Of a DNA stretch of 64,000 bases, positions 1 through 64,000 are shown one piece after another. The notes under the pieces were generated by a model that worked only from the letters and a program-made list of their open reading frames with translations, was not told the origin of the DNA and did no database searches. The stretch comes from Cavenderia fasciculata (lineage: Eukaryota; Evosea; Eumycetozoa; Acytosteliales; Cavenderiaceae), in contig NW_004457736.1 of NCBI RefSeq assembly GCF_000203815.1, positions 1-64,000 of the forward strand, read 5' to 3'. The first letter of the stretch is position 1. Each line of letters starts with the position of its first letter. Both the position numbers and the translations under genes were made by a program.

Positions 1-35
1 CCCACCTATCGTACGAGTTTAAACTAATGTCTCTT

Positions 36-57
36 ATATCTATCTATCTATCTATCG

Positions 58-115
<58 letters not shown>

Positions 116-124
116 ATATCTCTA
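36..124. repeat. (TATC)n microsatellite
   Basis: A nearly uninterrupted run of TATC units, with one TCGATC variant near position 56. It lies downstream of the minus-strand ComC-like gene. I see no coding role; the small plus-strand ORF across it is only the translated repeat. The rest of positions 1-297 holds nothing I recognise. Confidence 0.95.
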
Positions 125-297
125 TCTCTCAATAATGAATAATGTAATGAATAGACGTCAGCTCATCCTCCTTGAGCAAGGTGGTATCAGATCGGACAGC
201 CTATGTTCGATAACGAACTATAAATATCTAGATAATAAATATCTTTTTTTTTAGTATTTATTTTTAGTATTTATTTATTTATAGTATGTTTGTTTGG

Positions 298-3200
298 CTA
301 GCCGGTAAAAGAATTCAATTTGCTTCCTAGTTTTTGGTCTTGTGATCTAACCCATCTTCTCTTTCGGAGATAGATGGCAGTACCTGCCAACGCTGCAGTT
401 AAACCAATACCTCCAACCACGCTACCTACAATGATCCTCCAAGTATTCGACTGCTTGTCACAGTCGCGACCACTATCACTACCCCTGTCGACGACAAGTG
501 GTGTAAAATCTGGATCAAGTTTACATAGTGAACATTGAGGTAAATTGATTCCAATCAATGCAATCGATTGGTCAGAATCATCATCACCTTCAATTGGAGT
601 CAAAGATATTAATTCAGTCTTTGAATAAGTTGCTCTGTCATCAGACAATACAAAATCAATGAACCGACCATTGAATTGAATGTTGTCTTGGACAACACGG
701 AGATATTGAATGGATGATGACAACTCTTCCTTTGTAAAACTGTCAATTGATTGTTTCTCACAATCAAATGTGACAGATTGATCGTTATTGATGATTGATT
801 TGAATACAACTCTTAGGGTGGCAACATTGGATGTATAGGGCCACTTTGAAATAGTGAATCCAACTTTAATTGCATTGGGTGCAAGTGACAGTACTTGTTC
901 TCCAAATGTAACATTTCTAGCAATCGATGAGAATGATACTTCACTATACACTATCAAGTTTGAGAACAAACTGTTGTCTTTGACAATAGTAGTTGTATTG
1001 AGTGTATAATTGGCCATAGTTGTTTGTGTTTGGTTATTCGTTGTCAATGTAACATTCCAAGTTTCATCAATCAATGACAACTCTTGGATCACTCCACCAT
1101 CATAATCCATTTCCTGAACTGAATAGATTTCAAAATAAAAATCAATTCCATCAATATTAAAATTAACAGTTGGATTGGTTGCATTTGGTGTTATAGTTGT
1201 ATTTATATCTAAAAACAAAAAATAGAATAGAATAGAATATTTAAATTAAATTAATTAATAAATATTAATATAATAATAATAATAATATAATAATATAATA
1301 ATATTAGATTATATTTGATTATTTTTTGTTTCACACATACATTTAGTTAAACAATTATCAATTGGATTATAAGTATCAATACATTGACATTTACCAGATA
1401 TATCACAAACACCATGACCATAACAATTGTGTGTTAATCTTTGACATTGTTGTTGTGCAGTCTCTCCACTACCTCCAGTTGATGATCCTCCAGTTGTACC
1501 GGATCCATTGTTATTGTTTGGCGACCCGAAATACAATAAACTGGATGATCTAAACTCTGAACCGTTGACATTGACGTATAGATTGGCTGGACCATTTGGA
1601 GGATTAGATGCCAATTTACAAATAATGGCAAATGACAGAATGGTTTGAATATCACAATTGATAGTATCGGCTACTTTAATCGATGCTGGAGATAGATCAA
1701 ATCCAAATTGACCATAAAATCTTAATAAATTGGTTTCATTAAAATAAGTAAATGATGTTACTGTTGGATAATCTAAAAAAATATAAAAGATAAATATTAA
1801 TATTTGTAATCAAATAATAAATTGATAATTAAATAAAATATTTTAACCTACAATCTATTTTTTTTTAAAAAAAAAAGAGAAATATTAATATTAATATTCT
1901 TTCAAATGATTGATTTAATATTGTTTTAAATATTGTTTTAATACATACAAAAGTCTTTAATATTAAGTTGACTATAATAAGGATTAGATATTACATATTT
2001 AAAAGATGGAGAGATTGGAGTGGAACGTGGGAATAGACAAGTAATATTATCTGCAGTTTGACTAGTGACAGTACAATTGATGTTGTTGTCAGTCATACTG
2101 ACAGTGTGAACATGATAGGGATTGAAATATATAAAATGAATGACCAATTCATTAAAGTCACCAGTATTCTTGAGATTGACAATAGCATTAGCCACTACAA
2201 ACCCAACTTCTAAAACATTGAAAGAATAGTTGTACAATTGGTTGACTCCAAATGAGATGTCAACAGTTCTATTAGGACCTGGTGTATAGAGGGTTGTGTA
2301 TTCAATCATTTTGTTTGGAATGATTGGATAACCAGATGGATACCCCCATCCAATGTTATTTCCAATCACCGTAACTCTTGCAACATGTGATAATAAATAA
2401 AGACTTTGAATTTCAATTGCTAAAAAAATAATTAAAATAAAAAATTAATTATTAATAAATGAATATTTATATAAAATATATATATTTATGTATTACAATA
2501 CATACGACAAGTAAATCCAATAGGTGGAGGTATAGGAATAGCAGTAGCAGGATCCAAATAATAGCAATAAAAACAATCTGGTACAGAATTTACAATAGTA
2601 CCATTTAAATTGACAGTTCTAAAATTACACCAAGATTCTGGTACATCACCAACTACCAAATCTGGATTATTTTGAAGATTAACTCCAAAACCTAAAAATA
2701 AAAGAAAGTTAATTCTATTTGTGTTTGTTTGTCATTATAGATATATAAATTAAAACATACGTGGAGAAACATTTTCAAAAGCTCCTAGTGGTAAACTTCC
2801 TGTTAATTGACCATCTGTCATTATACTATTTGAAATTGAATGAGAGATTAATTAATTTATGTTTTTAAAGATATTATATTATATTTTACATACAAAGTAG
2901 TTATTGATGGAGGAATTGGGATATTTGGAAAAGCTAACAAATTACTGGCACCGGTAACACAAAAATTCTCGAGGTTTGGTGGATAGGCAGTAAAAGGAAA
3001 CGATGAAATGGATGAATTGATAAGTTGAAGAATAGATAGATTTTGATAATCTTTCATATCGGATTGGAAATTGACAGCTCCTTCCAAATAGATATGTTGC
3101 ATATTGTTTGATTTATCAATCCATAGATTAATTGGAGCCGATGTCATATTGAAAAATATTTGTGCAAATACTGTACTATTAATATTGACATCGATTATAT

Positions 3201-4230
3201 TGGGACCTGTGAATTCTAAATCCAATACTCTTAGTGATGGAAAAGACTTGGTTTGAAAGTCGAGACTAAAGTATGATACTGGTCTAATTGAAAATTTTGG
3301 TAGACTATTCAATTCTGGTAAATAGGTTAAATTAGAGATACTTAGCTCTCGTATCTCTACTCCCTTTAAATGTATAAATGCAACAGTTGAATAATTAAAA
3401 AATGTTGGTATATAATATAAATTCACTGTATCTAAAAATCCTCTATTATCAATCAATCAATAAACAAACAAAATAAAAATAATAAATTATTAATTATAAT
3501 GTCTATGTACTTTTTGGAAAAAAAAATTAATTAACATACATTGCACTAAGATTTGGCATATTCTTTGGAAAGTCTGATGGAACTATTTTAATTGATGGAT
3601 CATTTTCAATCCTAAAATAAAGAGAGAGGGAGGAAGAGAGAGAAGAGAGTGAATTAAAATAATGGATGGTAAAGAATCATAATGATATGTTTGAACATAC
3701 TTTAATGTTTGTAAGTTTGGAAGGTTTTCAAGTAATGAGAGAACACTTAAAGATTGATTCTTTGTAGTGGAGCATGATATAAGCATTGATATCAAACTTG
3801 GGAAAACTAATTGTGAAAGATTTGGATCGGGTGATCCAACATCATTGAATGACCTATTTAAATACAGATAGGTAATATGTTGTGTGCCTGAAGAGTCGGG
3901 ATCTGAGCATTGTATATTTTGGAGAAATGTTCCATTACAGATGGTTTGATCAACTGGTATTCCTTGTCCGTATTGTTTAATCAACCATTCAATCGATTGT
4001 ACTAGTAAAGAGAGAGAGTAGAGTAGAGTAGAGAAAGGTTCATTAATTAATAATTAATTAATAATTAATTTAAAATCTAGATAAATTATCATGATTGAAT
4101 TAATTTACTTACATTCATCTGATGGTAGAGTTGCATTTGATATTGAAATAAATGTCAATGTGAATAGTAATAGTGATGCTATAGACACTACCCTTAAAAA
4201 GGATAGACTATTATGTTTGTTTTTATACAT
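298..4230 (-). CDS. ComC-like LRR/EGF single-pass surface protein
   Basis: Nine exons on the minus strand: 4113-4230, 3701-4001, 3540-3611, 2894-3442, 2761-2825, 2506-2691, 1949-2419, 1341-1772, 298-1208. Every junction keeps phase, giving about 1034 aa. The product starts with a signal peptide (hydrophobic LLLFTLTFISIS, cut near SNA), followed by a leucine-rich-repeat region over roughly residues 40-400; exon 3 is exactly 72 nt, one 24-residue repeat. Beta-sandwich (IPT/E-set-like) segments and a Cys-rich EGF-like module (CYGHGVCD, about residue 700) follow. Near the C-terminus is a transmembrane helix (IIVGSVVGGIGLTAALAGTA), then a basic stop-transfer RKRRW and a tail of about 20 residues. 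The architecture matches the dictyostelid ComC family of cell-surface signalling or adhesion proteins. Assignment to the family is from architecture; the ligand is unknown. Start chosen at 4230 because the signal peptide follows directly. Confidence 0.85.
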
Positions 4231-5141
4231 GTTTTATATATATAAATATACAGTTATTATATTATATTGTTATAATTAAACAATGTTGATAGATGTTGTG
4301 TTGATGAGAAATGAGGATGAGAAAGAAGTAAGGACCGTTTCATTTACCAAATATTGCAATATTATATTCATCTACGATGTGATCGAAACTACGATATCCG
4401 ACCTAGGTTGGTGCGAGAATAGGAGTCATAGCAGAGCAAGCAGACCGCCCGACATTCCTATAAATTTATAAAGCTTATTAACATAACATCTTTCTTTTAA
4501 TAAACTCCTTCTTGATTGCCGTAGATATTTAGAATATCTGAGTATAAAATACAATTGTCAACCTTCTGACGTGCACATAGGTAGGTAGGGAGGGAGGGTA
4601 CAATACCATACCCCGATGGTAGGTGGGTTCGAAGGAAGCAGAGTGAGAGAAAGTGTTCGATCAACTCTCATCAACATAGCAAAAGATGTTGTTGGAGATA
4701 TTTTCAAGAAGATTTTTTTTTAATATTCCCGGTCATAGTAAATCCACACTATGTTGTAAAGTAGTTTCACATTCAAACGAGTTTCATGAGATGAACACCC
4801 AACATGTGTTGTTTCGAACGGGAACCCGATTCGTACCAATAAACTTTATTCAGTTCAGACCATTGTTGAGTTTACTCCGATACAAAACATTAAAAATAAT
4901 GATATTTGGATAAAAATATAAAATAGAATCAAAAAGGAATGACTCCTACTTTAAAATTTTAATGTTCTCGAGCAATGAAAAGTAATACGATAAATAAAGA
5001 TTATGTTGACATAATCTTAAGATGTAACCTCATCATCGTCATCGTCGGGGGTTCTCGACTCTTCCCATTTAAACAATGAATATCCTCTTCCTGCCTTTAC
5101 TTTATTTTAAATAATAATGGGCTACTAAAAAGCAAACCAGG
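4231..5141. other. Intergenic region, no convincing gene
   Basis: About 0.9 kb between the ComC-like gene and a small secreted ORF. It is less AT-biased than usual, with a GGTAGGTAGGGAGGGAGGG stretch near 4580-4600. The nonamer ATGACTCCT occurs at 4939-4947 and inverted at 4421-4429. Short ORFs at 4283-4471 and 4686-4913 have no recognisable features and no splice partners, so I do not call them genes. Confidence 0.6.
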
Positions 5142-5339
5142 TCAGGAACCATGTTTGTTTAGCATCCAAGGTTTCTGCAAAATTGAGAATAGGTCATAAC
5201 AGGGTTGGTACGAGCGACCATTCACTTTGCACTCACTAAACTTTGCAATTGGGATATCGATACACTCTTCACATCTGTTGGATACATCTTGGGCTACAGT
5301 AGTAGAAGGGACTAAAATGATTGTTATTAGTGTGTTCAT
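5142..5339 (-). CDS. Small secreted Cys-containing protein
   Basis: A 65-aa ORF starting with a short hydrophobic leader (MNTLITIILVPSTTVA, probable cut after VAQ) followed by a polar region with four cysteines (CEEC, SECK, QPCY). The size and signal-then-cysteines pattern suggest a small secreted peptide. I do not recognise the family. The leader is short and there is a possible TTTTAG acceptor within it, so the first codons could instead be intron and an upstream exon may be missing. It ends about 200 bp from the start of nothing obvious on either side; the TM9 gene lies upstream on the same strand. Confidence 0.4.
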   Translation of the reverse strand: MNTLITIILVPSTTVAQDVSNRCEECIDIPIAKFSECKVNGRSYQPCYDLFSILQKPWMLNKHGS

Positions 5340-5512
5340 TTCTGTTGATGATAGTATTTATTATTATTCTTTGTGATTGAATTTATTTATTTTACATAGT
5401 GTTAGTGTGTGTTATTTAATGAAATGCAACCCACTTCTTTAAAGTGGTGGAAATATTGTTTGTGTTTAAAATTAAATATTTATTAATTTGATTAAAAATA
5501 GATCGATTGGTA

Positions 5513-7958
5513 TTAATCAAAGTGAAGAGTAGAATAAATTCTCTTTGTAAAATATAAATTGCCCAAGAAGCCTACAGCCGAGAAAAGGAGTGCAGACATG
5601 AGCGAAGTGACCAATGAAAACATAAAGTAGTAGAATTTGGGTTGAGTGGCAATCGATCCAAAATTTGAGAATCCAAAAACTAACATTTTAATAAATATAT
5701 AAAGTGCTGTAAATGTTGGTCCAACAACTGATCTCCACCACCAATTGTAATCCTAAATAAAATAGAAATAATTTTGGTTTAGTTAAATTTCTTATTATTT
5801 TTTTGTTTGAACATACTTCGATTGATAATTGATAAAATTCAATTAAAACATTAACAAGTAAAACATTAACAAATAAAAGAGTGACTGCAATAAAAGTGGC
5901 AAAAGAGGCACTATAGTGGAGATCGAAAAACATGGAATTGAGGTAAATAGTAATGGGAACATTGATATTGATAAATGGAATAAATCCAAGAATGGCAGAC
6001 ATGATATATGGGTTTTGATAGAATTTTCTCTTTGGTATCATTCTTGGAATACTATTTGTATGACATGGGTATCCTGCAGGCTAAATTTTAAAATTAAAAA
6101 TATTATATATAATATTAGAAAATCTTTCTTTCTTCTTTCTTTCTTTAGATTATGTTTTGGTTAGGTTAGGTTTGTACATACAGGCCATGAATTTACAAAA
6201 TATGAACTTGCAAGTGAAAGTGGAATGGACATGAAAATAAACAATACAATAACGATAGCTACAAGTCCACCAGAAGGTGCAGTCGTATATTTATGTGACC
6301 ATAATTGAGTATTTGCAATCATTAATAATATTAATACAACAAATGAAACAAATGTTGCATTCTAAATATTAAAAAACAAATATATATATATATTAAAAAT
6401 AAATAGTTAGTATGATTTCTTTCTTTTTTAATATATTGATTTCTTTCTTCTTCTTTTTTGGTCTTACCAAAACGGCATTATAACGTTTTCTAGTACCACC
6501 AAGCATAATATAAGTTCTCATTGAGGCATAACCACCAAAGACTGCACAGAATGCGAATACAATGACAGCGGTCATTGTAAAAGCTCCGTCATTTGCAATC
6601 GATAGGAGACCACCAACATAGAACAACATGACGATAAAACTGGTGGTAGCAATTTGAATACCAGAACCTACAATGACAGAGAGTGTCATGAATCCCTTTG
6701 GAGATCTGAATACATCGGCATAGATTGATTTCCAACCAGAGTCCATCATTTCGACAAACCCACCCAACGTGTTTTCATTTCTAAATACTCTAAAGAGGAT
6801 CATTATGAATGGTACTGCGAGAATGGCTGTATTGAAAAAGGAGAGTGCAATCGAAGGTGCTTCGACAGCTGCAACGTATGGATAGTAGGCATCCCATCTA
6901 GTAGCCCATGTCTTGTCAGTGACATTGGTCCAAGTCACCCTGTATGTCCATGCCATATTAATAAGAGGTTTGTCTTGTTCAAGGATTAATCTTGAACTCT
7001 CTGAAGATGAGTATTGACATTCCTGTGCTAGATTGGAATTGACTGAATGTGCAACCACATACACTCCAACAATTTCAGCTCCTCCACTTGAACTCGACGA
7101 ATTCGTATATTCAATATGAATATTTAAATGATTATTTAAATAATAGACTGTATTGGTTTTCTAAATAGAGATAGATAAAAAGGAAAATGAATAAATAAAC
7201 AAAACAAAACAAAAGTAATACTTGGTCATTTTAAATCTACTTACATTTCCATTATAAGATCTATACAAATAACCAATATCATAACCAATTTCAATATGGT
7301 TTGAATATTTCTCACCAATTGGTAAATCATCAATATACCTATAAAAAGATAAAGAAAGATTAGTTATATGTATATTGGATATTATTAATATTTTTAGATA
7401 GTTACATAAATACTCTATATCTATTATCAATATAGTCAATTAATGAATTAACTTGATCAGATGTTACATTATAGGAAGTGTTTCCAACATGACTACAATT
7501 CAAAGATACCAATGCAGGTATATCATACAATGAGTCATATTTACGATTACCACTTAGTTTAAAGATGAATGATCCGGAGTCACCTACAGTAGTATTTGGC
7601 TTTGGGAATGGTGCTTGATAATAGTCTAATGATACTAATCCACTTTTAACTCTGTTTGCCTAAATAATATTATTAGATTGATAGATAGATAGTAAGTATA
7701 TATAAAATTGTTCAACTCTCTTGAGAGGTCAATATCCTCGACATATGATATGATAGAAAGATGACAACATACTTTTACATTGACAGTGTCACCAGTATGA
7801 TATACTGTTGGATTAGAGTTTGATAGTATTCTAGCTTCTACTTGATTATTACTACTATTGAGTAATATCGACGATACTATTAATACGAAAACTGTTAAAA
7901 GTATCGATTTGAAAGATGATGATGATGATGAAGATCTTGTGTAAAGTAATCCCATCAT
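5513..7958 (-). CDS. TM9 superfamily (nonaspanin, Phg1-like) protein
   Basis: Seven phase-consistent exons: 7773-7958, 7406-7659, 7245-7338, 6468-7160, 6182-6361, 5817-6080, 5513-5752, giving 636 aa. It opens with a signal peptide after a Ser run, then a lumenal domain of about 220 residues that includes the family hallmark DDLPIG, then about nine membrane spans. Diagnostic TM9 motifs are visible: a Gly/Gln membrane motif (VGSGIQIATTSF), an HTNSIPR..P segment matching the family RTNQIPRQ motif, EDYNWWWRS, and the C-terminal aromatic, basic KRIYSTLHFD tail. TM9 proteins act in the endosomal/Golgi system; in D. discoideum Phg1 proteins affect adhesion, phagocytosis and surface delivery of membrane proteins. 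I cannot decide which Phg1 paralogue this is. Confidence 0.9.
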
Positions 7959-8378
7959 ATTGTTATAACAAATGTAGTAGTAGTATCTATCTTCTTCTCT
8001 TCTCTTTTCTCTTTTAAATCGAATCGAAATTAAATTTATATAAAAAATAATAATAAAATAATAGATTGTAAGGTTTTCTCAAGCAATGACTCAGATACGA
8101 AAATATCCCAAAATGAAATATTATTATTCACACTTTTTTTTTCCTTGTTTTGATGGACATCCCGACAAATAGGCCAAGATATCTTGGCTTAAATCTGATT
8201 CTATGTCTCTAAGGTATCTTTTCATTGATTTAAAATATTATTTTAATTCAAAAGAAATTTTGATTTAAAGAAAAAAAAAAAGAAAAATTGGAAATAGGAG
8301 AATAAAAAATAATATTTATTATCTATCTATTATTATCTATTATTATTCATCACAGATATTTTGTTGGGTATTTAGAAT
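7959..8378. other. Intergenic region upstream of TM9 gene
   Basis: AT-rich sequence containing the presumed promoter of the TM9 gene (minus strand) and the 3' flank of the small Gly-rich gene. It includes poly-A and poly-T tracts and a few TATC units near 8323-8345. No ORF or RNA gene is recognisable. Confidence 0.6.
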
Positions 8379-8705
8379 TTACCACCATCCACTACGGCCA
8401 CCACGATCACCAAAACCATTGTCAATACAAATATCAATATCGATATCGATATCAATGTTGTTTCCACCACAACATCCACGATGACGTCTACAAGCAATGG
8501 AATTAACAGAATCACTTGATACATCAGAGTAACTTTGGACTGTTACATTTTGATTAGTTCCATGATTGGAAATTGGTGATAATTTTGATAGGTTTTCTAA
8601 AGAAAGAAGAATTTAGAATAAAGGAAAGAAAGAATAATAAGTTAAAATGTTTAGATTTTAATTAATAATTATTTTATATTTTAATGTATACTTACTAAAG
8701 ATCAT
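8379..8705 (-). CDS. Small Gly/Asp/Cys-rich protein (HssA/SigN-like size class), copy 1
   Basis: Two exons, 8696-8705 (only 10 nt, ATG ATC TTT A) and 8379-8596, separated by an intron with GTAAGT donor and TTTAG acceptor; 75 aa. The product reads MIFKNLSKLSP, a Ser/Asn/Val-rich middle, a basic-Cys block (CRRHRGCCGG), an alternating Ile-Asp run (IDIDIDIDI) and a Gly/Arg/Trp tail. It is a diverged duplicate of the plus-strand gene at 9091-9422. Size, N-terminus and Gly/Cys content resemble the small dictyostelid HssA/2C/SigN-type families expressed during development, but I cannot place it firmly. The 10-nt first exon is shared by both copies, which supports the model. Confidence 0.8.
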
Positions 8706-9090
8706 TTTGATGTTTTGATTTGATAAAATAGAATATAAATAATAATGTTTTAATTGTTGCTTGTATATTTGTAAATTTGTATATTGGGTTTTGTTTTGAA
8801 TGATTTGAAAATAGGATGAACAAGTTTACTATTTATAGTTTAGAATTGTCAAAAAAGATTGTTAAAACCAATCAAAAATCCTATATTCTGTGATGACTAG
8901 TCATACCCCCAATTCTAAAATAGGAATATTCTAAATGTTTGGATTTTTCAATAGTTTTTTAAAAAGAATCTTTGCATTTGATAAACTATAAATAGTAATT
9001 GGTATTGTGAATAATAATCAATTCATATTAAATTAAATATTAATTAATTAATTATCTCTTTCTTTTCTATTTACAGTTAACAAAACCAAA
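8706..9090. promoter_or_regulatory. Bidirectional quasi-palindromic promoter
   Basis: The 385 bp between the two divergent small genes has near mirror symmetry. TTTACTATTTATAGTTTA at 8825-8842 faces its inverse TAAACTATAAATAGTAA at 8982-8998, each giving a TATA-like box (CTATAAATAG) directed toward one gene. Near the centre is the perfect 12-bp palindrome ATGACTAGTCAT (8893-8904). Between them AAAATCC-type blocks also recur in inverted order. This suggests an inverted duplication of gene plus promoter, and a shared activator site in the middle. TATA function is inferred. Confidence 0.7.
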
Positions 9091-9422
9091 ATGTTATTCA
9101 GTAAGTTTTTAAAATCATTGTAATAGGATACATGTATATGTATAAGTAATAATAATAATATTCTAACATTCCAATTTCCAATTTCGTTCATTTTCATTTC
9201 AATTTCCTTTCTTTAGAGAATCTTTCCCAACTTTCAGCAGTCTCTGGTCATTCCATCCAAAACTCATCAATCCAAGGATCAAACCATTCCAATGTTTCAA
9301 CAACAGTTGGTGAATCAATGATTGCTCGTAGAGGTTGTTGTGGTGGTCGTCGTAACCGTGGTAATAATATTGATATCGATATTGATATTGATATTAATAT
9401 TGGTGGTAATGATTGTTGTTAA
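9091..9422 (+). CDS. Small Gly/Asp/Cys-rich protein, copy 2
   Basis: Exons 9091-9100 (ATG TTA TTC A) and 9217-9422 with a GTAAGT donor and CTTTAG acceptor; 71 aa. The layout is the same as the minus-strand copy: MLFKNLSQLSA, Ser/Asn-rich middle, ARRGCCGGRRNRG block, NNIDIDIDIDINI run, and a GGNDCC end. The alternating Ile-Asp stretch is an amphipathic, possibly beta-prone or metal-binding segment; the cysteines may form disulfides. Function unknown. The two genes are transcribed away from each other from a common promoter, so co-expression is likely. Confidence 0.82.
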
Positions 9423-9647
9423 ATATATAAATATATTGACCAGTATTCTATTATCTATCAAGTCAAACATTTATCCAAAATAAATAAATGACTATAACTG
9501 TGCTATTCTAATTTCCTATTTGTTGATCTTCCATTGTATTTAAAAATCAAGTAATAATAATGTTTGAAGATAATGATTGATTGATTGGTTGGTTGGTTGG
9601 TTATTTTAATTATTATATATTTACAAAACATTAATATTTTATGTTGT

Positions 9648-10317
9648 TTAGCATCCTGCCTGTTCAATGGCTATTTCAAGTTGATCACCACTATTCATTT
9701 TGTAATCGGATAAAAACCTGTCTTCGTTTGTACGACTACCTTGGTATATTAGTCTAAATTGGTTTTCTGAACCAATACTACGCGCCACATGTGATATGAC
9801 TCGACTAATCTTTGTCTTCTTTGGGTTCTTGATGTTTACTCTTATGTTGCTACCATCTGACATTTGTACAATTAAATAGAATCCTTGGTCTGTCGGTGTT
9901 GTCATTTTTGTTGGTGTTGAAGGTGTTATTGTTGGTGAAGGTGTTGGTGTTGGTATTGGAGATGAGGGTTTTTGATATTGAAGTGCTTGAGGTTTATTAA
10001 GAAACATTTGTTGGAGTTGGTATAGAGCTTGTTGTTGAGGGGTTTGTGGCTGTTGTTGTTGGGGCTGTTGGTATGGAGTTTGAGGTTGTTGCTGTTGTAG
10101 TGCTGGTGGTTGTTGGTATGGAGTTTGTTGTTGTTGTTGTTGTTGTTGCTGTAGTGGTGGTGGTTGGTATGATTGTTGGTATGAAGTTTGTTGTTGTTGA
10201 GGTTCAAGTTTAACGAAATTGTCATCAATACTTATATTAATTGACGGACTAATAGTATCATTGTTAATGTTACTACTATTATTATTGTTGTTGTTGTTGT
10301 TGTTGATATTGTTATTC

Positions 10318-10364
<47 letters not shown>

Positions 10365-10890
10365 TAGATATTGAGTATCCCAAATAGTAGTAGATGTATT
10401 ATTTTCAAACTTTTGATAGTATTTTTGGTAGAGATCCAGCGTTCGATCATATCTCTTTTTCTTTTCAACAGTGTCATCCATGCTTGCACTGACACGGTGA
10501 TGTATCATTCTACCAAACTTGTCACACATATCTTGATAGGACATTGTATGGAGGATGTGCATATGCCACACTCGATCGATGAGTGGAGATGGTGATAACT
10601 TGGTTGCTTCCAGTCTTGATCCAATACCTTGATTGCTATGAATCTTAGATACTCTTTAATCAACAACGATGCGATATCTTTCAACTCTGGGTGATGGTAT
10701 GTAAAGATACTATGTAGTGCAATCGCATCCACTTGTAACAATTTATAACTAACTGTTAGAATATCTTCTGTCAACAATACCATATATTTAGCTGTTGTGA
10801 TGATTTGATTGCTGAAACAAACAAACAAACAAATAAATAAATAAATAAACAAATAAACAAAGTTATATTTTGGCTCAAGCGATGGTTCAT
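9648..10890 (-). pseudogene. GRDP-like plus ubiquitin-like domain gene, frameshifted
   Basis: A first exon at 10859-10890 (start MNHRLSQN) joins an exon beginning at 10811 through a 47-nt intron of TTTA/TTTG repeats ending TTTCAG. The protein then matches its neighbour at 10971-11765 (KEYLRF..KVLDQDW), but near 10608-10611 one base is missing relative to that paralogue (TGGAAGCAACC against TGGGATGCAACC). The remainder continues in another frame: a WHMHIL..SYQDMCDKFGRM block typical of glycine-rich-domain-protein-like (DUF1399) regions, Asn and Gln runs, a Pro/Thr/Ser linker, and a C-terminal ubiquitin-like domain (IYQGSRTNED) ending AGC. Either a recent pseudogene or a one-base sequence error; a corrected read would give roughly 400 aa. 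The downstream frame is long and undamaged, which favours an error or a very young lesion. Confidence 0.65.
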
Positions 10891-10970
10891 CGCGCAAGTA
10901 TACTTTTAAATTGGAGGTTTTTTTAATTATTTTTTATTTTCTTTATGCACTTCTTTGAGTCATTCATTGT

Positions 10971-11765
10971 TTAACAACCTCTAAGTCTAAATACAATATC
11001 AAAAGTATCACCATTTTCAAAATCACAATATCTTAGTTCTGATAAAAGCATATCTGGTTCTATTTGTTTGCCTCTATAGATGATTCTATAATCGTACCCT
11101 GTGTAACCCAATGCAACGTCTGTAACTCGACCAATGGTCGTTGTTGAAGGTTCTTTGGCCCACAAATAGACTTTTGTTCCTTTTGGCAATCGGACAGTGA
11201 GAAGCATGATACGGCTTTCAAGCTTATCTGGTGCCGGTGCTTCGACTGTCACATCAGGATCATACTCGATTTTGGTTAGGATGGGGAGAGGATGATGGTT
11301 TTCGATATTTAGATATTGAGTGTCCCAAATAGTTGATGTATTGTCTTGAAACGTGTGATAGTATTTTTCATATAGTTCCAAAGTTCGACGATATCTATTT
11401 CGTTTTTCTTGTTGAAGAAGAGGATCATCATCTTCTTGTTCTTTGATACTGGCTCTGTGATGAATCATTCTTCCAAACTTGTTACACATATCTTGATACG
11501 ACTTTGTTTCCAGAATGTGAATGTGCCACATTTGATCGATGAGAGGAGATGGTGATAACTTGGTTGCATCCCAATCTTGATCCAATACTTTGAGAGTGAT
11601 GAATTTGAGATACTCCTTAACCAACAACGGTGCGATATCATCTTCCGACTCTGGGTGACTATCGAAAAAGATATTGCTCAGTCTTTTTTGATCTACATCT
11701 TCCAATTTACCTCTAACACTCTCTATACTAGGTCCTCGAAAAATGTATGAATATAAATTCATCAT
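10971..11765 (-). CDS. GRDP-like N-domain fused to C-terminal ubiquitin-like domain
   Basis: A single exon of 264 aa. Residues about 20-140 contain a helical region with KVLDQDW, LIDQMWHIHIL and SYQDMCNKFGRMIHHR, matching the conserved core of GRDP-like (DUF1399) proteins, in which Asp-x-x-Trp-His and a following Tyr/Asp are typical. Residues about 185-264 form a ubiquitin-like beta-grasp (GYDYRIIYRGKQIEPDMLL), ending LRGC rather than the LRGG of processed ubiquitin. The fold assignment is from motif recognition. The role is unknown; a C-terminal Gly-Cys instead of Gly-Gly argues against ordinary conjugation. Forms a tandem pair with the frameshifted gene downstream. Confidence 0.8.
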   Translation of the reverse strand: MMNLYSYIFRGPSIESVRGKLEDVDQKRLSNIFFDSHPESEDDIAPLLVKEYLKFITLKVLDQDWDATKLSPSPLIDQMWHIHILETKSYQDMCNKFGRMIHHRASIKEQEDDDPLLQQEKRNRYRRTLELYEKYYHTFQDNTSTIWDTQYLNIENHHPLPILTKIEYDPDVTVEAPAPDKLESRIMLLTVRLPKGTKVYLWAKEPSTTTIGRVTDVALGYTGYDYRIIYRGKQIEPDMLLSELRYCDFENGDTFDIVFRLRGC

Positions 11766-12085
11766 AATTAATAAATATAAAATATATACAACAAAAAATA
11801 AATAAAATATTAAAAGAGACTTATGATGATATTCAAGAGTGTGACTTGAAAAAACTGGATTATCAAAAATAATTATTATTATTATATATTAATAATGAAA
11901 TGGATCAAATTTTTAGGTCTTTTTTGTTTTGGAAAAATAGATTCCAAATATTTGTATATATGTTGAACAAAGAAAATTTGAATTCCCCCCCCCCCCCCCC
12001 CCAACTTGATCCAAAAATAATTATTGTTACTTTATACAAAAATGAGTGAGTCTATTATGATTTATTATTATTATTATTATTATTA
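11766..12085. other. Intergenic region with 18-nt poly-C run
   Basis: AT-rich spacer between the GRDP/ubiquitin-like gene and the DnaJ gene. An uninterrupted run of 18 cytosines spans 11985-12002, exceptional in this base composition. A TTA repeat of about 27 nt runs 12063-12089 and encodes nothing beyond the DnaJ stop region. No gene seen. Confidence 0.8.
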
Positions 12086-13683
12086 TTAATGAGATGAAGT
12101 AGTATTCGTAGTAGTAGAAGAAGTTGTAGTGGAACTAGTAGTAGTAGTAGTTCGTGGAGAGGTGGTAGAACTAGTAGTGGCTCGTGGAGAGGTAGTAGAA
12201 GAGTTTGGAGAAGTGGGGTTGGGATGTTCTGCTTGAGCAGCTAAATTAAAAATATCCTCTGGACCACTCTTGCCTTTGTGCTCTGCACCCTTCTTTTCAA
12301 AAATCTGGCCTAGTAACTTGATAGCCTCTACTCTATGTTTACGTTCGTCCTTTGCTATTTTCTTCTTGTCCATGGCACGCTCGCAAACCTCTCTGACTGC
12401 CGAATCGATATCCAAACGTCCAATCTTCCAAATCAACTTGAGACCTTCTTTTAATAGGCCTTCTGGAGGTACCTCTCCTTGATTCTCGTTTTGTGCCATG
12501 TTTTGTACCTGACTTTGCATCTTGAAAGCCGATTTAATGGTTGAATAAAATTCGCTAGCCTTGTGACCCTTTTCTGAAATCTCATAAATGAATCCAAATG
12601 TACTATGTTGTTTGGCCTCCTGTACGTATATATAACCCAACAATGATAACAACTCTGGTCCACCTGGTGTAAGTGCCATTTCTCCTGCTTTTTCAGTTAT
12701 CTAAAAAATAAAATAAATAAATAGATTAATTAATTAATACTATTCCACAAACTATGTTTTGTTTAGTTTTGATTTACATACCATATCAGTAAATTCTTTT
12801 TTGTTTCCTTGAACATATGGTTCAATTAAAATGACCAATTGTTTTGAAAGTTCGTCTATTCTGATCTTTTGTTTCTTTTCAATCTCTTCTGGATCGGGTT
12901 GTTTGAATTCCTCTGGATTGTTTGGATCAAATTGCTGAGCAAAGAGGTCGTAAAAGGAGAGATCACCAAAGAAGTTTTGGAATTGTGCTCCACCAAATAT
13001 CAATCTAAAGAGTTCCAATGGATCAATCATGCTTTCATTCATCGCGTCGAAACCAAATTGATCGTATTTCTTTCTCTTTTCTGGGTCACTCAATACTTGA
13101 TATGCTTCACTAATCTTTTTAAACATTTCTTCTGCATGTGCATCATTTCTGTTTTTATCCTAAATAGAAGAAGAATCGATTAATAAATCAGAACTCTATA
13201 ATATATCTATAATATAAAGAGATAAAACTATATTACTACATACTGGATGATATTCTTTTGCTAATTTATAATAAGCTTTCTGAATTTCAGATGTTGTAGC
13301 AGTCTTGACGACAGCCAAAACTTCATAGTAATCAACCTTTTCATTTCTAATTGTATCAACGTCTTGACGAGCTAATGCTTTTAAATCGACTGGTGGTGGT
13401 AATGTATTTCTCAACTATAAAGTTAAAAAGTTGTTAATGTAAGCTTTATATGTCTTTCCCTCTTTCTACTCTCTCTCTCTTTCTCTCTCTTTCTACTCTC
13501 TCTCTTTCTCTTTCTCTCTTTCTCTCTTTCTCTCTCTATCACACATACTTTAATAGCTAAATCAACCAATTCACTCTTTTCAAAACAACCAGCAGTACTA
13601 TTTCCACTGTCTGTAATAATCTTTTTAAGATCGGGTACTGTTAATTCCCTGATCTCATCTTCTTTATATTGTGTAATATGCAT
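12086..13683 (-). CDS. DnaJ (Hsp40) co-chaperone with DNAJ-X domain
   Basis: Four exons: 13549-13683, 13244-13414, 12782-13159, 12086-12700; 432 aa. An N-terminal acidic/helical segment ([24 protein letters not shown]), similar to short SAP/LEM-like helix pairs, precedes a J-domain (VDYYEVLAV...[11 protein letters not shown] then DKNR). The catalytic HPD tripeptide is split by an intron between Pro and Asp. After a GGAQF linker comes a DNAJ-X region (residues about 150-380: LSKQLV..EPYVQG..KEFTDMITEKA...[16 protein letters not shown]), then a Ser/Thr-rich tail. J proteins stimulate Hsp70 ATPase; DNAJ-X members (Djp1/Caj1-like) act in cytosolic or organelle-import chaperoning. The first intron holds a long CT/GA tract (13459-13540). 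Confidence 0.92.
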
Positions 13684-14546
13684 ATTCTCTAGATGTATAT
13701 GTGTATGTGTGTGTGTGATTCTACTATAGTATAAATCTATCTATGTCTCTCAAACTAGATTGAATGTGTATGCACTCTGAGACCCGAGGAACTATTAATT
13801 AATTCGAAACAAAAAAAAAAAAAGAAGAACTTCAACAAAAAAAATATTAAATTAAAAAAATAATAATAAATAATTTTCAAAACATACACACCTATTTATT
13901 ATTAATCCTTGCATTTCGATCTATTAATTTAAAATCCAGTAGTATTGTCAAAAACGAACATTATAGTAGTGAGTGCAAATGAATAATTAGTTCAGTTGGA
14001 GAATGATATATATTACATGTAGACAAACAGGCTGACAGACTTGAACCAGTCATAAAACAATGTAAGGAATCATACTTGACACCAACAGACTAAACTATTG
14101 TGTATTTGTATTTGTTTGTCTTTTAAATTAATATAGGGGGTTGGTTTGGGAAGACCGGATAAATTTTAATCAGTTGATTTAATTTTTTTCAATAGTCTCT
14201 TCACTCTGTACACGGTCGTGTTGTGGAAGGTTGATGCAAGGATCAGTTTATGGGAGGATTTCTGGTCAAAGGTTGGATGTTTTTCTTTTTATTTTGAAAC
14301 AGGGCCGGATATTAATCTTTGCAATGACCTTCATCATTTTACAATCACCGTCATCATCATTAACATTATTAAGGCAACATCATCATCTTCATCATCATCA
14401 TCATCATTCATTGCATCGTCACCTGATAGATAGATATATTAGATAGATTAGAGGGATTACTTACACACAAGAGAAGAGAGTTGCAACATCATTCACATTT
14501 CATTTCATTTCATTACTTATTATCTTATCTCAAGATAGAAGAAGAA
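13684..14546. other. Divergent intergenic region
   Basis: About 0.86 kb between the DnaJ gene (minus) and the membrane-protein gene (plus). It contains poly-A tracts, a CATCAT repeat near 14380-14410 and a pseudo T-arm-like string near 14037-14055 that does not fold into a tRNA. Two overlapping 71-aa ORFs here read the CAT repeat and are not genes. The 5' UTR of the plus gene likely begins within 14450-14546. Confidence 0.6.
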
Positions 14547-15856
14547 ATGGATAAATACTTAAAAGAAGGAAAGAATTTAGTAAAGACATCGTTAAAGAAG
14601 AGTCCCGATGCAGGATCTTCACCTGCTACTACTACACCACCATTGTCACCAACTCAAGAAAGAATCAATGGCAATCTATCAAGAAAGGATGCTAAAAAGG
14701 TAACCAAGAGAAGAACACTTGTTCACCCTGTATTCTATATAAAGTTTTTCAAAGGTTTCATTACCTTTTTTAAGGGTATGATAGAGATAGATAGATAGAT
14801 AGAGAGTCACATTACTGTTATCAAGTTGTAGTGTATACTAATATTGTGTTTTTTTTAATTTGTTTTGTATTTGTCTCTCTTTAAAGGATTCTACTTATCA
14901 ATCAATACCAAAGAGATTAGAAAGACCTATTTTGAAACATTAAAGATTATGTTGATTATGATGGCATCGGTTTATTTGGCATTGACTCTACTATCATTCC
15001 CAGTGATGGCATTGATGGGATTGTTTACAAAACTTGGCTTGGGTCACTTTGAAACGATACAGATCCACTTTACACCACTTAATCTTCTCTCCAAGATTGC
15101 CTTTTTCATCCCAATGGTCTTTATTGGTGTACTTCGTTATGTCTTGCCATCCTACAACGAGGACATGTTTTTCAATGTGATGGCCTCACAAAACAAACAA
15201 TTGGCAGAGTTTCTCAAAGAGTCACCAGTCGTCAAACAGTATCCATTCAGTGGCTACATGATCCGTTTTGGAAAGATGGCCTTGTTTGGTGGTGTTGTCT
15301 ACTTGTTCTCGATGGTCCCTTATATCGGTACCTTTGTATTGGCAGCTTCCAACTTTTACTATGCCTATCAACCACTTGGCATGGGTATGTCTTTTATCCT
15401 ATCAGTCATCTCTCTTCATCCAAGTTTAAAGAGTCATTCTGCATACATGCTCAAAGCACTCATGGCCAGTTATTCTCTTGGTAAAGAATTATTAGAAGTT
15501 TATTATTGTCGTGTACCCGATGCAAAACAAGAGGTATGAAACAAAAAGTATACAAAGTATTAATAATACTTGATTATTAACATTTCCAATATCTGTTATG
15601 ATTGTTTTTATAGATTTATATTAATCGTAGATTCTTTGGATGGTTATTTGGATTCTCAATTATTTCAATGTATGTTTTATCGATTCCATATGTTGGTATC
15701 TCGCTTTGGGGTGTTATCCAAGGTTCAGCTTCATTCCTAGTTATTCGTATTCTTGAAAGAAACAAATTCAAAGAAGATGTACAACATGATACATCTATTA
15801 TTCATCTATTTGGTGAACAATGTGTCACAGCTGCTGAACACCATAAAGTATTCTAA
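14547..15856 (+). CDS. Multi-pass membrane protein, possibly EI24/LDS-like
   Basis: Exons 14547-14775, 14887-15533, 15614-15856, all in phase; 372 aa. The N-terminal 60 residues are polar and basic with an SPATTTPPLSP stretch (possible phosphorylation sites). Then FYIKFFKGF introduces hydrophobic hairpins: VYLALTLLSFPVMALMGL, IAFFIPMVFIGVLRYV, MALFGGVVYLFSMVPYIGTFVLAAS, a further MSFILSVISL span and a final FGWLFGFSIISMYVLSIPYVG. The pattern of re-entrant hydrophobic segments with YIG/PYVG turns resembles EI24/CysZ-like or fungal LDS/RRT8-type lipid-associated membrane proteins, but I consider that weak. An in-frame upstream ATG at 14481 would add 22 residues; I prefer 14547, where a Lys-rich cytosolic start begins. 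Confidence 0.75.
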
Positions 15857-15981
15857 TTCTCGAAAATACAACACAACATGTACATACATACATAAAATTA
15901 AATAAATAATAAATAAATCAGGGTAATCTTATCTATATTATTATTTGTTTAACATTAATGTGAACCAATATATATATATTT

Positions 15982-17498
15982 TTATGATAGTATAGATAAA
16001 TATTCAATACTATTATTTAATTTTCCAATTATTATTACTTCCTTGGTCAAACTATTATTATTATTATTATTTCCATGATTATTATTTTTTTGTTTTTGTT
16101 GTTGTTGATTATTTAAAAAGCTCATTGTATGAATCCAATCATCTGTATAATATTCTGTTGATAACTATATATATATATATAAAACAATGATTAAAAATTA
16201 ATTATTTAGTAAATTTGAAATTAAATCATCTTTACATACCAATTTGTTTAAATAAATTTTTAAAGAATGAAAATGACCAATACAAAAGATATAATCTAAT
16301 AGATTGGTTGAAATATTATTTTGTTGTTCTGTATACTTTAATATCTTTGTAATTGGGTATCCTACTTGTACATATGGATGTATTTTATAATTATGCATTA
16401 TATAAATCCAACCATTTTCACATCCAAGTGCTATTTGTTGGTGTTGATTTGAACCGTTGTTTTCCAACGATAGGTTATCATCGTCAGTTATATGTTGAAA
16501 GTAACCAACTGCCATTGATGTTACTGGTGATGGTACGTTGAGTGAGACAACTCGGTATCCACGATCGATAAAATGCAGAGTACTCGAAGTATCAGACACC
16601 ACTATATAACTACACTCTGCTCCATGAATATCCTTTACTACAATCGATTGCATGCATTTAATACAATGACTATTTGATGCCAATGTTTGGTAATAACTAC
16701 CATATAATGGAGTTGTAGATGTTGACGATGATGATGTAGTATTTTTCTTTTCATCAACTTGACTATCATCATTATCATTATCATCATCATCATCATTATC
16801 AATTGAACGATTATTATTATTAGAGTATTTCAATCGATCATCTATTAAATCTAATTTTAATTTCCATTGAATTGGTTGATGAGGTTTAATAGATGAAAGT
16901 GCACCCGTTCGATCACCAATAATAATACTTGAATCATTATCTATAGATAGATAGTAAAATATATTAATATTAAGGGGTCATATGTGAGGGTTGTATCAAT
17001 GCACATACTAATTGATTTATGAGTGATTAAACAAGAGATTGCAGAACCAATAGAATCACGATAGATGATCTGATGATTAGAAAAGATGACAATGTTACCG
17101 TGACTGTCACCACTGACAATATCGGTAGTACCAAACTTGGTAGTATCATCAAAGTAGATACATTGTACAGATGTACCTTTAGTCTCTAGAATCTCTACAA
17201 TATCTTTATCGACTTCATCAATCAATGTTTGTGAAGATGCAAATGATGATGATGATGGCAGAGAAGGGGATGATGACGAGGATATAGTGTTGTTATTATT
17301 GTTGTTTGTATTGATAACAGGTTTATAAACAATGATTCTACCATCAGTACAACCAAATACTATATTCAAACTTTTCTTTTCTTCTAAAGACTCGACAGCA
17401 TTCTGTGACGACGATGATTTGAATAATGATTCAACGACATTCAAGACATTGAATTCAAATGATTCTATTCTTTTCTTGTAATAACTTTCTAGTTTCAT
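15982..17498 (-). CDS. Beta-propeller (WD/FG-GAP-like) protein, unidentified
   Basis: Three exons: 17009-17498, 16240-16940, 15982-16164; 457 aa. Several blade-like repeats can be seen, each a short strand set ending with a Gly/Asp turn: NIVFGCTDGRIIVYKP, TDIVSGDSHGNIVIFS, SSIIIGDRTGALSSI, CSYIVVSDTSSTLHFID, QIALGCENGWIYIMHN. Spacing suits a WD40 or FG-GAP type propeller, with Ser/Asn/Asp low-complexity loops inserted. Such proteins are usually scaffolds; the blades are vaguely like those of ITFG2-type KICSTOR subunits, but no diagnostic motif lets me name it. The second intron's acceptor is in a TA run (16165-16180). Confidence 0.75.
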
Positions 17499-17723
17499 CG
17501 TTTCATGTACATTTATCTTTAGTTTTAAATGAAATGAAATGAACTCTGATGAACATCACCATCAAGCTTGTTTTTTTTAGAATATAAATAATAAAAATTG
17601 TATGTTAGAATAAAATGGAATGAAGATTGATGAGTATCATCAAAGTAGATACACCAATTAATTTAATTCTTTATCGACTTTAGAGATCATTGTTTGTTCC
17701 CAACTTAAGGCAATCAAATCGGC

Positions 17724-17903
17724 CTATTTAATAGGCTTAAGCTCTTTGTAACTATTGATACTATTCCAGAGATCTGTCCAAAAACCAGCCGACGAATTGG
17801 AGCCAAGGAGAACACTACCATTTACAGTTGATAGCTTTTGTCTGTTGACAGGAGATACAGTTGCACCAACTTTCAATGAGACAAAAGCATTCAAAAGAGT
17901 CAT
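17724..17903 (-). CDS. Small protein of 59 aa, unknown
   Basis: Uninterrupted ORF from the ATG at 17903 (MTLLNAFVSLKVGATV...) ending ELKPIK. An in-frame ATG at 18044 would add 47 residues, but that part is Asn/Gln/Ile-rich with ATTTGATTTG repeats and looks like 5' UTR. The first 20 residues are mildly hydrophobic, then Ser/Asn-rich with FWTDLWNSI near the end. The MTLLNAF start resembles starts of tiny dictyostelid developmental proteins. I do not recognise a family. It lies between the divergent propeller and carrier genes. Confidence 0.5.
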   Translation of the reverse strand: MTLLNAFVSLKVGATVSPVNRQKLSTVNGSVLLGSNSSAGFWTDLWNSINSYKELKPIK

Positions 17904-18727
17904 TTTTGATAAATAAGGAATTGTTGTTAGTTTTAGATAACTAAAAAAGATATTTATAGTATTGGTTTGATTATTTGATTTGATTTGATTTGATTTGATT
18001 TTGTCTGTTTGGTCATTTTTGATGGATCTACAGCAAGCCAGCATGCTGGGTAGTAGTGCAATTATTATCCATTATTGGAATTTAAATATATAACATATAA
18101 ATATACATATACATATTCATTGCCGAACACACACAGATATATAAAAATATAGAGAATCGTATGGAGTGCTGTGGGGGGAAAATTGTCTGGTCCAAAACAA
18201 AAAATAGATTGATCAATGCAAACTTACTATGCAATAAATATATGTATATATGTTGTAAAGTATGCTTTATCTTTTTTGAAAATCATACCCGCATAGATTT
18301 ATAATTTCATAGCGTGTGTGGGGATAATTGTAAGATACATCTGTATATAAACCAGAAATCTAGATTCTGGACAATGCAAACTTACAAGTTTCCATATTTT
18401 ATTGATGTGATCAACTGTAATGTGTAAAAAGTTATATTTACATTAATAAAAATTGTTATATTTATTTAAATCATATATATATATATATATATTTAATAAT
18501 AATAATATCTCACCGGCCATTTCCCATCCGGATAGTGTTTTTGACTTTCGTCGTGTCTCTTCCTTTCTTTGATTTTCACTGGTTTTGGGGACGATCATCA
18601 AAGTCCGCCCTTTGCTTGAGAATGATCATTCATCTTTAAAGAGAGAGTGAGTGAGCGAGATTCAACGCACCAGCAGATAGATATATATATTGTTGAAATA
18701 AACAACATCAAGAACATAGAAAAGAAA
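17904..18727. other. Divergent promoter region with a repeated 14-mer
   Basis: About 0.8 kb. The sequence CAATGCAAACTTAC occurs twice in direct orientation (18214-18227 and 18372-18385). Tandem TTTGATTTGATT units lie at 17970-18002, and an (AT)n tract at 18474-18492. The stretch 18510-18620 is relatively GC-rich. No gene seen. Confidence 0.65.
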
Positions 18728-20266
18728 TGCTTGCAACAACTTCAATAGGTATATATAGTTTGTTAGTTTGTAGTTCATCTGTCTGCTGATCAACATTTGA
18801 ATCATCGACCCGATCGATTGGTACATACATCATTCATTATACACCCCCCTTTTGTTCAAGTCATTGTTTTTAATCATCACCTCATCACCTCATCACCTAT
18901 CAGCTGCAGCTTTCAACCCTAACCCCATTAATCAATAAATAACAAATAACACCCACCCCCCAACCCAACCCAACATTAAATCATTAATAATAATAAAACT
19001 ATCTATAGATCATCGGTGTTAAAAGAGAATGAAAGAAAGATAAAAATACACATGTGTACACCCAAGACTGACAGCAGGACATTACATTATCATTCATTCA
19101 TTGGTTATTATACTCACCTTTAATTTCTTATTCTTCTTCTTCTTTTGCTTTTCATCCTTATGTCAATTTCTTCTTATTCTTTTAATAATAATAATAATAA
19201 TAATGACGATGATGATGATAAATATTATAAATTCAAAAGATAAAGAAACAAGAGACAAGATTAGAAACTTTATTGGTGGAGCAGCTTCTGGTGTCGCTTG
19301 TACGGTGGCAGGTCATCCATTTGATACTTTAAAGGTGCGTATGCAAACAGAGGGTTCGACTGGTAGATTCAGAGGTCTTACACATTGCTTGCAAACCACT
19401 ATCAAACAAGAGGGTTTCTTGGCACTCTACAAGGGTGCCACGCCACCAATGGTTGGTATGGGTATCATCAATTCTTGTATGTTTGGAACACTTCAAATTG
19501 TCAAGGGTTACATTCATCCAAACACCTCTACACCACTCTCCTTGCCCGAGGTAATGGTATCTGGTGCCATCACAGGTTGGGTTGTCAGTTTCGTGGCCTG
19601 TCCAATCGAAACTGTAAAGTCAAAGCTTCAAGTACAATACCAAGGTGTCCAATTATACAGTGGACCAATCGATTGTATTAAAAAGGTTGTCAAAAAGGAA
19701 GGTATTCAAGGTTTATATCGTGCTTTAATTCCAACTGGTTTCCAAGTATGTAGAGAAATGAAAAGAAATCTAGAAATCTCTTTTTATAAATTCACCAACC
19801 AATTTTATCAATTTGTAGAGAAATTCATTGTGGGCCTATTTTGGAGGATATGAATTAGCAAATAGACATTTAAAGGATGAAAATGGTAAAATGACAGCTG
19901 CCAAATCATTTTTGGCTGGTGGTATTGCAGGTACTGGTTTTTGGTGTACCAATTTCCCATTTGATGTCATTCGTTCACGTATCATGACCATGCCAGACGA
20001 GACACCAAGACGTTACAGTGGCATGGTTGATTGTGCCAGAAAGATTTATGCTGTCGAAGGATGGAAAGGATTCTGGAAAGGATTTACTCCATGTCTTCTT
20101 CGTACTTTTCCAGCCAACGGTTGTACATTTTTAGTAAGTCAAACTGGTACCCAATATTTTTAACAACATGACTTTGTGTAACTAATCAATCAATTTATTA
20201 ATTATTATTAATTATTTATAGGCTTATGAATTTGTAATGAAAGTTTTAATTCCACCAACTGATTAA
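18728..20266 (+). CDS. Mitochondrial carrier (SLC25), carnitine/ornithine-like
   Basis: Proposed exons 18728-18749, 19240-19745, 19819-20133, 20222-20266; 295 aa. The first 22-nt exon (MLATTSI) joins in phase to DKETRDKIRNF through a 490-nt intron; without it the ORF would start in an implausible run of Phe, Ile and Met from 19101. The three tandem carrier repeats are clear, with signature motifs HPFDTLKVRMQ, CPIETVKSKLQ and FPFDVIRSRI, and GlyAspxxGlu-type matrix helices (GFLALYKG, GIQGLYRA, GWKGFWKG). The C-terminal RTFPANGCTFLAYEF resembles carnitine/acylcarnitine, BOU and basic amino-acid carriers. Inner mitochondrial membrane antiporter; exact substrate not decided. The long first intron is unusual for this window. 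Confidence 0.88.
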
Positions 20267-20948
20267 ACTACAGAACGCTATATATCAATTTGTATAATAT
20301 TTATTCACATTTTATTTTGGATAACAATAATAATAAACCTATTTAATATTTTGATTCATTTTGCTCCACTACTGGTATCTCTATATCATAATTCCAGTTG
20401 ATACATACGTATGGGTCTTGGGGGGGGCCAACACATGTTTATTTTTGTATTAAAGTGTTTTAAATACAACAAGAATGGTACTCTTTTACATGTACTACAC
20501 AACAGTATCTTTACATATAAATATATATCTATACATTTGTAACATTATAGAAATAAAAACAAAAAAAGGAATAGAATAGATAGATAGATCCGATTTATCT
20601 TTTAATTGGTCGTTACTTTATAAACGATATAAAATTATTTAAAAGGTCACTCTCTTTACTTTTAAAAGAAAGAAAGCTAAAAAAGGAAATAAACAAACTC
20701 TCCATTCTCTATAGCAACCGATCGAGTAGCTTTGTTATTCCTCCTTTGATGAAAGCTCTAATTAGAAAACGAATATTCAAAATATAAAATGATTGATAGC
20801 AAGATCCCCAAGATAGTTTGTAAGTTCTCTTTAGTATACTTATTTATATAGACAACTAACTTCCTAAATGATTTTTTTGATTGAAAAAATAGAAAAAATA
20901 GAAAAAAAAAGAAACCATGAGATATTATCTTATTAATTTATTTATTAT
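20267..20948. other. Convergent 3' region
   Basis: Between the plus-strand carrier and the minus-strand first POT gene, both of which end here. AT-rich with AATAAA-like signals near 20330-20340, a G run (GGGGGGG) near 20420 and a few TAGA units near 20576. No gene seen. Confidence 0.6.
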
Positions 20949-22796
20949 TTATTGATCATCATAAAGTGGAATAGTTGTTGTATTCATTTCCATTTCCATA
21001 TCTATTTGAGTTTGTTGATCAATCACCACTTTATCCTTCTTTACTTGATAATTTTCATTTTCCTTTTCTTTTTCTTTTTCCTTGTTGTTGTTGTTTTTAG
21101 TTTGATTTGGTTTATAGTGAGTAAGAGTTGAATTGGGTGGTTTGAATCGATATGCCAATATAATAAAAATGATTCCAAAAACAAGAGTGATAATCACAAA
21201 ATCCAAATACTCTAACCATTGTTTCAAGTGGCTCAATTGAATGACCACAACAATAAACATATTACCCAAAGATATACAAACCAACCATGCACTCATGACA
21301 ACACTTTTATGAGTGGCAGGTGAATTTTCATAGGCAAATTGTAATGCTGGAATCGATATGAATACCTCTGACAGTGAAAGTACAAATAATTGTGGGACTT
21401 GTAAAAAAAAGGATACACTATATGGTGGTCTCTTGTCAATATATAATTGTAATATGATACACATTATATATGCCAAAATACTAATAAATATACCAACTCC
21501 CATTTTCTTTAATGGATTAAATTTAATCTAAAAAGATAAAAAAAATATTAATATTAATTGTAAACTTTGCTTAATCTTCTCTACATACACCTCTTCTTTT
21601 AAGTGGTCTATCAATTAGATATTCACAAAATGGAATTGAAATGAGAAATAAAAAACATGAAATGGCTTGAATATGATCCGATGAGATTAGATGGTTTCCA
21701 AACTGTCTATTCATTGATTCTGCTTGTAAAATCCAACGAGTGTTACTCAACTCTGGTAATGCTCTTTGAAAGATGAATGGAATGAAAATGGTGAACACAT
21801 TTAAACATAGCTTAACCGATTCAACATCATTTTCTTGGTATTTGGCTTTGGTACGATCCAACCAATGTCCTTGATAGTTTATATGACCGAGTGATGATGG
21901 ACGACCAACTAGATATTTAATTGATTCCGAAATACCATTTCCAATGATACCAATCGATGTCAATAAAACAGAATTTGTGACTTGTCTCTTTTTGAATTGA
22001 TTTGATCCAGACATGAACGAAGCAATGGCAAGGAAAAAGGATGAAAAACACATGGCAAATGCTACTTGGTAACTGACAGAACTTCGAATGAGTGGAGCAG
22101 TGATGGTGGTGGCTAAAACGGCAACACTAATGATAAAAAAGAATAAAGAGTATATCTTGTCTACCATTCTTGATTTGTCCTTTTTTTCTACTTGGTCACC
22201 CATCATTGTTGGTATGATTGGTTTAACTCCGCCTGATCCAAATGCAATAAATAGCAAACCAACATATAATGCCCATCTCGACTTTGAATGACCAACGATC
22301 ATTGTTGTAGTACTAAGTATTAGAAATATGAATCCAATACAATATACCAAACAAAATATTAAATGTGTTTTATATCTTCCAAGTTTTCCATCTGCAATAC
22401 ATCCTCCCAATATTACTGGTCTAAATAAAAAGATTAATTAATTTATATTTTTTTTTTTGTTTGTTTTAGTACTTACAAAAAATAACCTATTCCTTGGAAA
22501 ACATGATTAATAGTAGTAGCAAGATGATCACTAAACCCATAGAATTTGATCATGTATAACATCATAATCGTTCGGATTCCAAAGTAGGCATACCTTTCAA
22601 ATGCTTCAAAAGCATAGAGATATTTAAGTGCCGACGGGAATTTAACAGTTTCAACTTTAATATCTGCTCCTACTGCCTCTTCTTCCATATCTATTGTATC
22701 ATTTTTGGATGATTGATTAAACACATTGTCATCATTAAAATTATTATTATTGCTATTATTTATAATGTCAATATCCTGAGTTTTCGAATCTTCCAT
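20949..22796 (-). CDS. POT/PTR2 proton-oligopeptide transporter, paralogue 1
   Basis: Exons 22477-22796, 21589-22420, 20949-21527; 576 aa. N-terminal 50 residues are acidic and cytosolic, then about 12 membrane spans of the MFS type. The proton-coupling motif ExxER is intact (E64-A-F-E67-R68). The PTR2 motif after helix 4 is altered: GSGGVKP..MMGDQ is recognisable, but the FYxxINxG motif has become FFFIISVAV. Conserved NGHWLDR (here YQGHWLDR) and the AYEN/PATHKSVVMS segment before the last helices are present. The C-terminal tail is Asn/Lys/Glu-rich and ends IPLYDDQ. Predicted proton-coupled peptide uptake, plasma membrane or endolysosomal. First of four same-strand paralogues; two introns shared with the others. 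Confidence 0.9.
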
Positions 22797-23285
22797 TTCT
22801 ATTTCATATAATTATAACAAATAGAAATTAAATGTTTTACTTGTTGATGATGATTATTTAGTATTGATTAATAGGTCAATTTATCATCATGTTCTTTTCA
22901 TTTTCCATCTTGTTAACAACAACAAAAATTTATTGGCATGATGATAATAGTAATCAAATCATAAATGATATATAGGATATATTAATAAATCTAAATATGT
23001 ACAGATTTCGATATTGTATAACAGAGTGTGGGTAATGGGTGATTAAAAATAGTAAAATGGAGTTTGTGTTTTGATTTTGATTTCGATGGACAACCCTTTT
23101 ATGTGGTTTGATCACTCTATTTTTAATTTTAATTTCCATTGTACATTTAGGATTACCATCATTTGATATTTTACAACTATTGTCATTGCTGTCAGTATGT
23201 ATTTATATATTTGGTTTTTATTGGAAGGAGATATTAACCCTCATCCTATCACATCACAGTCAGCAAGATAGAATGTGGTGTATGA
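22797..23285. other. Spacer between POT paralogues 1 and 2
   Basis: AT-rich spacer holding the promoter of paralogue 1 and the 3' flank of paralogue 2. Overlapping short ORFs on both strands (22954-23139 and 23108-23344) look random. No RNA gene or repeat of note. Confidence 0.6.
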
Positions 23286-25164
23286 TTAATCATCTTGATA
23301 ATTTAATATTGATGATTCCAAAGGAGGAGGTTGAAACCTTTTAGCAATAAAAACAAAAAGGAGAGAAAATAGCAATGTCAATGCTGCATATAATAAATAT
23401 TCATGCCATTGTACAGAGAATTGCAATACATCCACCACCAAAAGTACAATCAAACTGCCGAGAGAGATCGATATCAAATGTGCGCTCATGATTAAACTTT
23501 TGTGTGACGCTGCCGAGTATTTGTACGAGAAATGTAATAGTGGAATGGAAATGAGTAGCTCTGCCAGTGCCAATACTACAAATTGAGGTACCTGTAGATA
23601 TAACGGTACACTGTTTGGCGGATTATGATCAATATGTATTTGTAATAATGTACACATTATCATTGCAACAATACTCGTAAACAATCCAATTCCAACTTTT
23701 TGTAATGGTCTTGGTTCAATCTTTGTAAATAAAATAAAAATAAATAATTAATAATTAATTAAATCAAAAATAGAGAATACTAAAAAATACATACCCCTTT
23801 TTTATCCATATATTTAAATATTAAACCAGATATTGGAATGAGTGATATCATTAAAAGTGGTTTAAATGCTTGAATTTGGTCTGGTTGAATCATAAACCAA
23901 CCACCGATGTTTCGATTCATTGATAGAGCTTGAAGGACCCATCTTGAAGCTGTCAGTTCAGTCATGGCTCTATAAAATGGCAATGGAATAAAACAAGCAA
24001 GGACACCAATCGATGCTTTGAGTGATTCTACTGACCAATGATCATACTTTGATTTTGCAGTATCTAACCAATGTGTTGAATTATTATTATTATTATTATT
24101 ATTTACATTTTCTTGTTCTTTTTCATTTAGAGGAGGAAGAGAAGGATTATTATTATTATTATTATTATTATTATTTTTGATGTTTAATATATTTTTAAAT
24201 CTTTCAAAAATACTAAAACTTATAATTTTGAAGGCAGAAATGAAAATGCTACCTGAAATTGGTCTCTTTTGGTAATGCTCTTCACCCAAGAGCAATAGAG
24301 CAATTGATGCAAAATTAAAAAGACATGGAACCAAGAATGCTGCTTGGTATCCAATTTTGGCGCCAATGAGTGGTGAAACGATGGAAGAGAGGAGAAAGCC
24401 AAGATTGAGTCCCCACATGTAAAAAGTGTAAAGCCTACCTACCAGTGGACCTTGTGTCTTTGCATCCAATTGGTCTCCAATAAACGCTGTAAACACTGGC
24501 CTGAATGCACCGGTGCCAAATGAAAGTAGAACCAATCCGACCAACAATACAAATGGGTTTCTAGAGTTTGGATTGTCACTAGCAGGAATAGTACTAAGAA
24601 ACAATAATATAGAACCCATACAATTCATAACCATAAAATATAAAGTTGTTTTATATTTTCCAATTACTCCATCTGCTAAATATCCTCCTATTACTACTGG
24701 ACTATAAATGAAAAACAAAGATTTCATCGATGTTAATATATGGATTGATTGAGGGGATTAATGGTTTCGTTTCAATAAACATACAATAAAAAAGTAATAA
24801 AAATAAAGGCATGGAGTATTGATGTAGCATCATTATTATTGTAACCATAAAAGTTGATGAGGAACATGACCATGATTGAACGAACCGAGTTGAATGTATA
24901 TCTTTCAAAAATATCACTACCAATGAGAAATCTGATTGATGGAGGAAATGAAAGTGTTTGTGATTGGGTTTCATCAGATTGATCTATAAATGTAATATAA
25001 CTATCTTCATCCTCCTCTTCTTCTTCTTCTTCTTCTTCTTTTTGTTGTTGTTGTTCAATGTGTGATATTGGAATAGAGTCTTGTTGATCTTTATCTTGTT
25101 TAAAGATTGACTGTGTTTCATCGTCACCATCAGTATTATAGTGTAGTTTACGAGTAACAACCAT
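23286..25164 (-). CDS. POT/PTR2 transporter, paralogue 2 (diverged)
   Basis: Exons 24785-25164, 23795-24701, 23286-23720; 573 aa. A long acidic N-tail (Gln and Glu runs, residues 36-55) precedes the membrane core. The ExxER motif reads D84-I-F-E87-R88, so the first Glu is Asp, and the YYGMR part has become FNSVR. The second signature reads FGTGAFRP..FIGDQ instead of GTGGIKP..FGGDQ. The central loop carries two Asn runs (positions 24080-24170) and a His-Trp-Leu-Asp remnant (THWLDTAKS). The HKSLIMS segment before the last helices is retained and the C-tail is very short (LNYQDD). Reading frame and introns are intact, so it is likely expressed, but proton coupling or substrate choice may differ. 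Confidence 0.9.
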
Positions 25165-26641
25165 CGATCCTATGAGTCTATAGATATCAAATTATCTATC
25201 TATCTCTTGATTTAATCATTACTAATTGTAAATGATAATCATTCAGATATGAATGTTTACCATGTCAGTCATATCACTGACTACCACGATTACCACCATC
25301 ACCATCACTAGTCGACCATGATAAATGAAACACATGAAGTGTGTTTGAATGAATGTTATGTGTTCTAACAATCATAACACCACTCTATGAAGTTGTGGTT
25401 ATGATTTTTTTTTTTGTTTTACTAAACAAAGAACCAGAATTCCATACATATTAATGTTAATCATTAAAGTTTTTTTATTTATTAAAACTATAAATTCTAC
25501 AAGATCAGTACTCTAGGTATATCAATAGTATCTCAACATATGTTTGTGTTTGGGGTTTCTATACTCTAAAATTGCTCTCATCAATTAGAATAAAAATATT
25601 ATAATATATTTAAAATGTCTACTATCTGATTAATTAATTTTAATATTATTAGGGTAAAGTTATCTGTTGAATCAAGGCTCTGGGTTCTCGTCCCTAGGTT
25701 GGGGGTGCTGTTGAGCCATCAACCAAGAGGCACCTGTGCACAAACCTCCAAAAAAAAAGAAAATTGTCTCAAAAGGGTCAAGTTCCATTCCTTTTTTGGA
25801 AGTGATGAACGAATTCATCCGTTTCAAGTATCTTGTTTTTGTTTTTCTTTTTCTTTTGGTAGCAGAAGCCGTCCTATGGGGATCTAAAAATCATTGCTCT
25901 TCACGACAAATAATCGATCGCCAAAAGGTTGTTTTCGAGTTTGCATCCTTGTTTTATGTTTTTTTTTTAATTTTTTTACTCTTACTTGGAGCTGGAGAGA
26001 TATGTATCTTTCTCTTCAATGATATATTTCACTATTTTCTACATCATATCCATATTTATTTTCTATTTACTCAGTTTGGAAGAAATATATTTAAATATTA
26101 ATCAGAAAACAAAAAGATTTTTCAAGGTTTAATGTACACTTATTGATTTAAATTTCAAGGATAATCAATCAAAATTAGCACTACTACTAGTAAACTCCAA
26201 TCAACAATAGATAATGTTGATTCAATCAGATTGGTTGAACCAATTCTTCATTAATGGGTCAACAAAAAAAAAATAGAATTGTTCAATTGTGTTTTAGTTA
26301 ATTCATTTTAAAAGCTTGTCATCAACAAAGGTTCAGTTCTCAGCATCACATTGTGCCCCGATTCAAAAGGTTCGAATCAGATATGATTGTATTGGAATGG
26401 GTGGGAGAGCCCATAGAAATCTTTCGGACATCACAACAATACTCACACACGCCAAGCGGTTAAGGCAACGCGTGGATGGAACCAAACGAAGAAAAGTAGA
26501 CTATTTAAGTAAATGCAATTCATATTCCCCCAATTCAATTCAATTCTAATCAATTCATTCTCTTTATACTACTCAATAAACACTATCCTATCCAATCCTA
26601 TTCTACTCTACCAATACATATAATAATTATATCTATCTAAA
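25165..26641. other. Intergenic region with first copy of a duplicated upstream block
   Basis: Contains the promoter of POT paralogue 2 and, from about 25960, the upstream block of the proline-rich gene at 26642. That block recurs before the second proline-rich gene; for example the 37 bp at 26378-26414 are identical to 28005-28041. An ORF of up to 121 aa at 25736-26101 is mostly Phe/Leu/Ile-rich; parts of its sequence recur in the second block without an open frame, so I do not call it a gene. Confidence 0.65.
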
Positions 26642-27372
26642 ATGTCTTCCCAATCAAACCAACAACAACCACAACCACAACAACAACAACAACAACCCCA
26701 TCCCACCAATATTATTCAACGCAGATGTTCTATCCAGGAAATTGAACTAGGGGCTGAACCTGTCCTTATTCAACCCAATATAGGAAATCAAGGACCATTT
26801 GTTATAAATGATTTCAACTTGTTTAAGAATCATCTTTTTTCCCTACCATCCTCTTTCTACCATTCGACCAAGAATTATTACCAACTAGACTTGGTGCGGG
26901 ACCAGTGAGAAATAGATCCATTGGTCGCCAATCAACTCGTCCATATGGATCGGGCAATCGGTCGCTCCCATTCGATCCAAACCACACCAAAGTTAGAGAT
27001 ATGGTCGAGTACCCAAGACTAAGACCCACTGAACCGGACAAGTCTCCAAATTTGGTATCCATCACACCACCACCACCACCACAAGAGTCGATATTGTTGT
27101 TGCCCTGTACTTTTTTCTTTCCTCAACTCCATCCATCATCACTGGTTCACCCACCTCTTAAAGATTATATGCCAACATCCTGTACACCATCCGACGTGTG
27201 TAATCTGGAACACAAACCACCTGGTCTAATTATATTGCCTCTGCCGTCAACACCTGGCTCTTTTAAGTTACCTGGGACACCTCCCACCCCTTTCCAATCT
27301 CTCAACTTTCTTCCTCAATTGTTTTTGGAATCGAGACAAGAACCAGAGGACAATGCGTTGGTCCCTCAATAA
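26642..27372 (+). CDS. Proline-rich orphan protein A
   Basis: Two exons, 26642-26820 and 26889-27372, joined in phase by a 68-nt intron (donor GTTTAA, acceptor AACTAG); 220 aa. Without the intron the two frames do not connect, so a frameshift is the alternative reading. The protein starts MSSQSNQQQPQ with a Gln/Pro run, then RRCSIQEIEL, a mid part GAGPVRNRSIGRQS, and a proline-rich C-half with PPPPPQES and LPLPSTPGSFKLPGTPP. The latter matches LPLPLHPGSLSDLPDPPP in the gene at 28236. No membrane helix or signal peptide. Family unknown; the high proline suggests SH3/WW-type binding or disorder. The donor is unusual for this genome, so intron confidence is moderate. Confidence 0.6.
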
Positions 27373-28235
27373 TAATAATAGTTTTAAATCATAAATAAAT
27401 AAAATATATTAATTTAATATTTTAACATATTCCTTGTATTTATTTATTTTTTTTATCTATTAAACTTTTTAGTTAAAAAATATCAGTAAAATTACTGATT
27501 CTACAACCAAGATTAAAAAATCCAATAGAATAACTACTTACCTTTCAGGGTTTACATCAATAGAATCATTTTTCAAACAATATTCTTTTTTTTTTCTTTT
27601 TTTATTTAACCATACAAAAATCATCGTTCAACAAATCATCATGGTCTTTCTTTTTTTTTTTAATTTTTTTTACTATCTTCTTCTTCAATGATATTTTCTA
27701 CATCATATCCATATTTATTTATTATATACCTCTTTACTTTGGAGTTAGTTTGGAAGACATATATTTAAATATTAATCAGAAAGATCAATGATTTTTAAGA
27801 GTGGTTATTTTCGATTTCAAGGATTAAATCAAAATCAGCGCTCCACTAGTCAACAATAGATGGTTGAACTTAGGCTAATCTTACATTAATGGGTAAACAA
27901 AAAATAGAATTGTTCAATTGTGTTTTAGTTAATTCATTTTAAAAACCTGTCATCAACAAAGGTTCAATTCTCATCACATTGTGCCATTTTCAAAATGCTC
28001 GAATCAGATATGATTGTATTGGAATGGGTGGGAGAGCCCATCATAATCTTTCAGAGGCTAGGACAACAATACTAATGGATGGAGTAAATCGAATCAATAG
28101 GTTCAAAGGAAACTCAATTGAGCATTCCCTCAATTCACAAATCTAACAATTTATTCTCTTTGTACAAATTCAATTCACTCTACTCTACTTTACATTGTTG
28201 TATTATTCCTTCACCTGTACTCTATTGATTTGATA
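27373..28235. other. Second copy of the duplicated upstream block
   Basis: From about 27640 to 28060 this region repeats, with small indels, the block before gene A (about 25960-26420). Shared strings include a segment GAATTGTTCAATTGTG and the 37-bp identity noted at 28005-28041. No ORF. The block likely carries promoter elements conserved in both copies. Confidence 0.7.
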
Positions 28236-29252
28236 ATGGCATCTCCATTTAATCAACCACTCATTCAACATCAACAAAGAATGTCAATTTCTCATCTGTG
28301 TCATCCATCTAGCCACACCCCAATTACTTTAGATAGTTCACATCCTCATAGATATGTAGAAGCTATTCCAAGGGAGCATTTCGATTTTCTCAAATCTAGA
28401 CCCTGTTCAGTAGTGCTCCCTTCTCCATTCACTACCTCCAACAGTCCATCATGGTTGGGAATGAATATAGATCCAAACTATGAACCCAAAAGCAATCCGA
28501 CCTCAGCCAAGCCAGGCTGTCTACAAGTGTCTCCACAACTAAAGGAATGGTATTTCCAGTCTCTTTGGTTAGCTCCAACAGAATACACCAACTCGTTACC
28601 AATGACTGACCACTCTCCATCTGGTTTTACCAGGTTGCCTCTACCATTGCATCCTGGCTCTCTCTCTGATCTTCCAGATCCACCTCCAAGTAAAATCAGA
28701 CGATATCCTCCTGCTCCTTCTCCATTATTATTGGAACTTGCATCCTCAACTCCTCTCCTTTTCCCTCCTGCTCCATCTCCATTATTATTGGAGCCTGCAT
28801 CTTCGACACCACTCCTTTCCCCACCAAGTAATGCCCGACGTTATTCTCCTGCTCCCTCTCCGTTATTGTTGGAACCCGCGTCTTTAACACCCCTCCTTTC
28901 CCCACCAAGTAGTAATGTCCGACGTTTTCCTCCTGCTCCATCTCCATTATTATTGGAACCTACATCTTCGACACCCCTCCTTTTCCCACCAAGTAATGCC
29001 CGACGTTATTCTCCTGCTCCTTCTCAGTTATTTTTAGAGCCTGGGTTTTCATCACCTATTTTTTTGCCAACTGCTCCTGCACCACTTTTGTTGGAGCCAA
29101 TGTCTTTGGATGTTGATGAAAAGTCAATGGCTACCCGATCTCCATCTCCCACATCTCAACAGGACTGTCAAATGATACAGATTATATTAGAGGAACCACG
29201 CAAAATTGTGTTGAATGATTACAATGTGATTTGTACCACCAATTACTATTAA
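28236..29252 (+). CDS. Proline-rich orphan protein B with tandem repeats
   Basis: Single exon, 338 aa from ATG 28236 (an alternative non-ATG extension is ignored). The first 150 residues are Ser/Pro/His-rich without a known domain (SHLCHPSSHTP, WLGMNIDPNYEP). From about residue 155 to 285 a unit of roughly 24-27 residues repeats about five or six times: RRY-PAPSPLLLEPAS-STPLL-PPS, with degenerate last copies ending APLLLEPMSLD. The C-terminus is acidic/Ser-rich then hydrophobic (IILEEPRKIVLNDYNV). Related to protein A by its LPLPxxPGS segment and by the duplicated upstream block. Function unknown; likely an elongated PPII-type or disordered protein. Confidence 0.72.
   Translation: MASPFNQPLIQHQQRMSISHLCHPSSHTPITLDSSHPHRYVEAIPREHFDFLKSRPCSVVLPSPFTTSNSPSWLGMNIDPNYEPKSNPTSAKPGCLQVSPQLKEWYFQSLWLAPTEYTNSLPMTDHSPSGFTRLPLPLHPGSLSDLPDPPPSKIRRYPPAPSPLLLELASSTPLLFPPAPSPLLLEPASSTPLLSPPSNARRYSPAPSPLLLEPASLTPLLSPPSSNVRRFPPAPSPLLLEPTSSTPLLFPPSNARRYSPAPSQLFLEPGFSSPIFLPTAPAPLLLEPMSLDVDEKSMATRSPSPTSQQDCQMIQIILEEPRKIVLNDYNVICTTNYY
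28693..29100 (+). repeat. Tandem coding repeats of PPAPSPLLLEPAS type
   Basis: In-frame repeats of about 72-81 nt within gene B. DNA copies such as CCTGCTCCATCTCCATTATT (28768 onward) recur with few changes, indicating recent unit duplication. Copy borders differ in whether the linker NARRY/SNVRR is present, so two sub-types exist. Confidence 0.8.
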
Positions 29253-29369
29253 TTATTAATTTCAATAAAGAAAATAATTTAATTAATTATTATTATTTTA
29301 ATAATTTATATTATTATTATTAATTATTATTATTTTATACAAGTTATTTATATTACAATATTATTTACT

Positions 29370-31533
29370 TTACTTTTGGTGATGATGATTTAATAAAGTA
29401 TATCTAGATTGATTATTTTTACTATTACCACCAACATTACCAAGTATAGAAGATGAAGAATCAGTTAGAATAGAACCACCATCATTGCTAGAACGCAAAT
29501 GATCGTCGCCATCTTGAGGTTCCTCTGTTGCTATACTTGTTATTCTTTCTTTCATTTGAACTCCATTATTGCTATTGTCAAATAATTCATCGTCTTGGTC
29601 CAATTCAAATTCATCATGATCTGCTTGATAATTGATGATAGATGCCGATGATGGTTTGAATCGATAGGCAATAAAGACAAACACAAATGAAAAGATTAAT
29701 GTACAACCGGCAAAAAATAGATATTCGTGCCATTGTACGGCTATTTGGAAACCGTCGACCACCAACACCACAAACAGATTACCAAGTGAGATTGCTATTA
29801 ACCATCCACTCATAATTAAACTTTTGTGTGATGCCGGTGCATGAGAATAGGCAAATTCCAATCCTGGCACAGTAACCAGTAATTCTGCAATTGCCATTAT
29901 AAAATATTGTGGTATTTGAAGAAACACTGACACACTCTCTTTAGGACTATTATCAATATGTATCTGCAATCCAACACAAACCAAAAACCCAATTATACTT
30001 GTAAACATTCCAATTGACATTTTCTTTAATGGATGAAATGGTATCTTTGAAAATAAAAAAAAAGATAATTAATTAATAAGAATACATTTGAAAAATAAAT
30101 AAATAATATTAATACATACACCTTTGTTTCTCAAAGGACGATATACTAATACCTCTGAGAGTGGAATGATTGCCAAAAGTATGAGTGGATTTAGTACTTG
30201 AAGTTGGTCTGGTTGAACTGTAAATATACCTATCTTTCTATTCATTGATAATGCTTGAAGTGTCCATCTACAAAATAAATAAATAAATAAATTAATATTT
30301 ATATTTTTTAGAATTATAAATATTATTGTTTAATATTTACCTTGAAGGAAATAATTCACCCATTGCACGATAGAATGGAATTGGAATAAAACAAACTAAA
30401 ACGTTTAGACATGCTTTAACAGATTCTACAGAGTTATTATCAAATGTCGATTTTGATCGATCCAACCAATGACCATTGTAATGGGATTGAGCTTGTGATG
30501 CTTTTCCAACCAATGATTTACATCTCTCCCAAATACCTCTTAAAATGATTCCAAACGATGTGAGAAGGATGCTTCCAGTGATTGGTCGCCTTTTATATTG
30601 TTTTCTTCCCAACAGTAGGAATATGGTTGCCATAAACATAAAGAGACATGGAATGGCAAATGCTATTTCATAACCAAGATAGGCACGACAGATTGGTGAA
30701 AGAATGGTACCACCAAAACTACCAACGTTGATACTCCAGTAAAAGAGTGTGTATAGTTTTTCGACCAAAGGTGCTTGTCGCTTGGCATCCAATTGGTCAC
30801 CACAAAATGTGAGTGCCACTGGTTTGATGCCACCAGTACCAGTAGCCACCAACAACAAACCAATACCAAGTGCCCAAGAAGACCGTGTTTCAGGATTATC
30901 TCCTACAATCCTCGAGGATGAACTCATCCACAATGTAATACAACCAAAACAATAAACTATACAAAAACATAATATAGTCTTGTATTTTCCAATTACTCCA
31001 TCTGCTAAATAGGCTCCCATTAATATTGGACTATAAATTAATAAATAAATTAAATTAATGAATTAGTAAACCTTAACATAAAGTATGTTAATTGTGTGTT
31101 GTATTTATTCGATATTGTATTGTACATACAAAAAATAAGTAACAAAACTAAATGTATGTAAAGCAGAGGTAGCTTGATTATGACTATAATCATAGAAATT
31201 GATCAAGTATAACACCATAATAGATCGTATTGCATAATAGCAATACCTTTCACTAATCTCATTACCTATGAGATACTTTATAGATGGTGGGAATCGATCG
31301 ACTTTACTAGTCATATGATCACCTGTTGTTGTTGATATTTCATCACCATCATCATTGTCAAGTGACAAACTCTTGATATGATAAAATTTGTAAGTGTCTG
31401 CTCCATTGTCTGTTGTTTCTCCTCCTCCTCCTACTCTGATGTCACCATTACTCTTATCTTCATTTATTAAAGTACTATCATCGATTACAAATATAGATTG
31501 TGTTTCTGTATAGTCTTCATTATCACTCTTCAT
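29370..31533 (-). CDS. POT/PTR2 transporter, paralogue 3
   Basis: Exons 31130-31533, 30341-31030, 30120-30267, 29370-30044; 638 aa. Start at ATG 31533 (MKSDNEDY). Canonical motifs are all present: ExxER (E92-I-S-E95-R96), GTGGIKP..FCGDQ, FYWSINVGS and YNGHWLDR. An extra intron in the SR/WTLQALSMNR segment is shared only with paralogue 4. The long C-tail is acidic and Ser-rich and ends YTLLNHHHQK, containing a YxxL-type (YTLL) sorting signal. Predicted proton-coupled di/tripeptide transporter; the tail suggests endosomal or lysosomal delivery, which is inference. Shares highest similarity with paralogue 4. Confidence 0.93.
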
Positions 31534-31916
31534 TCCTGGCACATTATAAATAGATATCTAATTTTCTAAATCGTTTTAAAGATTGATTTTTCTTTTTTTT
31601 TATTTTTTTTTATTTGATCTACTTTGGTGGATGGGTGAGAGGAATCTACCGATATTGAGTGTCACTCACTATCAACCAAACTTGGAAGAAGAATAAATTT
31701 TCTAAACTAAATTAACTAAAATCTGGTGGTCGACCGAGGGAGGGGTAATGTAATACTTATTTGAATCGTCCCTTTGATGCACGGTTGTGTCACAACAACA
31801 ACAACTGTGCCGATTCACTTTATAGATTGAGTATAAAACAATCATCTTTTCCACCAACTATTTTCATTCAACTTTTCATTTTACAATCTTAAGATAACTA
31901 CAACATCATCATCATC
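31534..31916. promoter_or_regulatory. Divergent promoter, with TATA box for the 54-aa gene
   Basis: Between POT paralogue 3 (minus) and a small plus-strand gene. GAGTATAAAACAATC near 31829-31843 gives a good TATA box about 80 bp before the plus-strand ATG, followed by a pyrimidine-rich leader. A CAACAACAACAAC run lies near 31793-31805. No ORF. Confidence 0.55.
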
Positions 31917-32176
31917 ATGACTCTTTATGGTAATTATTTATAAATTTATTAATGATTTCCAAATTGAAAAGATAATTTCCTAACTTTATTAATTTAATTC
32001 CAATTTTACCCTATATATATATAGAAACTACTGTATCTGTTTGCAAGACCCCAAAGGCTCCACAACTTCCAGAAACTCTCAATGGCCAAAGAGACAATGT
32101 TGTCTTTGTATTCCCACTTTTAGTAAAAGTATATGAACCAGAGAATGTTCACAAATTTAATTTCTATATATCTTGA
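31917..32176 (+). CDS. Small protein of 54 aa, unknown
   Basis: Two exons, 31917-31929 (MTLY plus one base) and 32025-32176, with GTAATT donor and TATATAG acceptor. Product begins MTLYETTVSVCKTPKAP and ends EPENVHKFNFYIS. No signal peptide or membrane helix; a hydrophobic VVFVFPLLVKVYE patch sits in the middle. The very short first exon and small size resemble the tiny Gly-rich genes in this window and other dictyostelid developmental small proteins, though the sequence is unrelated. The good TATA box and in-phase splice support a real gene. Family unknown. Confidence 0.6.
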
Positions 32177-32380
32177 CAACCAACCAACAAGTCCTTTTAA
32201 AACAAGGTTATTTTAGATCAAAAAGGGAAATAGAAATAGAGTTGTTCAATATTAATAAAAACTTTTAAAAAAATTTGTGTTTTTTGAAGGAATATTCTTG
32301 AAAACTATATATATTTATGTATTTATTATTTTTTTGTCTTTAAATTTATCCAATTTAAATGATTTTGATTTCAAAATGAT

Positions 32381-33358
32381 TTAGAAATAGTTTGGTGATA
32401 AATGGATGTAGTTGGGGATAACGATTGGTTTCTTGTGACCCCACATGACTACTTGACTTCCAACGTTTCTATGAATAGTAGAAGGATCACTGAACGCAAG
32501 ATCACTACATTCACCTGGCAATGAAAAGTAATGTTTATCATAGTCGTTTCTGTAGTCAAAGAATTCAATTGTAGCATAACCTGGTTGTGATCGATCATTA
32601 TTTCTAAGCATTGAACTGACACAAGCACAGTGTTTTGGATCAAATAAAACGGTTTGATTGGTTTCACCAGATGGAGTTGGATTGACGCTTAGAATATCAA
32701 CTTTGAATTGTCCAATCTTACCCTTTGCAATGAAATGAGTTTGATTGACTGGATATCCAGATGGAATTGGGAATGATAAATTGTATTTTGAACATGTACC
32801 ATTTTGAAGAACATACATTTCTCCCTATAAAATATAAAAAAGTAAATTAGTATTTGTATAAATATATTATATTATTTATAAATTGTTTAATAACATACAG
32901 ATTTACCAAAACCCCAAAGTGAACCATTAACTCTCCAATTATCACCAACAATATAATAATTGACTCTCATTCTTTGACCATGGAAATCAACTGATGTATT
33001 TCCATCTATAAATTTTAAAATTTAAAGTTAGTAATGATTTATTCGTTTCTTTTCTTTTTTTTCTTTTCTTTTTAAAATATTTCTAAAATTACATACATTC
33101 AGCAAATGACATTGGTTTAATATTTCCTTGACCATCTGGGAACATACAATTAAAAGAAGTTACACCAAAGTAGGTAGTGTAACCCTTTGCTTTACGGAAA
33201 CATTTGTGATGATGATGATGATGATGATGAGGACGTTTGTGACGACCATAAAGAGATTCAGCATCGGCTGAAAATTCATCAGAGAAACTAGTAAACTCTG
33301 ATGATAAAATAACTGAACTAAAGAATATAACAAATAAAATTGATAATATTAATTTCAT
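32381..33358 (-). CDS. Secreted protein with octa-His run, unknown family
   Basis: Exons 33097-33358, 32899-33005, 32381-32824; 270 aa. A strong signal peptide (MKLILSILFVIFFSSVILSS) is followed by acidic residues, then GRHKRPHHHHHHHHKCFRKAKG: eight consecutive histidines flanked by basic residues. The rest is a beta-rich globular part with several cysteines (FNCMFPDG, GTCSKYNLSFP, HCACVSS, PGECSDLAF) and N-glycosylation sites. It probably forms disulfides and is secreted. The His run may bind metal. No catalytic motif recognised; a similar fold of extracellular matrix or hydrolase accessory proteins is possible but unproven. Confidence 0.8.
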
Positions 33359-33833
33359 TGTTTTTTTTTGTAAATAATAATAATTTTCAAAAAAAGTATA
33401 ACTTTGAACAAATATAATGATATTTGATGGATCGTCGTATTCATGAAGAAATCATCCACGTTTTTGCACAAAATATATATATTTATTTTTATCATAATTA
33501 AATTTAATTTTACTTTACTGTAACCCACACCTACACACAGGGTCATAAAAGTAGATAAATAAAAAAATTTATTCAAGAGGTAAAAAGGGTCATGAAAAGA
33601 AAGGTGGTGCCATCATCATTGATGATAAAAAAATAAATAAATACTTTTTGTACATGTATGTATGTTGTTCAAAATTACATGTTACGAAAATCGATTCACA
33701 CCCCCCCTAAAAACGAATTGAATTGAAATGGATCGGGGGTTCTGATCTGATGATTACATACAATTTAATAATATAATATAATATAATATTATTATTTATT
33801 ATTTATTACACATATTTTCATTTCATTTTCCAA
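33359..33833. other. Intergenic region
   Basis: Between the 3' end of the ankyrin gene (higher coordinates, minus) and the start of the His-run gene. Contains the latter's promoter, a C run (CCCCCCC near 33700) and (TAATA) units near 33767-33800. No gene seen. Confidence 0.6.
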
Positions 33834-36528
33834 TTAATTATTATTATTAATTAATTTAATTGATTGATTGATTGAAATCAAATCATGTAAGAAATAAAAA
33901 ATAGAATAATTTGTGAATATCTTTAAATGATAGGTTATATTTTCTTTGAATCCATGTGGAGTCGATTTGGAAAGCATGTGTCTGAGTAGGGTTAGATTGG
34001 CGTTTCGACCAGCCTCCAAGATGGCTCTACTTTGAAGTGTGGGTGCCTTACAATTGACAATGACCGAGTAATTGTCATTGGCGACACATTCAAATTGTAT
34101 AGATTCTTGATAATGTAATTCCTTGAATGAAGAGTATTCAGGTGAGTCTAGATACACCACCGATCGTATACTAGGTCCAATTCTAGTTTGTATTTGTTTT
34201 GACCATCCAACACTTGAACATGGTGATGACACTGGAATAGAGAATCCTCTCTCCTTGACAAGATACTCTAAGAGGTCAATATTACCAGCCAAAATGGCAC
34301 AACAATACCAAAGACAATCTTGTTCTTCAATGTAATTGATTTCCTTGTTCCATAAAACTACTCGGTCATATAGATCAATATATCCATAGGTGAGAAGTGT
34401 GTTTGGACTGGGGATATGCATATTGGGTCGGTGGTAAATGAATATATCAATCATTTGTGAATCCAAGTTATGTACTGCCGCTTCAATGGCATCGTGTGAT
34501 ACTTGAAATCTAGATTGCTCCAATTCAATCGTTTTACCAAGTTCCTCAACAAACTTGTTTGCTTTTAATCCAAGTATATAATCTACCATACTGTGTCGTT
34601 TTGAATTGACTGTTTCTGTAATATCCAATTGTTCGGCTATAGATGATGTTGATGGTATCTCTAAAAGATGGGGGTATGTTTCTACCAAGTACTTTGCAAT
34701 CAGAATTGATCCACAATAAATAGCCAATTTGAGTTGTTGTACAGTGACCAATCGATCACTTTCAACCTTTATATTTGACTCTAATAAATGTATGCACTTT
34801 AATGAACCGGCTGTAATGGCACAATCAAGGAATTGAATGGCAAAATCTATCAAGTCATCACGACTTGTTCTCTGTACCGTAATAGCATCAATGAGACGTT
34901 TCAACACCTGGTCATTTCCTCCCATACACGCAAATTTAATAGATCTTCTTGATACCATTACATTTTGTGTGGTGAGGATATAGTCTATGCACTCTAAATG
35001 ACCTTCACCTACACAATCTTCTAGATCGTCTGATGTGAGTTTGAAACGTCTCTGTTCGACCAAATACTTTAATATTTCGAGTTTACCAGCACGACATGCA
35101 GTCTGTACAAGACATTCACGTGGAACGTCAGCACCCACAAACCTATCAAGTAACCATACCAATATGTGAAGATGACCATTTGAACAAGCCAACCCTACCA
35201 TACCTGTAAAGTGGACTGGTGTACCTCTTCTATCAAGAGGTGCGTGGTTCTTAATATATGTCTTTATCAACAGCTCCAAAATATCTAGTCGTCCATTGAT
35301 GGTAGCTGCAAACAATGGGCCTGGGAGATCAAGCCTTTTAAGTGAGGACCCAAACTTTGCAAAATTCTTGGAAGCCAACAAGAATTTAATCACATTGACA
35401 TGACTTGATTTAACAGCCTCTTCCAACATGCGTAATGGTAATATCCCAAATGACCAACTCTTCTTTTGAACCCATTTAATCATCTTTAAATGACCAAGTG
35501 AAGCTGCCATATTTAATCCTTCATCCAACCATCTAGTATTATTCTTGTCAGGACTTTCAAAACCTATCAATGTTTCCAACATTTCTATGTTTCCATAACA
35601 AACACTCCATTTTAATGATTCATTTGAAAATAGTGGAAGATTTAGATCATGATCAGAAGGTGGAAAAGACGTCGGTCGGTCAGACTTGATCTTTTGTCCA
35701 TATCGTTTCAACATGTGATTGACTATATTCCAATGCTGATTTTTTGTTGCACCATCCATAGCAGCTACTGTAAACTCTATCATATGATATTGTCCCTTTT
35801 TATCATACTCTTCTTTTAATTGATCCAAATAATATAATACATTTATATGACCGTTTGTAGCTGCAACATCATATGAATGATTTGTAAATTGTATTTCATC
35901 CTAGATAAGAAGAATAAGAATTGTAAGTAAAAAGTAAAAGAGAGAAGAAGAAGAAGAAGAAGAAGAAGAATATATTACTATTACTTACAATAAATATATT
36001 ATTTGATTTATGATTTAATAATAATTGAATGATATCTAATCTACCAATTGAACAAGCATTATCAAATGAGTTGGTTGTGAATGGTACACCTTTTTGTAAT
36101 AGGTATGTAATCAATTCGGTGTTACCAGATAGTACAGCACTATCAACTGCAAAGTGTTCTTGTTCAAATGCAGATTGATAGTATGTAAATATCTTTTCAA
36201 ATGTATCCATCTTGAATTTAATTGATCTATGGTATGTATGAGGTGAACAAATAGCCACAATCATATTAAGTGTTGCTCGTTTAACTTGTAGTCTTGATAG
36301 ATATGATATTTGACCTTTTATTGATCTCTTGCATAGATCATGTAATAGATTACCTGTATCATTCTCTACAACCCATTTCAAACATGGTATTTGATCAAAT
36401 CTATAAGATGATACAATATTATTATTGTCATGATATGTCTTGTTAATCTCTCTAATCTCTCTACCAATAATCTTTACTAAATATTGATTTCTAAATACAC
36501 TATAAATATTAAGTCTAGTCTTATCCAT
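33834..36528 (-). CDS. Ankyrin-repeat protein (dictyostelid expanded family)
   Basis: Exons 35989-36528 and 33834-35900; 868 aa. The N-terminus (MDKTRLNIYSVFRNQYLVKIIGREI) is an F-box-like helical start seen in many dictyostelid ankyrin proteins. Weak ankyrin-type repeats then continue through most of the length: LKWVVEN, GNTELITYLLQKG, IGRLDIIQLLLNHK, LGHLKMIKWVQKK, NGRLDILELLIK, AGKLEILKYLVEQ and so on, each pairing a Gly-x-Leu-x-x-hydrophobic helix with a second helix. No membrane helix. Such proteins serve as binding scaffolds and the F-box-like start would suggest substrate recruitment to ubiquitin ligases, which is inference. The intron has a (TTC)n polypyrimidine tract (35938-35970). 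Confidence 0.85.
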
Positions 36529-36588
36529 TTAAATTTACTATCTCTTTTCTAATTTAATTGAAAATTGAAAATGAAACTAACTAAAACT

Positions 36589-38608
36589 TTATTGATTGCT
36601 GTGATGATTAAGTAAAGTATAAGATTCATTTTTGTTGTTTTTAGTTGTTACAATATTAGTATCTGACGATGAATCTGAAAGTATTGAATGATTTGTTATA
36701 TCATCTTCATCTTGTAGTTGAGCAATACTTGTCGTTGTTGATTCACCAAATGCTTCCAATTGGATTTCATTTTCGTCATCGTCGTGTTGGTCTTGGTCGG
36801 CCTGATAATTAACAATTGATGAATCAGGTGCTTTAAATCGATAAGCAATAAATATAAATATAAACCCAAATATTAACATACACCCTGCAAATAATATATA
36901 TTCGTGCCATTGTACGGTTAGTTTGATGGCATCGACCACGAAAACAACAAAAATGTTGCCAACAGAGATGGACAATAACCATCCACTCATGATTAAACTT
37001 TTGTGTGATGCAGGTGCATGTGAATAGGCAAATTCCAATCCTGGAATCGATATGAATATTTCGGCAACCGCCAATATAAAGTATTGTGGTATTTGAAGTA
37101 ATACTGGTACACTATTGGCTTCACTCTTGTCAATATGAATTTGTAATAATGCACATGCAATAAATGAAAATACTGCTATAAATATACCAACTCCCATTCT
37201 TTTTAATGGGCCAAATGGTATCTAAAAAGAAAATAGAGAAAAGAAAAAAAGAATTAATTTCAAAAAGACAATTAATTAATTATTTTTAATGATTCTTTAC
37301 TACATACACCTCTTTTTTTTAAAGGACGATAAATTAATATCTCTGAAAGTGGAATGATGGAAAGTACAATAATAGGATTGAGAGCTTGAATTTGATCAGG
37401 TTGAATTGAAAAACTACCAGCTATATTTAAATTCATTTGTGTTGCTTGAAGTGTCCATCTATAAGATATAAATAAAAAGTATTAATATTAATTCTTTTAT
37501 ATTATTATGTCTATAATTAAATTTACCTTGATGAAGATTGATCATTTAAAGCCCAAAAGAATGGTAGGGGGATAAAACAAACTAAAACACTTAGAGATGC
37601 TTTAACAGACTCGACTGCATGATTGTCATAATGTGATTTTGAACGGTCGAGCCAATGTCCATTATAGTATGACTCGCCTTGTGAAGATCGTCCACATAGT
37701 GTTTTGATTCGTTCCCATAATCCTCTACCAATAATACCAAATGTTGTAATGAGAATACTACCAGTAATAGGTCTCTTTCTGTAGAGTTTAGAACCCATTA
37801 CAAAAAAGATGGTGGCAGTAAACATGAATAGACATGGAATACCAAATGCAAAACCGTATCCTAGATGTTCTCTAAAGACGGGAGATAAAAACGTCGATAC
37901 CGATCCACCGACATTAATACTCCAATAAAAGATCTTGTACATCTTTTCAACCAACGATGCTTGTCGTTTGGCATCCAACTGGTCACCACAAAACGTTGAA
38001 ATGACAGGTTTGATACCACCAGTACCCGTTGCCAAAAGTAATAAACCAACTATCAGTGCCCATGGAGATCTCGTTTCAACATCATCACCAACCAGTCTCG
38101 GTAAAGCACTCATCCCCAAGAATATACATCCAACACAATACACTAAACTAAAATACAATATAGTTTTATATTTACCAAATATTCCATCTGCCAGATATGC
38201 TCCAAGTAATGGTCTAATGAAGATAAAAAAAAAGAGGAATATATATATTAGTTTGAGAGTAGTTTAGTTTAATGGTTTGTAGACATACAAGAAATAAGAA
38301 CCAAAGTTGAATGAATGAAGTATAGAAGTTGCAGTATCACCACTATAACCATAAAAGTTTAAGAGGTAGATAACGAGGATTGATCTAATTGCATAAAATG
38401 TGTATCTCTCGCATATTTCATTACCAATGATAAACTTGATTGATGGTGGGAATTTGTCATCTCTACTATGATATACTTTGAGATTAGAGGTAGTAGAGTT
38501 GTCAATACTACCAATACTAGACGATAATCCTATAGTAGATTGATGCTGTATAATATTGTCTCTATCGTCATCGATTACAAATACTGATTCTTCATTATTA
38601 TCATTCAT
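36589..38608 (-). CDS. POT/PTR2 transporter, paralogue 4
   Basis: Exons 38289-38608, 37527-38213, 37308-37458, 36589-37221; 596 aa. Motifs are canonical: ExxER (E64-I-C-E67-R68), GTGGIKPVISTFCGDQ, FYWSINVGG and YNGHWLDRSKS. Intron positions are identical to paralogue 3, and the C-tail likewise ends YTLLNHHSNQ with the same YTLL sorting-type motif, so 3 and 4 are sister copies. They are now separated by the His-run, 54-aa and ankyrin genes. Predicted proton-coupled peptide transport. The gene ends only 60 bp from the ankyrin start, so promoter and 3' end nearly touch. Confidence 0.93.
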
Positions 38609-38818
38609 TTCATTTATCTGTTTGCTTTACTACTATAAGTTTTAAAAAATGGTGTATTAATAGACGTCGATTTTTTTTTATCGGTTCGATTGCAAAGTTG
38701 TTATCTTTGTGTGGTTTTAATGAAAATAAATGAAACCTAGCTCAATCGATAGGGAATCGAGTGTAGAACACGAATATACCGTTTACGGCCAAAAAAAGTT
38801 AGATAGGGCAAAAAAGAG

Positions 38819-38889
38819 TGCACCAACCGAGAATCGAACTCGGATCGAATCCGTGGCAGGGATCCATTCTACCATTGAACCATTGGTGC
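38819..38889 (-). tRNA. tRNA-Gly(GCC)
   Basis: On the minus strand the 71 nt fold as a full cloverleaf: acceptor GCACCAA pairing TTGGTGC (7 bp), A as discriminator, D-arm GGTTCAATGGTAGAA, anticodon arm GATCC-CTGCCAC-GGATT with anticodon GCC, and T-arm CCGAG-TTCGAAT-CTCGG. A and B box promoter sequences are typical of tRNA-Gly. Six T residues directly downstream (plus-strand A run 38810-38815) fit a Pol III terminator. No intron. CCA is not encoded, as expected for eukaryotes. Confidence 0.97.
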
Positions 38890-39340
38890 TTGATGAGAGT
38901 TTTTTGGGATGTTGGTCTTTTGACCTCTAAAATTTTTTTTTTTTTTTTTTTTTTTTACTAATCCAAAACTGCAAGTCGATTCTAGCTAAATGTGAACCTG
39001 ATCCATGGTCGGTCACTAATCTCGAACTGATCGCAAACTTTATTAAATTCTCTCTCATTTGGGGCAAACTAGCTTCACCCTATCGCATTCCCTCCTTCCT
39101 AACTAAAACTAACCACTATCTAACAACTACTCCAAATTAAACAACAATAATAATTAAATCATAATTTAAAAATAAACAATATGACTTCAGCAGTGATGAA
39201 GAGGTCAAAGATTTTATTAAAAAAAATAAAAAAAATATTTTTGAGCCCCTTTTCTAACTGAACCTCTAACTATTTTAATTAAAATTAAAACAAATAAACC
39301 ATAATTACTCTATTGTCCGACGAATAGAGTCCATATTTAT
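38890..39340. other. tRNA upstream flank with T-tract and possible element fragment
   Basis: A run of about 25 T starts 43 bp upstream of the tRNA gene (38932-38956). Positions 38959-39141 hold an open plus-strand frame of about 60 codons (reads like LIQNCKSILAKCEPDPWS...YLTTTPN) with higher GC than its surroundings, ending at TAA. I see no recognisable domain in it; it might be another retroelement fragment. The rest (39142-39340) is AT-rich. Confidence 0.4.
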
Positions 39341-39357
39341 TAAAAAAAAAAAAAAAA

Positions 39358-39549
39358 TTGTATAAAGAGTTGGCCATCAACAGGGGCACAAAACAGGGGG
39401 ACCCGATTTTTTCCAACCATATTTTCACTCTTGATCGAACCTTTGACACGCTCCATATATATGTTAACAGCCGATCCCACCATCAACAGGCCTTGAAATC
39501 GGTAAGTCCAGACATTCGCCGACTCGGCTGGCATGTCGGGTACTCTTGA
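39358..39549 (+). mobile_element. Non-LTR retrotransposon reverse-transcriptase fragment
   Basis: A short frame reads INRGTKQGDPIFSNHIFTLD, matching the RGxxQGDPLSP block (RT motif 4/B region) of L1/TRE-type non-LTR elements. The C-half appears frameshifted. It follows an A-run (39342-39356). GC content and codon use (CCC, CTC, GCC) are unlike host genes. A second fragment of what may be the same RT lies at 40072-40560 on the same strand. Decayed and not functional. Confidence 0.6.
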
Positions 39550-39616
39550 CGAATTAATTAAAAAAAAATAGACAAATTCTGTCTGATCAAACAAAAATGC
39601 ATAATAATAGACAAAC

Positions 39617-39962
39617 TGTTAGGGAGTTTCCCTAAAAGGAATATTATTAAATTAATATTTATTTATTTGCAAAACTCAAAGATACCATTTGAGGTTATGC
39701 TCACGTTACAGAATTATCATCACATCTGTTATCTATTACATTCAGTTTAGTTTACTACATTAGAGGAAGAACGTCATGAGTACGACTCTTCAGAATATAC
39801 ATAGAGAGAATAGAGATAGACATATAAAGACTATTACACATAGATACCTCATTAAATAGAATAAACTAGTATACATATTCACAGCCCACCAGAGGGCCAT
39901 TCAGTCTTACGTCAACTACATTATTATTCTCATACCTACACCTATCCAAACTACAAATAACA
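39617..39962 (+). mobile_element. Copia-type LTR with adjacent primer-binding site
   Basis: A 346-bp segment begins TGTTAGGGAG and ends CTACAAATAACA, so its termini are the inverted pair TGTTA/TAACA. The next bases, TGGTATCAAG (39963 onward), match the start of the initiator-tRNA-Met primer-binding site (TGGTATCA) that follows 5' LTRs of copia elements. It lies between the two RT fragments, so the LTR end likely inserted into an older non-LTR copy, or the reverse. No second LTR is visible within the window, and the internal coding region is missing. Confidence 0.6.
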
Positions 39963-40071
39963 TGGTATCAAGAATCAAATTAGTAATAATCTCAACTATA
40001 AATTTTAAGTAATAAGCAATAATAATAGTTAATAATATCTACAACTAGTAATATTCATACAAATCATGTTG

Positions 40072-40560
40072 TCGAAAGCTTTAAATACACCAATACACTC
40101 GATGGCCAAGCGTTCCCCTTCCCAACAGGAACAACAGCAGAAAGATACCTTGGTTTCCTAGACACCAAGCTCGGAATAGCAAGACAACTACCCTCCATCC
40201 TCAACAACATTCGATCATCTCTACTAAAATGGATTAAATTTAGAGTATCACTGAGAGCGTCAATGACGATAATCAAAACATACTCTCTCCAAACTCACCT
40301 ACTTTTTATACATTGAAAATATCACAGAAGACGAAATCAAGCAACTAGACAGTTTGATCAATTGGTATCTATACAGTTCCCCAACATCAGGATACAACAG
40401 ACAAGCAACATATATTAACGCGATAAGAGGAGAGCGAGCAACACTAGATTGGAAGAAAGGCGGCATCAACCTATGGCAAACAATATCCCGAGTCTGTGGT
40501 CAATCAATTATAGTTCTATCGCCTCTTGGAATAATTAAAGGTACTTGGGGGTGGAACAAA
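40072..40560 (+). mobile_element. Non-LTR reverse-transcriptase C-terminal fragment
   Basis: Plus-strand reading shows RYLGFLDTKLG..IRSSLLKWIKFRVSL, then after a one-base frame change near 40310 continues ENITEDEIKQLDSLINWYLYS...ATLDWKKGGINLWQ. The order YLGF, a helix with Trp, and GGIN matches the thumb/post-RT region of L1/TRE-type elements. Fairly GC-rich relative to host. The frameshift and missing parts make it a relic. Confidence 0.6.
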
Positions 40561-40601
40561 CAAACAAACTATTTGGTGATCAGAGTATGTATGTATATTA
40601 A

Positions 40602-40602
40602 A

Positions 40603-40657
<55 letters not shown>
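40602..40657. repeat. (ATT)n microsatellite
   Basis: Nearly perfect ATT trinucleotide repeat of about 56 nt immediately 3' of the retroelement relic and before the 3' end of the phospholipase B-like gene. It is non-coding here. Confidence 0.95.
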
Positions 40658-40754
40658 GTACAATAAATATATTATAATTTATTTAATAATGAAAAAAGAA
40701 GAAATCATCATGACAAATGATAGAATTCTTTTCTTTTTTTCTTTTGTTTCTTTT

Positions 40755-42620
40755 TTAATTTCTATCAATAGCCATTGATTGTTGACTCATAGTCATCCAA
40801 TCAAAGTCCCACTTGTCGGGCATACCAACGTGGGTGTAAGACCAATCACCCTTTTTCCAATCAAATGGATCTTGTTGATCGTGAGATGGACCACTTTGAG
40901 CGGCGACCAACATCGAGTCTACGTGTTTGAGAGAGACAACCTTGGAGTCGATGCCACCAAAAGCATCGCGATTGAGGTATGGGTTGCTCGAGTTTTTAGT
41001 GACAAGGTCAAACCGAGAGCTGATGGCATTGCCTGGGTTACCGAGGGAGAGTGGATCCTTTTTCCAGTCATTGTAACGGAGTTGAGCCTTGAATGCCTTG
41101 AAAGAGTCGACATTGTTGGCATCGCGACGGAAGATCATACCACGTGGATTGGCAGCATACGAGAAAAAGTTGCCAAATTGTGGACCAGTCTCGTTGAAAC
41201 CAGACATGTTGTAGATGTTTTCAAAGTAGGGAATGTTGAAACTTGGCCAGTATCCGGTACGAACCAAGTTGGTGACATCATCATACTCGATGTACTCTGG
41301 GATTTGTTCGAGAATGTAGACCATACCGTCCTTGACGTCATAACCTGGTTGGAAACGGTTATAGTCGACAACGATCCATTGGTTGTTGTAGGTACCACTG
41401 TTTTGGATGGAAAAGACTTGACACCAGGTATTACCGTCGGTAGCCATTCTGTTGGCAATGACAACACGGATCCAACTGAGAACAGACGACGTGGTAATCA
41501 ATGGATAGAGATTATTGTTCATCAAACCATTGGTGGTTTCCATGACAACGATACGAGTATCCAAGAGATAGAAATCATCAATCGATGACAATGAGGCTGG
41601 GTACGATGAAAACATGGTAGTTCTACTTGCAGCTTCGGCAGCATCAGAGAATGAAAATGTATAAATCTTAAACATTCTAACCATTTCATAATAACTTGAC
41701 CATGTTGTATGTCCTAAAAGTAAATTAAAATAAATAAATATAAATATAAATTATGATTATTTGTTTTTTTTAGATTGTATTTACCAGAATAAAGATCAGT
41801 TAAATCATCGGATAATTTAACCAATGAAGAACAATGACCAGTCTTTCTTAAAAAGTTGGTAAATGAAATATTGAGAGCTGGAGCAAGATCAATCATATCA
41901 CCATCCATATTCATCAACATGAATTCAATCAATTGTAAATCTTGGTTTGGATCTTGGTTGGCAGCTTGATAACCTTGTACTAAACTAAGAGTTTGAGTGT
42001 AAATTAAATTTACATTTACCCAAAATGGATCATTTGGATTGTTTTGAATTTCTTGTACCTACCAAAAAAAAAATAATAATAAATTAATAAATAAAAAGAA
42101 TGTATAGATTTTTTTTTGAATTTCTATTTGTTTCTATATTTACCATATATTTAATATTTGATGAAACCCAATTAACTACGGCATCAGAGATGAATGATTT
42201 GTATTCATTGACATACATGTTGTACCAGTTTTGGTAGATCATATCGGAAGTGATGTAACCTTCGAGGTAACCAGCAGCCGATGCTTGAACCAAATCGGGG
42301 AAATTGGAAGAGGTCTCAACAGAGAGGTAACCCCAACCGGTAGTTTCCATTTGATTAGAATAGATGGCAGTTGCAATGCCACCGGTTTGATTGCCATTGA
42401 CAACCCGATATCCGTTGGCAGAGTCGCTAAAAACGGTATATGTCTGGAAAGAGGCAGACAATTTCTTGTCGACCAACTCTTGTTTTAATAGTTCGTGTTG
42501 ATCACTGTTTTTGTCATGCTTTCTACTATGATGTTTCTTTGCATTGACAGCTATATTATCATTATGTACTAATGACAATAATAATAAAATTGAAATTAAA
42601 ATACTAAATAATAATTTCAT
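40755..42620 (-). CDS. Phospholipase B-like (laminin-A/PLBD family) enzyme
   Basis: Exons 42144-42620, 41785-42058, 40755-41713, phase-consistent; 569 aa. Signal peptide (MKLLFSILISILLLLSLV), basic His/Lys/Asp propeptide, then the Ntn-hydrolase-type fold. The likely nucleophile is Cys about residue 235 in RKTGHCSSLVKL, just as in the family motif GHCSALI. Other conserved blocks: YTFSFSD (near 41650), WYNMYVNEY, GYLEGYIT, QWIVVDYNRF, YFENIYNMSGF, SYAANPRGMIFRR, MRYNDW-like, GGIDSKVV. D. discoideum has several plb genes encoding lysosomal or secreted enzymes that release fatty acids from phospholipids. N-glycosylation sites are present. The exact paralogue is not decided. Confidence 0.93.
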
Positions 42621-43945
42621 TCTCTCTAACTCTCTCTCTAAAAAATTGAAACTTTAAACTAGCTAGAAGAAAAAGAAGATATATGATACAATAATAAAAC
42701 GATTGTTTTGTGTGTGTGTTTTAAACAATTGAATTACTGTCTAGGGGGCACTGTGCGAATTACTAGTATAAAACAAATAAAACACAACAAGTAAAACTTA
42801 GAGGAGAGGGGCGGGTGTGCGTAGACGAGACAGACAGAAGAAGAAGAAGAAAAAGCAAATAATGATTATTTGCACATTAGAGAACGTTCGAAAAAAATCA
42901 TCCCTTGATTTTCAAAATTGACGGTAAATCTGCCCTCTTTACGATTCCGAGCACTGCGTTTCCCAAACAAGTATCTCGATACCACCCTCTGGATTTTGGT
43001 CTGTTCATTGAAACGGACGTGATGATCCTTTCAAGAATATTACTATTACTTTTTCGATTTATCCTTTTGTCTTGTGTTGTATTTGTGTGTCTTGTCTACT
43101 TTATCTGATTGCACTCACAAAAACAAAATTACGTATAATGCATAGTCGTCTGTTGTGGAATGAATGAATGGTGAAGATGGGTGATGATGATAATAATTCT
43201 CTGAATGATGTGGTGGTTATTATTATTATTAATAATAATAATACATGTAATAACAAAGAGAGAGACCTATTATTCTGATTCAGATGAATCTTTGTTTCTA
43301 CACCTTTCAAAAAAAGAAAAGAAACAATAATCAAAAGATGTGATTGATTGATTGAATGATGAACCCCCTACTCTTTTAGCGTTCTGATAAAAAAACGGCT
43401 TGCGGATCTCACAATCATCACCAATCGATTGGGTGGAGAGAAGCTGTTTTTGCAAACAAACACCCTCCGTCTCTCATACTCTCTTTACGCTGCTCTCTTT
43501 AAAGTGAGTGGCCACTAACTACCCTGCTCTATTAATTAATAAATAAAGATAACACAACTAGTGTAGTAATAGTAATAGTAATAGTATAGGTTATACCAAA
43601 GACAATAACAATAATAAAAGTTTTTTTAACTGGGCAACCCGAGTTTACAGTTAAAAAGCAAAAAAACAAAAAAGATTTTTTTTTTTTATCCTCCACATTA
43701 CAAACCCATATCGCACCAACACCAATATTATCATCATCACCTCAGATAGTAGTAGTAGAAGTAGTATATTAAGTATATACATAAACAGAGGATAGGATTA
43801 GAGATCAGCAGTAACAAAAGTCAATATCATAGTATAGTTTAGTTTGTAGTAGAGAGAAGAGAGAAGAAGAGAGAAGAGAGAGAGAAGAAGAGATATATAT
43901 ATATAGTTGTTATTATTAAATATAGAGATAGATACAATTTAGAGA
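42621..43945. other. Long divergent intergenic region
   Basis: About 1.3 kb between phospholipase B-like (minus) and RasGEF (plus). It contains GA-rich leader-like tracts (43855-43890), TAGTAG and ATTATT repeats (43215-43235), TGTGTGTGTG near 42710 and an AT-rich TATA-type string around 43895. Short ORFs here show no domain or splice partner. Likely the 5' UTR of the RasGEF and two promoters. Confidence 0.6.
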
Positions 43946-46219
43946 ATGTCATTTATCAATCATAGTAATATTGGTAGAAGTGCGATGGGAGGTAGTACAG
44001 GAAGTGGATCGAGTACTCCAAAGAAACCTCTACTTGGATCATTCTCTTCAATGTCCAATCTTAGTGCTACATCGGGTCAATCAAATTCAGAATCAATCGA
44101 AGGTAAAATAGACAAACAAAACACAGAATCTGAAATGACAGACTCTATAGATTAGAATAACAACAAACTAACAGCATTCCATTGATGATTTAGATTCATA
44201 TAATATACCACCAAGCGAATGGGTATCAAGAGTGATGCACAATCATCCAGATGTATTAGAGTTGAGAGAAAGAATGAGACCAATCACCAATCAAAAATCA
44301 TTCTCTAGAAACAGAATGTGTTCAAAGACAGAAGCTAGTCACGTCATTTCAGATTCTGTACTATTAAAGTTGATCATGCAATATCTTCACGAAGAAGGTT
44401 TAACTTCTACTTTAACAAAGATTCAAGAAGAATCTACTTTTAAATGTAAGTAGAAGAATTCTATATATAGATTGATAGATATGCACACACACTTTACTAA
44501 ATATTATTATTAATTAGTTGTAAAGGATGAAGTTGAAAAAGAAGCATTACCAACATTATTAAAAATAGGCATTAAAGAAGCAAATAATTGGTTTGGACCA
44601 TTAGAGGAAATAGATGGTGATGATCCTGAAGTTGAAGCTTATCATGCTTATGTTTCTGAACAAGATACTGATGGTAAGATACTATAAAGGATGAATAATC
44701 TATCATCTTTTAATGTTTCTAATGTTTCTAATTTATTGACTTTTCTCTATCTATAGTTACAGATGGTTCAATTGAAAGTAAAAATATATGGGATGACTTG
44801 AATGATGAGAGTACAGTTAAACTATTGAAAAACTCTGATAATAATAATACGATTCAAGCAGCAACATTAAACAAATTGATTTGGTGGTTAACTAGTAACC
44901 CAAATAGTCCAGGTTTGTAATGAAAATGGAATATCATAATTATTATTATTATTATACTGACGATAAACATTTCATTTAATTTTAATTTCAACAATATTTC
45001 AGAGGTATCAGAGTTTAGAAAAATCTTTTTCTTAACATTTCCTTCATTCACAACCGCAGAAACAATTTTAACCAAATTAATTCAAATGTATAATTCACCA
45101 ACTAGAGATAACAGTGACATGGGCCTGGTTATCGTATTTTTAAATCTTTGGATTGAACAACAACCTCAAGATTTTAACGACAAGTTATTATCCATGTTAA
45201 ATAATTTTATTGATAATCAAATGGTTAAAGATGGTCTAACAAATTGGGCAAAGAAATTAAGAACTTCAATTGCTAAAACTGTAAGAAAAAAGAAATAGAA
45301 ATAGAAAAAGAAAAAAAAAGAAACAGATTGATTAATTTTATTTATTTTAGGAAAATAATAATACTAAAAAGAAAGAAAATCAATTAACTAATCCACCAGA
45401 ACCAAAAGTACCAAAGAATATATTTTCATCGACATTGACTTTTGAAGACATTGATGAAGAAGAGATTGCAAGACAGTTGTGTTTGATTGATTTTGGAATG
45501 TACGAGAGTATCAAACCAACCGAATTTTTAATCAAGGGATGGGTCAGACCATCCTATCGTTCAAAGGCTGTTAATCTTTTGTCGCTAATGAAAAGATTCA
45601 ATGATTTCACAAAATGGATCTCTCACAGTCTCTTGATCGAACAACAAAACACCAAAGGAAAATCAAAATTGTTGGGCAAGTTTTTAAAGATTGCTGAACA
45701 TTTACGTACTCTCAATAATTTCCATTCTCTCATGGCTATCTTTGGTGCCATCAATAGTACTTCAGTTTATAGAACAAAAACAATTAGAAAAGATCTTTCA
45801 AAACAACAACAAGAGGTAAAAAAAAAAAGAAAAGAAAAAGACAAAGGAGAGAAATATATTCTAATCTATTATTATTTCTATTCCTATTTCTATAGACATA
45901 TGCAGATTTAGAGAAATTATTCCATTCAGATAATAATTATAAGAGTTATAGACTTGCATATAAAGACGCAGGACCACCATGTATACCATTCATGGGTATT
46001 CATCTACGTGATTTAACCTATGTCGATGAATGTACAAACGACAAGATCGATGGAATGATCAATCTCAACAAACGTAGAACATTGTACCATGTCATTTCAA
46101 ACACTCGAAAATACCAATCGGTTCCATACAACTTTTTAAAGGTTCATCAAATCCAAGCATTTTTAACAGAATTGAGAATTGATAATGATGCTTTGGAAGA
46201 ATCTTTTAAATCAGTTTAA
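43946..46219 (+). CDS. LisH-domain Ras guanine-nucleotide exchange factor
   Basis: Seven exons: 43946-44102, 44194-44445, 44518-44673, 44757-44912, 45003-45280, 45351-45815, 45896-46219; 595 aa. After a Ser/Gly-rich start comes a LisH motif (SDSVLLKLIMQYLHEEGLTS, about residue 105-125), a RasGEF-N region (IQAATLNKLIWWLTS...LTFPSFTTAETILTKLI) and the catalytic CDC25 domain (ARQLCLIDFGMYESIKPTEFLI ... FNDFTKWISHSLL ... PCIPFMGIHLRDLTYVDEC ... FLKVHQIQAFL). All conserved helices are present. It activates Ras by exchanging GDP for GTP; LisH should mediate dimerisation, as in other amoebal RasGEFs. Exon 1 to 2 junction is the least certain because a second acceptor is nearby. Confidence 0.92.
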
Positions 46220-46601
46220 AAATTAAATGAATAGTCATCACTAAAACAACAACAACAACAACAATGTAATATTAATCTATCATAATAACAACAAAATATA
46301 TAATTGTTAATCCAACCCTTACCAGTAGTACTACCATCTCCCATATCGCATCTTTTTTAAACAACACAAAGTATACTCCCCCAACTCTCGCAATCAACAA
46401 CATAACCATAATTAATTAATTCATTAATACCTCCCCTACTAAATATAATTTTTGTAAACCAGCACTTGATAATAATAAAAAAGTTATACACACCTTATAT
46501 ATATATATACACAAAAAATAATAATATTTTGTTTGTACTGTACAATGTTGTATTCATTATTAAAATATATTTAAGATTTCTTCCTTTTTCTTTTGTTTCT
46601 T
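46220..46601. other. Convergent 3' region
   Basis: Both the RasGEF (plus) and the RING gene (minus) end here. Contains AAC/ACA repeats near 46242-46265, C-rich ACTACCATCTCCC and (TA)n near 46496-46510. No gene. Confidence 0.6.
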
Positions 46602-47635
46602 CTAACTAAATAAAACAAAGAATAATATGATTAAACCAAGAGCAAAAAACATCCTACTTAGGAATATAGATTCAAATTCTGATGGTCCACCATTCCCATT
46701 TCCATTTCCTTGTTGTCCTTGTCCTTGTTGTCCTTGTTGTTGATTATTAGTTTGATAAAAATGTAATCCAAATAAACCTGGAAATAGACCAAATCCAGCA
46801 GAGAATGATACACCTCCTCCACCTCCAGCTTGACCATTCCATTGATTTCCAATGCCTCCAAAAAAGTCGAAATTATTTCCACCTGCCCTGGTAGACCGTT
46901 CTGTTTCTGGTCGTCCAGGTGGTCGAGATGGTATTGAACTAGGTCTCTTTTTTCTTGGATCAGAGGAATTACCTCTTCCATAGATTGGGATTAATTTTTC
47001 CTCTGATATTGGTGCTTTACAAACTGGGCATTGTTGACTTGCATTATGTTGTAACCATTGAAATATACATGACCAACTATTATTAAAAAGGAAAATAAAT
47101 CAATATAAAGAAGAAAAAGGAAGAAGAACCATAATAATAATATATATGATGACAATCATCAACATAAAGCATACCAAAATAAATGACCACATTGAGTAAC
47201 TATAGGTTCATTTACAGTATCAAAGCATATATTACATTCAAACATATCGCTACCTTCATCATTATTATTATTATCGTTTTCATTATTGTTTGATGTTGTT
47301 GATGTTGTTGTTGTAGGTGATTCATTTTTTGGTGTTGTTGAAGAAGTAAAAGTAGAGGTTGTATTTGTGCTTGTCGTAGTAGTACTAGTAGTTGTCGTGT
47401 TAGGAGTATCATCATCATCATTAGTATTATTATTATTATTTGTAGGTGTAGTAGCATTTGATCTTAATCTCACACCACCACCACTATTATTATTATTATT
47501 ATTATTCCTAGATGATATTTGTTCGCTATCTATATTATCATTATTGTTGTTATGTTGTTCTTCTCCTTTTCCTTCTTCTTCTTCTTCTTCTATACTTGGA
47601 TGATCCATGTCATTTTGATTTATCGATGTTGACAT
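46602..47635 (-). CDS. RNF5/RNF185-like membrane RING E3 ligase
   Basis: Exons 47175-47635 and 46602-47076, spliced within the RING; 311 aa. The N-terminal 130 residues are low complexity (Glu, Asn, Thr, Ser). The C3HC4 RING reads [30 protein letters not shown]...CPVC (about residues 136-180), the arrangement of RNF5/RMA1 ligases, followed by a Gly/Pro/Gln-rich linker and a single C-terminal transmembrane helix ([16 protein letters not shown]). Tail-anchored ER E3 ligases of this type act in ER-associated degradation. The long N-terminal extension is typical of dictyostelid homologues. Confidence 0.9.
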
Positions 47636-47964
47636 TTGTATCTATCCTCTTCTCTTTCTATCTTTTGAATCAATCAATCAATGTGTTTGTAATATAATAC
47701 TATCTTTCTATAGACAAGTGAAATAATTGAATTGAATGCAATGAATGGAATGATGACGAGGATGATGTTTGTTTGGGAGCTGGTCAAAAATTAATTAACT
47801 TTTTAAAATTAGATTGTTTGTTTTTTCCCATCAAAAATAAATAAAGAAAGAAAAATCATTTTGTCAAATTTAGAAAAATTGATTTCATGTAGTAATATTT
47901 AAATATCGATGATATTTCTCTTCTCTCTCTCTCTCTCTCTCTCTCTTTTGATCATTGTTTTATT
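47636..47964. other. Spacer with (TC)n tract
   Basis: Promoter of the RING gene and 3' flank of TSEN54. A CT run lies at 47920-47947. No gene seen. Confidence 0.6.
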
Positions 47965-48776
47965 TCATTTAATTGATTTAAATTGAAAAAAGATTAAATC
48001 GCCTTGATTAAAAATACAATGTTTCAATGGAATTGTATTGAGGGTATCGAAACCATTTGATTCTTGGTCGATAAGAGCCAATTCTTCAAATGATGGAACA
48101 AGGTGTGATGTCCCAAAATTATTGTAGATTTTGATTCTAAAATCTGGTTTGCCAGGATTCGATTTCTTAAATGATTTACCTTTTGGTTTATAAACATTGT
48201 AATCAATGTATAAATAATCATCTGATAATGAATGATGATGATCATTCATCTTTTCATCTCCATCCAAACTTTTTTCTTGTTCTGTTTCCTGTTCTTGTTG
48301 TTGTTGTTCATGTTTTATAAAATATTGTGATGTAAGTTGTAATTTTCTATTGATAGAGTTGATAGTTTGATTTCCATTTAAATCATTTGGTAGTTGTAAG
48401 ATTGGTGATACTATATTTTTAATTCTCTCTATTTTAGTCGTTGTCGTCGTCATTGTTGTATTGCCTTTTCCAGCAATAGCAGCATTGTTGTTGTTGTTAA
48501 TTATAATATTTGGTAGAATAGGTGATTTAAATTTAGATTCCAATATTTTGATATTATATTTTGATTTGAGTTCTTCTTCTTGTGTAGTATCCATTTCCTT
48601 TCGTTTGAGTGATAGGTATTTAAGATGTTGTTGAAAGTGATTGATAACCGGTTGACTATAATCTGGTTGATCAATCATATCTATAAATGGTGTAAAATTG
48701 GTATTGTCAAGATCACTATGATCATTTTGTATCTCTTTCCACCAATTTTGACATTTCCTATCAGTATTATCGTGAC

Positions 48777-48834
<58 letters not shown>

Positions 48835-49645
48835 TGTTGTAGTTGTTGAAGTTGATGATCCATTGGTTGTAGTATTATTTGTACAACCAACATTAAATTT
48901 AATTCTTTTCAATATATCTTCTTTTTCATCTTCTAGTATCATAACTTGTTGAGAGTTGTTTGTTTTAGATGTCGTCGTCGTTGTTGTTGTTGATGACGAT
49001 GATTTAATAGTTGTGTCATCATCCTGGTAGTCTAATGAATCTTCATAACGGACAAGATGAAATCCAAGTTTTCTAAAGTAAAGAAATGTTTGGTATTTAT
49101 AGAATGGGAAACCTCCACTATAGAATTGATCATCAAATAGTTTATATGCATCTTGTAAACATAAAGGTAATCCTTTAAATATTAATTCAACTACTCCAAT
49201 CTCTAATAAATATCTAAAGTAGTAGTTTCTAGGATTAGTATTACTTTAAATACACATTATATCTCTATATATATATATAATAACATACATTGCTTCTTCA
49301 ACATAAAGATGTAAAACACCTTTAATACTATGACCAAGTGATTCAAATTGTTTTCCTTTTGGCTTTAACACTTTAAATAGTTTCTTTGATTCATCCCATT
49401 CTGCAATTGATAGATTTCCTCTTTATTATAATCAAAAAAACTCTGTTGTTTAGTATACTCTATACTCTATTCTATTAATGTATATTATATATGTTTGTTA
49501 TAGTGCTTGCTTACCTTGTACATTTCTTTTTTGAATTGTATAATGCTTCTCTCCACTCTTTGATTGTATTTTCATCACCTTTTTTAGCATTTGGTTTGAT
49601 ATCCTCATCGTCGTCATCATAGTGGTTACTATCCTCCATCACCAT
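47965..49645 (-). CDS. TSEN54: tRNA-splicing endonuclease subunit Sen54-like
   Basis: Exons 49515-49645, 49289-49420, 47965-49213; 503 aa. The N-terminal region carries the Sen54 domain: CTRGNLSIAEWDESKKLF, LYVEEA, then LLEIGVVELIFKGLPLCLQDAYKLF, the expected hydrophobic-Gly and PLSLQQAY-type block. A long Asn/Thr/Gln-rich insert (including a poly-Asn run encoded at 48778-48833) separates it from the C-terminal half, which ends with YKPKGKSFKKSNPGKPDFRIKIYN, matching the conserved F-R-K-x-x-P-G-K-P-D block of Sen54. Sen54 is a structural subunit of the heterotetramer that removes introns from pre-tRNAs. Two possible starts, 49645 and 49639 (MVMED or MED); I use the first. Confidence 0.85.
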
Positions 49646-49927
49646 CTATTCTATATCTATATATATATATGTATATATGTATAAATATATTTATTCTATA
49701 TCTCTCTCTACTCGATTAAATGAGAGGAATGTAATACATTCGATTTGGTTTGGGATCTTGAAAAAATTAAAGATATATTCAAAAATGAAGATATTTTTAA
49801 ATATTAATATTAACAATTAATTGTAATTATAATATATATATTTATATAGATAAAGTTTATTTATTTAAATTTTATTTGTGATCATAATAATAATAATAAT
49901 TATAGGATTGTTCTTTCAAAGTTTAAG

Positions 49928-50718
49928 TTAAATTAAAAAACTTAAGATACTTAATAAAAGTAAAATGGTTGAGGAAACTAATTTAAAGGCACCACTTCTC
50001 TCGACATCCTCTCCAGCATACAATTGAGCACGAGAATAATAAGTGGTAGAATTACTATTTTGTAGAGTAGTTGTTCCATTATTAGTTACATTGACCTTGA
50101 ATTCTCTATAGTTGGAGACGACAAGGACCATTTGAGAGTCGTTTGAATCCATGACACCCTTTTCAAGAGCACGATTGATGGTGCTTGAAATGATGTGATT
50201 GGAATTGTATGATTCTGTAACATTCAATTTAAACTCTGAACTAGTGTTTACCGAGGCAGTGGATGCATTGATCTGGTGATAGAAACTAGATTCATAATTC
50301 TTTTGAGCAAATCCACCAATCTCTACACGATTAACTGCCAGTGTTTTATTCTCATCAGAGACTTTCAAATCATAGTTTAATGTCCATCCAAGTTTATCAT
50401 CTCCATATCCCTTCTCAGCAGTGATAAATGCAATTCCACTAGTTATAATAAATTGACTCTTTGTAATTGGTAAAGTATCAAAACTAAATTCTCCATTAAA
50501 ATAAAACTCTAAAATAATGGATGGATAGTAAGGGTAAAGGGTAAAGGGTAAAGGGGATAGATAGTTGAGGAAATTAGAAAGATGTTTAAAGTTTTTTTTG
50601 TTTAGGAGGGAAACATATGTATGTATGGATATATACTTGTAGAATTTGAAGTCAATTGAGCATTATTAGAGGAGATATAAAAGATTGATATTATTAATAT
50701 TATAAATAGAGATTTCAT
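49928..50718 (-). CDS. GPI-anchored-type surface glycoprotein, unknown
   Basis: Exons 50637-50718 and 49928-50508; 220 aa. Signal peptide (MKSLFIILIISIFYISSNNA), a middle beta-rich region with many N-x-S/T sites (NTSSE, NVTES, NDSQ, NGTTT, NSTTY), and a C-terminal hydrophobic tail (FKLVSSTILLLLSILSFLI) following a Ser-Gly-Ala cleavage-type sequence. This organisation is that of GPI-anchored surface proteins. No cysteine-rich or catalytic domain; family unknown. The C-terminus lacks charged residues after the hydrophobic stretch, supporting GPI over transmembrane anchorage. Confidence 0.8.
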
Positions 50719-51071
50719 ATTTTTAATTATAATTTTGAACTAATTAATTTGAACTATTAATTTGATTGATTGAAAGAAATAATAAACAAAACACAAAGAT
50801 GGAAAAATATAGATATAAAAAAAAGAGAGGGGTTTTTGACTGATTTAATTTTAGGATACACTCCAACCAAAATTTTTTTTTTGTGATCATCTTGGTGGTG
50901 GTTGTGCGATTATGCATTCTAATGAACGTGGGTACCCACATAGAGATGCACACATACCTTTGTGTGTGTGTATGTTATTGTTTTTCTTCCTTGTGATCGT
51001 GATATATGTGCCAAAATAGGAATGTGGAAGGTTTCAAAATTTAAATAGTGTATATTCATAGCCAAATTTAT
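50719..51071. other. Spacer between surface-protein and PTH2 genes
   Basis: Promoter of the GPI-type gene and 3' flank of PTH2. Contains poly-T and a TGTGTGTGTGT run near 50963. Two short ORFs on the minus strand are not supported. Confidence 0.6.
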
Positions 51072-51809
51072 TTATAATAATTTAAGGTGACCTGAAACAG
51101 TATCGATGAGAGACTTTGGAGCTTTAAATGTATAGATATTAGTAAATTAATTAATATCCTGTTTGTATATATATATATATTTGTTTGAATGTGTTTGTGT
51201 TTAACATCATTGTAACATACCAGGACCAATAGCCAATACAGTACAAGTTCCAGCTTCAATTTGAGTTCTTCCAGCATCGACCACTAAATAGTTTGGAAGT
51301 TTAAGTTTTCTTGCTTCCCTTTCAATGTCCAATAGTTCTTTTTCACTTTCTACTTTGATGGCTATTTTAGCTTGACCTCCATATTCCCAACGTTTGAGTA
51401 GATCCTTGAATTCCTCCTTTTTCGTGGCCGACTTGTATGCACCTAAAGTGCCGTGACAGCACTGAGCAGCAATCTTTCCTTTTCCCATTTTTAAATCGTT
51501 ACGAACAATTAATACCATTTTACATTCTTCTTGTTGATCATCGAAATCTTCATCGAAATCACTTTCTTCGTCTGTCGATTCGTCATCTTCAACTTTAATC
51601 GATGGTTTAGTAGTAGAAGTAGCAGTAGCAGTGGCAGTAGCAGTTGCTGATGATGAAGTATTATTATTATCTGTATTATTTTTAGGTTGTAAGAAATGAG
51701 CTCCAAACATGATGCCAGTCATAAACGCTACGATTAAGTATACGACACTTGATGTATTATCAATGAGCAGCTGTAAAGATGATTCCTCTACTACTCCTTC
51801 TGTCGTCAT
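51072..51809 (-). CDS. PTRH2: Peptidyl-tRNA hydrolase 2
   Basis: Exons 51221-51809 and 51072-51121 (last 17 codons: APKSLIDTVSGHLKLL after the shared Gly); 212 aa. An N-terminal hydrophobic helix (VVYLIVAFMTGIMFGAHFL) acts as membrane anchor, a Thr/Ala/Ser and acidic linker follows, then the Pth2 domain (KMVLIVRNDLKMGKGKIAAQCCHGTLGAY ... WEYGGQAKIAIKVESEKELLDIEREA ... TQIEAGTCTVLAIGP). These are family-wide conserved residues. Pth2 cleaves peptidyl-tRNA; the animal form (Bit1) is anchored on mitochondria, and the anchor here suggests the same. Confidence 0.93.
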
Positions 51810-53100
51810 CTTATATTATTATTATTATTATTATTTATCAATAATTGATTAGATAGTTTAATTACTAAAAATGGGTGTTCTTCATTGGTCGCGACAGTAT
51901 CTCACAGATCTTCATCACAAATTCATTTCATTTTTTTAAATACAAATATTAGAGAAGAGATAAAGATAAAGATAATGAATGACATTGGTTTTATAATCGT
52001 ATTGATATTCAAATAACAACATGATAAAGATCATGTGAATGATATCATTGACAAAAGAGAAGAGTGTGATGTGATCAACATCATTTTAAAATCACACTAT
52101 ACATATCGGTGATAAATGTCATCGTAGTACTAGCATCAACACAACAACAATAACAACCACACACAATGACACACTGTGTGATGATGGAAATTCGAGTTGT
52201 AAGCAACTTGATAAAATAAGAGAAACGAGGAGAATCAAGTAATATTCTCTTCCTACTCCTACTCCTACTCTTACTACTCCACCTCATTCCATACCCTGGT
52301 TGAAAACAAGAGAAATCCGTAAAGAATACATTACGTAGTGTATTCACTAGAGTAGTGGTGGTGTATTCACATTGTCATTGCATACACAACAATGGAACTA
52401 GTTATAGAATTATCAAGATCAAAATTGCAAAATATCACATTTACCCCTCTTTGTTATTACCCCAATGTAATACACGCTACCACTCGTTTTCAACATAGAT
52501 TACTGTCTATGGAAAACACACAAACACAAACACACACACAAACACACTGTTAGCTCTGGCATGGTAAAGTTATACGTTTCAAAAAAAAGCTATCTGTCTT
52601 TTAATTTACAGTAGCTGTGTTGTCATTGCCAAGCTATTACCTGTGACAGTTTCCATATTTGTTATTTCTTACATGTACATTTGATATATATCTAATTTCA
52701 ATTCTAAACACATAATCCCAATATATTAGTATCCGTATATATAAGTAATACTTACACCTGCTACCTGCCATACTATTAAAGGAGATTTAAAAGTAATAGG
52801 TCATTTTAAAATCATCATCTCTGTTCTATTTAAACGGCCAAATATCACGACAAAAGATAAACATTTAATAACATCTCTTCACCTCTTCTTCAACACACAC
52901 ATAAATAATAATATTATAAATTATAAATAATAATTTAAATATCATTTTTTTTTTTTGTTGTTCTTTTTCTATTTATATATATATATTATAGTAATAATTA
53001 ATTTTATTTATAGTAATAATTATTTATAGTAGTAATAGCGACAGAACGTTCATCAATTGTATTTATAGATATTTATATTTGGGAGAAAAAAAAAAAAACT
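51810..53100. promoter_or_regulatory. Divergent promoter region, CA-rich elements
   Basis: About 1.3 kb between PTH2 (minus) and the aspartic protease (plus). Contains CA-rich repeats (CACACAAACACAAACACACACACAA, about 52516-52545, broken here by its A-rich linkers), similar in composition to GBF-type G-boxes that drive dictyostelid developmental genes, which is inference. A long AT-rich leader (52910-53100) precedes the protease. A 88-aa minus ORF at 52081-52347 has no support. Confidence 0.45.
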
Positions 53101-54702
53101 ATGAAGAATAGAATAGTATCATCTCTATTCTTATTATTTTTAATAGGAAGTTCGCTTGCTACCAATCAAGCATATTATGGATCTTATGAATTACCATTGG
53201 AAATCACAATTAGAGGGTAATTACGCAAATAACTATTATCCAAATATATTTTACAAATATTAAGATTTTATTTATTTTTTAGACCATTGGAAGCATCACA
53301 TGAAACAAATGGATTTGTAGTTTTATCAAGACCACATTTAACCAGATCAGTATTATCTGGTAAAGTAAATCAACCAATGACTGGTGACTTGTTCCAAATC
53401 AATACTCAAATCATTGTTGGAAACACTACATTCCTCGTCCAAGTCGATACTGGGTCACTTTTAATGGCCATTCCATTGGAAGGATGTAACACTTGTGTTG
53501 AAAGTCGTCCAGTCTATCACCCATCTTCAACCTCTACCAAGGTTGCGTGTAGCTCTGACCAATGCAAGGGCTCAGGTAGTACTCCACCATCCTGCAGTCG
53601 TACCTCTTCTGGTGAATCATGTGATTTCCAAATCCGTTATGGTGACGGTTCCCACGTTTCTGGTTACATCTACGAAGATGTTGTCAATCTTGCCGGTCTC
53701 CAAGGAAAAGCAAACTTTGGTGCCAACGATGAAGAAACTGGTGATTTTGAATATCCAAGAGCTGATGGTATCATTGGTTTTGGTAGAACTGTAAGTAAAT
53801 TAAAAATACACACATATATATATATCAATCAATCAATTACTTATATGTATCTATTTAGTGCTCATCATGTGTTCCAACAGTTTGGGATTCATTGGTTAGT
53901 GATTTAGGTCTCAAGAATCAATTTGGTATGTTGTTGAATTATGAAGGTGGAGGTTCATTGTCTTTGGGTGAAATCAACACTAGTTACTACACTGGTGACA
54001 TTAGATACACTCCATTGGTCCAAAAGAACACCCCATTCTACAGTGTCAAATCCACTGGTATTCGTATCAACGACTACACCATCCCGGGTAGCAAGTTGGG
54101 TCAAGAAGTTATCGTCGACAGTGGTAGCACTGCTCTTTCATTGGCTTCAGGTGCTTACGATCAATTAAGAAACTACTTCCAAACTCACTATTGTTCCATT
54201 CAAGGTGTTTGTGAAAATCCTAATATTTTCCAAGGTGTATGTAAAAACTAACCAAATAACAATAGTCACATATACATTTTAACTAAACCATTCTTTCACC
54301 TATTTCTAGTCAATTTGTTATAGTTCAGATGATGTTTTATCGAAATTCCCAACATTGTATTTCACCTTTGACGGTGGAGTTCAAGTTGCCATCCCACCAA
54401 AGAATTATTTGGTCAAGGCCCCACTTACCAATGGCAAATATGGTTACTGTTTCATGATTGAACGTGCCGATTCTACCATGACAATCCTTGGTGACGTTTT
54501 TATGCGTGGATATTACACGGTGTTTGACAATGTCAACGATCGTGTAGGTTTCGCGGTTGGAGCCAATATGTCGACAACTAGTTCGGTAGGTTTTGATCCA
54601 GCTGGAGGTGTCAACGACTCTAATGGCTCGAATCAATTATCCCCCTCCCTTTTCCTCTTCTTTATCATCTCTTCTGTCATTTCCTGTATATTGTTTGTCT
54701 AA
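53101..54702 (+). CDS. GPI-anchored-type aspartic protease (pepsin family)
   Basis: Exons 53101-53216, 53283-53790, 53859-54236, 54310-54702; 464 aa. Signal peptide (MKNRIVSSLFLLFLIGSSLA), prosegment, then the pepsin fold. Both catalytic aspartates are present: DTGS at 94-97 and DSGS at 295-298. The flap Tyr region reads QIRYGDGSHVSGY. Several cysteine pairs (CNTC, CSRTSSGESC, CSSC, CSIQGVC) fit nepenthesin/plant-like aspartic proteases. The C-terminus ends in a hydrophobic stretch (PSLFLFFIISSVISCILFV) after a Ser/Asn/Gly-rich linker, typical of a GPI signal. Activity is expected in an acidic or extracellular setting. An orphan 3' exon candidate lies downstream at 54990-55085. Confidence 0.93.
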
Positions 54703-55677
54703 GTCATCACACACACATATAGTAGTATTAGTGTCGTTGCCAATGAAAAGTAAAGTTTTCAAAACAATCAGGATTTTTCCCCCACCCTTTTCCTTCCCTT
54801 TCCTTTTGACATTAATTGTTTAATGTTCATCTACATACACGCACATACACACACATCGATCGTTTATAAAATATTTATATAAAATTTCTTATATATTTTA
54901 AAATATATCCATATATACTATATCTATATATTTCTGTTTTCTATATATACATTATATCTATATAATTATTTTATTCTCATTTACACTAGGATAGCCTACA
55001 CCAAAACCCACACAACCACAACAACAAAGAAGATTCTAAAGATGAATTCCCAGATTATCCAGATGAATACAATGACTTTTTTTAAACCTTTTTAAATTAA
55101 TTCCATCATTACATAAACTCTACACACACACACAAACATACACTTATTCCCTCTGATATATTCATTTTTCACCTCCTCATCATTTATTTAAACTTTCACT
55201 TTTTCACATCCAACTTTACTCCTACTACTATTTCCAAACGAGGAACAAATTAAAATTATAATTTCCATTAACCAAAACGGTTTTTGGAGATTTAAATAAA
55301 AGCTCTACTCTTACTTCCTTTCTTGAAAAAGATTGGTTTGTGGATAGAGTATGAAATATTAGAATTGATTTCAACCATCAATTCTTTTATTTTTTAAATA
55401 TTATAAAATTAATTTGAAGCTTATTTCTTTATTGGATTTAAATATTATGAGTTGTATTTGTAAAAAAAAAACAAAAACAATGGTAAGTATAAGGCTTAAC
55501 ATATTATATATATTATTTGATTTATAACAAAATGTTCTATTTATCTATAGTTTATAATCAATTATTTATTATATAAAATAAATTTTATTTATTTCTTTTG
55601 ACTGACTATTATTATATTTTTAACCCACTATAAACCCAAAACCCAAAAATGATTTTGTTCATATGGAAATGGATGGT
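54703..55677. other. Convergent 3' region with an orphan exon candidate
   Basis: Between the protease (plus) and SCYL2 (minus). The frame at 54990-55085 begins just after a CACTAG acceptor and reads DSLHQNPHNHNNKEDSKDEF, then PDYPDEYNDFF and stop: hydrophilic and acidic, with no in-phase upstream exon that I can identify. The surrounding sequence is AT-rich. Otherwise no gene. Confidence 0.5.
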
Positions 55678-58600
55678 TTAAATCAAATTATTATTATTAC
55701 GATTATAATTAGTGTTTTGTTGTTGTTGTTGAGATTGTTGTTGATTTCCATTCCACTGATTATTCATATTATTATTTAAACCAACATTATTAAAATTATT
55801 TATATTCTTTTGATGTTGTTGTAAAATTTGTTGGTTGTTATTCATACCAGCAAATATATCATTTGTAGCATTATTAAATACTGATGAGGATCCTCCTCCT
55901 CCTCCATAGGAGGATTGATTAAAATTATTATTATTATTCATATTATTATTGTAATTGTTGTTGAAATTATTATTATTATTGTCAGTGGTCATATTAAAAT
56001 TATTAAAACCACTATTACCACTGCTACTATTAGTGCTATAGTTATTAAGCGGTTTTGATGACGAGGAAAAAGAGTTATCATACTTTAATTGTGTAGAATT
56101 ATTATTATTATTATTAGTTGTGATATTATTATTATTTGATCCTGCATTTGATGTAGGTTGAAGTAGTGTCATTCCACTGCTGCTGCTACTGCTACTATTA
56201 CCACTATTTAACCCCATTCCCATTCCCATATTCATATTATTATTGTTATAATTGCTACTTGGATTATAACCCAAATTCATAGAGGTATTTTGATAGTTTC
56301 CTGTATTTCCAACAACTGTGTTTGATGAAAATGAAGAGGAAGAAGAAGTAAATGGCATTGGATTGGATGATGATGACGAGGATGTGGTTGGAGTGATTGG
56401 AGTTGCTGAAAAGTCATCCAAATTATAGTTATAGTTGGGTGCAGGATAAGATGATTTAGAAGTGGATGAAGATGAGATTGGAGTGATTGGGGTTGATGAT
56501 GATGTTGTTGGAAGTGGGGTCAATAAACTTGAAAATGCATTATTATTATTATTATTATTATTAGTGTTGTTATAGGTATTGGTAGATGATGAGGGTATTG
56601 TGTTTGTAGAGTTGGGATAGCTTAATTTGGGAGAAGGATTGCGAAGTTGGATGGGTGGAGTATTGGATGATGTTGATGGAGGAGGTGGAGTCATTGAAGT
56701 AAAGTCTGGTGAATCAAATACAGATCCACTACCCATTCCTCCTTTACTACTACTACTATTGGCTGTTGTTGTTGTTGTTGTTGGACTAATCTTGTCTGAT
56801 GATGAAGAAATTGGTGAAATAAAATTTGAAGGTAGAGTAATCTTTCCAAATGCTTGATTATTACTATTGTTACTGGTGGTTGGTTCCAAGAATCCTCCAT
56901 TGTCGGCAAATGGATTTGTACTATTTGAAAGACTAGTGCCACTGCTGTTGGGAGGAGCTCCTCCAGCAGATGGATTGATTACCCTTTCAAACTTATCATC
57001 AGTCTCTTGTGGCGATTTGGTGTATCGTTTGAGATTGTTTAGTTCGTTGAGACGTTCTGCCTCATAGGCTGTCAAAACGTCCTTGACCACCTTCATGATG
57101 GTTTTAAATTGCTCCAAATCAATGTGCTTGTCTGCACTCATTGGAATTAGAGCTGGCAACACTTTAAGTGCCAATAATTCACCTCCAAGTTTTTTTGAAA
57201 TGGCTTCATACACAAATACCAATGCCTCTAAAATAGGTGGACTATTGTCAATTGATAAAATCTTTTCCAAATTTGGTAGCATTGATTCTTCAATTAATTT
57301 TTTATCCAATAATGGTATTAATCTAAATCAAGTTAAGAATGAAATAATTTGATTAGAAAACGGAATAGTTTCCATAAATAAATATAAAATATTAAAATAT
57401 TTACAAAGAAAACCATTGAATTGATTTTGTACGAATATGTAATGGGAAACCTCCAACAACCAAATTAGTCAAACGGGGTACTACACCATGACTAATAGCA
57501 TCATGATCGAAATGCTTGATTACAATAGTTGAAACATTTAAACATTGGAATATAATCTCTGGTGTTGGTCCACACATTGTACCTAAAACTATTGGTAATA
57601 CATCTAAATTAAATAAATAATTAAATTAATAAACATTCATATATTATTATTAATATTATTTTTTTTTGTTTATACAAACATTTTTTAATATATTCATTTG
57701 TTGATTTATCAACTATAGTTTCTAAACTTTCAAGAATACAAGCCAATACTTCATTTTTTGGTTCCTTGTTGGTGAGGATTTGTTTGAGGTTGGGAGCAAT
57801 AGCTTGCATGAAATGATCTTTTTTAAGTTCCTTGGAGATTGCGAGAATACAAGGAAGGACCACATAGAGAGTACGCTCGTTTGAAAGTTCTGCAATGAGG
57901 GTTGGGAGGAGATAGTTGATTTGAATATGACTTGAAAATTGAGTCAATATTCTCAACAGTCCTCTAAAGAATTGTAATCGTGATTCCTCTTCCTTTTGGA
58001 CAATATTGGCGAGATAGACCAACGACTTTACCTTGACATCAGAGAAATAGGCAGATCTAACAAAACTTTCAACATCACCTCTTAGTGATGGCTCACCAAG
58101 TAGAATGGTACATACACGAGCACTGTCTAGCAAATGTGACTTTTTCTGTGCCTCTTGTTTGGCGTTGGAAAGTCGAGAGAGGTAGTATGAAGAAACACCC
58201 ATCTTGGAGATTGTCTCTCCGGCCTGATCCAACGATCGATCCAAATTCAACGATATCTCACTAATGATTCGACCAATACTAAAGAGATCACTATTGTACT
58301 CCCATTTCTTTTGTTGTACATATTCAGGTGGCAAATAATCCAAATCTGGTAAAATGATCGATCCTTCATCATACCCATACTCTTTCATATCATGACTCAA
58401 TCCATGAATTGAATCTTGTTTATCTATTCCACTTGAAAATCCTAATCCTCCAATTTTCCATTTCAACTAATTAAAAGTAAATCAAAAAAAAAAAGGTTAA
58501 TATTATAGGAGTTGTGATTATTTGTTTGTTTGTTTGTTTGTTTGTTTGTTTGTTTGTTTGTTTGTTTGTTTGATTACATACAGTCTTTGTAATGAATATT

Positions 58601-59018
58601 GATTTTGGGGATATATTTCTATGAAGTAACTTGGCAGTTTGATTTAAAAAGTGTACACCTTCAATCAATTGAGATATACCCAATTGAATCTCCAATTCTT
58701 CAAATGTAAAATGAGGTTTGTTTGCTTCGACCGATGATACTTGGTTTGATTTCTTTGAGCTTCTATGTTGTTGAATCAATGCGTCTAATGTTGCCAAGAT
58801 GGGTTCAGTTGCAAAGTACATCGTTGTCTTTGTCTCCTCAATGGGACTAACTACCTGTAAAATGGCAGGATGACGTAATCTCTGTAGACTCTGTGCTTCC
58901 TTTTTCAAATAGTCTATAATCTCTGTTTGATTTGCTTTTGGTAACTTTTCTATTGATTTCTTTTCAAAGTACTAAAGAGATAGAGAGGAGAAGAGGGATC
59001 ATGATAATTGGGTCAGTC

Positions 59019-59053
<35 letters not shown>

Positions 59054-59073
59054 CTATGTAATTGTTTCTACTA

Positions 59074-59124
<51 letters not shown>

Positions 59125-59289
59125 ATATAATCTTACAAAGACAGAAGTTTCTTCAGATGATGATTTCTTGATTGCATCATGTATTTTCCAAAATCTAGTT
59201 GGACATCTGACCTCTCTTAGATCATAGTCTTTGACAGGTGATATAGCAGATGACAGGAATCCCTTCACTTTTTGTGAGAATCCTTCCAT
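55678..59289 (-). CDS. SCY1-like pseudokinase (SCYL2-like)
   Basis: Five exons: 59137-59289, 58582-58971, 57680-58466, 57405-57603, 55678-57322; 1057 aa. Residues 1-330 form a kinase fold ([38 protein letters not shown]) but the catalytic loop reads [11 protein letters not shown], lacking the HRD Asp, and the DFG position is IGGLGFS, so it should be inactive. Residues about 330-620 are HEAT-like helical repeats as in SCYL proteins. The C-terminal 400 residues are very Asn/Ser/Thr-rich with NPF motifs ([15 protein letters not shown]), consistent with clathrin/EH-adaptor interactions as in SCYL2 (CVAK104). Predicted role in clathrin-dependent trafficking between trans-Golgi and endosomes. Confidence 0.92.
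58518..58575. repeat. (TTTG)n repeat in SCYL2-like intron
   Basis: About 13 TTTG units within the intron 58467-58581. Intron 58972-59136 of the same gene also holds a (TCAA)n run (59018-59052) and a (TC)n run (59073-59118). These are intronic microsatellites without visible coding role. Confidence 0.9.
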
Positions 59290-60132
59290 CTTTCTTTCTC
59301 TTTCTCTTTCTTTCTCTTTCAAAAAAGATAATAGTGAACAGATAAGACAGAGATGATATTAAAGCTCGATTTGCCGATCGACGTATGAAAAAAAAGATTA
59401 ATTAAATTTAAATTGTGAGCAAGGAACTTGGAAAACAAATTAAAAATAACATTGTAAGCTTTTGAGCGTACAATGTTACATTCATTCACCTAGAAGCTCA
59501 TATCTCTTAGTCTATACCTCCTCCCTCTTATGACTCCTAGGAGTCATACTTGCCAAGTTCAAGATTCATTCCTTCATTAATATATTATAATGAACTTCCA
59601 TTTATCATTGTATGTATCATAATTAGTTTAATTTAATTAATTATAATCCACATTCTCTCTCTCTCTCTTTCATGATAGAGATGATGATGATTATTATTAG
59701 TGTATAACAAGATGCTCGTGATTGGTTTTGTATCACCCCTTTCTCTCTTTGTGTGTTTCCTTGTACCCCTCCCTCCTCTTCACCACCAACTCATCAATAC
59801 AACGAGTGGTATATGGGGGCAGCAGGCACACTTCATCATATTAATATGATGATAATAATAGCATGATTAATGATTATAATGATAATGATGATGATGAATG
59901 ATATAGGGGGTGTTATGAATGTTGTAGGTTGGGGATTCTTACATACAAAATAGTAGCAGTAGTTTATTTTTATATAATAATCATTTGTTATTTATTTGTT
60001 GTTGCAGTGCAGGACATGAGAATATAGTAGAGGTAGAGAGAGAGAGATAGATAGAGATCTGGTTATTAATGTGGAAAAAGAGAAGGAAATCAACAGGGAA
60101 GGAATACAAGGCAAGATATATTTGATCATCAC
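59290..60132. other. Divergent promoter region with a 20-bp palindrome
   Basis: Between SCYL2-like (minus) and the class C receptor (plus). A perfect 20-bp palindrome, TATGACTCCTAGGAGTCATA, lies at 59529-59548. GATGAT repeats occur near 59885-59897. No ORF or RNA gene. Confidence 0.75.
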
Positions 60133-63100
60133 ATGGCATATCTTCGAATCAAGATCTACCTGTTGATCATTCTATACCTGATCATTTTGGCATCCAACAA
60201 TAATAATCATTTAATATGTATGTAAATCAAATGAATGAATGATGAAATGATCAACAATACTTTCTTTATACTTACTCCCAAGTTTATCAGATAAACTATA
60301 TAGTAGTAGTAGGAGTATAGAAGAAGAAGAAGAAAAAGATGGTAATAATAATAATAATAATGGACATTATAGATCAATATTCTTTTATTTTGTAAATGGT
60401 GAAGAATATTATATATCACCTAGTGGAATTGATGAGAATGGATGTAGTTCAATCGAGAACCCATGCAAATCCATACAATACGCAACGAATATAGCAGCAC
60501 CATTCTCTACCATTATATTGGCACCTGGAACCTACTTTGAATCCAATTATTCGCAGATTTCAAACAGTCATTTGGCTTTGGTGGGGTCTGGTGGATGTGA
60601 TGTGACTACTGTCGTAGGACAAGGTACAGGACTATTATATGTGGTGCAAAGCACACTGACCATCACCGGTATTACCTTTGCACGAACCAATCGACCCACT
60701 CCATTTATATACACCTTCTTTTCAGAACGTGACCTAAATATTCTAAATTATCGAACCAATTTGAATCTGGTCCAAAGATCTGCCCCCATCTATTTAAATC
60801 AATCCATCGTTCATTTTATTGATTGTGCAATCACACAATTCAAACTATTCAGTGAAAGTGCTGCCATATTTTCAACTTATTGTATGTATACAAACAACAT
60901 AATAATATTTCTTGAATATAAATTAATCTCTCTCTCATTTTTTCTTTTAGCTTTCATTTCAATGACAAATACAACATTTCAAATCAATCAATCGAATTTA
61001 ATATTTCTTTATAATACTACATTCACAGGTGGATTATCTCAATTCATTAGTAATAGAGGTAATCTATTAATTACATCGATTCAATCAAATCTTCACATGG
61101 TAGATTCAATAATTGCATACAATAGATATTCTTCAGGTATCATTTCTGGTAAGTGAGTCAACAAAAATAATAGTAATAATATTATTATTATTCTTCTAAC
61201 AAAAGTTAATATTACTTGCTATCTCTATAGATTCTTGGGTAAATTTAACAAATGTATTGGTCATTAAAAACTTTGGTGTCAATTCATTTCTATTTGGACC
61301 AAGGGGATCGAATTTCAACATAAGGAACAGTAGATTTATTGAGAATCGTTCAAATGAATCTTATACTCTATTATCCTTAAACACAAGACAAGCAACAAGG
61401 TATATAAATGATTTATCAAAATGACAAACAATATTGACTATATATCTCTTGTTATTAATTTTTATTTCTTTTTTTTTTTTGTAGTATATCATTATCAATT
61501 ATCGATGGTAATTCAAATTTGGTTGGTGCAAGTATTGGTACTAGATCAAGTGGATTAAATATAACTTTTTGCGAATTTAGAAATCAATTTAATATAATGA
61601 TTAGTTTAATGGGGAGTTCAATATCATTGGTCCAATATTGTTCATTTAGAAATTTCTCTGGAAATGTATTTTCATCTGATTCCTCAACCGTTTTGATATT
61701 GTTTTTTTCTTCTTTTAAATGTAACTAAACTATAAATACTTTATACTCTTGAGTTTTCTGTACTAATAATCATTTTTTTATATCTTTTCTAGCATTTAGT
61801 GGAAAGATATTAGACTTTTATAGTAAAGGATCAGCCTATGTTATATCAACAACAGTTTGTGGAGCACGATCACAAGTACCAATATTCCAACTTGAAAATA
61901 GTGCCTATATGCTCGCCTATCAGATCGTGGTCTACAACAATTCAGCATACAATGTGATTGATATGGCTCAGTCAAAGTTGGATATGTACGCATCAAACAT
62001 TTCCTCTACGAATGGATCATCTATAGTGATTGGTGTAGATGGTTATGTAATTAGAATGCAAGATTGTTTTTTATCTGAAAATGATATTCAATTGGTATGG
62101 ATGACCCAAACAACCAAAAGACAGTAGTATCCTCCTTACCTGTACCTGCTAATCATTTCATTTATTTTTCTTTTAATTTTTATTTAGGGAGGAGGAATAT
62201 TCTTTTTAGATCAAACTGGTAATATAACGGTACTTGTAACAAGGTTTACAAGGAATAGATCAACGTATGGGACGATTATAGTATTTGGTGATCCAAAGTC
62301 GAGTGACGAGATTAAAGAAAAGATATACTTTTCACACCAACCAACACCGTTATTGGCAAAGACCCTGTTTTCAAATTCAACGTTTATAGGAAACACAGCG
62401 TTGGGTGCTGGTGCATTGGTGTTTTACATCAAAAATGTGTTTATCAACTTTACATGTCTCGATTGCTACATGCTAGGAAATCGAGCAAAACAAGGTAATC
62501 TTATCAATTCCAACTACTACTCGTATACAGTATCGATGGCATCAAATGTTACAACACCCATCATTTTACAAATCGTTATCCGAGCCAAAGACTATTTCGG
62601 ACAACGGTTCCAAGGATCATCAGAGATATCGTATACTGCAGTGTCGGCCAATCCCGATTTCAGGGTGAGTGGTATCACAACAGTGCTTATGAATGTACAA
62701 GGTGTCACTGTCATGTACAACATTCAGTTGTCTGGTGTACCCGGTTCCAACTATACACTCTTTTTTGCTTCTTCGCCGAGACCGATCGGAGGCAATGTCA
62801 ATCAAACCATTACCTTTAGAAAGTGTGAGAATCCATACGAACCACACAACGTCACTGGCATATTCTACTGTCTCAAGGAGAAAACAGTTAGTGATCTCAA
62901 CAAAATTATAGTAACTTTCTTGGTTGTCGTTATCGGACTGCTCACACTCTTTTGTTTTGGTATTGTCATTGTCTATTGGAGTCATCCAATCATTCGATTC
63001 TCAAATCAAATATTTCTCTGTGTCATATTATTTGGTTGTTGTGTTTTACTTGCTAGTCTTATTACATCTTTTATCGTTTCTCCTATTTCGTATGTAAAAC

Positions 63101-64000
63101 GTTTAAAGAAAAAATTAATACTCTAAACATATTTATTTATTTATCTATTTATTTAGATGCCGACTACGAAGTATATTATTACCAATGGGATTGGAAATAC
63201 CAGTTGCAGCATTGGTTGTCAAACAATATAGATTATGGAAGATAAGAAAGGTACTCAGCTTTCAATTGAAATCTGCAATGGGAAACAGATACTTTATAAC
63301 CTACACGGCAGCCTATTTGGTCATCCCGACCATTGTTGTGGTTGTAGCATGCACATTTAAACCTCTTACTCCAGCAATCTCATTTGATACAAGGGACTTG
63401 ACCTATTCGCATATTTGTCTTGGTGACAAAGCCTACCTCTACGTCATTGTCTTTTTAATCTATGCATTGATATTCCTATTCATCACTTGTGTATTGGTAT
63501 TCAAAACTAGACCATATCGTTCATCACCTGGATCTTTTAGTGAACCTACTTATTTAGGTATTTTAGTATGTAAACATTTAAATTAATATAATAATATTGT
63601 TATTGATTTTTAATATTTATTAATTATTCAATCATTCATATTTATTTAGACATACAATTATTTAATTATTCTACTTTTATTGTTACCTTTAAGGTTCTCA
63701 TTCCCAACCAAACCAAATGCACAATTTTTGATTGTTGCAGTGGCATCTTTGATTTTTGTGTTGGTGACACTTGGACTATTGTTTGTGCCAAAACTCATTG
63801 TACTGTTTAAACGAAGAGCAGTGGTACATTCACTCACCAAGTTTATCGAAGCACAAAGTGAAGAGTTGGAACGAAACAAAGACATATTGCAATTCTACGA
63901 ACTGTATGGCAACGAAGAGGGAATATTAAACTTTGCAAACCCCAACATCTTCTCACCGGACAGTACCAGTGGTTCTACAATTAGCTACAGATCACACAAG
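60133..64000 (+). CDS. Class C seven-helix receptor with beta-helix ectodomain, 3' part missing
   Basis: Nine exons up to the window end: 60133-60217, 60291-60881, 60951-61148, 61231-61399, 61485-61720, 61793-62094, 62188-63089, 63157-63565, 63650 onward; at least 1081 aa. Signal peptide (MAYLRIKIYLLIILYLIIL), then a right-handed parallel beta-helix ectodomain that starts NGCSSIENPCKSIQYA and GTYFESN, followed by many short strand units over about 700 residues. After CKNPYEPHNV-type sequence (RKCENPYEPHNVTGIFYCL) come seven membrane helices: VTFLVVVIGLLTLFCFGIV; IFLCVILFGCCVLLASL; the SCRLRSILLPMG..VVKQYRLWKI helix with family TM3 motif; YLVIPTIVVVVACTF; VIVFLIYALIFLFIT; ILTYNYLIILLLLL; FLIVAVASLIFVLVTLGLLF. 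This is a 7tm_3/GABA-B-type bundle (dictyostelid Grl-like). The first intron acceptor is uncertain. Confidence 0.85.

Follow-up and report, generated by a model that had tools for sequence, protein, structure and literature searches.

A class C receptor of probable GrlP/Q/R type with a probable beta-helix ectodomain in Cavenderia fasciculata

The window, which is the whole stretch of 64,000 nucleotides analyzed here (C2:1-64000), originates from the dictyostelid Cavenderia fasciculata, a species that we take to be the D. fasciculatum of the older literature. At its end it contains a single nine-exon gene for a receptor in which a long extracellular region of the beta-helix type precedes the seven helices of a class C receptor. 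The gene is genuine and belongs to a kind that is already known. The explanation that accounts best for the data, and which is very likely, is a receptor of the GrlP/Q/R type that combines an ectodomain resembling polymorphic membrane proteins (PMP) with a class C core and that is one of three paralogues in this genome. For the architecture and the family of the receptor as described below, the sequence argues with great confidence.

Structure of the gene and its product

The gene extends from position 60133 to position 64582 on the plus strand and encodes a protein of 1274 residues without internal stop. Its stop codon lies 582 bases beyond the end of the window; to reach the 3' end, the contig was followed past the window. 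By this extension, which had been proposed in the first-pass annotation, the gene was completed. All eight introns are short (67-93 bases each), have GT-AG borders and contain 69-89 % A+T, the composition of the window being approximately 68 % A+T (mean of 32 rows over the window). In order, the intron phases are 1,1,1,2,1,0,2,0.

From the N- to the C-terminus, the product comprises a hydrophobic N-terminus, a low-complexity stretch, beta-helix-type repeats, a possible beta-sandwich, a linker with two cysteines, seven helices and a Ser/Asn-rich tail. Exon 1 (60133-60217) provides the start codon and the hydrophobic N-terminus, which may be a signal peptide or an anchor (hydropathy peak at residues 1-24). 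Exon 2 (60291-60881) encodes a stretch rich in N and E, after which the repeat region begins with the motifs NPCKSIQYA and PGTYF. The P and C of NPC as well as the P, G and Y of PGTY are invariant across the three paralogues. The putative beta-helix-type ectodomain covers residues about 66-640 (60401-62526, with introns inside this span) and runs through exons 3 to 6 (60951-61148, 61231-61399, 61485-61720 and 61793-62094) into exon 7. It had initially been estimated at about 700 residues, but the repeat region is nearer to 575 residues, because roughly the final 100 residues ahead of the linker seem to form a module of their own. This possible beta-sandwich module (residues about 641-735; 62527-62811) includes a conserved DxF...G stretch whose D, F and G are invariant in the three paralogues. 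The linker that precedes TM1 is marked by C740...YC755 (62824-62871), both cysteines and the tyrosine again being invariant in all three proteins. Within residues 1-790, 21 N-glycosylation sequons were counted. The class C seven-helix domain (residues 761-1012; 62887-63793), whose hydrophobic segments are in keeping with seven helices, is spread over exons 7 to 9, of which exon 8 occupies positions 63157-63565 and exon 9 positions 63650-64582. The predicted cytoplasmic tail starts within the window (63794-64000) with the segment IEAQSEELERNKDILQFY, which is kept in both paralogues, and continues as a Ser/Asn-rich region up to position 64582.

The class C seven-helix core

In a Pfam search for which the first 1081 of the 1274 residues served as query, the seven helices matched the 7tm_3 profile with an E value of 1.7e-31 and 110.2 bits (cut-off 33.5), residues 761-1012 being aligned with profile positions 3-251 of 251. 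The comparison of the seven-helix part with the PDB yielded 54 distinct sequences at E <= 1 (best 4.5e-11), which were metabotropic glutamate, GABA-B and GPR158/metabotropic glycine receptors. The similarity to class C receptors is far above chance, and the identity of the core can be assigned with certainty at the level of the sequence. The first-pass annotation was prepared to abandon the receptor if the helices gave no class C match; the profile search revealed a strong one.

A cysteine in TM3, an FNE-type motif in the third loop and a PK motif in TM7 are hallmarks of class C receptors. In the window protein, the corresponding residues C829, FSE and FVPK align with mGluR2 and mGluR7, while a cysteine of the second loop (C915), which exists in all three paralogues, lies two columns off the mGluR7 cysteine in the pairwise alignment. 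In its TM3 cysteine, FNE-type motif and PK of helix 7, the core is thus like that of the metabotropic glutamate and GABA-B receptors. By contrast, the ectodomain of the latter is a Venus-flytrap and that of the window receptor is of the beta-helix type. A Venus-flytrap (ANF/Bmp) is common among class C receptors but does not define the class. Neither a Bmp nor an ANF domain was detected at the locus, be it by Pfam on the first 1081 residues or by profile searches of the genome at E <= 0.01. At this threshold, Bmp was found at three places and ANF_receptor at one place of the genome, all of them at other receptor loci.

Paralogues and the class C set of the genome

The genome (31.0 Mb, 21 contigs) was searched with the ectodomain of the window gene at E <= 1, the best candidates being scored. 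Nine matches were obtained, six of which fell on the gene itself, two on C1:2320k-2323k and one on C5:2596k. The 7tm_3 search of the genome picked up both of these loci as well. Their products, 1192 residues for C1 and 1216 residues for C5, show the same order of parts as the window gene, and in both the first exon is hydrophobic and ends at a phase-1 intron. The intron phases are 1,1,1,2,1,0,1,2,0,0,0 for C1 and 1,1,1,1,2,1,0,1,2,0 for C5; compared by order and phase, with positions judged by eye, the series is largely common to the three paralogues. Identities among the paralogues amount to 25.1-28.5 % in the repeat region and to 29.5-33.7 % in the seven helices.

In all, the 7tm_3 search of the genome gave nine matches, which represent seven loci: three receptors with Bmp, one with ANF and three of the beta-helix type. 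These receptors were compared in an unrooted tree of the seven-helix parts (seven rows, all from this genome; one inner fork was left open). The three beta-helix-type receptors cluster with support of 100/99 and the three Bmp receptors with 97/95. The seven loci equal the number of family 3 receptors that Hall et al. (2023, PMC10445921) counted in D. fasciculatum, as against 15 that are given for P. pallidum in the same part of that paper.

Relation to known receptors

The Grl family of Dictyostelium discoideum was described by Prabhu et al. (2007, PMC1885808). In their account, GrlP, GrlQ and GrlR have no Bmp domain, form one cluster and are significantly larger than the other Grl proteins (1407, 1095 and 1604 residues, respectively). 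The long N-termini of these three proteins were reported to contain a region homologous to the polymorphic membrane protein of Chlamydia (PMC1885808). The window receptor, with its 1274 residues, resembles them in the class C helices, the long N-terminus and the lack of Bmp. While the PMP homology of GrlP/Q/R is published, the PMP link of the window receptor is indirect and runs via a protein encoded on another contig, C10, which is discussed below. The window gene, which belongs to another dictyostelid and was likened to GrlP/Q/R by their published descriptions, would best be filed as a dictyostelid Grl (family 3/class C) receptor of the GrlP/Q/R type. According to the respective part of Hall et al. 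(2023, PMC10445921), GrlP has been kept throughout the dictyostelids, the N-termini of the receptors of clades 8-11 have no recognized domains, and PbH1 appears in the list of abbreviations.

A second group of comparable receptors was reported for anaerobic gut fungi: Seppala et al. (2016, PMC5168858) ascribed a pectin lyase fold to around 30 % of the class C receptors of these fungi, in some cases along with parallel beta-helix repeats. These proteins and the window receptor have in common class C helices and a beta-helix-type ectodomain instead of ANF; they differ in being fungal, and their fusion possibly arose independently. The main text of a GPCR survey in relatives of animals (PMC12716839) does not mention beta-helix or pectate. 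Since class C receptors with a sensor of the beta-helix type are in print for two lineages (PMC1885808, PMC5168858), the architecture is not new. The departure from known class C receptors on which the first-pass annotation had placed its emphasis was therefore anticipated by the PMP-type GrlP/Q/R in 2007 and by the pectin-lyase-fold receptors in 2016, as far as the available parts of the two papers go, and there is no support for the claim that the receptor is of a new kind. Following these papers, the class C signalling core appears to be modular, as it is joined to a sensor other than the Venus-flytrap in amoebae and in fungi.

The ectodomain and its fold

It is quite probable that the receptor ectodomain folds as a beta-helix. 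The search with the C5 ectodomain against the genome resulted in 12 matches, eight to C5 itself, one to the window gene, two to C1 and one (E 7.5e-4) to the protein at C10:226k (L037 1589-3277, minus strand), a PMP-type beta-helix protein and the likely relative of the ectodomain. By eye, the start of this surface protein is hydrophobic; repeats, one membrane helix and a short tail are seen as well, but no receptor core. A profile made of the three paralogous ectodomains matched it in hhalign with a probability of 93.8 % (E 1.7e-7), whereas the control with the reversed C10 protein gave 0.1 % (E 0.6). In blastp, with E values calculated for one subject sequence, the window gene, C1 and C5 matched the C10 protein at 0.023, 5.5e-5 and 2.0e-8, respectively, compared to best values of 4.5, 0.24 and 0.11 for the reversed protein. 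No match was obtained by phmmer of the receptors against the C10 protein. On the Beta_helix profile, the whole C10 protein reached an E value of 1.3e-5 and 25.3 bits, just below the cut-off of 25.9; in the six-frame search its frame scored 29.2 bits, and 35.5 bits together with neighbours in frame. The corresponding values for Chlam_PMP are E 0.015 and 15.9 bits for the protein, below the cut-off of 20.6, and 21.6 bits in the six-frame search.

The relationship to the C10 protein also bears on the nature of the ectodomain. It might otherwise be a carbohydrate enzyme with activity, pectate-lyase-like or of another kind, or a lectin that senses its sugar. This would recall the plant-digesting gut fungi, for whose class C receptors with a pectin lyase fold carbohydrate binding was proposed in the same part of PMC5168858. 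An enzyme or lectin of this sort is unlikely, as families of carbohydrate enzymes or lectins are absent from the matches of the receptors in Pfam, NCBIfam and the PDB and as the only relative found in the genome that is not a receptor belongs to the PMP type, though it has a sub-threshold CBM49 match (E 0.082).

The profile searches with the receptors themselves leave some room for another fold, namely an Asn/Ser-rich solenoid or irregular repeat that is not a right-handed parallel beta-helix. At E <= 5, none of the Pfam beta-helix profiles matched any of the three receptors (queries of 1081/1274 residues for the window gene, 1066/1216 for C5 and 1055/1192 for C1). Searching the genome at E <= 1 with Beta_helix (PF13229) gave 21 places, the best 22 candidates being scored, and with Chlam_PMP (PF02415) 26 places, the best 27 candidates being scored; none of these places is at one of the three receptor loci. 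The search for a beta-helix profile that had been envisaged for this protein thus failed to produce a match of the receptor to either family, a direct Chlam_PMP match being absent. The NCBIfam profile beta_helix_1 matched one of the three receptors at E 0.41, and the sole PDB match of the ectodomain was a co-chaperonin (E 1.5); by profile, there was none. The periodicity of the repeats is significant in none of the receptors (87, 156 and 213 of 1000 shuffles as high); for the window gene, the best lag was 23, which 87 of the 1000 shuffles equalled or exceeded. AF2 predictions made without relatives were poor as well, with a pLDDT of 45.5 for exon 7 and of 34.3 for 160 residues of exon 2. The structure prediction that had been suggested for the spliced product was obtained for fragments and at low confidence; what it yielded is seven strands in residues 110-212 of the exon 7 model, followed by two long helices, and these strands may be taken as a hint of the beta-sandwich module.

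Against a different fold stand the match of the ectodomain profile to the C10 protein, with the scores of the latter on Beta_helix and Chlam_PMP, the PMP homology published for GrlP/Q/R and the excess of the motif FxxN, an excess that all three paralogues share. The motif occurs nine times in the window gene versus 3.94 +/- 1.82 expected, a number that was reached by 56 of 5000 shuffles. The excess is strongest in C5 (13 versus 3.98 +/- 1.83 expected; 0 of 5000 shuffles), and the count in C1 was reached by 62 of 5000. For [FIVL]xxN[NRTCY], 59 (window gene), 0 (C1) and 0 (C5) of 5000 shuffles reached the observed count, and for a small-residue motif 273, 52 and 6, respectively. All these shuffle counts are generous because the patterns were picked after the sequences had been read. 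Taken together, a fold other than the beta-helix is quite unlikely.

One gene for ectodomain and core

Exon 7 (62188-63089) comprises 902 bases and is stop-free from the last ectodomain repeats through the sandwich-like module and the two-cysteine linker to TM1 and TM2. Because this one open exon runs from the end of the repeats through the linker into helix 2, the fusion does not depend on any splice junction. The ectodomain and the class C core are encoded by a single gene. The gene model and the 7tm_3 match uphold what had been read from the window at first, i.e. class C helices fused in frame with an ectodomain of the beta-helix type, at a locus where neither Bmp nor ANF was matched. The junction 62094/62188 named at that time is not the joint of the two domains but a common intron of phase 0 within the ectodomain. 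That two adjacent genes, one for a secreted or membrane-bound beta-helix protein and one for a separate class C receptor, were taken as one is extremely improbable and this reading was dropped: other open beta-helix frames exist in the genome, such as the one at C10:226k, and an intron lies directly before the linker in both C1 and C5, but a split near 62100-62900 is contradicted by the unbroken exon 7 of the window gene and by the order of parts that recurs in the two paralogues.

Possible function

The ectodomain may project from the plasma membrane in the form of a long, glycosylated rod. Such a rod could bind a macromolecular or surface ligand on bacteria, other amoebae or matrix. Through the short linker, binding or a rearrangement of the dimer might be relayed to the helices of the core, which by analogy with other class C receptors would activate a heterotrimeric G protein. 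A surface-sensing role of the window receptor is conceivable and is proposed here tentatively. It is more doubtful that receptors of the GrlP/Q/R type are contact receptors, whose PMP-like beta-helix would read a cell surface (that of bacterial prey or of other amoebae) and whose class C core would pass the contact on to G-protein signalling. In this contact-receptor proposal, the beta-helix would be one that the receptors share with adhesin-like surface proteins of the genome. If the proposal were true, the adhesion GPCRs of animals would offer a parallel.

The portion of the literature on Grl proteins that was searched names no ligand for GrlP, Q or R. The gene grlQ is listed, with the values 0.77, 0.98 and 0.21, in a table of PMC2474670 that shows how D. 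discoideum responds to two strains of Pseudomonas aeruginosa, an entry that supports bacterial sensing at most weakly. Among the Grl genes regulated on exposure to bacteria, the relevant part of PMC7078664 names grlA, G, H and L but not P, Q or R. The clear domain borders of the window receptor could aid ligand tests on GrlP, Q and R.

Neighbouring genes, other beta-helix frames and chance matches

Some further profile matches stayed below the cut-offs and were taken as chance. They are, in Pfam, Mononeg_mRNAcap (E 0.022) for the window protein and Adeno_E3_14_5 (E 0.046), TMEM154 (2.4), Insulin_TMD (0.34) and DUF3377 (0.56) for the paralogues, and, in NCBIfam, PRK10808.1/porin OmpA (E 0.077).

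Among the Beta_helix matches listed for the genome, by far the strongest (E 1.8e-21; next listed 3.1e-7) is located at C19:528.9-529.8 kb in an open frame of 664 residues. A cluster of frames of the beta-helix/Chlam_PMP type (452-573 residues, all on one strand) was detected on contig C7 at 193.6-205.0 kb and is apparently a tandem family of surface proteins.

In the window, the receptor gene is preceded by a divergent gene on the minus strand (55678-59358), which from its appearance presumably encodes an SCYL2-type pseudokinase with an Asn/Ser-rich tail. Downstream of the receptor, as judged by eye, a frame at L009 4760-5450 resembles the sigma subunit of an AP complex, and the sequence from L009 6055 onward resembles the start of a VPS13-type protein.
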